Origin: Clostridiales bacterium
GTDB taxonomy: Bacteria > Bacillota > Clostridia > Tissierellales > GPF-1
Length of the DNA: 37,023 bases
Direction of reading: 5' to 3'
Assembly: GCA_013619125.1 (NCBI GenBank)
Contig: JABXKS010000090.1
Location: 1 to 37,023, forward strand
A program made the translations under genes and the position numbers. This document shows positions 1 through 37,023 of this stretch, in pieces (the stretch's first letter is position 1; every line of letters starts with the position of its first letter). The notes beneath the pieces were generated by a model. It saw nothing but the letters and a program-made list of their open reading frames with translations, searched no databases and had not been told where the DNA came from.

Positions 1-1
1 C

Positions 2-1879
2 TTACCAGGAGCCGCCGCCTCCGCCGCCTCCGCCTCCGCCGACAGAACCGCCCCCGGAAGAACTTCTTTGGGGAACAGAACTCATCTGCGAAAAGGAATG
101 ATTCACTGTGTTGATCATATAGTAGGCATGGAATGGGCGATTGGACACATACCAATTCGGTCCCTGAACTGAAATCATCTGCATATATCCATCCCAGATT
201 TCCGTCAACCCAAAGATCATGACATACGGGAGCATGTCATAGAAATACTCGGGATTCTCATCGAACAGCATATGCAATTTATCCAGCTTTGCCGTCTCCA
301 GAAAATTCTTGAAACCATGGACCCGGTTTAAAACATCTTGTGCAAACGGCGTATACCGTTTCACCTTTCCAATGGCAAACATGGTACCAATGTACAGAAC
401 AAATACAATCAGCAGATAGACCATCAGATTACTGAAAGCAAACCCGCTAAATGAAAATCCCGAGAAGATTGAGCGCGAGACAAAAAAGAATTGACCAAAC
501 ACAAAGAGAAAGATAATTCTTCGCATGATATTCACGCCTGTTTTCACAGAAGCACCTTTCGCGCGTCTCGTGGCCAATCCAAAAGGAATCAGCCAAAAGA
601 TCAGTAAGAATACCCCCGTTGGAATCAAGGCTCCAATAAACGGCACGCCCAGCAAGACCTGGGTATAGGGCGCCAACAGAAGCGTTGAAATAGCCATCAC
701 AATAAAACTCACGCCAATGATGCCATACTGAAATTTATTTTCCAAGATTTCCCGCTCATCACGATAACGATCTCGAATCAATCCACGCGTTGCATTCAAG
801 TCTTCATAAAACTCATTTTTTAAATCCTCAATTCGGACAATATCGCCAAACCCATGCGCAAATAAATCAAGAAACAAGCTGCGTTCGTATCCTTCAGGCA
901 CCGCTTGCGCTTCAGCCAAGCGTTCAAAATATACCTCTTCCTTAGAGCCGAACAAACCTGGTTTCTCATCTTCCACAATTCTCAAATATCCTTTGGACGC
1001 CCAATACACAATCAAGGAAGAAATCTTCTCATTCCCAAGTTGCTCCTCGTCGTAGATGTAGGCCATTTCCGCTGGATTCAAATCATCCGGCGGATAAAAG
1101 GTAGTAACGGGAATAATTCGGTTTCTCCGGAAGTTTCCATTGCGAATCAGCAGCGCTCCTATGAATACAATCAACAAGAATCCCGCCAACACAATCAGCC
1201 ATACCAAGGTATAGGGGGCCGAAATACCCGTAAAGTATCCCTGGGGAAGCGGTAGCGCCATGGTCACACCCTCATAAGGTGTAAGCGCAAAGGCTTCTCC
1301 GCGCACCACTAGACCTTCCACCGTCCACCGCACCTTGTCACTTGCCGTTGACCCAAGACTCCCTGCTGTAAACTTCACCTTCTCAGGATCAAAGTTCTTC
1401 GGCATCGTCACCGTAAACGTCGCTGTATCGATCGTTGTATTCCATTCCGGTCCGATCAGATTATAATAGAACTCATCATACGCGTCAATTCGATCATTGC
1501 CGCCGTCATAGACATACTCAATGCGATAGGATTGTCGTCCATCTACAAAGGTGTCCGGGTCGCCGATTTGCAAAGTAAGTTCAGAACCGCCAACACTCTG
1601 ATCGACTTGATAAGATACACCGGTCTGCGGATCATAAACGTGAATATCGGTAATTTTATGGGAATACCCATATTGCCGCACGGGGATATTTCGAAAAATC
1701 CCGTGACGAGCCTGTGAAAACTCAACATCAATGGTCTCTCGGATCGCATAGGTATTGTCTTCTCCAACATCCACTTTTACATCATAGTTTTTGATGGTAT
1801 AGTATTCATCGGCAAAGCCAACCCCTTGAAACCCAAGAAAAATAACAATCAGAAATAAAAGCCCTACACTCTTCTTCAT
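2..1879 (-). CDS. DUF2207 domain membrane protein with glycine-rich tail
   Basis: This is a predicted envelope protein of the DUF2207 family; its molecular function is not established. It starts with a signal peptide (about residues 1-23), followed by an extracellular DUF2207 domain to about residue 215 and a membrane segment near 225-247. A cytoplasmic stretch and two further hydrophobic hairpins come next (about 385-435 and 450-505). The last residues are a Ser/Gly-rich tail ending in Trp (SSSGGGSVGGGG... SW), which is typical of this family. The stop codon is the second base of the window, so the gene is complete. An in-frame GTG lies 9 bases upstream at 1888; the ATG at 1879 was preferred, although the AAGGA spacing (11) is long. 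It follows lemA by 14 bases and is probably co-transcribed with it, a common pairing. Confidence 0.88.
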   Translation of the reverse strand: MKKSVGLLFLIVIFLGFQGVGFADEYYTIKNYDVKVDVGEDNTYAIRETIDVEFSQARHGIFRNIPVRQYGYSHKITDIHVYDPQTGVSYQVDQSVGGSELTLQIGDPDTFVDGRQSYRIEYVYDGGNDRIDAYDEFYYNLIGPEWNTTIDTATFTVTMPKNFDPEKVKFTAGSLGSTASDKVRWTVEGLVVRGEAFALTPYEGVTMALPLPQGYFTGISAPYTLVWLIVLAGFLLIVFIGALLIRNGNFRRNRIIPVTTFYPPDDLNPAEMAYIYDEEQLGNEKISSLIVYWASKGYLRIVEDEKPGLFGSKEEVYFERLAEAQAVPEGYERSLFLDLFAHGFGDIVRIEDLKNEFYEDLNATRGLIRDRYRDEREILENKFQYGIIGVSFIVMAISTLLLAPYTQVLLGVPFIGALIPTGVFLLIFWLIPFGLATRRAKGASVKTGVNIMRRIIFLFVFGQFFFVSRSIFSGFSFSGFAFSNLMVYLLIVFVLYIGTMFAIGKVKRYTPFAQDVLNRVHGFKNFLETAKLDKLHMLFDENPEYFYDMLPYVMIFGLTEIWDGYMQMISVQGPNWYVSNRPFHAYYMINTVNHSFSQMSSVPQRSSSGGGSVGGGGGGGGGGSW

Positions 1880-1893
1880 CTCAATCACATTCC

Positions 1894-2442
1894 TTAAAAT
1901 TGTACTTTCACATTTTCGCGTTCTGTTTCTTCAATTTCAAAGAAAGGCTTCTTCTCAAATCCCATCATATTCGCAATGATTACATTCGGGAAAACCACAA
2001 TGGCTTTGTTGTAGATCTTCACATTGCCATTGTAATATAGCCTTGCATTGGAAATATCCTCTTCGATTTTCGTCAGTTGATTCTGCAGATTCACAAATCC
2101 TTCATTTGCCTTCAGGTCTGGATAACTCTCCGCCAAAGCAAAGATCGATTTCAAACCCATGGCCAACTGATTATTTGCGTCAATCACAGCACCGGGATCC
2201 GTTGCGCTCATCGCGCTATTTCTCGCCCGAATCACTCTCTCCAGCGTTTCCTTTTCATGAGAGGCATATCCCTTTACCGTTTCTACCAAATTAGGAATAA
2301 GATCGTAACGTTTTTTCAAATAGACATCCATGGAAGAAAAAGCTTCCTCCACATTCACATTTAATTTCACCAAACGGTTGTATAGTGAAATAACGAATCC
2401 AACAAGTACAACGACAACACCCAAACCAATAAATAGTCCCAT
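1894..2442 (-). CDS. lemA: LemA family protein
   Basis: LemA family membrane-anchored protein of 182 aa, a normal length for the family; the biochemical role is unknown. One N-terminal transmembrane segment (about residues 2-20) is followed by the conserved LemA helical domain. Visible motifs include VEEAFSSMDVYLKKRYDLIP, LVETVKGYASHE and the region NARLYYNGNVKIYN. The start has a strong AAGGAGG 7 bases upstream. A TATAAT-like -10 sequence lies about 45 bases upstream of the start. It is the first gene of a two-gene unit with the DUF2207 protein. Confidence 0.93.
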   Translation of the reverse strand: MGLFIGLGVVVVLVGFVISLYNRLVKLNVNVEEAFSSMDVYLKKRYDLIPNLVETVKGYASHEKETLERVIRARNSAMSATDPGAVIDANNQLAMGLKSIFALAESYPDLKANEGFVNLQNQLTKIEEDISNARLYYNGNVKIYNKAIVVFPNVIIANMMGFEKKPFFEIEETERENVKVQF

Positions 2443-2510
2443 AAAATTCCTCCTTCAATAAAATCTTTTATTCTATACCCCATTATATCAGGGAATCTCC
2501 TGGAATAGAC

Positions 2511-2541
2511 AAAAAGCACAGCGATAACCGCCATGCTTTTT
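2511..2541 (-). terminator. Rho-independent terminator after carbonic anhydrase
   Basis: AAAAAGCA pairs with TGCTTTTT (2511-2518 with 2534-2541). An inner GCG/CGC stem (2521-2523 with 2529-2531) is separated from it by CA bulges. The T-run lies on the minus strand, downstream of the carbonic anhydrase stop at 2550. Confidence 0.7.
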
Positions 2542-2549
2542 TCGAATGC

Positions 2550-3116
2550 TTATTTTCTTCCATCAATTACGATGTCGAGTTTACCCGTCGCCGGATCCAT
2601 CAATAGCCCATGCACGAGAACGCCCACTGGCATAAGAGGATGATTCACAAGCGCTTCCACACTCTCCTTCACCGCTTCTTCTTCCGATTCAAATCCATGA
2701 AGCCAGGATTCCACATCGATGCCAGAGTACTGAAGGGTATCGATGATCGACTCTGATATCCCTCTTTCGGTCATCTTGTTCAATAAGAGCCGACCGTCCA
2801 GATTACTCATCCCACAGCCATAATGTCCAACCACAAAAACATCCTCAGCCTCAAATTCATAGACCGCAACCAAAATACTTCTGACAATACTCCCAAAGGG
2901 ATGCATAATCGTCGCTCCGGCATTTTTTACAATTTTCGCATCGCCGTTTTTAATATTCATCGCCTGAGGCAACAACTCGGTCAATCGCGTATCCATGCAC
3001 GACAAGATCACCATCTTCTTTTCCGGGTGTTTCGTTGTCTCGTATTGCTCATATTCTTTCTTTTCGACAAAGGATTGATTAAAGAGCAAAATATCGTTCA
3101 ATCGCTGGTTTTTCAT
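2550..3116 (-). CDS. Beta-class carbonic anhydrase
   Basis: Zinc enzyme that interconverts CO2 and bicarbonate in the cytoplasm. The beta-class zinc ligands are visible: CMDTR (Cys and Asp of the C-x-D-x-R motif, about residues 40-44) and HYGCGMSNLDG (His and Cys, about 98-101). At 188 aa it matches the short beta-carbonic anhydrases of Firmicutes. GGAGG lies 10 bases before the ATG. The gene stands alone, between its own consensus promoter (3155-3182) and a terminator (2511-2541). A housekeeping role in bicarbonate supply is likely (inference). Confidence 0.95.
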   Translation of the reverse strand: MKNQRLNDILLFNQSFVEKKEYEQYETTKHPEKKMVILSCMDTRLTELLPQAMNIKNGDAKIVKNAGATIMHPFGSIVRSILVAVYEFEAEDVFVVGHYGCGMSNLDGRLLLNKMTERGISESIIDTLQYSGIDVESWLHGFESEEEAVKESVEALVNHPLMPVGVLVHGLLMDPATGKLDIVIDGRK

Positions 3117-3154
3117 ATCCGTAAAACCTCCAAGAATTCTTGATATTTCTCTCT

Positions 3155-3182
3155 ATTATATAATCTTTAAAAATTCTGTCAA
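3155..3182 (-). promoter_or_regulatory. Consensus sigma-A promoter of carbonic anhydrase
   Basis: On the minus strand TTGACA (3182-3177) and TATAAT (3160-3155) are separated by 16 bases. Both hexamers match the sigma-A consensus exactly. The -10 lies 38 bases upstream of the carbonic anhydrase ATG, and the -35 almost touches the stop codon of the upstream YwbE gene. Confidence 0.8.
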
Positions 3183-3184
3183 CT

Positions 3185-3400
3185 TTACTCCTTGATTACG
3201 TCCTTCACACGTCCAACAATTCCGTCATCCAACATCACCTTGATTCCATGAGGATGCGTCGCCGATTTCGTCAAAAGCCGAGAGACGATTCCCTCTGTCA
3301 ATTCTCCCGTTCGTTGATGCGGTTTTTGCACAACCTTAACCTGGCTGCCTATTTTAATATTGCTTCTCTTCGTTCCATCCATATTCTTTCCCACTCTCAT
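3185..3400 (-). CDS. YwbE family protein (DUF2196)
   Basis: Small basic protein of the YwbE/DUF2196 family, function unknown. The family core is clear: KIGSQVKVVQKPHQRTGELT, then THPHGIKVMLDDGIVGRVK near the C-terminus. The chosen ATG at 3400 (71 aa) has AGGAAG about 7 bases upstream. A second ATG at 3382 gives 65 aa, close to the usual family length, but has a weaker ribosome site. A longer open frame to 3544 overlaps the end of the aminopeptidase gene and has no family similarity upstream, so it was rejected. The gene is 59 bases downstream of leucyl aminopeptidase and is probably co-transcribed. Confidence 0.85.
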   Translation of the reverse strand: MRVGKNMDGTKRSNIKIGSQVKVVQKPHQRTGELTEGIVSRLLTKSATHPHGIKVMLDDGIVGRVKDVIKE

Positions 3401-3459
3401 CAGATTCTTCCTAAAAAGAGACCGTGAAAGATTCCTCTTCCCGATCTCTCTATACCATA

Positions 3460-4914
3460 CTATGCTTTTGCCAAATAGTAAAGCGGTCTTACCGCAACAC
3501 CCGTTCCACCCTTTGAAAGAATTCCCTCTTCTTTTGTCGACCAAATGGTGCCGGCGATATCAATATGCACCCATGGCAAATTTCCCGTGAATTCCCCGAT
3601 AAACAGTCCCGCCGTAATGGTCCCCGGCTTCCCAGCCGTATTGGTTAGATCCGCCTCTTCATGCTTAATCAATTCCTTGTATTCGTCGAAGATCGGCATC
3701 CGCCAGATTTGTTCCCCACTGAGGGTAAAGGCTTCATTAACATCGTCAAAGAACTGATCGTCCGTGCCAATGGCTACGGATGCCGCCGAACCCGTGCAAT
3801 GCAAAGCCGCTCCCGTCAGTGTCGCAATATCCAATACCTTGGTGACCTTCTCTTCCGTTACGATATAATGCATCGCATCGATCAGGGTCAATCGCCCCTC
3901 CGCATCCGTATTGCCGATATAGATCGACTTTCCACCCATGGAGCCAATGATATCTCCTGGTCGATAACTACTGCCCGAGATCATATTCTCGCAGGCTGCC
4001 ACAACTGCAACGACGTTGCGTATTAACTTTGCTTCCGCAATTGCGCACATGGCGCCGATTACGGCTGCCGAACCGCCCATGTCGTCCTTCATAGTCACCA
4101 TGCTCGCTGTGGCCTTAATGGACAATCCACCTGCGTCATAGGTCAATCCCTTTCCGACATATCCAAGAATCTCTTCACTGTCAGGATCACCCATATAACG
4201 CATCACAATCAATCGTGGTTCAATGTCAGATGCCCGGGCAACGGATAAAAAGGCTTCCATCTGAAGCGCTTGAATTTCTTCCAATTCCTTGATCTCCACT
4301 TCAAAGCCGTTCTCTTCCCCCAATTCCTCAACACGCTGTGCAAGTGTAACGGAATTAATCACATTTGCCGGTTGATTCACCAAGTCGCGCGCGACCAAAT
4401 TTGCCGTCGCTAAGATTTCAGCCTCTTCAAAAACATGCGTATATCGGTCCGGTTCTTCGACAACAATCGCAAACGTCAGCTCTTCCGATTCTTTCTCTTC
4501 TTTTTCCTTAGATTTGAAGTCATCAAAAAGATAATCCGACATGATGGTCGCTTCCACTGCCGCCTTCACATAGGTATCATTGGTTGCCACATTCCCGCCA
4601 TCAAACAGAAGGGCACCTTTCTTCACTTTTTGTTTCTTCAAGGTCCTGAAACCATCGCCCAAAGCATGTAACAATTTTCGATATCCAATGTCGCCGCGTT
4701 TTCCCAAACCAAGCAAAACGATATTCACAAAAATTCCGTCTACCATTTTCGTCAGGATATATTGCGACCCGACTTTTCCCTCGAATCGTTTCGTCTCCAA
4801 CAATTGCTCAAAGGGAATTTCCAAGCCGTTAAAAACCAACTCCTCTTCGTACAGGGGAATCAACAATCCATCCAATTCTTTCTTCTTCCACTCGCTTGCC
4901 AATGATAAATTCAT
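3460..4914 (-). CDS. pepA: Leucyl aminopeptidase (M17 family)
   Basis: Cytosolic M17 metallo-aminopeptidase that removes N-terminal residues, preferentially Leu, from peptides. The C-terminal catalytic domain shows the metal and active-site blocks VGKGLTYDAGGLSIK, MKDDMGGSAAV and the family signature NTDAEGRLTLIDA. At 484 aa it has the usual length. An ATG at 4944 is also open, but AGGAGG sits 6 bases before the ATG at 4914, so that start is preferred. YwbE follows downstream. With the M42 aminopeptidase and the isoaspartyl dipeptidase it is one of three peptidases in the window, consistent with a peptide-using lifestyle (inference). Confidence 0.95.
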   Translation of the reverse strand: MNLSLASEWKKKELDGLLIPLYEEELVFNGLEIPFEQLLETKRFEGKVGSQYILTKMVDGIFVNIVLLGLGKRGDIGYRKLLHALGDGFRTLKKQKVKKGALLFDGGNVATNDTYVKAAVEATIMSDYLFDDFKSKEKEEKESEELTFAIVVEEPDRYTHVFEEAEILATANLVARDLVNQPANVINSVTLAQRVEELGEENGFEVEIKELEEIQALQMEAFLSVARASDIEPRLIVMRYMGDPDSEEILGYVGKGLTYDAGGLSIKATASMVTMKDDMGGSAAVIGAMCAIAEAKLIRNVVAVVAACENMISGSSYRPGDIIGSMGGKSIYIGNTDAEGRLTLIDAMHYIVTEEKVTKVLDIATLTGAALHCTGSAASVAIGTDDQFFDDVNEAFTLSGEQIWRMPIFDEYKELIKHEEADLTNTAGKPGTITAGLFIGEFTGNLPWVHIDIAGTIWSTKEEGILSKGGTGVAVRPLYYLAKA

Positions 4915-4977
4915 TTCCAACCTCCTATTGATTGTATATCGCACATCTAACGAACACCCTAAACACGAATGTTTTTT

Positions 4978-5391
4978 CTACTTAAATATAGAGAATGGGA
5001 ATTGATGATTCACAAACTGCAATCGCATCCCGAAACCAGCTTGAATCATCCCCAATACAAAATAAAGAACATGCAAGGCCACTACATCTCCCATGATCCA
5101 ACACTGCACAAATATCCAAATCATGAGTCCGCATCCAAAGAATCCAGAAATAACCCCCGTCAATTTTGAACCTCGCCAGACAATCAACCCCGACAAAACA
5201 TTGCCCAATCCGATGAAACCGAAAAGAATCAGTCCAGGAATCAAGAAGTTTTCAAATGGAGATCCTTCCAGTACATCTGTCGATATTCCCAGAGGTCCAT
5301 TCGGTTGCAGCATTGCAGCCAATCCGCCAAATAACGCGCCAACTCCAATAAAGAAATGCAAGAATGCTATCACTTTATTCTTCTTCGCCAT
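4978..5391 (-). CDS. Small four-helix membrane protein, unknown function
   Basis: I do not recognise this family. The 137 aa product is strongly hydrophobic with about four predicted membrane segments (near residues 9-27, 48-70, 78-98 and 102-122) and a short basic N-terminus (MAKKNK). An AAGGTGAG ribosome site precedes the ATG. A TATAAT-like -10 (5425-5420) lies just upstream, beside the terminator of the neighbouring ABC operon, so it is probably transcribed on its own. The 63 bases to the next gene show no clear terminator. Confidence 0.72.
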   Translation of the reverse strand: MAKKNKVIAFLHFFIGVGALFGGLAAMLQPNGPLGISTDVLEGSPFENFLIPGLILFGFIGLGNVLSGLIVWRGSKLTGVISGFFGCGLMIWIFVQCWIMGDVVALHVLYFVLGMIQAGFGMRLQFVNHQFPFSIFK

Positions 5392-5430
5392 ACTCTCTCA
5401 CCTTCTTTCCACTACCCAAATTATACCATA

Positions 5431-5457
5431 AAAAAAGCCTCAGAATTCAACCGAGAC
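5431..5457 (-). terminator. Terminator of the TetR/ABC exporter operon
   Basis: On the minus strand GTCTCGG pairs with CTGAGGC (5457-5451 with 5443-5437, two G-U pairs) around a 7-base loop, followed by a run of T (5436-5431). It lies 10 bases past the stop of the last permease gene. Confidence 0.72.
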
Positions 5458-5466
5458 CCCGTTCAT

Positions 5467-6468
5467 TTATTCCAATCCTTCTCTGATTTTAGACGCCAGC
5501 AGAAAATACACAACTGCTGAAATCGCCAGAATAATGCCCGCATACAGACCGATCTGCGGCCATGATGCCGTTTGAGTCAAAACGGCATCATTTCCCTTAT
5601 ACGCCCAATAAAATGGAATCCAATACAAGAGAATTTGCCATTTGTCACTCAACAATTCCGCTCCGGCAATCGCTCCAAAAAGAGGCAAGAACAAGAGTTT
5701 CAGATTTGCCGCCGCATTGATAACATCATCGTTGCGCACGCCTTGAAAGAATCCAACCAGAATGCTGATGATGGATGCCAAAAGCACCACAGTCAGCAAT
5801 TGCAACCAGTTGACATATCCAAAGCCTGTAATGAAAATCAGCGCAATGGTTCCATACAAAGAAAAGAACACACCCATGAAACTTTTCCCTGCGATAAAGC
5901 CACGCCTTGAAATTGGCGTCAGGTTAATGGCACGGATGGTGCGATCCACTTTTTCTTCTACAATGTTAAAGGTGATCATCATCCCGCCCAGAACAGAGAT
6001 AAATAGGATCCCCGCATTCACCAATAATTTCTTCATCGGCGGCACGGTTCGTCCTAGATCAAAGATCTCTGCATTGGTATCTTCGATTTGAACATCTTGC
6101 TCGTAAAAGGTTAGCAGAACCTTGGCATAATCGACTACACCTTCATTTTCATTACCTTGTTTCAAGACATAATACTCGCCACTCTCTGCAACGATACCAA
6201 AGAAATCGTCCCGTCTTTGTATTCGTGCATCGAGATCCTCCTGATTCGAAAATACATCAACCTTGGCATACTGGGAAAAATAGGCTACCTGATCGGGATT
6301 CTCTCCCGCAATCATCCCGAGATTGATCGTGGTATCATTGATGCTTGGCGCCAGCAAATTGATGCCAAAGGCAAATAACAAAGGAATCAATAGAAGATAA
6401 AGAGCGAGAAAATCGCGCAGATTGACTTTGAAGTCTCGCATAAATATAATCCAGCTTTTTTTTAACAT
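5467..6468 (-). CDS. ABC-2 type transporter permease
   Basis: Membrane subunit of an ABC exporter (333 aa). An N-terminal membrane segment (about residues 18-38) is followed by a roughly 120-residue extracytoplasmic domain and then about five membrane segments (from about 155 to the C-terminus). This is the ABC-2/NatB-like layout. The ATG at 6468 has a GGGGGGAG site 2-4 bases upstream; the longer open frame to 6525 overlaps the preceding permease and lacks support. It is the last gene of the TetR-ATPase-permease-permease operon, 13 bases after the other permease, so a heterodimeric membrane domain is likely. The substrate cannot be deduced. Confidence 0.88.
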   Translation of the reverse strand: MLKKSWIIFMRDFKVNLRDFLALYLLLIPLLFAFGINLLAPSINDTTINLGMIAGENPDQVAYFSQYAKVDVFSNQEDLDARIQRRDDFFGIVAESGEYYVLKQGNENEGVVDYAKVLLTFYEQDVQIEDTNAEIFDLGRTVPPMKKLLVNAGILFISVLGGMMITFNIVEEKVDRTIRAINLTPISRRGFIAGKSFMGVFFSLYGTIALIFITGFGYVNWLQLLTVVLLASIISILVGFFQGVRNDDVINAAANLKLLFLPLFGAIAGAELLSDKWQILLYWIPFYWAYKGNDAVLTQTASWPQIGLYAGIILAISAVVYFLLASKIREGLE

Positions 6469-6481
6469 TTTCTCCCCCCCT

Positions 6482-7597
6482 TTACGAAACAAGGGTTTTC
6501 TTATAACGCGCGTTTGCAAAGACAAAAAGAATCCCGCTTGCTATAAAAAATCCCAAGGATACCCAAGCGACATAACCGATATCGCCATTGACAAGAATCG
6601 TTTCCTTAAACGCCTGAATCAATGGATAAGTTGGAATCCACTGAACCCAAGCCGGGTTCCAACTTGGCGTAAAGTACGCGATCGCTGGTAGCATCAAGCC
6701 GATCATCAAGAAATACAAGATGCCAAACGCCTGCATCATATTTCGATAAAAACTCGCGACTACCAATCCCAATGTGGAAGAAAATAATCCTGATGCCAAT
6801 AGAAGGACAAAGAGAATTCCGTAATTCGGCTGCAAGCGCATGATCGGAACCACAATGATCACCGTCGACAAAATGGTTGACACCAAAACCACCAAAACCT
6901 TGCTCATCAAGTACTGCCATACGGATGATGCGGTGATGGCATACGCCTTGATAATCCCAGATTGCTTGTCCAAGAAGATATAGGCCGCGATAATAAATAC
7001 CCCCATCATACTCCCATTAAAGGTCAACATCGCGGGAACAATATTCTCGCGATCACTGAGCTCGAGGTATCCATCAGTCAAAGAACGCACTTCTTGGCTT
7101 TCAAATTCCGCTTCCATCAAGTCAAAATCAAGTATATGAAAAATGCTGTATACATTTCGAAGCCTTTGGGTTTCATACCCCTGCAAATAATACTCGTAAT
7201 AAGGTTGAGATTGCTCATCCATGCGAATAATCGCACCTATCTTTGGACGATCCAGATCCGTCAACCGAAGCACAGCCTCTTCACTTTCAAAAATATAGTA
7301 TCGCGTCCCCTCGCTCTCGATCAGTTGAGCGGGATAAAGAATATCATCACCCTCAACTTCTACCGATTCGATCTTCCCATCCAAATCGTCTTCCATCAAG
7401 GTTGGCAGAACAAATTCTTCGAAGACGCCTTCCGGCCAATCGTAGAACAAATATTCATCCTCGACACTTCGGAAGTTCTCTGGGACAACAAAAAGGATCA
7501 TCACCAAGATGATCACAGCGACCAAAATTTCAACATAGAAGTAAAATCCTCTGGCCGACAGCTTCATTTCCTTTAGAAAGCTATGCCATAATTTCAT
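6482..7597 (-). CDS. ABC-2 type transporter permease
   Basis: Second membrane subunit of the same exporter (371 aa). It has one N-terminal membrane segment (about residues 21-41), an acidic extracytoplasmic domain to about residue 190, then five or six membrane segments to the end. Its start overlaps the stop of the ATPase gene by one base (TGATG), which implies translational coupling. It shares architecture with the following permease but is not a close duplicate by eye. A drug, lipid or peptide exporter is plausible, but the substrate is not identifiable. Confidence 0.87.
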   Translation of the reverse strand: MKLWHSFLKEMKLSARGFYFYVEILVAVIILVMILFVVPENFRSVEDEYLFYDWPEGVFEEFVLPTLMEDDLDGKIESVEVEGDDILYPAQLIESEGTRYYIFESEEAVLRLTDLDRPKIGAIIRMDEQSQPYYEYYLQGYETQRLRNVYSIFHILDFDLMEAEFESQEVRSLTDGYLELSDRENIVPAMLTFNGSMMGVFIIAAYIFLDKQSGIIKAYAITASSVWQYLMSKVLVVLVSTILSTVIIVVPIMRLQPNYGILFVLLLASGLFSSTLGLVVASFYRNMMQAFGILYFLMIGLMLPAIAYFTPSWNPAWVQWIPTYPLIQAFKETILVNGDIGYVAWVSLGFFIASGILFVFANARYKKTLVS

Positions 7598-8451
7598 CAG
7601 ACCAGCTCCCTTCCCGTGACTTTAATGAAGATCTCTTCTAAGGTTGCCTCCTTTGTATGCATGGTCTGAATTTCATACTTCCCGATCACTTCTTGAAGCT
7701 TATCTAAGTCCTCCTTCTGAATCGTTGAAAAGCTTTCCTTAATGGTTTCCCCCTCTTTGATGTATTCAACCTCAACCAGCTTATCGCCATATTGCAATTT
7801 TAGGTTTCGCGGCGAATCAATCAAGAGAAGCTCGCCGTCCACGATAAATGCCACTCGATCGCAAAGTTCATCGGCGATATACATATTGTGCGTTGTTAGA
7901 AAGATCGTGACTCCTTTTTTGTTTTGCTCACGAATGATTCCCTTGATCTCCGAAGCAATAGCCGGGTCCAATCCAGTTGTCGGTTCATCCAAAAACCAAA
8001 GTGTCGGATTGTTGATCATGGAGCGAGCAAAGGTCAAGCGATGCTTCATCCCCTTTGAAAATTCCCCCGCTCGAATATCCGCCTTGTCATGGAGCCCCAC
8101 CAAACGCAACAATTCCATAGGGTCACGAGTTTCAACATCGAACAGTTTTCGATAGAATTCAAGATTTTCCTTGGCAGACAATTTGCTGTACACATTCGAT
8201 TCTTCAAAGGACATGCCGATTTGATTAAACATTTTGTTGGAGATCGTCTTTACATCATAACCGGCAACCGTAACATTCCCCTTCTGCAATTGAAGCAACC
8301 CAGTCATAATGTTTTGCGTCGTCGATTTTCCCGCGCCAGATGGTCCCAAGAAGCCAAAAATCTCCCCTTCCTCCACTTCAAAACTAACATCTTTTACAGC
8401 GTAATGTTCATCTTTGTTGTAGGAGTGGTACAAGTTACTGACTTTAATCAT
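7597..8451 (-). CDS. ABC exporter ATP-binding protein
   Basis: Cytoplasmic ATPase that would power the two permeases. Motifs in order: Walker A GPSGAGKST, Q-loop region GMSFEESNVYSKLSAKENL, signature FSKGMKHRL, Walker B LWFLDEPTTGLDP and H-loop TTHNM. The C-terminal extension fits the NatA/CcmA-like drug-exporter ATPases. An ATG at 8466 is in frame, but GGGGAG lies 7 bases before the ATG at 8451, giving 284 aa. The start overlaps the end of the TetR gene by 8 bases. Confidence 0.93.
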   Translation of the reverse strand: MIKVSNLYHSYNKDEHYAVKDVSFEVEEGEIFGFLGPSGAGKSTTQNIMTGLLQLQKGNVTVAGYDVKTISNKMFNQIGMSFEESNVYSKLSAKENLEFYRKLFDVETRDPMELLRLVGLHDKADIRAGEFSKGMKHRLTFARSMINNPTLWFLDEPTTGLDPAIASEIKGIIREQNKKGVTIFLTTHNMYIADELCDRVAFIVDGELLLIDSPRNLKLQYGDKLVEVEYIKEGETIKESFSTIQKEDLDKLQEVIGKYEIQTMHTKEATLEEIFIKVTGRELV

Positions 8452-9082
8452 TCTTAATCTCCCCATTTTCGTTATAAAATGCGTGTTTCAAAATTGCCAA
8501 ATAAGCGTCGATTCCATTGATCAACGCGTTATAATCCGTTTCATCCTCCGACTGCAAGGCTACATTTTGCGCTTCTTCCCCATATTTCTCAATGCTCCAG
8601 CGAACAATGTCGATCGCTTTTGTTACATCAACATCTGCTTTAAACTTCTTCAAATCAACATTTTCGACATAGATCCTTCGGTACAGATCAGTCGTATATG
8701 TTTCAATCCTCTTATGGATTGCAGCCTCCTGCCGTTCTAAATAGATGGCTGTGTAAAATGGTAATAAATACGGCTCCTCTTCTCCAATTCTGAATTTAAT
8801 CAACGCAACATTTTTCAAACGTTCAAAAAGATCATTTTCTTCCCAATCCATCTCTGACTCAATCGCATCCACAATCCTGGTAAACGCCTTCTCGCAAAGA
8901 TAATCGAACAGCTCTTTTTTCGATGAAAAATAATGATATAAAAGTCCCTTGGATATCTTTGCGCGTTTGACAATTTCATTGGTTGAAGCTTTCCCATATC
9001 GATTTTCGCCAAATTCCTGGTAAGCGCTTCTCAATAAACGCTCACGTTTCCCGGGATCCATTGGATCCAAACGATCATTCAC
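8444..9082 (-). CDS. TetR/AcrR family transcriptional regulator
   Basis: Transcriptional repressor with an N-terminal TetR helix-turn-helix (KRERLLRSAYQEFGENRYGK then AKISKGLLYHYFSSKKELFD, about residues 12-60) and an all-helical ligand domain. The preferred start is the GTG at 9082, which has a near-perfect GGAGGTG 5-6 bases upstream; the frame is open to a GTG at 9097. It is the first gene of the exporter operon. Two palindromes overlap its promoter, so it very likely represses itself and the exporter and is released by an unknown ligand that may also be the exported compound (inference). Confidence 0.92.
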   Translation of the reverse strand: MNDRLDPMDPGKRERLLRSAYQEFGENRYGKASTNEIVKRAKISKGLLYHYFSSKKELFDYLCEKAFTRIVDAIESEMDWEENDLFERLKNVALIKFRIGEEEPYLLPFYTAIYLERQEAAIHKRIETYTTDLYRRIYVENVDLKKFKADVDVTKAIDIVRWSIEKYGEEAQNVALQSEDETDYNALINGIDAYLAILKHAFYNENGEIKND

Positions 9083-9098
9083 TGCAATCACCTCCACC

Positions 9099-9146
9099 GA
9101 CCTGGATGGTCAGCATCATTGTATCACCACAGACCAGCCTGGTCAA
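9099..9146 (-). promoter_or_regulatory. Promoter with two TetR operator palindromes
   Basis: On the minus strand TTGACC (9146-9141) and TATA-like TACAAT (9123-9118) are exactly 17 bases apart. A perfect palindrome, GACCAG-C-CTGGTC (9132-9144), overlaps the -35. A second, GACC-N5-GGTC (9099-9111), lies just after the -10 at the expected transcription start. The two centres are 33 bases apart, about three helical turns. This is the expected layout for an autoregulated TetR operon. Confidence 0.82.
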
Positions 9147-9202
9147 TGGAACGTTTTGAATTTTCAGAAAACATTAAATTCCATCTTCCCCTTTCTGATG
9201 TT

Positions 9203-10024
9203 CTATCGAATAAAGGTCCCTTCCTCCAATTCATGATACGCCTCTTCCAACTCTTTTTGGGTATTCATCACGATCGGACCTTGCCATGCCACCGGCTCTT
9301 CCAACGGCGCTCCCGTTATAATCAGAAAGCGCCCACCTTGTTGCGATTCAATACGAATCTCTTCACCCTTCGTCAATAGCACCCCTCTCCCTTCAATGAA
9401 TTCCCCCTCAATTAACAAGTCGCCTTCAATTTTCAAAACAAAACATTGTTTTGTTTTTTCGATTTCCCACGAAAAGACATGACCGGGAAAAATCGTCACA
9501 TCAAAATAAGTCGGTTCCACATAAGTTCCTTGTACAGGCCCTTTAGCACCCCTGTATGCACCGCAGATTACCTTGACATGAACATGCTCATCTTCATAAA
9601 TTGCCAAATCCTTTTCAGTGATCTCGCGATACGCAGGCTCTGCGAATTTATGGACTTTCGGCAAATTCAACCACAATTGACAGCCCAAAATTCGCGGCGT
9701 TTTTTGCGGCATCTCTTGATGCAAAATCCCTCTTCCCGCCGTCATCCATTGACATCCCAGCGGTTCAATCACACCACTATTTCCAAGGCTGTCTCCATGA
9801 TTGATTCGGCCATGGATCAAATAAGTAATGGTCTCAATTCCGCGATGGGGATGCCACGGAAAACCGCGGCGATAATCTTCTGGATTATTTGAATCGAAAT
9901 AGTCCAGAAGCAAGAATGGATCCAGCCGTTCAACATCATAAAAGCCAAAGACCCGAATCAGTTTCACACCAGCTCCCTCTTTCGCCAATCTTCCCATATA
10001 GTGTTTTTTGATTTTTCGCATCAT
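9203..10024 (-). CDS. Pirin family protein
   Basis: Bicupin protein of the pirin family; some members have quercetin dioxygenase activity and others act as redox or regulatory proteins. The four metal ligands of pirin are in place: HPH at residues 58-60, then His102 and Glu104 in LHQEMP. The conserved block GRGILHQEMP and the preceding GDSLGNSGVI region are intact. At 273 aa the length is normal. Two consecutive ATGs start the frame; GGAG lies 4 bases before the first and 7 before the second (10021). It is a single gene upstream of the TetR promoter region, and its substrate is unknown. Confidence 0.92.
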   Translation of the reverse strand: MMRKIKKHYMGRLAKEGAGVKLIRVFGFYDVERLDPFLLLDYFDSNNPEDYRRGFPWHPHRGIETITYLIHGRINHGDSLGNSGVIEPLGCQWMTAGRGILHQEMPQKTPRILGCQLWLNLPKVHKFAEPAYREITEKDLAIYEDEHVHVKVICGAYRGAKGPVQGTYVEPTYFDVTIFPGHVFSWEIEKTKQCFVLKIEGDLLIEGEFIEGRGVLLTKGEEIRIESQQGGRFLIITGAPLEEPVAWQGPIVMNTQKELEEAYHELEEGTFIR

Positions 10025-10054
10025 CTTACTCCTTCGCGTATTTTTTTCAATATA

Positions 10055-10086
10055 AAAGACAGTAGCTCTACAAAGCTACTGTCTTT
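10055..10086 (-). terminator. Terminator of the flavodiiron gene
   Basis: A perfect 13-base-pair hairpin, AAAGACAGTAGCT (10055-10067) with AGCTACTGTCTTT (10074-10086), around a 6-base loop. It continues into TTTTATATT on the minus strand, just past the FprA stop codon. Confidence 0.85.
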
Positions 10087-10101
10087 ATACCCAATTTATC
10101 C

Positions 10102-11295
10102 CTATGAAGTTTTACTCCATTCTGCCAATTGTCGACCAAATTTCCTACAAGTTTCACGAGCTTCTTCGTCAGGATTCCATAAAACGCCCAACGTTTCATC
10201 CCAAACCTCAAATCCCGCTTCTTTCAATTCTTTTTGGATTTGTTTTGGAGACTCGCCACTCCAGCCATAACTTCCAAAAGCGGCTGCTTTTTTATTTTTA
10301 AATTGTAAGCCTTTGATAATTTCGAGGTCGGCAGCCAAACCCGACAAAATCCCCTTGTTGATAGTCGAGGATCCGGCCACAATCATCTTCGATTTAAACA
10401 CTTCTGTAATCACATCATTTTTATCCGATGTCGCAACATTGAACAGCTTGATCTCCACCGTCGCATCCACAGCCTTGATTCCTGCAGCAATCTCTTCCGC
10501 CATCCTTCTGGTTGCATCCCACATCGTATCGTATAAAACTGTTATTTGATTCTCTTGGTACTGACCAGCCCATTCTAAGTACTTTTCAACAATTTGCGTA
10601 GGATTATCTCGCCACATAATACCATGTGATGGACAAATCATTTCCACAGGTACCTTCAATCCCAACACTTCATGAATCTTTCTTGTAACCAGAGAACTGA
10701 AAGGGGTTAAAATATTGGCATAGTATTTTGTTGCCTCTTGATACAATTCCGCTTGATCCACGAGATCGTTATACATCTTTTCAGAGGCAAAATGCTGTCC
10801 AAAAGCATCATTGCTGAAGAGGATCGCATCTTTCGTATAGTAGGTAAACATGCTATCCGGCCAATGCAACAATGGCGCTTCAATGAATACCAATTGTCCT
10901 TTCCCCAGATCCAACGTGTCCCCTGTTTTTACCGTTACGAAGTTCCAGTCTTCATGATATTGCCCCTTTAGGGATTTCACCGCATTTTTTGTGCAATAAA
11001 TTGGGACATTAGGAATTGCCTTCATCAACTCAGGCAAGGCACCACTGTGATCGATTTCACCATGATTCGCAATCACATAATCGATACGATTTAAATCGAT
11101 GGTTTTCTTTAATTCTTCAACATACTCTTTTGAAAAGGGACGCCAAACCGTATCAATTAGAGCAACTTTTTCATCTTGAATCAAATATGAATTGTATGAA
11201 GAGCCACGATGTGTAGAATACTCGTCCCCATGAAATTTCCTCAATTCCCAATCAATTTTACCAACCCACTGAATACGTTCATTAATTTGAAACAT
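10102..11295 (-). CDS. Flavodiiron protein (FprA family, O2/NO reductase)
   Basis: Cytoplasmic flavodiiron protein (397 aa) that reduces O2 to water, or NO, in anaerobes. The N-terminal metallo-beta-lactamase-like domain carries the diiron ligand motif H-x-E-x-D (ANHGEIDHSG), a further His in LLHWPDSMF, an Asp in LFSNDAFGQH and a His in CPSHGIMW. The C-terminal flavodoxin domain begins about residue 250 (ITVLYDTMWDATRRM) and contains the FMN-binding segment AAFGSYGWSGE. There is no rubredoxin extension, so an external donor is needed. AGAGGTG lies 5 bases before the ATG at 11295; a longer frame to 11346 lacks a ribosome site and similarity. It fits an oxygen-defence role. Confidence 0.94.
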   Translation of the reverse strand: MFQINERIQWVGKIDWELRKFHGDEYSTHRGSSYNSYLIQDEKVALIDTVWRPFSKEYVEELKKTIDLNRIDYVIANHGEIDHSGALPELMKAIPNVPIYCTKNAVKSLKGQYHEDWNFVTVKTGDTLDLGKGQLVFIEAPLLHWPDSMFTYYTKDAILFSNDAFGQHFASEKMYNDLVDQAELYQEATKYYANILTPFSSLVTRKIHEVLGLKVPVEMICPSHGIMWRDNPTQIVEKYLEWAGQYQENQITVLYDTMWDATRRMAEEIAAGIKAVDATVEIKLFNVATSDKNDVITEVFKSKMIVAGSSTINKGILSGLAADLEIIKGLQFKNKKAAAFGSYGWSGESPKQIQKELKEAGFEVWDETLGVLWNPDEEARETCRKFGRQLAEWSKTS

Positions 11296-11349
11296 CTTGC
11301 ACCTCTTTCCTGATTTTTGGAATAACACATTATTTTCTATATGCACATG

Positions 11350-11705
11350 ATAACCATATCCGATAGTAAACTCTTACTCTTGCCAAACGATAACGCATAG
11401 ATTGTACGGCCATCTTCAGCAAATGGAAATTATCGGTAACTTCAATCATTTGATGCAATAAATCACCTTCGTGGTCATATTCTCCTTCGAGCTCCTCAAT
11501 CAAAGAAGGGCAATTCCAGAGCTACCTGACACTGCGGGCACCCCACAACAATAATCCGCATCATGTTTCATATATACCCGAACAAGACTCGATGTTCATC
11601 CACACTTTTTCCAATTGACAGTTTCTTTTTCATATTCATTTTTATTCTTCCTTCGATTGTAGCTCCATCATATTGGGTTTCTGATGTTTGAACAGTGATC
11701 TCCAT
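11350..11705 (-). pseudogene. Probable decayed small gene (frameshifted remnant)
   Basis: The 452 bases between the FprA start and the HAD gene hold no intact gene. On the minus strand they read as coding pieces in different frames. An ATG at 11705 opens a 45-codon piece that ends at TGA (11568-11570) and contains MKKKLSIGKSVDEHRVLFGY. Further on is a short piece with a C-x-x-C pair (VGCPQCQVALELP), and then, in another frame, about 50 codons containing IEELEGEYDHEGDLLHQMIE and FHLLKMAVQSMRYRLARV. The last piece looks like real helical protein. I do not recognise the parent family. One or two frameshifts would join the pieces, so I infer a broken gene. Confidence 0.38.
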
Positions 11706-11715
11706 CACACTTCAT

Positions 11716-11742
11716 CAAAAAAAGAACGACTCAACGAGTCGT
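11716..11742 (-). terminator. Terminator of the HAD phosphatase gene
   Basis: ACGACTC (11726-11732) pairs with GAGTCGT (11736-11742) across a 3-base loop. On the minus strand it is followed by TCTTTTTTT. It lies 5 bases past the HAD stop codon. Confidence 0.85.
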
Positions 11743-11747
11743 CCTGA

Positions 11748-12431
11748 TTAAAGCAAGTTTTTCAATTCTCGAATATCTCGAATTTCATAGCGTGGGTGAA
11801 TACCCGCTTTTCCTGCACTTCCCGATCGGTTTACCCAGCAGGTGTCAATGCCAAAATTCACTCCACCGGCAATATCTGCACGAAGGGAATCTCCAATCAT
11901 AATCACACTCTCTTTATTGGCATGTCCGATTGCACGCATCGCATATTCAAAAATTCCGGGATCGGGCTTTGCAATCGAAATCTCATCCGATATAACCATC
12001 TTTTCAACAAATGGTTCCAACACCGAACCAGCCATGCGGCTATACTGGGTTTCTTTCATGCCATTGGTGACAATCACAACACGATATTTATCTGATAAGT
12101 ATCGGCAGATCTCTTCCGCGCCTTGCATTAAATCTTTTCCTTGTCCAATCCCGGCTAAATATGCCCGACTAAATTCATGGACGGGAAAATCCAATTGAAA
12201 CTCCTCAAACAAGGTTTCAAAGCGTTTGATGCGAAGCTCCGCTTTCTTAATCGTTCCCTGTTCCAACCGTTCCCACAACGCCTCATTGATTGCATGGTAT
12301 CGCTCATAGAGCAAATCAAGATCCTCTTCTTTCCCGAATTGCTTCATTACAGAAGTAAAGGCTTTCTCTTCCGAGCGATCAAAATCCCATATTGTTCCAT
12401 CCGCATCAAGAAACACAACCTCATATTTCAT
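11748..12431 (-). CDS. HAD hydrolase, YjjG-like nucleotidase
   Basis: Haloacid-dehalogenase superfamily phosphatase of 227 aa. HAD motif I is FLDADGT (Asp9 nucleophile and Asp11). Motif II is VTNGM, motif III the Lys of AKPDPGIF, and motif IV MIGDSLRADIAGG. An alpha-helical cap lies at about residues 18-90. The length, the cap and the motif IV context resemble YjjG/YfnB nucleotidases, which hydrolyse non-canonical pyrimidine nucleoside monophosphates. The exact substrate is inferred only from that resemblance. It is a single gene with a good promoter (12452-12480), a GGGGG ribosome site and a strong terminator. Confidence 0.9.
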   Translation of the reverse strand: MKYEVVFLDADGTIWDFDRSEEKAFTSVMKQFGKEEDLDLLYERYHAINEALWERLEQGTIKKAELRIKRFETLFEEFQLDFPVHEFSRAYLAGIGQGKDLMQGAEEICRYLSDKYRVVIVTNGMKETQYSRMAGSVLEPFVEKMVISDEISIAKPDPGIFEYAMRAIGHANKESVIMIGDSLRADIAGGVNFGIDTCWVNRSGSAGKAGIHPRYEIRDIRELKNLL

Positions 12432-12451
12432 TTGCGCACCCCCTTGATTTG

Positions 12452-12480
12452 ATCATAACGCGAACATAATTTTTGATCAA
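12452..12480 (-). promoter_or_regulatory. Probable promoter of the HAD phosphatase gene
   Basis: On the minus strand TTGATC (12480-12475) and TATGAT (12457-12452) have 17-base spacing. The -10 ends 20 bases upstream of the HAD start codon, so the leader would be very short. Confidence 0.55.
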
Positions 12481-12481
12481 G

Positions 12482-12838
12482 TCAATTCGAAGTGTTTTCA
12501 AAACTACACCGACTAACGATCTCATATTGAGTTACAAACAAGTAATCATTCTGAGCCTCTAGGCCCTTATATACGATATGTAAATCATGAAGAATAATGA
12601 TCGGCAAAAAACTATTTTTCAATTCAAAAGCAACTTGTTCTTCCCCATATATGCCGTAGGATAATAATTTTATATCGCGATCGACCTGTTTTTGAACAGA
12701 CGTCGGACAGGTCAGTCGAAACGATTTCAATGCATCTAACTGCTTCTTCGCATCACTTGTTTCCTTTAAAAATATCGGTCCCTGAATATTATCCGGTTTC
12801 TCCGCGATTTTTCATTTAACAAAGTCCATAAATGGCAT
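12482..12838 (-). pseudogene. Broken NERD-domain (nuclease-related) gene
   Basis: The frame begins at an ATG (12838) with GGAGG 6-7 bases upstream and reads MPFMDFVK, then an in-frame TGA at codon 9. It reopens as KIAEKPDNIQGPIFLKETSD and continues to 12482. The downstream part is recognisably the N-terminal half of a NERD-domain protein: DRDIKLLSYGIYGEEQVAFE, then FLPIIILHDLHIVYKGLEAQ and NDYLFVTQYEI. The family continues from here with a conserved nuclease-like IECKN segment, but this copy instead ends in an unrelated tail, VSRCSFENTSN. It therefore has both a nonsense codon (possibly TGG to TGA) and a lost C-terminal half. The stretch without the stop is 82 codons from an internal Met. Confidence 0.7.
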
Positions 12839-12920
12839 GATTATCCTCCAAATGAAATATATTTAATTATATTATAAACTTAATATATAAATAGTTCAAA
12901 GTTGAATGAATGGGCATAAA

Positions 12921-12949
12921 AAAACTGCCTCACATTCTGAAGCAGTTTT
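12921..12949 (-). terminator. Terminator at the end of the peptide operon
   Basis: AAAACTGC (12921-12928) pairs with GCAGTTTT (12942-12949). The 13-base loop holds an inner TCA/TGA pairing, and a T-run follows on the minus strand (12924-12918). It lies 38 bases beyond the isoaspartyl dipeptidase stop. Confidence 0.75.
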
Positions 12950-12987
12950 CTAGAGTTCCTATTATTTATATTTAAAGCTAAGTGCGC

Positions 12988-14136
12988 CTATGATTTCTCA
13001 TATGTGCCCTTCACAATCAACTCTTTATTTTTCATCATCATTCTCCCGCGAGCAAAAACAGTATCGACATCATACTCCTTGTCCAACAAAACAAGATCAG
13101 CGTCAGAACCCACTTGCAAAGTTCCCTTTTGAGGATAAACGCCAAGTACCTTTGCTACATTGGAGGTGACAAATCGAACTGCTTTTTCAACGGAAAAATC
13201 ATTTTCACAAATCAACGTTTTGATTTGATAGGGCATCGTATCAACCGACATTGAAGAAATACGAATCAAATTTCCCTGATCGTCATAGCTTGATGTGCTA
13301 CCGTTCCCATCAGAACTAAACGTAATTTTTTCAAAGGGAAAATCAGCCTCCAATTTAGAAACAATGGTTGCAGGGGAAGAAACTGGATTCTTTGTTGCAC
13401 TGAGATCTATAAAGCCGCCACTTCTTGCATAATCAAGCCCAGCGGCTAATAGCTGTGGATTTCGATTAATATGCGTAGGAACGAAATGCTTCATGGGAAT
13501 ATCGGTTTCTTCGACAATGCGTCGAATCGGCTCTAGCCCTTCTTTTCCGTCCCCCAAATGCAAGGTAACAATACCAGCGTTCCCTCCAATCAACCCACCC
13601 ACTCTTGCTTCTGTGGCTAGTCGAGAAAGCTCCTGATTGGTGATTCGGGAATCTCGATGATCGGAAATTGCAATTTTCACACCGATAATTTCATGGATCA
13701 TAGAAATATCTTTTTTAACACTTCCGGTTATTGTTGGAGAAGGAAACTCGTATGCACCCGTCAGCATATACGCTGTAATTCCCTCCTCATTTAACGCTTT
13801 CGTTTTAGCAAGAAGGGATTCTACATTCCGGGTAACCGAGTCGGTTCCAAGCAATCCAACTACCGTTGTAATCCCGTTTTTCACAAGGTCAGAAAACATA
13901 ACCTCAGGAACACGGGTATGCATGCCGCCTTCGCCACCTCCGCCGGTGATGTGAACATGCTGATCGATATATCCAGGTACGGCGATCAGGTTGCTTCCAT
14001 CAATGGTTTCAAGATCATCCAACTCAATCGAGATATTCTTATCGATTTTCATAATCTTATCAAAACAAATAAGAATATCCTTTATGCCTTCATCTTCAGG
14101 CGTAAATAAATGAACATTTTTTATGAGCTTCATCAT
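12988..14136 (-). CDS. iadA: Isoaspartyl dipeptidase (beta-aspartyl peptidase)
   Basis: Amidohydrolase-superfamily zinc enzyme that cleaves beta-aspartyl (isoaspartyl) dipeptides. The metal site is visible as H-x-H in DQHVHITGGGGEGG (about residues 59-61), a Lys in GVKIAISDH for the bridging carboxylate, a His in TLHLGDG, a His in FVPTHINRN and an Asp in TFSSDGNGS. The GGGGEGG loop is characteristic of IadA rather than of dihydroorotase or D-aminoacylase. At 382 aa it has the normal length. AAAGGAG lies 6 bases before the first of two ATGs. It is the last gene of the Opp transporter operon, so its substrate is probably imported by that transporter. Confidence 0.93.
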   Translation of the reverse strand: MMKLIKNVHLFTPEDEGIKDILICFDKIMKIDKNISIELDDLETIDGSNLIAVPGYIDQHVHITGGGGEGGMHTRVPEVMFSDLVKNGITTVVGLLGTDSVTRNVESLLAKTKALNEEGITAYMLTGAYEFPSPTITGSVKKDISMIHEIIGVKIAISDHRDSRITNQELSRLATEARVGGLIGGNAGIVTLHLGDGKEGLEPIRRIVEETDIPMKHFVPTHINRNPQLLAAGLDYARSGGFIDLSATKNPVSSPATIVSKLEADFPFEKITFSSDGNGSTSSYDDQGNLIRISSMSVDTMPYQIKTLICENDFSVEKAVRFVTSNVAKVLGVYPQKGTLQVGSDADLVLLDKEYDVDTVFARGRMMMKNKELIVKGTYEKS

Positions 14137-14200
14137 AATAATCTCCTTTATTCCTTTTCATCCAAGTTATCACTTGTTAAAAAGCACCCAACAATTACAA

Positions 14201-14929
14201 TTAGTCATTGTTTACAAGATACTCCTCATTTTCCATGAAAGTGATCAGTTCGCACATTTTTTCCTCAAGCATATCGAAAATTTTCTCACCTTTTTCTCTG
14301 CTCGCTTCCGTCGGATCTCCTGTAATTGCATGCTTCAAATCAACCAATCCCGAATTTGGAAAGTAGACACGATATTTTGACTTGTGATTGTTCGTGAATA
14401 GCGTGCTCATATCAACTAAATCTTCGTTATAGTACATCATGGCTGACGACTCATCTTCTCCAGCGTGACCTCGTGTTTTTGTAATCGTCAGTATATCATC
14501 CAGATAATCCATCCACCAATTCACAACGACTGCTGCTGCTCCAATGCGAGAAAGCTTTTCTGCCGCTAGCCGCAAGGCCACAACATTTCCTCCGTGCCCG
14601 TTCATCAGAATGATTTTTTTAACACCTTGATCATAAAAACTTTTGCCCACATAAAAAACATATTCTGCCATTACTTCTGATGGAATGGTTATTGTCCCCG
14701 GATAGACCGACAACGAATCACTTTGGCCATACGAAATTCCAGGTGCAATCCAAGCACGATCCCCCATCCGTTTCTCAATGCGATCACAAATCAATCCAGG
14801 TGCAAAGATGTCTGTTCCTAGAGGAAGATGCTGCCCATGTGCCTCCAAAGAGCCAACTGGAATCACAACGATATCAATGTTTTTTCTTTCATCCTCAAAC
14901 TTCTTTGATGTAATATCACTTAATCTCAT
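14201..14929 (-). CDS. Creatininase family amidohydrolase
   Basis: Metal-dependent hydrolase of the creatininase family (242 aa). The metal-binding blocks are GSLEAHGQHLPLGTDI (Glu, His and Asp, about residues 27-42) and LMNGHGGN (about 109-116). The Glu in the GHAGEDESSAM region (about residue 160) matches the third block. Family members hydrolyse cyclic amides and related C-N bonds (creatinine, formamidopyrimidines) or cleave peptides (MftE), so the name does not fix the substrate. It starts 3 bases after oppF and ends 64 bases before iadA. Cleavage of a cyclic or modified peptide before IadA acts is a reasonable inference. Confidence 0.9.
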   Translation of the reverse strand: MRLSDITSKKFEDERKNIDIVVIPVGSLEAHGQHLPLGTDIFAPGLICDRIEKRMGDRAWIAPGISYGQSDSLSVYPGTITIPSEVMAEYVFYVGKSFYDQGVKKIILMNGHGGNVVALRLAAEKLSRIGAAAVVVNWWMDYLDDILTITKTRGHAGEDESSAMMYYNEDLVDMSTLFTNNHKSKYRVYFPNSGLVDLKHAITGDPTEASREKGEKIFDMLEEKMCELITFMENEEYLVNND

Positions 14930-14932
14930 GAC

Positions 14933-15934
14933 TTATTCTCCTTTTCTTTCTTCTTGTCCCAATGGGAAATGGCAAGCAACGAAGCGTCCCGTTTCGATTT
15001 CTTGATATACAGGATCCTCTGTTTTACAGATCTCTTGACACCATTTACAACGCTTATGAAATTTGCAGCCTGAAGGCAAATTGATCGGACTAGGAATTTC
15101 ACCTTCGATAATTTGCTCACGCTTTCGATCCGTCGGATCCAATGATGGTGCCGCTTTGGTTAAGGCATAGGAATACGGATGATAGGGCTTGTTAAAAATC
15201 TTTTCTGTCTCTCCCAATTCCACTACAGAACCCAAATACATAACGGCTACTCGATCCGTCACATATCGAACGACTCCCAAGTCATGGGAAATAAAAATAA
15301 CCGTTAACCCCAACTTCTTTTGCAAGTCATCAAGCAAGTTAATGATCTGCGCTTGAATCGAAACGTCCAATGCGGATACAGGTTCATCTGCGATAATCAA
15401 CTCTGGTTCCAACGCAAGTGCTCGAGCAATACCAATTCGTTGTCTCTGTCCTCCTGAAAACTCACCCGGGAAACGATCTGCAATTTCCATTGACAACCCG
15501 CTCATTTCAAGCAACTCTTTTATTCGATTTGGGATCTCTTGTTTTTCAACCATTTGATGAACGGTCAAGATTTCAGACAGCACTTCGTAAACAGTCATTC
15601 GAGGGTTTAGAGACGAATAAGGATCTTGAAAGATCATCTGCATCATCGGACGAATATTTCGTAATTTACGTCCCTTCATCTTTGTGATATCAACCCCATT
15701 GATGAATACTTGACCGTCTGTCGGTTCGTACAACCGGATAATATTTCTTGCCAGCGTACTTTTCCCGCATCCAGACTCTCCAACAACGCCCAGGTTTTCC
15801 CCCTTAAAGACCGCTAGAGAAACACCATTGACCGCTTTTACATATTTTCTTTTCTTTTGCATAATCTTATCAGCAATTCCATATTTCAATGGAAACCATT
15901 TCACTAAGTTCTTAACCTCAACTATTTTCTCCAT
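14933..15934 (-). CDS. oppF: Oligopeptide ABC transporter ATPase, OppF type
   Basis: Cytoplasmic ATPase of a peptide importer (333 aa). Walker A is GESGCGKST, the signature FSGGQRQRIGIARAL, Walker B LIIADEPVSALD and the H-loop FISHDLG. The C-terminal oligopeptide domain carries Cys residues in SGCKFHKRCKWCQEICK, the likely [4Fe-4S] cysteine set of the Opp/Dpp ATPases. A GTG sits directly before the ATG at 15934; AAGGAGG is 5 bases from the ATG. It overlaps the end of oppD by 17 bases, which implies coupling. Confidence 0.94.
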   Translation of the reverse strand: MEKIVEVKNLVKWFPLKYGIADKIMQKKRKYVKAVNGVSLAVFKGENLGVVGESGCGKSTLARNIIRLYEPTDGQVFINGVDITKMKGRKLRNIRPMMQMIFQDPYSSLNPRMTVYEVLSEILTVHQMVEKQEIPNRIKELLEMSGLSMEIADRFPGEFSGGQRQRIGIARALALEPELIIADEPVSALDVSIQAQIINLLDDLQKKLGLTVIFISHDLGVVRYVTDRVAVMYLGSVVELGETEKIFNKPYHPYSYALTKAAPSLDPTDRKREQIIEGEIPSPINLPSGCKFHKRCKWCQEICKTEDPVYQEIETGRFVACHFPLGQEERKGE

Positions 15935-16946
15935 CACAACCTCCTTGCTTCGTATCAGGTGTGAATGTCCCTTTAAATCCGACTGTTTTGTTCAGAAAAT
16001 GACAACGCACTTGATGCGTAGGTGTCAGATCTGTCAGTTCCGGACGACTCGTCCTACAAAGTTCTTCGGCGAAATTACAACGGGGATGAAAAGGACAGCC
16101 CATCGGTAAATCCGCTAGATTTGGCGGAGCGCCATGGATGGGCTCTAGCCGTTCATTTGCACCCTTTTGGTTTGGTAGAGATTGAATCAACGCATTGGTA
16201 TAAGGATGTCGCGGTGTTGAAAACAAGGTAAAGGTATCCGTCATTTCCACAATCATACCTGCATACATCACAGCGACTCGATCGCACATTTGCGCGACAA
16301 CTGCCAAATCATGTGTAATCAAGAGAATGCTCATTCCCAATTCTTCTTTCAATTGATTTAATAATTGCATGATCTGATCCTGAATCGTAACGTCAAGTGC
16401 CGTTGTCGGTTCATCGGCAATCAGCAAATTCGGCTCCGAAGCCAGTGCAATTGCAATCATCGCCCGCTGTCTCATACCCCCACTGAATTGATGCGTGTAT
16501 TCTTCCATTCTTGTTTCTGGCGAAGGAATCCCAACAAGTTTCAACAGCTCGATTGATTTTTTCCTCTTCTCTTCTTTCGTCATATCTGTTCGATCAAACG
16601 CCTCGAAGATTTGCTTTCTTATTTTCAACACTGGGTTCAAAGAAGTCATTGGCTCTTGAAATATAATACTGATTTCATGGCCTCGAATTTTTCTCAATTG
16701 ATCTTTTGACATCTTCACGACATCTTGCTTTTTATACAGAATTTCGCCGCCCACTACTTTCCCTGGTTTCTTAACCAAGCCTAAAATAGACCGACAGGTT
16801 TGACTCTTGCCTGATCCAGATTCCCCAACCAAACCAAAAGTTTCTTTTTCGTAAATGGTAAAACTAACTCCATCGACCGCCTTAACCACTTCATTTTTCA
16901 TAATAAAATGTGTCTGCAAGTCTTTTACTTCCAGTAATTTATTCAT
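15918..16946 (-). CDS. oppD: Oligopeptide ABC transporter ATPase, OppD type
   Basis: Partner ATPase of the peptide importer (342 aa). Walker A is GESGSGKSQT, with Gln in place of the usual second Thr/Ser, which is common in OppD proteins. The signature is FSGGMRQRAMIAIAL, Walker B LLIADEPTTALD and the H-loop LITHDLA. The C-terminal PMGCPFHPRCNFAEELC block is the oligopeptide-transporter extension. GGGGG lies 9-10 bases before the ATG. It is followed with overlap by oppF and preceded by oppC. Confidence 0.94.
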   Translation of the reverse strand: MNKLLEVKDLQTHFIMKNEVVKAVDGVSFTIYEKETFGLVGESGSGKSQTCRSILGLVKKPGKVVGGEILYKKQDVVKMSKDQLRKIRGHEISIIFQEPMTSLNPVLKIRKQIFEAFDRTDMTKEEKRKKSIELLKLVGIPSPETRMEEYTHQFSGGMRQRAMIAIALASEPNLLIADEPTTALDVTIQDQIMQLLNQLKEELGMSILLITHDLAVVAQMCDRVAVMYAGMIVEMTDTFTLFSTPRHPYTNALIQSLPNQKGANERLEPIHGAPPNLADLPMGCPFHPRCNFAEELCRTSRPELTDLTPTHQVRCHFLNKTVGFKGTFTPDTKQGGCDGENS

Positions 16947-16958
16947 ATGCGCAACCCC

Positions 16959-17801
16959 CTATTTTCCCTTCGTCCTTAGAAAATCAGTCAACCCATCACC
17001 CAGAAGGCTGAATCCAATTCCTGTGATTGCCATAAATAATCCAGGGAAAAATGTAATCCACCATGCATTCATGATATAGGCTCTACCTTCATTCAAGATC
17101 GCACCCCACTCAGGTGTCGGCGGCTGAACCCCCAATCCCAAGAAACTCATGCTGGCTCCAGTCAACATACACAAAACCACATCGGAAGCTGCGAAAACGA
17201 CTGCTGAGCTTACAACGTTCGGTAGCATATGTCGCAACAAGATACGCTTATCGGAAAATCCTGTGACGCGAGCCGCCTCAATAAATTCCGCATTTTTCAA
17301 TACCAATACTTCCCCTCGCACCAATTTCGCATAGGCCATCCAACCAACAAGCCAAATCGCGATATAAATATTTCGCATCCCCTGGCCCAAAATTGTCATA
17401 ATCACAATGACCAGTATGGTGAACGGAAAGGTCATTAAAATATCAATGATTCGCATCAAGATGTTATCGACTACGCCACCATAATATCCAGCAATCAACC
17501 CCATCATACTTCCGAAAATCAATGGAACAATGGTTGCAAAAACACCAATTTGCAAGTCAATTCTAGCCGCCCAAATGACTCGTGAAAACACATCTCGGCC
17601 AAAGTTGTCTGTTCCAAAAAAATGTTCTGCACTTGGCGCAACTAAAATCGCTTTTGAATTCACTTCAATTGGATCGTAAGGTGCGATAAATTGAGGAAAG
17701 AAAGAGATCAAAATTGCTGTTACTACAATTATGATTCCCACAATAAATGCAGGCTTTGTTGCCCAAATAGGGATTTCTCTTTTTTTTGCATGTCTCATCA
17801 T
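16959..17801 (-). CDS. oppC: Oligopeptide ABC transporter permease, OppC type
   Basis: Inner-membrane subunit (280 aa) with about six membrane segments. The N-terminal OppC_N domain shows FGTDNFGRDVFSRVIWAARI (about residues 65-85 of this frame). The permease signature (EAA-like loop) is EAARVTGFSDKRILLRHMLP. The ATG at 17801 has GGAGGGG 6 bases upstream. An in-frame ATG at 17825 overlaps the stop of oppB by one base and could also be used. Confidence 0.93.
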   Translation of the reverse strand: MMRHAKKREIPIWATKPAFIVGIIIVVTAILISFFPQFIAPYDPIEVNSKAILVAPSAEHFFGTDNFGRDVFSRVIWAARIDLQIGVFATIVPLIFGSMMGLIAGYYGGVVDNILMRIIDILMTFPFTILVIVIMTILGQGMRNIYIAIWLVGWMAYAKLVRGEVLVLKNAEFIEAARVTGFSDKRILLRHMLPNVVSSAVVFAASDVVLCMLTGASMSFLGLGVQPPTPEWGAILNEGRAYIMNAWWITFFPGLFMAITGIGFSLLGDGLTDFLRTKGK

Positions 17802-17824
17802 AGTATTCCCCTCCATCACACTCA

Positions 17825-18763
17825 TTAGAACTTCACCCTTGGATCAAGGAATGAATAGATGATATCCGTTAACAGATTGATCAGTAAGATGATCATCGCA
17901 AACAACATCACCAAAGCCTGTACAACAGCATAATCTCGTCCAAAAATCGAGTCAACCATCAATTTCCCTATACCTGGCAAAGAAAAGACCGTCTCAATAA
18001 TCACACTGCCGCCCAACATGTATGCCATTCGCATCAACAAGAGTGTAACGGTAGAAATCAAAGCGTTTCGTAAAATATGTCGATTCTTGACAGCTCGTTC
18101 CGAAATTCCTTTGCTTCGTGCAAAATCCACATAATCCATGTTGCTGATATCAACAACTGAATTTCGGATGTTGCGGATCAGCAAGGCACTTGTCAACAAT
18201 GACATGGTAAGCCCAGGAAGGATTAAGGAACGGATTTGATCGATAAAGGTATCTCCCCAGCCGCCGACTGGCAACCATCTCAACTTCACACCAAACAAAA
18301 TCATTAGTAACAAGCCAATCCAAAATGATGGCATCGACACAGCGGCCAAAGCACCTGATTTAATGATTTGATCAAACATACTATCCTTGTACTTCCCTGC
18401 ATAATACCCCAAGGGAAAGCTGATTAATAGTGAGAAGAATGTTGAAATCAAGGTGAGCATTAAGGTGATTTTCACCCTTGAACGCAACAACTCGATGACA
18501 GGTCTCTGATAGGTAAGCGAAGTCCCTAAATCCAAAGACACAATCCCTTTGACAAACTTACCATACTGAACAAGGTACGATTCATTAAGACCCAGTTTTT
18601 CTCGCATGGCATCTATCGATTCGATTGTCGCTTTCTCCCCCAATACAAGCCTCGCAGGATCACCAGGAATTGCGCGCAACATTAGAAAAATCAAAATAGA
18701 GATAATGAAAACCACAGGAATTATTTGCAAGATCCGTTTTAAGATATAATTAAGTCCGTTCAT
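17825..18763 (-). CDS. oppB: Oligopeptide ABC transporter permease, OppB type
   Basis: Inner-membrane subunit (312 aa) of the peptide importer. The N-terminal membrane segment is followed by the family motif MLRAIPGDPARLVLG, and the EAA-like loop is DFARSKGISERAVKNRHILR. About six membrane segments end with LLTDIIYSFLDPRVKF, typical of OppB/DppB. AAAGGA lies 6 bases before the ATG at 18763; the frame is open to a TTG at 18784. It is separated from the binding-protein gene by a stem-loop. Confidence 0.93.
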   Translation of the reverse strand: MNGLNYILKRILQIIPVVFIISILIFLMLRAIPGDPARLVLGEKATIESIDAMREKLGLNESYLVQYGKFVKGIVSLDLGTSLTYQRPVIELLRSRVKITLMLTLISTFFSLLISFPLGYYAGKYKDSMFDQIIKSGALAAVSMPSFWIGLLLMILFGVKLRWLPVGGWGDTFIDQIRSLILPGLTMSLLTSALLIRNIRNSVVDISNMDYVDFARSKGISERAVKNRHILRNALISTVTLLLMRMAYMLGGSVIIETVFSLPGIGKLMVDSIFGRDYAVVQALVMLFAMIILLINLLTDIIYSFLDPRVKF

Positions 18764-18802
18764 GTCATTTCCTTTCTCTTTCAAAATATAGGCAATAAAA
18801 TA

Positions 18803-18830
18803 GGAGCCTAGACAAAGATCGCTAGACTCC
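18803..18830 (-). terminator. Intercistronic stem-loop after the binding-protein gene
   Basis: In the minus-strand RNA, GGAGUCUAG (18830-18822) pairs with CUAGGCUCC (18811-18803) over 9 base pairs with one G-U, around a 10-base loop. It is followed by UAUUUUAUU rather than a full U-run. It lies 18 bases after the binding-protein stop and inside the operon. A partial terminator or 3' mRNA stabiliser that keeps the binding protein more abundant than the permeases is likely (inference). Confidence 0.6.
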
Positions 18831-18847
18831 CATCCATACCGTTCAAC

Positions 18848-20425
18848 CTACTTTTTCATTTTAAGGTTATCCGTAATCTGAACATAGAAAGGAGTTACCT
18901 TCAAATTCTCAACCTTGTCTGACGCTGCCCATACAAATGAATTGCTGAATAGCGGAATTACATTCGCGTTGTCATAAATACGTTGTTGAATCTCGTCGTA
19001 CATTTCCATACGCTTTTCAAGATCCAATTCAACATTTGCAGCGGCATTAAATTCATCCAAATCTACATCGTTCAATCCCGTATACCATGCATGACATTGA
19101 TCATAATCAATCGTCCATCCCATAATTCCTGAAGGATCTGGGAAATCATCAACCCATTGCAAAATGGTTGCTTCATGCGACAACGTTTGATATTTTTCAG
19201 AAAGTGATGCGCGTTCAAGCATTTCAAGCTCAACATTGATCCCAGCTTTCGCCAATTGAGATTTCAACATAACGGCAATCTGCTCGTATACTTGAGATCC
19301 CGATCGAACTGAAATTGTAAACTCAACTCCATCTGGATAGCCAGCTTCAGCCAATAAGGCTTTTGCAGCTTCCAAATCGTAGTCGTTATACTCCAGACCA
19401 TCAAAGAACCATTGAATTTGTGTATCTGACAATAATGATTGTGCTGGCTTACCAAATCCTGAAGTAACGATATCCGCTAATTCTTGCTTGTCAATTGCCA
19501 TACCAATCGCTTGTCGAACCTTTTGATTATCCAAAGGTTCTTGCGTTGTATTCAAAATAAAATATCGAATTTGTGTTGACGGAAATGTATGGATTTTCAC
19601 GTTTTGGCTTGTTTCCAATTGGCTAACCGTCGAGAAGGGAACATCCATCATGATGTCAATATCACCAGATTGCAGTTGAAGTGATCTCGTGTTGTCATCA
19701 CCAACTACTTTATAGTTCAACTCTTCTGTAAACGGAACACCATCTCTCCAATAATATGGATTTTTCACAAGAAGGATATTCTCTTCTTTGTTCCACTCTT
19801 CTAACATGTAAGGTCCAGTTCCCAAAGGTTGTTGCGCGTATGTTTGTTCTCCAACGGCATCCCAATGCGCTTTTGATCCCAATGTCAGGTTGAACATACA
19901 CAAGTTGCCCAAAAATGAAGCTGAAGGCTCTTTCAGCGTAATCACAACCGTTTCACCATCCGACTCAACGCTTTCAATCGGCTCCGCCGCAAAACGATAA
20001 CCAGAAGTTTCAGCATCCCGCGCTCGTATCAAAGACCATTCCCAGTCTGCACCTGTAACTGCTGTTCCATCAGAAAACTTAATATCAGGACGAAGATTAA
20101 ATGTATACACCAATGCATCAGCACCGATGGTCCAGTCGGTTGCCAATGAAGGAACAATACTTTTGCAATCTTCACTCGCTTTAACAAGTCCTTCGTAAAT
20201 TTGTTGCGTGATTGTAATTTCCGCAACCCCTACTGCCTGATTTGGATCCAAATATGCAGCATCCCCTAATCGACCAATGGTGATGCGTTTTGCATATTCT
20301 GTTTCACCAGTTACTTCACCAGGTTCATTTGACTCTTGTGCTGCCGATTCTGCTGGCGCGCAACCTGTTAGTAACAGAATCAAACATAGCATAATTAACG
20401 AAATTGCATTTACTCTCTTTGACAT
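18848..20425 (-). CDS. Peptide ABC transporter substrate-binding lipoprotein
   Basis: Extracytoplasmic binding protein of family 5 (SBP_bac_5, 525 aa) that delivers substrate to OppBC. A lipoprotein signal ends in the lipobox LLTGC (about residues 17-21), followed by a Glu/Ser-rich linker. The domain hallmarks include PLGTGPYMLEEWN and the YWRDGVPFTEELNY region. AGGAGG lies 6-7 bases before the ATG at 20425; the longer open frame to 20479 runs into the regulator gene and was rejected. It follows the RpiR regulator by 46 bases. Confidence 0.94.
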   Translation of the reverse strand: MSKRVNAISLIMLCLILLLTGCAPAESAAQESNEPGEVTGETEYAKRITIGRLGDAAYLDPNQAVGVAEITITQQIYEGLVKASEDCKSIVPSLATDWTIGADALVYTFNLRPDIKFSDGTAVTGADWEWSLIRARDAETSGYRFAAEPIESVESDGETVVITLKEPSASFLGNLCMFNLTLGSKAHWDAVGEQTYAQQPLGTGPYMLEEWNKEENILLVKNPYYWRDGVPFTEELNYKVVGDDNTRSLQLQSGDIDIMMDVPFSTVSQLETSQNVKIHTFPSTQIRYFILNTTQEPLDNQKVRQAIGMAIDKQELADIVTSGFGKPAQSLLSDTQIQWFFDGLEYNDYDLEAAKALLAEAGYPDGVEFTISVRSGSQVYEQIAVMLKSQLAKAGINVELEMLERASLSEKYQTLSHEATILQWVDDFPDPSGIMGWTIDYDQCHAWYTGLNDVDLDEFNAAANVELDLEKRMEMYDEIQQRIYDNANVIPLFSNSFVWAASDKVENLKVTPFYVQITDNLKMKK

Positions 20426-20471
20426 TTGCTTTCCTCCTAAAATTATGTAATTTCTATATAATGAGAATCCA

Positions 20472-21329
20472 TTATTCATTTAATAGTTCTACTGATAAAG
20501 CCTTTCTTACTTCTTCCAACTCATCGAGCGATATCAATAACTGATCCTTCATCTTATAACTGAGCGTATCCAATAGAATTTCCGCTAAAAACAAAGGCGT
20601 TGAAATTGAATTTTGAAAGACCAACGCTTTGCTATTGCATAACAATACACTCGATGCATGTATCGCAATTGGTGATTCGCCTGTATCTGTAATTGAAATA
20701 AATTTCAACTTTCTTTTATGTAAAAATCTTGAAAAACCAACTATACTCTGAGAATATACAGGAAAAGCTACCAAAATAAAACAATCCTCTTGTGTAACGG
20801 TTCCCAATTCCATACTGGTACTGATTATGTCTCCTATTTCCAAGACCCGTGCATCCAGACTAAGCAAGCGGATTCTCGCATTTAAATAATCCGCAATTAT
20901 TTTTGAAAATCCAAGACCACAAATCAGGATTCTACGAGCATTTTTTATCAACTCCGCTGCTTGATCAATATTTTCTAGATTATTTGCTTTAATCGTTTGC
21001 TCCGTATTGTCTCGATGCATATTAATACTATTTTCATACGCTTCTTGGTTACTGATTAATTCATCAAGTGAAGATCGAATTTCATTTGGAATATGCAATC
21101 GTTCCATAATGGTATTTTGAAAATCCTTTTTTAGTTGCGTAAATGAGTCTACCCCTATACTTTTACAGAAATTCAAGATTGTCACTTCTGAAACTCCAAT
21201 TTCAGAACTCATCTCTTTTAAACTCATAAAACCGACACTATTTTTATTATCTATCACAAATTGTGCGATCATTTGTTGTTTTCTACTTAAATCAATTTTC
21301 TTTCCTTCAATAACTTCTAATATGTTCAA
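20472..21329 (-). CDS. RpiR/MurR family regulator with SIS domain
   Basis: Transcriptional regulator of 285 aa. An N-terminal RpiR helix-turn-helix domain (residues 1-77) contains MSLKEMSSEIGVSEVTILNF. It is followed by a SIS domain (about 120-255) with ARRILICGLGFSKIIADYLN and SITDTGESPIAIHA. SIS domains of this family usually bind phosphorylated sugars, so control of a peptide operon is unusual. The start is a TTG with GGGAGTG about 7 bases upstream. It is divergent from the M42 peptidase and leads the Opp operon, so it probably controls both. Confidence 0.92.
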   Translation of the reverse strand: MNILEVIEGKKIDLSRKQQMIAQFVIDNKNSVGFMSLKEMSSEIGVSEVTILNFCKSIGVDSFTQLKKDFQNTIMERLHIPNEIRSSLDELISNQEAYENSINMHRDNTEQTIKANNLENIDQAAELIKNARRILICGLGFSKIIADYLNARIRLLSLDARVLEIGDIISTSMELGTVTQEDCFILVAFPVYSQSIVGFSRFLHKRKLKFISITDTGESPIAIHASSVLLCNSKALVFQNSISTPLFLAEILLDTLSYKMKDQLLISLDELEEVRKALSVELLNE

Positions 21330-21431
21330 AATATCACTCCCAACGCGTTTTTTATTACAGGTTGTTATTAAAGATGTTACTATATTATTACAATCAAGTC
21401 AAGATTAATTCATCTTTTTTAAAGCAAACAC

Positions 21432-21460
21432 TTCACTTTTTCGGAGTTATCTAGTATATT
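21432..21460 (+). promoter_or_regulatory. Probable promoter of the M42 aminopeptidase
   Basis: TTCACT (21432-21437) and TATATT (21455-21460) are separated by 17 bases, with the -10 30 bases before the ATG. The 160-base divergent spacer to the RpiR gene also contains a minus-strand TTGACT with a TAACAT 17 bases downstream, a weaker candidate for the opposite direction. Confidence 0.5.
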
Positions 21461-21490
21461 TATATATATACATGTCAAGTCAGAGAGGAA

Positions 21491-22564
21491 ATGAAAACTA
21501 TGAATACACTCAAATTGATTGAAGATCTCTCCAACAGCTACGGCGCACCTGGTTTTGAAGAGGATGTATTAGAAACTGTACGATCGTATAAAGGAGATCT
21601 TTCGTATCAACGAGACTCCATGATGAACGGATATCTTAATCTTGAAAACAAAGATGGTAAAAAAATGACGATCATGCTCGATGGTCATCTTGACGAAGTT
21701 GCCTTTATGGTGCAGTCCATTGATGAAAAGGGCTTGCTTCATTTTATTAAGCTTGGCGGATGGGTTGACCACAATATTCCCGCCCATCTTGTTATGGTCC
21801 GAAATAACGATGGAGAATATATCCAAGGCATCGTCACCTCAAAGCCTCCACACTTTATGACAGAAGAAGAACGATTAAAAAAAATCACTTTTCATGATCT
21901 GCAAATCGATGTAGGTGCAACCTCTAGAGAAGAGGTCATCAATGACTTCAAGATCTCCGTCGCTGCTCCTATTGTTCCATTTGTAGAGTTTAGATACAAT
22001 GAGCGAAATCAAGTCATGATGGGAAAAGCATTCGATAATCGACTTGGCTGTGCCGCCGTCATGGAAGTCCTCAAACGCCTCCAGAATGAGGATACCGCCA
22101 TTCATGCGGTTGGAGCTTTGGCCGCTCAGGAAGAGGTCGGGACGCGAGGGGCGCAAGTAACTGCCAATCGTGTCAAGCCTGATCTCGCAATCGTATTCGA
22201 AGGTTCCCCTGCCGATGATGTATATCGCGATCAATATGCGATACAAGCCGCCCTCCATGGCGGACCGCAGATTCGACACCGAGACAACTCTTATGTCTCG
22301 CATCAGGGCTTCATTCGATTTGCGAAATCTATTGCGAAGAAGCATGATATCAACTGTCAGGATGCCGTGCGACTTTCCGGCGGAACCAACGCCGGCAAGA
22401 TTCACTTATCTAACGAAGGGGTTCCCACCTTGGTTTTGGGCATTCCAACACGATACGCACACACTCATTATTGCTACGCTTCTTATCGTGATTTTGAAGA
22501 TACCGTACAGCTTGCCGTAGAAATCATCAAAGAAATCACCGAAGAACTTATATACGAATTCTAA
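21491..22564 (+). CDS. M42 family aminopeptidase
   Basis: Cytosolic dinuclear metallo-aminopeptidase of the M42 family (glutamyl or deblocking aminopeptidase type, 357 aa), which usually forms a tetrahedral dodecamer. Ligand and catalytic motifs: DGHLDEVAFMVQ (His and Asp), KAFDNRLGCAAV (bridging Asp), QEEVGTRGA (catalytic Glu-Glu) and the C-terminal PTRYAHT (His). GAGAGG lies very close (2 bases) to the first ATG; a second ATG at 21500 has it at 11 bases and is the alternative start. It is divergent from the RpiR/Opp operon, so it probably trims the imported peptides. Confidence 0.93.
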   Translation: MKTMNTLKLIEDLSNSYGAPGFEEDVLETVRSYKGDLSYQRDSMMNGYLNLENKDGKKMTIMLDGHLDEVAFMVQSIDEKGLLHFIKLGGWVDHNIPAHLVMVRNNDGEYIQGIVTSKPPHFMTEEERLKKITFHDLQIDVGATSREEVINDFKISVAAPIVPFVEFRYNERNQVMMGKAFDNRLGCAAVMEVLKRLQNEDTAIHAVGALAAQEEVGTRGAQVTANRVKPDLAIVFEGSPADDVYRDQYAIQAALHGGPQIRHRDNSYVSHQGFIRFAKSIAKKHDINCQDAVRLSGGTNAGKIHLSNEGVPTLVLGIPTRYAHTHYCYASYRDFEDTVQLAVEIIKEITEELIYEF

Positions 22565-22570
22565 GCAAAG

Positions 22571-22596
22571 AAGGAACCAGCCGCGGCTGGTTCCTT
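22571..22596 (+). terminator. Terminator of the M42 aminopeptidase gene
   Basis: A 26-base perfect palindrome, AAGGAACCAGCC-GC-GGCTGGTTCCTT, 7 bases past the stop codon. It is followed by CTCTATAA, a poor T-run. Confidence 0.72.
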
Positions 22597-22692
22597 CTCT
22601 ATAAATGGCATAGCTAATCAAAACTTCCGTACCGCTAGTTTCAATCCAAAATATCCGATATAATACAGATACTAGCTTGAGGAGGATTTTCC

Positions 22693-23181
22693 ATGCATCG
22701 AAGAAAGAAAATTATCATCTTATCTCATTGTATATTAAACCAGAATAGTGTTGTGCACCCCTTGGCGCGTGCTAAAGGAGCCTACACTGCTATTGTGCAA
22801 AAAATCTTAAATGAAGAAATCGGTATGATTCAGCTACCCTGTCCTGAATTGTTGCATCTTGGAGAAGATCGCCCTCCCACAACAAAGAAAGATTACGATA
22901 CACCCGAATTCAGACAACTTTGTAATACACTGCTGCAGAATCCAATGCTGCAAATCAAAGAATATCAACGCAATGGCTATGAAATTCTCGGTATTTTAGG
23001 GATCAACGAAAGCCCGACATGCTCTCTGCTGAAAGAACGTGGCATTTTGATGGAAGAATTCGAAGCCGCTCTTACCGACGCGGAAATTATATTACCAGTC
23101 TTAGGTGTTCCAACGGATTACCTAGAAGGCATCGAGCACGAAAGTTTCTTTGCCGAGCTAGATGACTTTTTACAAGTCTAG
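22693..23181 (+). CDS. TudS-related putative desulfidase (CD3072-like)
   Basis: A 162 aa protein resembling the small TudS/DUF523-related group known in clostridia. TudS enzymes remove sulfur from thiouracil using a [4Fe-4S] cluster held by three cysteines. Three matching Cys are visible: LSHCILN (about residue 12), LPCPELLHLG (about 49) and ESPTCSL (about 110). The N-terminus IIILSHCILNQNSVVHPLAR differs from classical TudS (SACLLG), so the activity is only inferred. GGAGG lies 8-9 bases before the ATG. A TATAAT at 22659-22664 is the likely -10, without a convincing -35. Monocistronic between two terminators. Confidence 0.8.
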   Translation: MHRRKKIIILSHCILNQNSVVHPLARAKGAYTAIVQKILNEEIGMIQLPCPELLHLGEDRPPTTKKDYDTPEFRQLCNTLLQNPMLQIKEYQRNGYEILGILGINESPTCSLLKERGILMEEFEAALTDAEIILPVLGVPTDYLEGIEHESFFAELDDFLQV

Positions 23182-23209
23182 CGAAAAATCCGTTTCTATA
23201 GTCATTAAA

Positions 23210-23234
23210 AAGAACCGTCCAATGGACGGTTCTT
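23210..23234. terminator. Bidirectional terminator between convergent genes
   Basis: AAGAACCGTCC (23210-23220) pairs with GGACGGTTCTT (23224-23234) over 11 base pairs with a 3-base loop. A-rich sequence lies on the left and GCTTTTT on the right. It separates the TudS-related gene from the convergent aldo/keto reductase gene. Confidence 0.85.
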
Positions 23235-23249
23235 GCTTTTTCAAATATT

Positions 23250-24263
23250 TTATTCAAATGTTTTAACAACTCTCTTCATCATTTTTCGAATCGGCAAATT
23301 ATACGGACAGCGCTCTTCACAAATTCCGCACTCCACACAATCTGAAGCATTCTTTGCTAAGTTTCCATAGCGGCCAACTGCCCAATCCTTCATATCATAG
23401 CGCTTATAGTATCCTTCAAACAAGAACTGCGTTGGAATGTCAATTTCCTGCGGACAAGGCAGGCAATATCCGCATCGGCGACAAAATTCGGATCCCAAGC
23501 GATCAACGATTACTTGAATTTCTGTTTCTTCCGATTCTGTCAGCGGATATTCATCCTGACCAATCGCCGTATTGATCGCGACCTGCTCAATATTATCCAT
23601 CCCAGGAATGGCGACAGTAATCGTCTCATTTTGCATAATATATTTCAAGCTCAAATCGCCTCGTTCAAATGCGCCACCAGCAATAGGCTTCATTACAATC
23701 ACGCCCATATCATGAGCGTGAGCGCGTTCAAAGAGTTCTTTCCCTTGATTTTCAATTGGATTGTATGGGAATTGAATGGTATCAAATTTCTCTGGATCCA
23801 AGAGTTTTTCCAACAGACTTGCTGTATGTGCCGTAATCCCGATGGCGCCAATCTTGCCGGCTTCCTTGGCTTCCACCAATGCACGGTAGCCCCCGTCTTC
23901 GCCCATCAACTGCTCATATTGCTCTTCTGTTTTAATCAAGTGTGCTTGATATAGATCAATATAATCTGTACGCAGATTTTGAAGACTGATTGCAATTTCT
24001 TTCTTCATTCCCTCATAATCACGCACCATGGTTTTTGTTGCCAAATGAACACGAGCTCGCAATTGATATTTTTCTAAGGCTGCACCGATATATTCTTCGC
24101 TTACCGTATAGCCTCTGGCAGTATCAATAAAATTAATCCCAGCATCCACGGCTGCTTTTACAACCTCCCCCGCCTGATCTTCAGTCAGTCGTTGCAAAGG
24201 AATTCCACCCAAACCAATTACTGATACCTCAATATTTGCTTTCCCCAGTCTTTTTTTCCTCAT
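23250..24263 (-). CDS. Aldo/keto reductase with C-terminal 4Fe-4S domain
   Basis: Fusion of an aldo/keto reductase barrel (about residues 1-245) and a two-cluster ferredoxin-like domain (about 255-325), 337 aa. The reductase part shows GLGGIPLQRL, the catalytic Asp and Tyr in FIDTARGYTVSEEYIGAAL, a Lys in LATKTM and a His in YQAHLI. The clusters are bound by FCRRCGYCLPCP and DCVECGICEERCP. This architecture is common in anaerobes and links NAD(P)H- or ferredoxin-type electron flow to carbonyl reduction, though the substrate is unknown. AAGGAGG precedes the ATG. Confidence 0.93.
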   Translation of the reverse strand: MRKKRLGKANIEVSVIGLGGIPLQRLTEDQAGEVVKAAVDAGINFIDTARGYTVSEEYIGAALEKYQLRARVHLATKTMVRDYEGMKKEIAISLQNLRTDYIDLYQAHLIKTEEQYEQLMGEDGGYRALVEAKEAGKIGAIGITAHTASLLEKLLDPEKFDTIQFPYNPIENQGKELFERAHAHDMGVIVMKPIAGGAFERGDLSLKYIMQNETITVAIPGMDNIEQVAINTAIGQDEYPLTESEETEIQVIVDRLGSEFCRRCGYCLPCPQEIDIPTQFLFEGYYKRYDMKDWAVGRYGNLAKNASDCVECGICEERCPYNLPIRKMMKRVVKTFE

Positions 24264-24305
24264 TTGACACCCTCCTTATATTTCTCATACCGCTATTCTA
24301 ACACA

Positions 24306-24327
24306 AAAAAGCGGTCAAATAGACCGC
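24306..24327 (-). terminator. Terminator of the thiamine salvage operon
   Basis: GCGGTC (24311-24316) pairs with GACCGC (24322-24327) around a 5-base loop. On the minus strand it is followed by TTTTTTG. It lies 16 bases past the ThiE-ThiD stop. Confidence 0.8.
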
Positions 24328-24342
24328 CTTCTTCTTCAACCA

Positions 24343-25800
24343 TTATTTTGTTGACTGATATTGATGATTTAATGGTCCGCTGCCTTGTCCGAGATCCAGC
24401 ATATCTTCCAGGGCACCTGTGATATATGCCTTGCTGTTTTGTATACTCTCTGTGACCGTATAACCTTTCGCTAAATTACTGGCGATTGCTGAAGATAGCG
24501 TACAACCCGTTCCATGGGTATTCGGATTTTCCACCCGCTTTCCTTCAAACCAAATTGCCTCTCCATTTGCAACCAACAAATCATTCGCGCAATCCTCGAG
24601 ATGTCCACCCTTGATCAGAATATTTCCCGAGTAAAAAGATGCGATTTTTTCTGCTGCTGAAACCATATCTGCCGCTGAGGCAATCTTCATCCCCGCCAGT
24701 AGCTCCGCCTCATATAGATTAGGGGTAATGACTGTCGCCAAGGGAATGAGCTCTCGCTTTAGTGCATCCATCGCGTCTTCCGCCAAAAGCTTGCTACCGC
24801 TTGTCGCCACCATGACTGGATCAACTACAATATGGGCTGGTTGATAGGTCTTCAACTTCTGAGCAACACTATGAATAATTTCCGCGGATGATACCATACC
24901 AATTTTGACAGCATCCGGACGAATATCTTGAAAAATGCAATCAATTTGACTCTCCACAAAATCGGGTTCACAGTTGACAACGCCATAAACACCCGTTGTA
25001 TTTTGCGCAGTCAACGCGGTAATCGCACTCATGCCATAGCACCCATGCGCCGCCATAGTTTTCAGATCCGCTTGAATCCCAGCTCCACCGCTGCAATCAG
25101 AGCCTGCAATGGTCAACACCCTTGGCATCTCGCTTCTTGCCATTCTTAGACTCAATCCTTTTAACGCCTTAGCCGCTTGTCCAACATTAGCTTGCCCTAA
25201 TATTGCAGAAATCACTGCGATTCCCTGTACTCCCGAACCTTTCAATTGCATGACATTACCTTTCGAGATTCCGCCAATCGCCACAACTGGAATCGAAACC
25301 GCGTGACAAATCGCTTGTAACGTTTCATAAGATACATCGCTTGCATCGGATTTTGTTGCCGTTGGGAATACGGCGCCAACCCCCAAATAATCAGCTCCCT
25401 CTTTCTCCGCGCGAATTGCTTCTTCAACGGTTTGCGTTGAGACCCCAAGAATTTTATCTTCCCCAATCATTCGACGGGTTTCCGAAACAGAGCAATCGGA
25501 TTGTCCGATATGAACACCATCCGCATTCGCTCGTATCGCTACTTCCACATCATCATTGATGATGTACGGTACCTGATATTGCGCTGCAAGTCCCTTCAAT
25601 TCAAGTGCCCTTGCTACAAACAATTCCTGATCCACATGTTTTTCTCTCAATTGAAGCATACTGACGCCATTCTGCAACACTTCTTCTATCTGGGCAATGA
25701 AACCATCGTCTTGGCTCCAACTGCGGTCTGTCACCAAGTATAGGGATAACTCTCTAGGCTCTATTTTCAATTTTCGCACCCACTTTCCAAACTTGTCCAT
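24343..25800 (-). CDS. thiED: Fused thiamine phosphate synthase / HMP-P kinase
   Basis: Bifunctional enzyme (485 aa). The N-terminal ThiE domain (about 1-215) joins hydroxymethylpyrimidine diphosphate to thiazole phosphate; it shows LYLVTDR, LQLREKH, GVHIGQSD, GVGAVFPTATKSD and AIGGI. The C-terminal ThiD domain (about 225-480) phosphorylates HMP and HMP-P; it shows IAGSDCSGGAGIQADLKT, VVDPVMVATSG and the anion-hole NTHGTGCTLSSAIAS. The ATG at 25800 lies 47 bases inside thiM and has no clear ribosome site. GTG 25779 (near GGAAAG) or TTG 25770 may be the true start, each leaving the LYLVTD strand intact. Last gene of the TPP-controlled salvage operon. Confidence 0.93.
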   Translation of the reverse strand: MDKFGKWVRKLKIEPRELSLYLVTDRSWSQDDGFIAQIEEVLQNGVSMLQLREKHVDQELFVARALELKGLAAQYQVPYIINDDVEVAIRANADGVHIGQSDCSVSETRRMIGEDKILGVSTQTVEEAIRAEKEGADYLGVGAVFPTATKSDASDVSYETLQAICHAVSIPVVAIGGISKGNVMQLKGSGVQGIAVISAILGQANVGQAAKALKGLSLRMARSEMPRVLTIAGSDCSGGAGIQADLKTMAAHGCYGMSAITALTAQNTTGVYGVVNCEPDFVESQIDCIFQDIRPDAVKIGMVSSAEIIHSVAQKLKTYQPAHIVVDPVMVATSGSKLLAEDAMDALKRELIPLATVITPNLYEAELLAGMKIASAADMVSAAEKIASFYSGNILIKGGHLEDCANDLLVANGEAIWFEGKRVENPNTHGTGCTLSSAIASNLAKGYTVTESIQNSKAYITGALEDMLDLGQGSGPLNHQYQSTK

Positions 25801-26578
25801 CGATTAGAATCATTTGATCAATCAAATATCGCTTCATACTTGATGTTCCCTCTTGCCTGTCTCTGGCCATTGCCGCAGCTCTTTCACCTGCCAACCCCAT
25901 CATAGAAACGGCAATCGTTGTCGCATCAAAGGCGCGATCCACATCCACAGCTACAAAGGTTCCGATCAAGCTTCCTGTCATACACCCCGTACCTGTAATC
26001 TTCGACATCATCGGATCACCATTGGTGATGGTTCGTACCCGTTCTCCATCTGTTACAATATCCATCGCCCCGGTAATGACCACGACTGAAGAATATCGAT
26101 TTGCCAATTTCTTGGCAAGTGCAATTGATTCGCCGATGGTCTCAGTTGTAATTTGATCCGAGTTCTCTACATCCACACCGCTTTTCGTTCGACAATTTTG
26201 ATCAATCGCTCGAATTTCTGTCATATTTCCTTTGATTACCGCGAACCGAATTGTTTCCAGCAACGCATTGACCGACTCATTTCTCAAACGCGACGCACCC
26301 ATTCCAACGGGATCTAGAATGACTGGAATCCCCAATTCATTCGCTCGTTTGCCCGCAATCTTCATAGACTCAATGGTTCTTCGATTCAAAGTTCCCACAT
26401 TGAGGTACAACGCTTTGCTAATGGAAACAATATCTGCAACCTCTTCCTCATCATCTGCCATAAGCGGAGACCCTCCGACTGCCAGAATGACATTGGCACA
26501 ATCATTCACGGTTACGTAATTCGTAATATTATGCACCAATGGAGATTGCGCTTTAACCAACTCAAACAACTTTTCCAT
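25754..26578 (-). CDS. thiM: Hydroxyethylthiazole kinase
   Basis: Ribokinase-like kinase (274 aa) that phosphorylates 5-(2-hydroxyethyl)-4-methylthiazole for thiamine salvage. Family motifs: VHNITNYVTVNDCANVILAV near the N-terminus, the PLMADDEEEV region, ILDPVGMGASRLR, VIKGNMTEI and the C-terminal anion-hole TGTGCMTGS with its catalytic Cys. AGGAGG lies 6 bases before the ATG, 9 bases after the tenA stop. It overlaps the 5' end of the ThiE-ThiD gene. Confidence 0.95.
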   Translation of the reverse strand: MEKLFELVKAQSPLVHNITNYVTVNDCANVILAVGGSPLMADDEEEVADIVSISKALYLNVGTLNRRTIESMKIAGKRANELGIPVILDPVGMGASRLRNESVNALLETIRFAVIKGNMTEIRAIDQNCRTKSGVDVENSDQITTETIGESIALAKKLANRYSSVVVITGAMDIVTDGERVRTITNGDPMMSKITGTGCMTGSLIGTFVAVDVDRAFDATTIAVSMMGLAGERAAAMARDRQEGTSSMKRYLIDQMILIDGQVWKVGAKIENRA

Positions 26579-26587
26579 TTCCGCCTC

Positions 26588-27265
26588 CTAAATTTCATCC
26601 GGTATCAAAGAATAACTCATATCCCAAAACTTCATCTCATATTCGCAAGCCTTTAAGAAGATTTGAACCAACGACTCTTCTTCTTCCTTTGAAATTCCTT
26701 CGCAATATCGATCGATTAGCCAACAAGAATCCACACTAAATTTCTCAAATCCAGATCCGGCATAGGTTTCAATCCAAGGATCATAATAATGCCGTTTCGC
26801 TGCATTCACTCTTTCTTTCATCAATTCTTTGCCAATATATCCATAGGTCAAGGTACAAGGAAAAGCTGCCGTAAAAATCGTCTTCATATCTTGGTCCGGT
26901 GCAAAACTCAGCATATAATCCAGATACTCTCGATTAGCACGCTCTACCGGCATGCGCTCAATCCCAAAGACATCCAGACCAAAGTCTTTCAAGTACTGAA
27001 TATGCATATTGGTTTCTTCCGCCATCACAACGCCAATACAGGTATGAAGAAATTGCAACTCCCGCACCCCGTCACCCAAAAGGTAGGCGTACGCATATGC
27101 TTTGGAATAATCCTTTAAATAATGGGTGTCTTGAATCAAATATTTCCGAAATCGATCCTCCGATAAACTGCCATCAGATAATCCTCGGATAAATGGATGC
27201 TTCATGTAAGCCTCATAATATGCCTGCACCCTGGGATCTTCGACTAGTCGCTTGGAAAAACTCAT
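26588..27265 (-). CDS. tenA: TenA-type thiaminase II (aminopyrimidine aminohydrolase)
   Basis: All-helical enzyme (225 aa) that recovers HMP by hydrolysing aminopyrimidine breakdown products of thiamine. Visible motifs: YLIQDTHYLKDYSKAYAYA, the catalytic Cys in AAFPCTLTYGYIG and the C-terminal EMKFWDMSY with the conserved Glu. The length is normal. Its ATG overlaps the thiT stop (ATGA, 4 bases), with GGAGG 7 bases upstream. With ThiM and ThiE-ThiD it forms a complete salvage route for the two halves of thiamine. Confidence 0.94.
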   Translation of the reverse strand: MSFSKRLVEDPRVQAYYEAYMKHPFIRGLSDGSLSEDRFRKYLIQDTHYLKDYSKAYAYAYLLGDGVRELQFLHTCIGVVMAEETNMHIQYLKDFGLDVFGIERMPVERANREYLDYMLSFAPDQDMKTIFTAAFPCTLTYGYIGKELMKERVNAAKRHYYDPWIETYAGSGFEKFSVDSCWLIDRYCEGISKEEEESLVQIFLKACEYEMKFWDMSYSLIPDEI

Positions 27266-27861
27266 TCCGTTACCTCCTGAAGACGTAGCTTGCGCGTTGT
27301 GATAAACAGCAAGGCAACAATACTCAAGGCCGCTTCCACACCAAATCCTGATAGATTATAGATGGATGAATATATCCATACATTCATCCCTTCAGGTGCA
27401 AATTGCCCAAAGAAAATAATGCCGGATAGAATACTGAAAAAAGCAGATAAAAGAGTTGCAAAAATTGCCCCTGCCGCTAATTTACCTTTGCTTTTTATAC
27501 CAAAAATCGGTGTAAACGCAATGGCAATCATGCTACCTAGATAATCCAATGGAATTTGCAATGGAAAATAAGGCGGTGCGATTACGATTTTCGTTAAACC
27601 AACTACGATTGCACAAATCAATGCTTCTTCCACGCCATACAGGACAGATAATACCATAATCGGCAAGACAGAAAGCAAGGTGCATCCGCCTCCCTGAGGG
27701 AAGGGTACAATCTTGATCATATACAGAACAAGCGTCATGGCCGTGATGATTCCAATCCTCGCCACTCGCCTTGTATCAAACTTCATTCCCCTCAACTTCC
27801 ATCCCGCTACGCTAAAAACAACAAGTGACAATACTACCGCTAAAACATTTGCTACCATCAT
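27262..27861 (-). CDS. thiT: Thiamine-specific ECF transporter S component (ThiT-like)
   Basis: Membrane substrate-binding subunit (199 aa, about six membrane segments) of an energy-coupling-factor importer. The block GGGCTLLSVLPIMVLSVLYG (about residues 57-76) and the following FPLQIPLDYLGSMIAIAF match the ThiT/YuaJ pattern. The first gene behind the TPP riboswitch is commonly the thiamine or precursor transporter, which supports the call; HMP or thiazole specificity cannot be excluded. The shared EcfA/EcfT energising module is not in this window. GGGAG precedes two consecutive ATGs. Confidence 0.85.
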   Translation of the reverse strand: MMVANVLAVVLSLVVFSVAGWKLRGMKFDTRRVARIGIITAMTLVLYMIKIVPFPQGGGCTLLSVLPIMVLSVLYGVEEALICAIVVGLTKIVIAPPYFPLQIPLDYLGSMIAIAFTPIFGIKSKGKLAAGAIFATLLSAFFSILSGIIFFGQFAPEGMNVWIYSSIYNLSGFGVEAALSIVALLFITTRKLRLQEVTE

Positions 27862-27905
27862 TTCTCCCTTCTGTGACTCTTAATAGAATTTATGAACACG
27901 GCAAC

Positions 27906-27936
27906 AAAAAAACACCCCTCATAAGATGAGAAGTGT
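27906..27936 (-). terminator. Attenuator terminator of the TPP riboswitch
   Basis: In the minus-strand RNA, ACACUUCUCAU (27936-27926) pairs with AUGAGGGGUGU (27922-27912) over 11 base pairs including two G-U. A 7-base U-run follows (27912-27906). It lies between the TPP aptamer and the thiT start, so the switch probably works by transcription termination when TPP is bound. Confidence 0.88.
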
Positions 27937-27975
27937 CCATTTTCACAAAAAGAATTCCATATGAATTCGCTCTAT

Positions 27976-28056
27976 GTCCCTCCGCTGGCATTATCCAGAT
28001 CAGGTAAAATGGTCTGAAGATCGCTCTTCACTCTCAGCCGCTTTAACAGCTCCCAT
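27976..28056 (-). promoter_or_regulatory. TPP riboswitch (THI element)
   Basis: The minus strand carries the conserved THI-box segments in order: GGGAGC, GGCTGAGAG, then ACCTGATCTGGATAATGCC followed by AGCGGAGGGA. The 5' GGGA and 3' AGGGA sides can close helix P1. The aptamer sits between a sigma-A promoter and a terminator hairpin, directly upstream of the thiamine salvage operon. Confidence 0.97.
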
Positions 28057-28067
28057 GTTCGTTTTCC

Positions 28068-28096
28068 ATTATACGTTGATTCCAAATAAATCGCAA
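28068..28096 (-). promoter_or_regulatory. Promoter of the thiamine salvage operon
   Basis: On the minus strand TTGCGA (28096-28091) and TATAAT (28073-28068) are 17 bases apart. The -10 ends about 12 bases before the start of the TPP aptamer. Confidence 0.8.
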
Positions 28097-28116
28097 GATT
28101 TTTCCAATTGATTGAA

Positions 28117-28605
28117 CTATTTCATCCGATTCCGTTTCCATCGCAAGCCAATCCCCATTAAAAAGGATGGGCCGAAAGCGGAACCAAGCATGATCCAAGG
28201 TGTTCGCACGATGTCTAAAAAGAAACAGGTCAAGGTAGTCGGCAGCAAAAACAAATTGGGTGCCTGCCAATGATAATAAAGCTCTTCTTCACTGGGCATC
28301 GACCAAAATCCATGGGCTGAATGCCGCATGCTGATCATCACCAAGATGATGCCCAAAACAGCGATGAGTCCACCGGTCAAAAAATCTTTGTTCTTCTTTT
28401 CTTCAGGTTTCAGTCGCGAACCAAGCCAAATATAACTTGCAGGGATCAATACGGCCATTCCGATTCTCACCGGCCACAACGCGATCATCTTGCCGGAAAA
28501 CACATTGCCGATCATCGGGGATAAAAGCACGAGGAGCACCGTGGCAAGCAGGCACAACAAAATGTAGCCCATATGATAAAGTAACGCTCTAAAGTTGTTT
28601 TTCAT
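28117..28605 (-). CDS. Membrane protein of unknown function
   Basis: I do not recognise this 162 aa protein. It has about four hydrophobic segments (near residues 9-30, 40-61, 74-92 and 115-150), a polar KPEEKKNKD loop between the second and third, and a basic C-terminus (RWKRNRMK). GGAGG lies 8 bases before the ATG at 28605; the frame is open to a GTG at 28611. It ends just upstream of the thiamine operon promoter, with no clear terminator between. The upstream neighbour is a DMT transporter gene 38 bases away, so the two may be co-transcribed. Confidence 0.72.
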   Translation of the reverse strand: MKNNFRALLYHMGYILLCLLATVLLVLLSPMIGNVFSGKMIALWPVRIGMAVLIPASYIWLGSRLKPEEKKNKDFLTGGLIAVLGIILVMISMRHSAHGFWSMPSEEELYYHWQAPNLFLLPTTLTCFFLDIVRTPWIMLGSAFGPSFLMGIGLRWKRNRMK

Positions 28606-28643
28606 GCCCACTTCCTCCTAAAACCATGCAATCCTTTATTCCA

Positions 28644-29564
28644 CTATTCTACCGCTTTTATAGGTGTCGCAGATTTTCTTAGGAATGTCCATTTGGTTTC
28701 CGCCGTGATAATCCCGGCGAAAATAATGACACAACCGACAACCATCTGAGGCGTAAAGGGATCACTCAACAAAATGACGGACATAATCACACCAAAAACC
28801 GCCTCCAAGCTCATCAAAATTGCCGCATGGGTTTCCGTTGTATGTTTCTGCGCCACATTCTGAGCCAAGAATGCGCAAATTGTACTGAAGATCACCAAAA
28901 ATACGATCGACACGACCGCAGTCAAGTCGAGAGGTTGCTTCATTCCTGATTCCCCAAATACAAAAACCATCGATAAAGAAAGGACAAAGGAGAACGCAAA
29001 TTGATAGACCGTTAGAACAATTGGATCAATTCCCTTTTCTTTCACATAATAGCCCACTGCAATGATCTGCGAAGCAAAGAAAAGCGCACATACCAAAACC
29101 AAGGCATCTCCATCGTTGAAGCTTAAAATATCCGCACCCTTTGAAGTTGTAAATAAGTAAATCCCACCTAGGGTCATAAACGCTGCAATCACATTAAATT
29201 TATCCGGTTTCCGTTTAGAAAACGCCCAATACAAAAACGGCACCAAGACCACATAAACACCTGTTAAAAACGATGCTTTTGATGCCGTTGTATACTGAAG
29301 CCCGATTGTCTGCGTCGTAAATCCCGCCCAAAACAGAAGACTGCACATCGCAGCCGCCTTTAACTCAACCGTCGTTGTTCGCTTTAGTTTTTTGCGAAAG
29401 ACCAAACTCAGAATCAAAGCCGCCATCCCAAACCGAATGCTTAAAAGCTGATTGGGTCCTATCGTTTGCATGGCAATGTCCGTTACAGGAAAGCCAGTCC
29501 CCCATACGACGGCCACGAGAAACAACGATAAATCAGCGATCATACTCTTTTTTTTCTTATCCAT
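28644..29564 (-). CDS. DMT superfamily (EamA) transporter
   Basis: Inner-membrane transporter of 306 aa with ten predicted membrane helices arranged as two EamA repeats. Family features include the N-terminal LFLVAVVWGTGFPVTDIAM and, in the second repeat, SLEAVFGVIMSVILLSDPFT. Such proteins export or import amino acids and other metabolites; the substrate is not predictable. AGGAG lies 8 bases before the ATG at 29564; an ATG at 29585 lacks a ribosome site. A TATAAT at 29629-29624 on the minus strand is a possible -10. Confidence 0.9.
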   Translation of the reverse strand: MDKKKKSMIADLSLFLVAVVWGTGFPVTDIAMQTIGPNQLLSIRFGMAALILSLVFRKKLKRTTTVELKAAAMCSLLFWAGFTTQTIGLQYTTASKASFLTGVYVVLVPFLYWAFSKRKPDKFNVIAAFMTLGGIYLFTTSKGADILSFNDGDALVLVCALFFASQIIAVGYYVKEKGIDPIVLTVYQFAFSFVLSLSMVFVFGESGMKQPLDLTAVVSIVFLVIFSTICAFLAQNVAQKHTTETHAAILMSLEAVFGVIMSVILLSDPFTPQMVVGCVIIFAGIITAETKWTFLRKSATPIKAVE

Positions 29565-29645
29565 GATGTCCACTCCTATTGTCAAAAACCATCCAATTCA
29601 CCTACATGATTCTGATTATACGTATTATTGAAAATCGCAAGATCT

Positions 29646-30140
29646 TCATTGGTCTGTTTGCCCTTGCAACAAGCTCATTGCATCCTTATATTGCGGATAA
29701 ATCTTTCCCACCAATCGCCAAAACGATCGATCATGATTCATATGCTTTAAATGACACAATTCATGAACGACTACATAATCAATCGCTTCCATCGGGAAAA
29801 GAATGAGCCTCCAATGAAAGGTCAACTTGCGATCCGAACTGCAACTCCCCCATTGTGTCACCCGCTCTTTAATGGTGACCGAGCGCGCCTTAATGCGTAT
29901 TTGCGGTTGATAGACCCGCAATCTTTCTTCAATGATTTTTCGACTTTCTCTTTTATAAAATGCTTGAAGTGCGCTTGAAATCCCAGCTTCTTCTACAATC
30001 GAAGTGATACAGCGAAATTGAACACCGTCAAAGGTGATCTGTGGCTTCTTCTGATCAAGATCGATTTGAATCACAAGTGGATAACGCCGTCCCAAATACA
30101 TGCAAGATCCGCCTGTCATTTTTTCGTTCTTATTTTCCAT
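29646..30140 (-). CDS. YgjP-like (DUF45) zinc metallopeptidase, short N-terminus
   Basis: Putative zinc metalloprotease with the HExxH-type site HELCHLKHMNHDRSFW and the family motif TQWGSCSSDRKLTFHW. Compared with typical YgjP/UtpA-like proteins (about 230-240 aa), this 164 aa protein starts at the segment normally in the middle (MYLGRRYPL), so roughly 70 N-terminal residues are missing. The zinc-binding domain appears complete. The ATG at 30140 has only a weak ribosome site; the open frame reaches 30179, inside the upstream gene. It overlaps the end of the cysteine-cluster gene by 11 bases. It may be a natural short form or the product of a deletion. Confidence 0.8.
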   Translation of the reverse strand: MENKNEKMTGGSCMYLGRRYPLVIQIDLDQKKPQITFDGVQFRCITSIVEEAGISSALQAFYKRESRKIIEERLRVYQPQIRIKARSVTIKERVTQWGSCSSDRKLTFHWRLILFPMEAIDYVVVHELCHLKHMNHDRSFWRLVGKIYPQYKDAMSLLQGQTDQ

Positions 30141-30669
30141 ATCGATTCCGTCTTTCTTCCGATTCCGATTCCACAACAATTCTTATTTCCGGAATCTGCA
30201 GCAGAATTTCCCATCCCGCCAAAATTCCCTTTTCGAATTCAGGATTCCAGCAATCCCGCTGCGAAAGAAGAGGACATTTATGCACCTGCTCTTTTTCTAT
30301 CACCAGTTGGAGTTTTCCATCCTCGAGATGCGGTTCAAAGGGATATGTCCTGCACTGAACCGGGCGCAATTCTCGATTGCACTGGGTGACATCACGACAA
30401 AACCCATAAACCAGCTGTTCAATCCCTTCCGGCATTTCATACTCATCATTCTTATGGATTTCCACCGTATCGGCATCAATCAGATTTTCGCCCACCTGCA
30501 TCATTTCATACTCAAAGGGAAGAAAATAGATCCCCAATACTTCTCCATTCTCCATCTTACTTCGGCAACAATGCCCCTTACAAAGTTCGCCACAGTTCCC
30601 ATCGATGATCGTAGCACTCATCGCTTCGTAAGCCTTTAAAAATATCTCTTTATACGCCATTGTAATCAT
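30130..30669 (-). CDS. YkgJ family cysteine cluster protein
   Basis: Small cysteine-rich protein (179 aa) of the YkgJ/UPF0153-like family, thought to bind a metal or Fe-S centre; its role is unknown. Cysteine groups: GNCGELCKGHCCR near the N-terminus, FCRDVTQCNRELRPVQCRTY in the middle and HKCPLLSQRDC towards the C-terminus. The ATG at 30669 has AAAGG 4 bases upstream and the ATG at 30660 is the alternative; an open frame to 30741 is an unlikely extension. It is the upstream partner of the YgjP-like gene. Confidence 0.85.
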   Translation of the reverse strand: MITMAYKEIFLKAYEAMSATIIDGNCGELCKGHCCRSKMENGEVLGIYFLPFEYEMMQVGENLIDADTVEIHKNDEYEMPEGIEQLVYGFCRDVTQCNRELRPVQCRTYPFEPHLEDGKLQLVIEKEQVHKCPLLSQRDCWNPEFEKGILAGWEILLQIPEIRIVVESESEERRNRYGK

Positions 30670-30730
30670 CCATCCTTTTAATCTCTCCCTATCATACCAT
30701 ACTCTCTTCCACAAATTCATCAACAAGAAA

Positions 30731-30759
30731 AGCCGAAGCATAATTCAATCGCTTCGACT
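30731..30759 (-). terminator. Terminator of the hydrogenase operon
   Basis: CGAAGC (30734-30739) pairs with GCTTCG (30751-30756), with flanking partial pairing around an 11-base loop. On the minus strand it continues into GGCTTTTC. It lies about 20 bases past the HydA stop. Confidence 0.65.
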
Positions 30760-30776
30760 TCCAAACTCTCTATGAT

Positions 30777-32480
30777 TCACGCCTGCCGGTTCGTATAATG
30801 CGTATGTAAAAGCTGGTGCGCCTTTTCACCGTTCGGTTCTCCAAAAAATTCATCATACAATTTCATGACAGCAGGATTTTTATGTGATTTTCGAATCTCT
30901 CGATTCTGATCAGTGGCGTAGATGCCAGCCATTCTCGCTTCCAGGATATTTTCAATGTCGGAAATTGGTTGGCCACCGCCTCCAATACAGCCTCCCGGGC
31001 ACGTCATGATCTCAATAAAATGATAATCCTCTTTATGCTGCAGCACTTGCACCGCATTCTCCAGCCCATTCGCCACTGCAACACGTATTATTGTCCCGTC
31101 AATATCAACGACTGCTTCTTTAATTCCTTTCAATCCTCTGATTTCGGCAAATTCGATTTCTTTCAATTCCTTTCCCGAAATCAATTCATATCCTGTCCGT
31201 AATGCAGCCTCCATCACTCCGCCCGAAACACCGAAAATCGCTGCCGCTCCCGTAGAAATCCCAAACGGCTGATCATACTCTCCATCTGGAAGGTTCAGAA
31301 AATCAAGTCCATATGCACGAATCAGCTTTCCCAATTCTCTTGTCGTTAAAACATAATCCACATCCTCTTTCAACTCCTCACGCGCCAACTCGTATTTCTT
31401 TGCCGTACACGGCATGATAGAGACGGAAATAATCTTATCGGGTGAAATTCCTTCTTGTTCTGCGTAATAAGTCTTCGCAAGGGTTCCAAACATTTGCTGC
31501 GGCGACTTGCAGGTAGATATATTCGGCAGCAATTCCGGATAATTATGCTCGGCAAACTTAATCCATCCTGGAGAACAGGAAGTGATCAAAGGCAAGACGC
31601 CATGATTTTTAATTCGATGGATAAACTCCGTTCCCTCTTCAATAATCGTTAAATCAGCGGTGAAATTCGTGTCAAAAACCTTATCCGCTCCCATTTTTTT
31701 CAAAGCCGTCACAATCTTTTTCTCCAAATTCATACCCAACGGCGCTCCAAACTCCTCCCCGATCGCTACACGCACGGCTGGCGCTGTTTGTATCACGACA
31801 TGGGTTTTGGGATCATTAATCGCTTGAATCACTTGATTCACATGATAAACCTCGTGGATCGCGCCGGTTGGGCAAGCCAATATACATTGCCCGCAATTTG
31901 TGCAGTCCACATTTCCAAGACCCTTCCCCATAAAGGTATCCACCTTAGTCGCAACGCCTCTTTCAGACATCGTTAAAATACCACCATGTTGTATCTCGTT
32001 GCAGGTTCGCACACAGCGACCGCACGAGATGCATTTCGATGTCTCAACCATAACACTTAGCGAGCTTGTATCCGTGGTCCACGGCTTTTCAATCGCCTCA
32101 TACTTTAATTCTGATACACCAATCTCTTCTGCCAGCTTTCTTAATTCGCAAGTACCGCTTTTCAAGCAGGTTAAACAATTCAACTCACAATCGAATGGAT
32201 GATTCGCAATAATCAACTGAAATATGTTCCGTCTTGTTTCCAGTACAATATCGGAATGCGTGAAAACCTCCATCCCTTCTCGAACCTCTTCCGCACAAGC
32301 AATTGGCAGATTGGTGTGTCCCTTCACTTCCACAATACAAAGCCGACATCCGCCGTAAATGCTGAGTCCTTCTTTATAGCACAGGGTCGGAATCTTATAA
32401 TGAAGTTTCTTCGCTGCTTCCAAAATCGTCGTCCCTGCTTCCACTTCAATCGCTTCCCTATTAATTTGTAATCGAATCAT
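30777..32480 (-). CDS. hydA: [FeFe]-hydrogenase catalytic subunit, HydA of NAD-linked complex
   Basis: Catalytic subunit (567 aa) that makes or oxidises H2. Domains: [2Fe-2S] with Cys34, 45, 48 and 62; a His/Cys cluster region (His94, Cys98, 102, 105, 111); two [4Fe-4S] clusters (Cys150/153/156/160 and 193/196/199/203); and the H-cluster domain with L1 TSCSPGW (300-306), L2 MPCTAKKYE (356-364) and L3 EIMTCPGGCIGGGGQP (490-505). The small-subunit tail ends in EKAHQLLHTHY. Two oddities: four extra residues between His94 and the CxxCx5C motif, and Ser in place of the second Cys of L1. It lies 4 bases after hydB in a three-gene operon. Confidence 0.95.
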   Translation of the reverse strand: MIRLQINREAIEVEAGTTILEAAKKLHYKIPTLCYKEGLSIYGGCRLCIVEVKGHTNLPIACAEEVREGMEVFTHSDIVLETRRNIFQLIIANHPFDCELNCLTCLKSGTCELRKLAEEIGVSELKYEAIEKPWTTDTSSLSVMVETSKCISCGRCVRTCNEIQHGGILTMSERGVATKVDTFMGKGLGNVDCTNCGQCILACPTGAIHEVYHVNQVIQAINDPKTHVVIQTAPAVRVAIGEEFGAPLGMNLEKKIVTALKKMGADKVFDTNFTADLTIIEEGTEFIHRIKNHGVLPLITSCSPGWIKFAEHNYPELLPNISTCKSPQQMFGTLAKTYYAEQEGISPDKIISVSIMPCTAKKYELAREELKEDVDYVLTTRELGKLIRAYGLDFLNLPDGEYDQPFGISTGAAAIFGVSGGVMEAALRTGYELISGKELKEIEFAEIRGLKGIKEAVVDIDGTIIRVAVANGLENAVQVLQHKEDYHFIEIMTCPGGCIGGGGQPISDIENILEARMAGIYATDQNREIRKSHKNPAVMKLYDEFFGEPNGEKAHQLLHTHYTNRQA

Positions 32481-32484
32481 CTTG

Positions 32485-33720
32485 TCACCTCAGCCTCTCT
32501 GAATCATTTTCAGGCAAATATCGTTCAAAATCATTTGGAATTTTTTCAATCGCGCTGACCAGCAGATTCCCTGCCGATTGCCCCAAGCCACATCGTGCTG
32601 CGCGACTTGTAGTTTCCGAAATTTCGCGAATAAGTTCCAAATACTCCCACCTTCCTTCAAACGCATGAATCTTGCTCAGCATCGTATGAATTTGTCGATT
32701 CCCCTCTTTGCAGGGAAAGCAGATGCCACAGGTTTCCTTTGAAAAGAAATCAGCCGCATTCTTCGCCATTTCGACTGCGTTGACCGTATCATCCGCCACA
32801 ATGACAGCGCCCGATCCAAGGGCGCTACCTGCTTTTTTCATGCTGCAGTAATCCACCTTCACATCGATTTCATCATTTATTAATAATTGTGTTGAGATTC
32901 CGCCAGGAATCACAAATTTCAATTCTCGATTGTCTATGATTCCGCCACCTAAATCGAAAATTATTTCACGTAACGAAACTTTTCCCAATTCAACTTCATA
33001 TACTCCGGGTTCTTTGATTCTTCCACTCAGAGAAATCAGCTTTGTTCCTCGACTTCCCTCCACGCCCATCGTTGAGTAGAATGCACCGCCATCTCGAATG
33101 ATTAATGGCAAATTACACAGAGTTTCAACATTGTTCACGATTGTCGGATGATTGAAAAGTCCTTTTGCCGTCGGGTAAGGCGGCTTGATTCTTGAATTCG
33201 GACGCACCCCTTCTATCGAATTGATCAAAGAAGTTTCATCTCCGCACACATAAGCGCCTTGACCAACAACGACTTCAACGCGCAATTTGACCCCGGTTTT
33301 TTCTTGAAGTGCTTCAATCACAGCTTCCGCTTTGTTGATTTCACTTTTCATCATTGCGATTGCTTGTCTATATTCTCCTCGAATATATATGTAGAGTTCA
33401 CGCGCATTTACAATAAAGGCAGACAATAGCATGCTTTCCAGCAAATATGCGGGGTTGTTCTCCATGATATATCGATCCTTGAAGGTTCCTGGTTCTCCTT
33501 CATCCGCATTGCAAATCAATACCACATCGTCTTTGTCCCATACAGCTTTCCACTTTCTTGCAGTTGGAAAAGCGGCTCCACCGCGACCAACCAGCTCCGA
33601 TTTTTCAAGTTCTCGGAAGCAGCTTTCCCGCCCCATCTCGATTCCTTGAAAAAGAAAATGATAGTCCCACGCTAAAGGACCTTGATCAATCAGCTTCTTC
33701 AGATAGATGCTTTCTTTCAT
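32485..33720 (-). CDS. hydB: NuoF-like diaphorase subunit HydB, short form
   Basis: FMN- and NADH-binding subunit (411 aa). Visible: GRGGAAFPTARKW and CNADEGEPGTFKDRYIME (FMN/NADH site), GAYVCGDETSLINSIEG, and the [4Fe-4S] ligands TCGICFPCKEG with a fourth Cys in AARCGLGQSAGN. Unlike the roughly 600 aa HydB of electron-bifurcating hydrogenases, it lacks both the N-terminal thioredoxin-like [2Fe-2S] domain and the C-terminal two-cluster ferredoxin domain. GAGGAG lies 8 bases before the ATG at 33720; a TTG at 33726 is also in frame. It passes electrons between NAD(H) and HydA. Confidence 0.93.
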   Translation of the reverse strand: MKESIYLKKLIDQGPLAWDYHFLFQGIEMGRESCFRELEKSELVGRGGAAFPTARKWKAVWDKDDVVLICNADEGEPGTFKDRYIMENNPAYLLESMLLSAFIVNARELYIYIRGEYRQAIAMMKSEINKAEAVIEALQEKTGVKLRVEVVVGQGAYVCGDETSLINSIEGVRPNSRIKPPYPTAKGLFNHPTIVNNVETLCNLPLIIRDGGAFYSTMGVEGSRGTKLISLSGRIKEPGVYEVELGKVSLREIIFDLGGGIIDNRELKFVIPGGISTQLLINDEIDVKVDYCSMKKAGSALGSGAVIVADDTVNAVEMAKNAADFFSKETCGICFPCKEGNRQIHTMLSKIHAFEGRWEYLELIREISETTSRAARCGLGQSAGNLLVSAIEKIPNDFERYLPENDSERLR

Positions 33721-33732
33721 AATCAATTCTCC

Positions 33733-34143
33733 TCACTCAATTAAATCAATAATTTCAATTGCCTTCTCAACAGTTAAGTTTTCATAAACGGCATCATTGA
33801 TCGTGATACATGGCGATACATTGCATAGTCCCAAGCATTCAACAAATTCCAGCGAAAAGCGTCCTTCCTCAGTTGTCATACCATCTCCGATTCCCAAGTG
33901 AGCCATAATTGCTTCACGGATCGCTTGGCTGCCATTCATTCCACAGGTAACCGACTTACAAACGCGAATGATGTTTTTTCCCTTTTTTTCTGTGTACAAT
34001 CTGGAGTAAAAAGAAATCACTCCGTACAATTGAGCCTTTTGCATATTCATTTCAGCTGCCAGCCTAACAATCTCATTTTCCGGTATGTAGCCGAATTTCT
34101 CTTGGATTTCAGCCAATTCATTAATTAAAATACGCATTCCCAT
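33733..34143 (-). CDS. hydC: NuoE-like [2Fe-2S] subunit HydC
   Basis: Thioredoxin-fold [2Fe-2S] subunit (136 aa) of the NAD-linked hydrogenase. The four ligands are VCKSVTC (C-x4-C) and ECLGLC (C-x3-C). The N-terminal helical region LAEIQEKFGYIPENEIVRLA and the GVISFYSRLYTEKKG segment are typical of NuoE/HydC. The ATG at 34143 has AAGGAG 4 bases upstream, and the ATG at 34137 is the alternative; the frame to 34179 is an unlikely extension. First gene of the operon, 12 bases before hydB. The 150-base upstream region is A/T-rich and I could not fix a promoter in it. Confidence 0.93.
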   Translation of the reverse strand: MGMRILINELAEIQEKFGYIPENEIVRLAAEMNMQKAQLYGVISFYSRLYTEKKGKNIIRVCKSVTCGMNGSQAIREAIMAHLGIGDGMTTEEGRFSLEFVECLGLCNVSPCITINDAVYENLTVEKAIEIIDLIE

Positions 34144-34295
34144 CACACTCCTTATCATTCTTCTACCCGGGAATGCCAATAAAACCCAAAAGATTATTAA
34201 TCATTTATCAATCTTTATTCATACAAACAGTTTAAATCCTCTTTGTTTTTCAAATCGAATTCGACTTTTCTATATCCACATCTAATTCCAGCATT

Positions 34296-34332
34296 CAAAA
34301 AACGCAATGTCTTTTCAAGACATTGCGTTTTT
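34296..34332 (-). terminator. Terminator of the CPKC-motif protein gene
   Basis: ACGCAATGTCTT (34301-34312) pairs with AAGACATTGCGT (34316-34327) over 12 base pairs, extended by flanking A5/T5 pairing. On the minus strand a run of T follows immediately after the stop codon region. Confidence 0.88.
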
Positions 34333-34835
34333 TAAACAAGTTTCATCATCATGACCACATAATTTTCCCCATAGTGCTCCGCGCATTTCGGGCAGGTTGT
34401 ATAGAAGGCATAGATCTCTTCCCCCTTCTCACCCAACTGCTTTACGTAGTTTTCCATCTCAACCATCCACTTTACCTGTTCCTTATATTTCCCTTCAAAG
34501 ACTTTCGAAGCAAACCGACCAGACAGGCATGTCATTTCCATACCCTTCACCTCTTTAGAAACCAAAAACAAATGCTCTCCTTTCCAAGAAGAAAGGTCCC
34601 TAGACAAAATCAAATATTGATCCTTCACTTCAGCATCAGACGCTGTGATCGCCTCCATCGCCTGCTTCATGACAGTCCCAAAGTTCATTGGAATATGCAA
34701 AAAACTTCTTGTTTGTGCTTTGGCGAATAACAATTCATCAAACTCAATTATTTTCTCATCCCACCCCTCTGGGTGGAATCGAGGACAACATCCAGTTTCG
34801 TTATCCTCCATATTCATTTTTGGTAAGGAATTCAT
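34332..34835 (-). CDS. Conserved protein with GCCPRF and TTCPKC motifs
   Basis: A 167 aa cytoplasmic protein that looks like a conserved bacterial/archaeal family of unknown function, sometimes loosely labelled hydrolase. Conserved-looking parts are ETGCCPRFHPEGWDEK near the N-terminus, the central SFLHIPMNFGTVMKQ, MTCLSGRFASKVFEGKYKE and the C-terminal FYTTCPKCAEHYGENYVV. The paired Cys at both ends could bind a metal (inference). The ATG at 34835 has AAAGGAG 6 bases upstream; ATGs at 34838 and 34856 are also in frame. Single gene with a strong terminator. Confidence 0.82.
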   Translation of the reverse strand: MNSLPKMNMEDNETGCCPRFHPEGWDEKIIEFDELLFAKAQTRSFLHIPMNFGTVMKQAMEAITASDAEVKDQYLILSRDLSSWKGEHLFLVSKEVKGMEMTCLSGRFASKVFEGKYKEQVKWMVEMENYVKQLGEKGEEIYAFYTTCPKCAEHYGENYVVMMMKLV

Positions 34836-35038
34836 CATTTTCTCCTTTCCATTCACTTAAACATTCACCTATTACATACCCGCTACTCATCGTATCTATT
34901 TAAATATTCAATGACAGATTGTCCGCCCTCTTCAAACGATAAAGGTTTGAATTGTTAGTCGGAACCCGTAAATCACTTATAAATCCTGTATAATATAATA
35001 GAAGAACTTATAGATCAATCGTGGAATAAGGAGCGCAA

Positions 35039-35614
35039 ATGAAGCCGAAGGTAATGGAATTTAAGGAGAAAACTCAATTTCGCAAGTGGTTGGAAATCAA
35101 TCACGCGGAACATAAAGGAGTCGATATCTATCTTTACAAGAAAGGCTATGAACACCTTGGTCTCACATACGAGGATGCCGTACGCACTGCGCTTTGCTAC
35201 GGATGGATTGATGCAGTTACCCATAGCCATGATGAAAAAAGATTCCGACAATACTTTGCTCCGCGTCAAAAAAGAAGTAATTGGTCACTCAGTAATATCA
35301 TCCGTATGAAAGAGCTTATAGAAAATAATGAAGTGACAGCTTTTGGGTTGCAATACTTCGATCTCACCTTGCTTGATCATCTCAATGAGAAGATTGCAGA
35401 GGATCAAGCCTTCAAAAAAAAACCTGCGCAGATCCCTGATTTTTTTCAAATCATGCTGTCCAAAGAAAATGCTGAGACTCTTTTCCGTTCAGAAACGCCC
35501 TCCGCCCAAAGACGATATGTCAGCTATATTCTTGATGCGAAAAAGAAGGAAACCAAAATTCGCAGATGCAATAAAATCATTGCTATTTTACGCGGTGGAA
35601 AAAATAATTTGTGA
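35039..35614 (+). CDS. YdeI/OmpD-associated family protein
   Basis: A 191 aa protein of the YdeI/OmpD-associated family, whose function is poorly defined. The conserved core is visible: VDIYLYKKGYEHLGLTYEDA, then ALCYGWIDAVTHSHDEKRF and the APRQKRSNWS segment. The C-terminal region AQRRYVSYILDAKKKETKIR is also family-typical. AAGGAG lies 5 bases before the ATG. A TATAAT at 34989-34994 is the probable -10, without a strong -35. It is convergent with the secreted repeat protein, separated by a shared terminator. Confidence 0.9.
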   Translation: MKPKVMEFKEKTQFRKWLEINHAEHKGVDIYLYKKGYEHLGLTYEDAVRTALCYGWIDAVTHSHDEKRFRQYFAPRQKRSNWSLSNIIRMKELIENNEVTAFGLQYFDLTLLDHLNEKIAEDQAFKKKPAQIPDFFQIMLSKENAETLFRSETPSAQRRYVSYILDAKKKETKIRRCNKIIAILRGGKNNL

Positions 35615-35643
35615 AGAAATTTTCTAATTCTTTAATAAAAAAA

Positions 35644-35668
35644 GGAACTCGATAATTACTCGAGTTCC
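35644..35668. terminator. Bidirectional terminator between convergent genes
   Basis: GGAACTCG (35644-35651) pairs with CGAGTTCC (35661-35668) around a 9-base loop. A-rich sequence lies on the left (T-run on the minus strand) and a weaker AAAAG lies on the right. Confidence 0.75.
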
Positions 35669-35683
35669 AAAAGCCAATTGGGT

Positions 35684-36613
35684 TTATTTTGTTTTTGCCT
35701 TCCCATTGTTTGATTTCACTTTTTTCTTTACAGCACTCTGTACCGTGGTGCGATTTGATTTTGTCATGGATTGAATTTCTTTTACTGACAATACCGACCA
35801 TGAAGCGTAGTCCATTTCCTCATCTTCGAGAAATGCACCCAATTTATCAAGCAAATTCATTTTGCCCGGGGTAATGCGGTAAATCGCAGCATTTAGGAAT
35901 CTTTCAGCATTTGGGTTGTCGCTATCCAATGCAACTGCTTGTAATTTCAACAGCTCTGCATAGCCTTCTTCCAACATCGTCATCAACGACTCTGCCATTT
36001 CACTATTCGCAAAGATGTCCAGCTCAATGGGGCCTTCAAAATCGCCGCTTGCCAAAAGCAAGTCAATTCCTTCTGTAACACTTAATCCAATATATTCTGC
36101 ATAAGGATCCGCTGGTGCAACTGGTTCTTCTACCGGTTCAGCAGGCTCTTCTGCCGGTTCAGCAGGCTCTTCTGCCGGTTCAGCAGGCTCTTCTGCCGGT
36201 TCAGCAGGCTCTTCTGCCGGTTCTGCAGCTGGTTCTTCTACCGGTGCAGCAGGCTCTTCTACCGGTGCAACAGGCTCTTCTACCAGTGCAGCTGGCTCTT
36301 CTACCAGTGCAGCTGGCTCTTCTGGATTCATTTCAAGTTCCGTTGTAACAGATACAATCACACCATCTTCCGCAACGAAAACAAGATCCGAACCAACATC
36401 GAAACGCAAATAACTCACTTCTGGTTCTGCAACCGGTTCATCTAACAGAACTGGCTCCTCTGCCGGTGCAGTTTCTTCAACAACTGCTGGTTCTTCTACA
36501 ACTGCTGGTTCTTCAACAACTGGGGCGACTACATCAGCAAAAGCTGAAACACCACTCAAAGAAATCAACAACATTACTACAAGTACACGAGTCAACAATT
36601 TACTTCTTTTCAT
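35684..36613 (-). CDS. Secreted Pro/Glu-repeat protein with RsgI-like segments
   Basis: An exported protein of about 309 aa. It has a signal peptide (about residues 1-27, ending SAFA), a Val/Pro/Glu-rich stretch, and then a short segment SYLRFDVGSDLVFVAEDGV (68-86). A repeat block of EEPA units (98-169) follows, then a folded-looking domain (about 175-230) with YIGLSVTEGIDLLLASGDFE and ELDIFANSEMAESLMTMLEE, and finally a strongly basic tail (KKKVKSNNGKAKTK). The two segments flanking the repeats faintly resemble the extracellular half of RsgI-type anti-sigma factors, apparently split by the repeats; this is a guess. Function unknown. AAGGAGG lies 6 bases before the second of two ATGs. Its leader contains a c-di-GMP-I riboswitch. 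Confidence 0.85.
   Translation of the reverse strand: MKRSKLLTRVLVVMLLISLSGVSAFADVVAPVVEEPAVVEEPAVVEETAPAEEPVLLDEPVAEPEVSYLRFDVGSDLVFVAEDGVIVSVTTELEMNPEEPAALVEEPAALVEEPVAPVEEPAAPVEEPAAEPAEEPAEPAEEPAEPAEEPAEPAEEPAEPVEEPVAPADPYAEYIGLSVTEGIDLLLASGDFEGPIELDIFANSEMAESLMTMLEEGYAELLKLQAVALDSDNPNAERFLNAAIYRITPGKMNLLDKLGAFLEDEEMDYASWSVLSVKEIQSMTKSNRTTVQSAVKKKVKSNNGKAKTK
36110..36325 (-). repeat. 21-base tandem repeats encoding EEPA heptads
   Basis: About ten units of 21 bases, each encoding seven residues of the type x-EEPA-x-P. The four units at 36134-36217 (AEEPAEP) are nearly identical at DNA level, and outer units are diverged (VEEPAAP, LVEEPAA). Such an array can change copy number by slippage without breaking the frame. 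Confidence 0.88.
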
Positions 36614-36656
36614 CATAAACCTCCTTCAAAATTTTTGGAGATCCGAAATGAAAGTC

Positions 36657-36686
36657 AAAAAAATCTCCTACAACAAGTGTAGAAGA
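36657..36686 (-). terminator. Attenuator terminator downstream of the c-di-GMP aptamer
   Basis: In the minus-strand RNA, UCUUCUACA (36686-36678) pairs with UGUAGGAGA (36672-36664) around a 5-base loop, followed by seven U (36663-36657). It sits between the aptamer and the start codon. A competing hairpin, GAAGAGUCAAA with UUUGAAUUCUUC (36708-36682), uses the 5' arm of this terminator and could act as antiterminator. Confidence 0.82.
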
Positions 36687-36699
36687 ATTCAAATCGCTT

Positions 36700-36790
36700 T
36701 GACTCTTCGGCAACTGGCTGCCAACTCAATGAGTAAGGCCCTAAAGTTTTGCGTCCTTGTTTTTCAACAAGTTTGCCATTATCGGATACA
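36700..36790 (-). promoter_or_regulatory. Cyclic-di-GMP-I riboswitch (GEMM-I)
   Basis: The minus strand shows the GEMM-I landmarks in order: AATGGCAAACTTGTTGAAAA with its P2 hairpin arm and GAAA-type loop, CAAGGACGCAAAACTTTAGG completing P2, then GGGCC. The P3 arm ends with GGCAGCCAGTTGCCG, equivalent to the consensus GGTAGGCGGGTTACCG. The element begins about 6 bases after the promoter -10. Together with the following terminator it forms a switch in front of the secreted repeat-protein gene. Confidence 0.88.
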
Positions 36791-36795
36791 ACTAA

Positions 36796-36824
36796 ATTAT
36801 ACCATCGCAAAGTTGTATTTGCAA
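36796..36824 (-). promoter_or_regulatory. Promoter of the riboswitch-controlled secreted protein
   Basis: On the minus strand TTGCAA (36824-36819) and TATAAT (36801-36796) are separated by 17 bases. Transcription would start at the 5' edge of the c-di-GMP aptamer. Confidence 0.8.
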
Positions 36825-36919
36825 TATGTATCAATTCTCACCTCCGCAAGTTGTTAAATATGCCGATTTGTACTATTCAATACGGGAAAATCAAACCCCT
36901 AGACTTACTTTTCCCAATC

Positions 36920-37023
36920 TTATTGCATTTCAATCCAAAGAGCGTCATTCTCAAACGCCGCTTCTCGAAACACCTCAATTAATTGTTCTCCATAAGCCCC
37001 CAGACTTTCAATCAACGCCTCTC
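36920..37023 (-). CDS. C-terminal end of a gene cut by the window edge
   Basis: An open minus-strand frame enters from the right edge and ends at TAA (36922-36920). It encodes about 34 residues that include EALIESLGAYGEQLIEVFRE and end in NDALWIEMQ. The amphipathic helical character looks like real protein, but it is too short to assign a family. Its stop lies about 95 bases upstream of the promoter of the secreted repeat protein. Confidence 0.45.
   Translation of the reverse strand, partial: EALIESLGAYGEQLIEVFREAAFENDALWIEMQ

Follow-up and report, generated by a model that had tools for sequence, protein, structure and literature searches.

The window analysed here, a stretch of 37,023 nucleotides that constitutes one contig of a clostridial genome of 3.42 Mb in 130 contigs, carries a hydCBA gene cluster which very probably (we estimate a probability of about 0.87) encodes a soluble trimeric [FeFe]-hydrogenase that is NADH-dependent, ferredoxin-independent and non-bifurcating, of the kind represented by Hyd1 of Syntrophomonas wolfei. 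The sequence-only reading of this DNA had already proposed an NADH-dependent, non-bifurcating enzyme, and residue criteria, phylogenetic trees and the finding of no extra gene in the operon now lend support to that proposal. The reading is built on domain content, residue states, phylogeny and the co-residence of a second hydrogenase. NADH rather than NADPH is the expected substrate, judging from the family, and function is transferred over some distance, since the named relatives outside the lineage of the window are about 37–46% identical in HydB among the matches listed.

The three genes are arranged on the minus strand in the order hydC, hydB, hydA. The hydC gene (33733..34137) encodes a NuoE-like [2Fe-2S] gamma subunit of 134 residues from an ATG at 34137 that is preceded by AAGGAG; a longer open reading frame starting with TTG begins at 34179. 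The hydB gene (32485..33720) encodes a NuoF-like beta subunit of 411 residues from its ATG at 33720, with GAGGAG upstream, or of 413 residues from an alternative TTG start (32485–33726); residue numbers of HydB given below follow the 413-residue version. The hydA gene (30777..32480) encodes an M3-type [FeFe]-hydrogenase catalytic subunit of 567 residues. All reading frames are intact and lie 4–12 bases apart, and the same architecture recurs in both other genomes of the genus, where HydB is 80–85% identical, so that an assembly break can be excluded as the cause of the short HydB. A 203-residue protein with nine cysteines (30130–30741, minus strand) adjoins hydA downstream in all three genomes of the genus; it has no Pfam match and contains none of the ferredoxin-type or NuoE-type cysteine patterns scanned.

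The clearest feature of the HydB protein is its limited domain content. Only Complex1_51K and NADH_4Fe-4S exceed their Pfam cut-offs, with SLBB_2 scoring below its cut-off, and the protein consists of an FMN/NADH domain, an SLBB-like region and one [4Fe-4S] (N3-like) site. This site (32590..32730, minus strand), formed by a CxxCxxC motif (ETCGICFPC) and C379, is the sole cluster motif in HydB. Both Pfam and the motif reading thus agree with the initial description of HydB as a NuoF core of 411 residues. By sequence the protein matches solved NuoF and HydB chains at E-values of about 1e-88, and it scores 382.9 bits against the complex I NuoF family TIGR01959, below the cut-off of 558.65. The full-length HydB encoded elsewhere in the same genome (597 residues) served as a control: with the same Pfam library, it shows 2Fe-2S_thioredx at residues 5–81 and Fer4 from residue 542, so the absence of both terminal Fe-S domains from the window HydB, as originally noticed, does not reflect a failure of the search. 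The lengths point the same way, with 44 residues ahead of the GRGG motif and 31 behind CGLG in the window HydB versus 165 and 93 in the full-length protein. The C-terminal 4Fe-4S domain (IPR017896) that is a trait of the BfuABC family is likewise absent from the window HydB. A separate gene supplying a missing domain had been named as an observation that would count against the proposal. In a six-frame scan of the whole window, ferredoxin- or NuoE-type cysteine motifs were found only in HydA, HydC and, distant from the operon, a protein assigned by Pfam as an aldo/keto reductase (23250–24263); in the operon regions of two congeners such patterns occurred only in HydA and HydC. On the basis of this motif scan, a separate gene for the missing domain was rejected for the operon in the three genomes of the genus. 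Profile coverage of the window was by NCBIfam only for the open reading frame at 21491–22564, and those at 3185–3544, 12482–12730 and 35015–35269 were covered by the motif scan instead of by profiles.

According to Losey 2020 (PMC7311640), bifurcating and non-bifurcating enzymes cannot be told apart simply by counting Fe-S domains, and because missing domains alone are not diagnostic, the published residue criteria were applied. The same study gives, as the non-bifurcating state, T or S at position 232 and K, S or A at position 234 of Thermotoga maritima HydB, and Schut et al. 2022 (PMC9304861) name A202 and M204 in A. mobile as further residues. In the window HydB the corresponding stretch is T81-F82-K83 (33478..33486, minus strand, in GEPGTFKDR), a non-bifurcating state where a bifurcating enzyme would have A-F-M; positions 232 and 234 were mapped by way of A. 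mobile A202/M204 and not through the T. maritima sequence itself. At a third position, which is F in bifurcating HydB, the window protein has Y159 (33250..33252, minus strand, in GAYVCG), again the non-bifurcating state. The published number for this F/Y position, 367, is inconsistent with the offset that holds for the remaining sites, and its mapping to GAYVCG is our own; at a second candidate position (FYST versus WFSS) the window HydB also has Y. A GGIST sequence (32890..32904, minus strand) is found in the SLBB region where bifurcating HydB has GGPSG. None of the four His/Cys ligands of the Zn/[2Fe-2S] (B2) site is present, their places being taken by N, Y, S and a gap. The A, M and F residues of BfuABC at the NADH and FMN sites are thus all absent from the window HydB, and non-bifurcating states were found in all nine aligned HydBs of the lineage, the window included. 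The full-length HydB of the same genome combines A, M and F with GGPSG and the complete set of four ligands, and is bifurcating on every criterion. References 7q4v and 7t2r show bifurcating states as far as their trimmed sequences reach. Chain 6hl2_B, which we take to be Aquifex NuoF, scores like the window HydB, with T, K and Y residues and no Zn site.

Short HydB proteins from another lineage present a different picture of the His/Cys tail. Those of L019/L146 (both from genome G248) and of loci such as L100, L102 and L106 keep a tail of the form H-x4-C-x4-C, while full-length HydB has H-x5-C-x4-C with one residue more; their ferredoxin domain is absent and their residues are non-bifurcating despite the Zn/[2Fe-2S]-like tail. 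The His of this His/Cys-ligated site is said by Schut et al. 2022 (PMC9304861) to be absent from non-bifurcating homologs, a claim with which these proteins sit badly. Fer4 and Zn-tail states are unreliable for HydB proteins that are cut at the end of a locus or lack the anchor motif, and these states did not enter the counts.

HydA contains, by Pfam, a Fer2_4 domain, the NADH-G His-cluster domain, a 2x[4Fe-4S] domain, Fe_hyd_lg_C and Fe_hyd_SSU. The last of these ends at residue 565 of 567, consistent with the earlier remark that HydA stops after its small-subunit tail. HydA passes the NCBIfam model FeFe_hydrog_A6 for the NADH-dependent group A6 (822.5 bits, cut-off 765), as does the bifurcating-type HydA of the same genome (902.3 bits), and therefore this model does not separate the two kinds. 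The His-type cluster site of HydA, H-x3-C-x3-C-x2-C-x5-C (residues 94–111; 32148..32201, minus strand), is four residues longer than the usual H-x3-C-x2-C-x5-C motif and contains an additional Cys. This extra-Cys motif was found in nine of the 68 tabulated HydA rows, all belonging to the window lineage, and represents one change on the tree. In T. maritima the His-type cluster forms the Y-junction between HydA subunits (PMC9499530).

The L1 motif of the H-cluster is TSCSPGW (31563..31583, minus strand) in the window HydA and TSCCPAW in the bifurcating-type HydA of the genome. When aligned with CpI, its Ser falls on Cys300, presumably an H-cluster ligand, and Cys299 is kept. The latter residue is the start of the proton path in CpI (PMC8163306). 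Among the rows of the HydA tree, TSCSP occurs in 33 of 33 labelled non-bifurcating and in three unlabelled ones, of which one (G910, contig C67) is non-bifurcating by the residue test of its HydB; TSCCP occurs in 27 of 29 labelled bifurcating, the exceptions including 7q4v_A, which carries TSCSP. As a test of bifurcation the TSCSP/TSCCP difference was dropped: the tree shows no more than two changes in L1, the pattern is confounded by ancestry, and with so few independent pairs we do not claim TSCSP as a marker.

Family tree analysis agrees with the residue states. The HydB tree comprises 58 cores (quick IQ-TREE run, SH-aLRT support; S. wolfei is not among the rows) and leaves out eight of 63 loci, i.e. 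L142 and L143 (the two of G910), L069, L091, L045, L048, L060 and L062. The 20 rows labelled bifurcating by their residues, two of which are references, form one clade with support of 100. The window lineage, six rows with support of 100, lies apart from this clade among short and complex-I-like forms; it groups the window HydB with that of G931 (by inferred name Acetohalobium arabaticum) and with those of a small number of further genomes in the phylum. Non-bifurcating HydBs adjoining a HydA are spread over several lineages including that of the window. A larger one of 17 rows contains many members with the His/Cys tail, and another, of about 550 residues, is sister to the bifurcating clade. 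Six proteins (L124, L127, L130, L132, L135 and L137; 463–554 residues) have T and K, Y, and GGTSG, with a tail too short for a ferredoxin domain and in most cases an N-terminal extension; placed as sister to the bifurcating clade, they are possible intermediates in the gain or loss of bifurcation. At locus L120 (G864:C84) the HydB match contains one in-frame TAA, yet an open reading frame of 410 residues covers the core. In the HydA tree of 65 rows, the window HydA belongs to a clade of nine (SH-aLRT 99), in agreement with the HydB tree; eight of the nine are labelled non-bifurcating and the ninth is so by the residue test of its HydB. Labels in the HydA tree were set by script, except for two reference rows and the window, which were labelled by hand. 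The labels rest on the very residues that the tests examine, so the two overlap in part as evidence. The phylogeny suggested at the outset as a check thus places both subunits in a well-supported lineage, apart from HydBs with bifurcating residues.

The short form of HydB was found in all three genomes of its family, in which one genus is sampled. In the order, four of 249 genomes match HydB at E<=1e-100, the fourth (G248) being of a different type. Samples of the class and phylum gave matches in 20 of 391 genomes (E<=1e-92) and in 15 of 398 (E<=1e-95), counts that include the own genome and some bifurcating-type matches. The closest relative outside the genus, found in the 398-genome phylum sample, is G931 with 60% identity in HydB. 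A scan of named relatives yielded at least 80 loci, with a best HydB identity of 46% among the matches listed; the letters of published S. wolfei primers are absent from the relatives' loci scanned, and in the order of a Syntrophomonadaceae MAG (L074) none of 20 genomes matched HydB at E<=1e-97.

The genome encodes more than the window enzyme. Four genes with a NuoF-type FMN domain could be identified: the window hydB, its full-length counterpart on contig C52 and two genes some 450 codons long, one of which lies on contig C123 among rnf-like genes and reads, by eye, as RnfC. Contig C52 encodes HydC, a free-standing [2Fe-2S] protein of 129 residues, HydB of 597 residues and HydA of 581 residues; its HydB matches 7q4v_B with an E-value of 2.2e-261. 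Five [FeFe]-hydrogenase-type domains are present in total (one each on C52, the window and C123, and two on C81), and two free-standing [2Fe-2S] thioredoxin-type proteins besides the HydC subunits, on C52 and C81. With this full-length HydABC the cell can probably bifurcate, and the organism would not be non-bifurcating overall, so that the physiology is read differently from how it would be from the window alone. A full-length, bifurcating-type HydB accompanies the short form in all seven lineage genomes searched and also in G248 of another lineage, i.e. in eight of eight searched in all. An eighth lineage genome, G1024, also has bifurcating residues in two HydBs, read without their N-terminal ends, so that a HydB of bifurcating type accompanies the short form in each of the eight lineage genomes examined. 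In the order of G931, however, 13 of 13 genomes have a HydA match (E<=1e-150), and the HydB beside it, where tabulated, is mostly of the bifurcating type; the co-residence may therefore be no more than background.

We propose that electrons would pass from NADH to the FMN and on to the N3-type [4Fe-4S] cluster of HydB, then through the [2Fe-2S]/[4Fe-4S] chain of HydA to the H-cluster, in a reversible manner, with the [2Fe-2S] cluster of HydC acting as a side cluster. The chain would be single and linear: as HydB lacks the N-terminal [2Fe-2S] domain, the Zn/[2Fe-2S] site and the C-terminal two-cluster domain, a second path for the entry of ferredoxin, and with it bifurcation, is not expected. 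Because these domains are missing and the residues at the flavin resemble those of complex I, the enzyme is expected to bring NADH/NAD+ and H2 into equilibrium. Formation of H2 from NADH is favourable only at low H2; the enzyme would make H2 from NADH at low H2, and take up H2 and produce NADH at high H2. As the same genome has a separate bifurcating-type HydABC and rnf-like genes, the window enzyme probably acts as a conditional NADH/H2 valve. Motif counts predict about 26 Fe and 1 FMN per trimer; for S. wolfei the prediction was 30 Fe and the measured value 29.2 (PMC5626996).

Ferredoxin coupling might nevertheless be retained by a domain acting in trans, from the 129-residue [2Fe-2S] protein or the ferredoxin domains encoded on C52, from the C81 protein or within a mixed complex. 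Such genes do exist in this genome: next to the full-length HydABC, C52 encodes an additional [2Fe-2S] subunit, and a further gene of this sort lies on C81. In S. wolfei, a related formate dehydrogenase accompanied Hyd1ABC through purification (PMC5626996). However, the window HydB carries non-bifurcating residues at its NADH and FMN sites and in its SLBB region and has lost the Zn/[2Fe-2S] ligands, so that even the flavin site appears altered, and in the three genomes of the genus no such gene lies in the operon; we regard coupling in trans as very unlikely. Alternatively, ferredoxin could act directly at HydA, as in CpI, making the trimer a ferredoxin/NAD+/H2 hub without strict coupling, in line with the N-terminal [2Fe-2S] and His-cluster domains that HydA shares with CpI-like enzymes. 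Multimerization of HydA blocks the corresponding site in the T. maritima enzyme (PMC9499530), and the Y-junction motif of the window HydA is altered, which leaves this hub with little probability. That the enzyme is instead a degenerate or minor one, decaying after duplication or transfer and with little present function, appears the least credible of these explanations: HydB is indeed less conserved within the genus (80–84%) than the bifurcating-type HydB (94–96%), but throughout the genus (three of three genomes) and in remote relatives the three subunits have open frames and retain their cluster motifs, and HydA is 89–92% conserved within the genus.

A more far-reaching reading, which we consider doubtful, is that the window enzyme represents a distinct lineage with a remodelled Y-junction of five possible ligands and a retuned HydA-HydA/ferredoxin route, strictly NADH-linked and switchable with its bifurcating partner. 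If so, the change in this cluster would interrupt or retune the route between HydA subunits and to ferredoxin, and the pair of enzymes would form a switchable, H2-mediated link from the ferredoxin pool to the NADH pool. Enzymes predicted to be non-bifurcating are already on record for numerous genera that are not known to be syntrophic (PMC7311640); Acetohalobium is absent from the main text of that paper. Judged from sequence, the window enzyme is most likely a further example of this known NADH-linked, non-bifurcating kind.

Upstream of hydC, a palindrome resembling a Rex operator (34194..34211, no strand assigned) has two mismatches to the Rex consensus. Shuffled sequences scored as well in 9 of 500 cases for the window, and in 19 and 14 of 500 for two congeners, compared with 68 to 495 of 500 for six other upstream regions; over the whole window, four matches were seen against 3.48 expected. 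We tentatively regard it as a weak Rex-like site and a candidate only. Rex is a sensor of NADH/NAD+, and the Rex-type gene (by Pfam domains) that directly follows hydA in G817 and G864 fits an NADH-linked role; in the window no Rex-type gene adjoins hydA. In G817 (L141, 2–1299) a second hydA end followed directly by a second, by eye Rex-like gene lies upstream of the operon. Three relatives, two of the window lineage and G248 (L140, L143 and L146), have upstream of hydC a sensor-like protein in which an [FeFe]-hydrogenase domain is fused to a sigma-54 activator domain, which suggests H2- or redox-sensing control of their operons.

Other features of the window include a c-di-GMP-I-GGC riboswitch (36705–36786, minus strand, 67.2 bits) upstream of a 310-residue protein (35684–36616) with Glu/Pro-rich repeats that is probably exported, and a TPP riboswitch (27960–28066, minus strand) ahead of a thiamine gene cluster encoding a ThiT-type transporter, TenA, hydroxyethylthiazole kinase and a ThiE-ThiD-type fusion. 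A flavodiiron-type protein with ODP beta-lactamase and flavodoxin domains (10102–11346, minus strand) is likely an O2 or NO reductase.

The matched pair of a bifurcating-type and an apparently non-bifurcating HydABC in one cell would make the role of the extra HydB domains testable by domain swaps. The presence of hydABC genes alone does not fix how NADH, ferredoxin and H2 are coupled; HydB needs to be read residue by residue.

Among known systems, S. wolfei Hyd1ABC, which uses NADH and neither needs nor reduces ferredoxin (PMC5626996), resembles the window enzyme, by description, in its trimeric HydABC, single FMN site and separate HydC, and in a HydB of 407 residues without the N-terminal [2Fe-2S] and C-terminal [4Fe-4S] domains; the window genome additionally has a bifurcating-type HydABC and rnf-like genes. 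Syntrophus aciditrophicus HydAB, the source of the residue criteria used here, is also a non-bifurcating NADH-dependent [FeFe]-hydrogenase, assayed with NADH without ferredoxin, but has HydC fused to HydB and an alpha2beta2 assembly (PMC7311640). The HydCBA proteins of G931 (L139) are about 60% (HydB, 411 residues) and 65% (HydA) identical to those of the window and share the residue states, the extra-Cys HydA motif and full-length bifurcating-type HydBs elsewhere in the genome; this organism belongs to another class of the same phylum, and a DegS-like kinase gene follows its hydA. Complex I NuoEF shares with the window the HydB core with one [4Fe-4S] cluster, the T, K and Y residues and the lack of a Zn site (6hl2_B), whereas the partner in the window is an H-cluster HydA instead of NuoG and HydB remains below the NuoF cut-off. 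Finally, the bifurcating HydABC enzymes (7q4v and 8a6t, which we take to be those of A. woodii and T. kivui, 7p5h of T. maritima, and BfuABC) have the core families of HydA and HydB and the cluster chain in common with the window enzyme, and differ from it in the extra HydB domains, the A, M and F residues, GGPSG and the Zn/[2Fe-2S] site, as seen in 7q4v and in the C52 HydB of the same genome.
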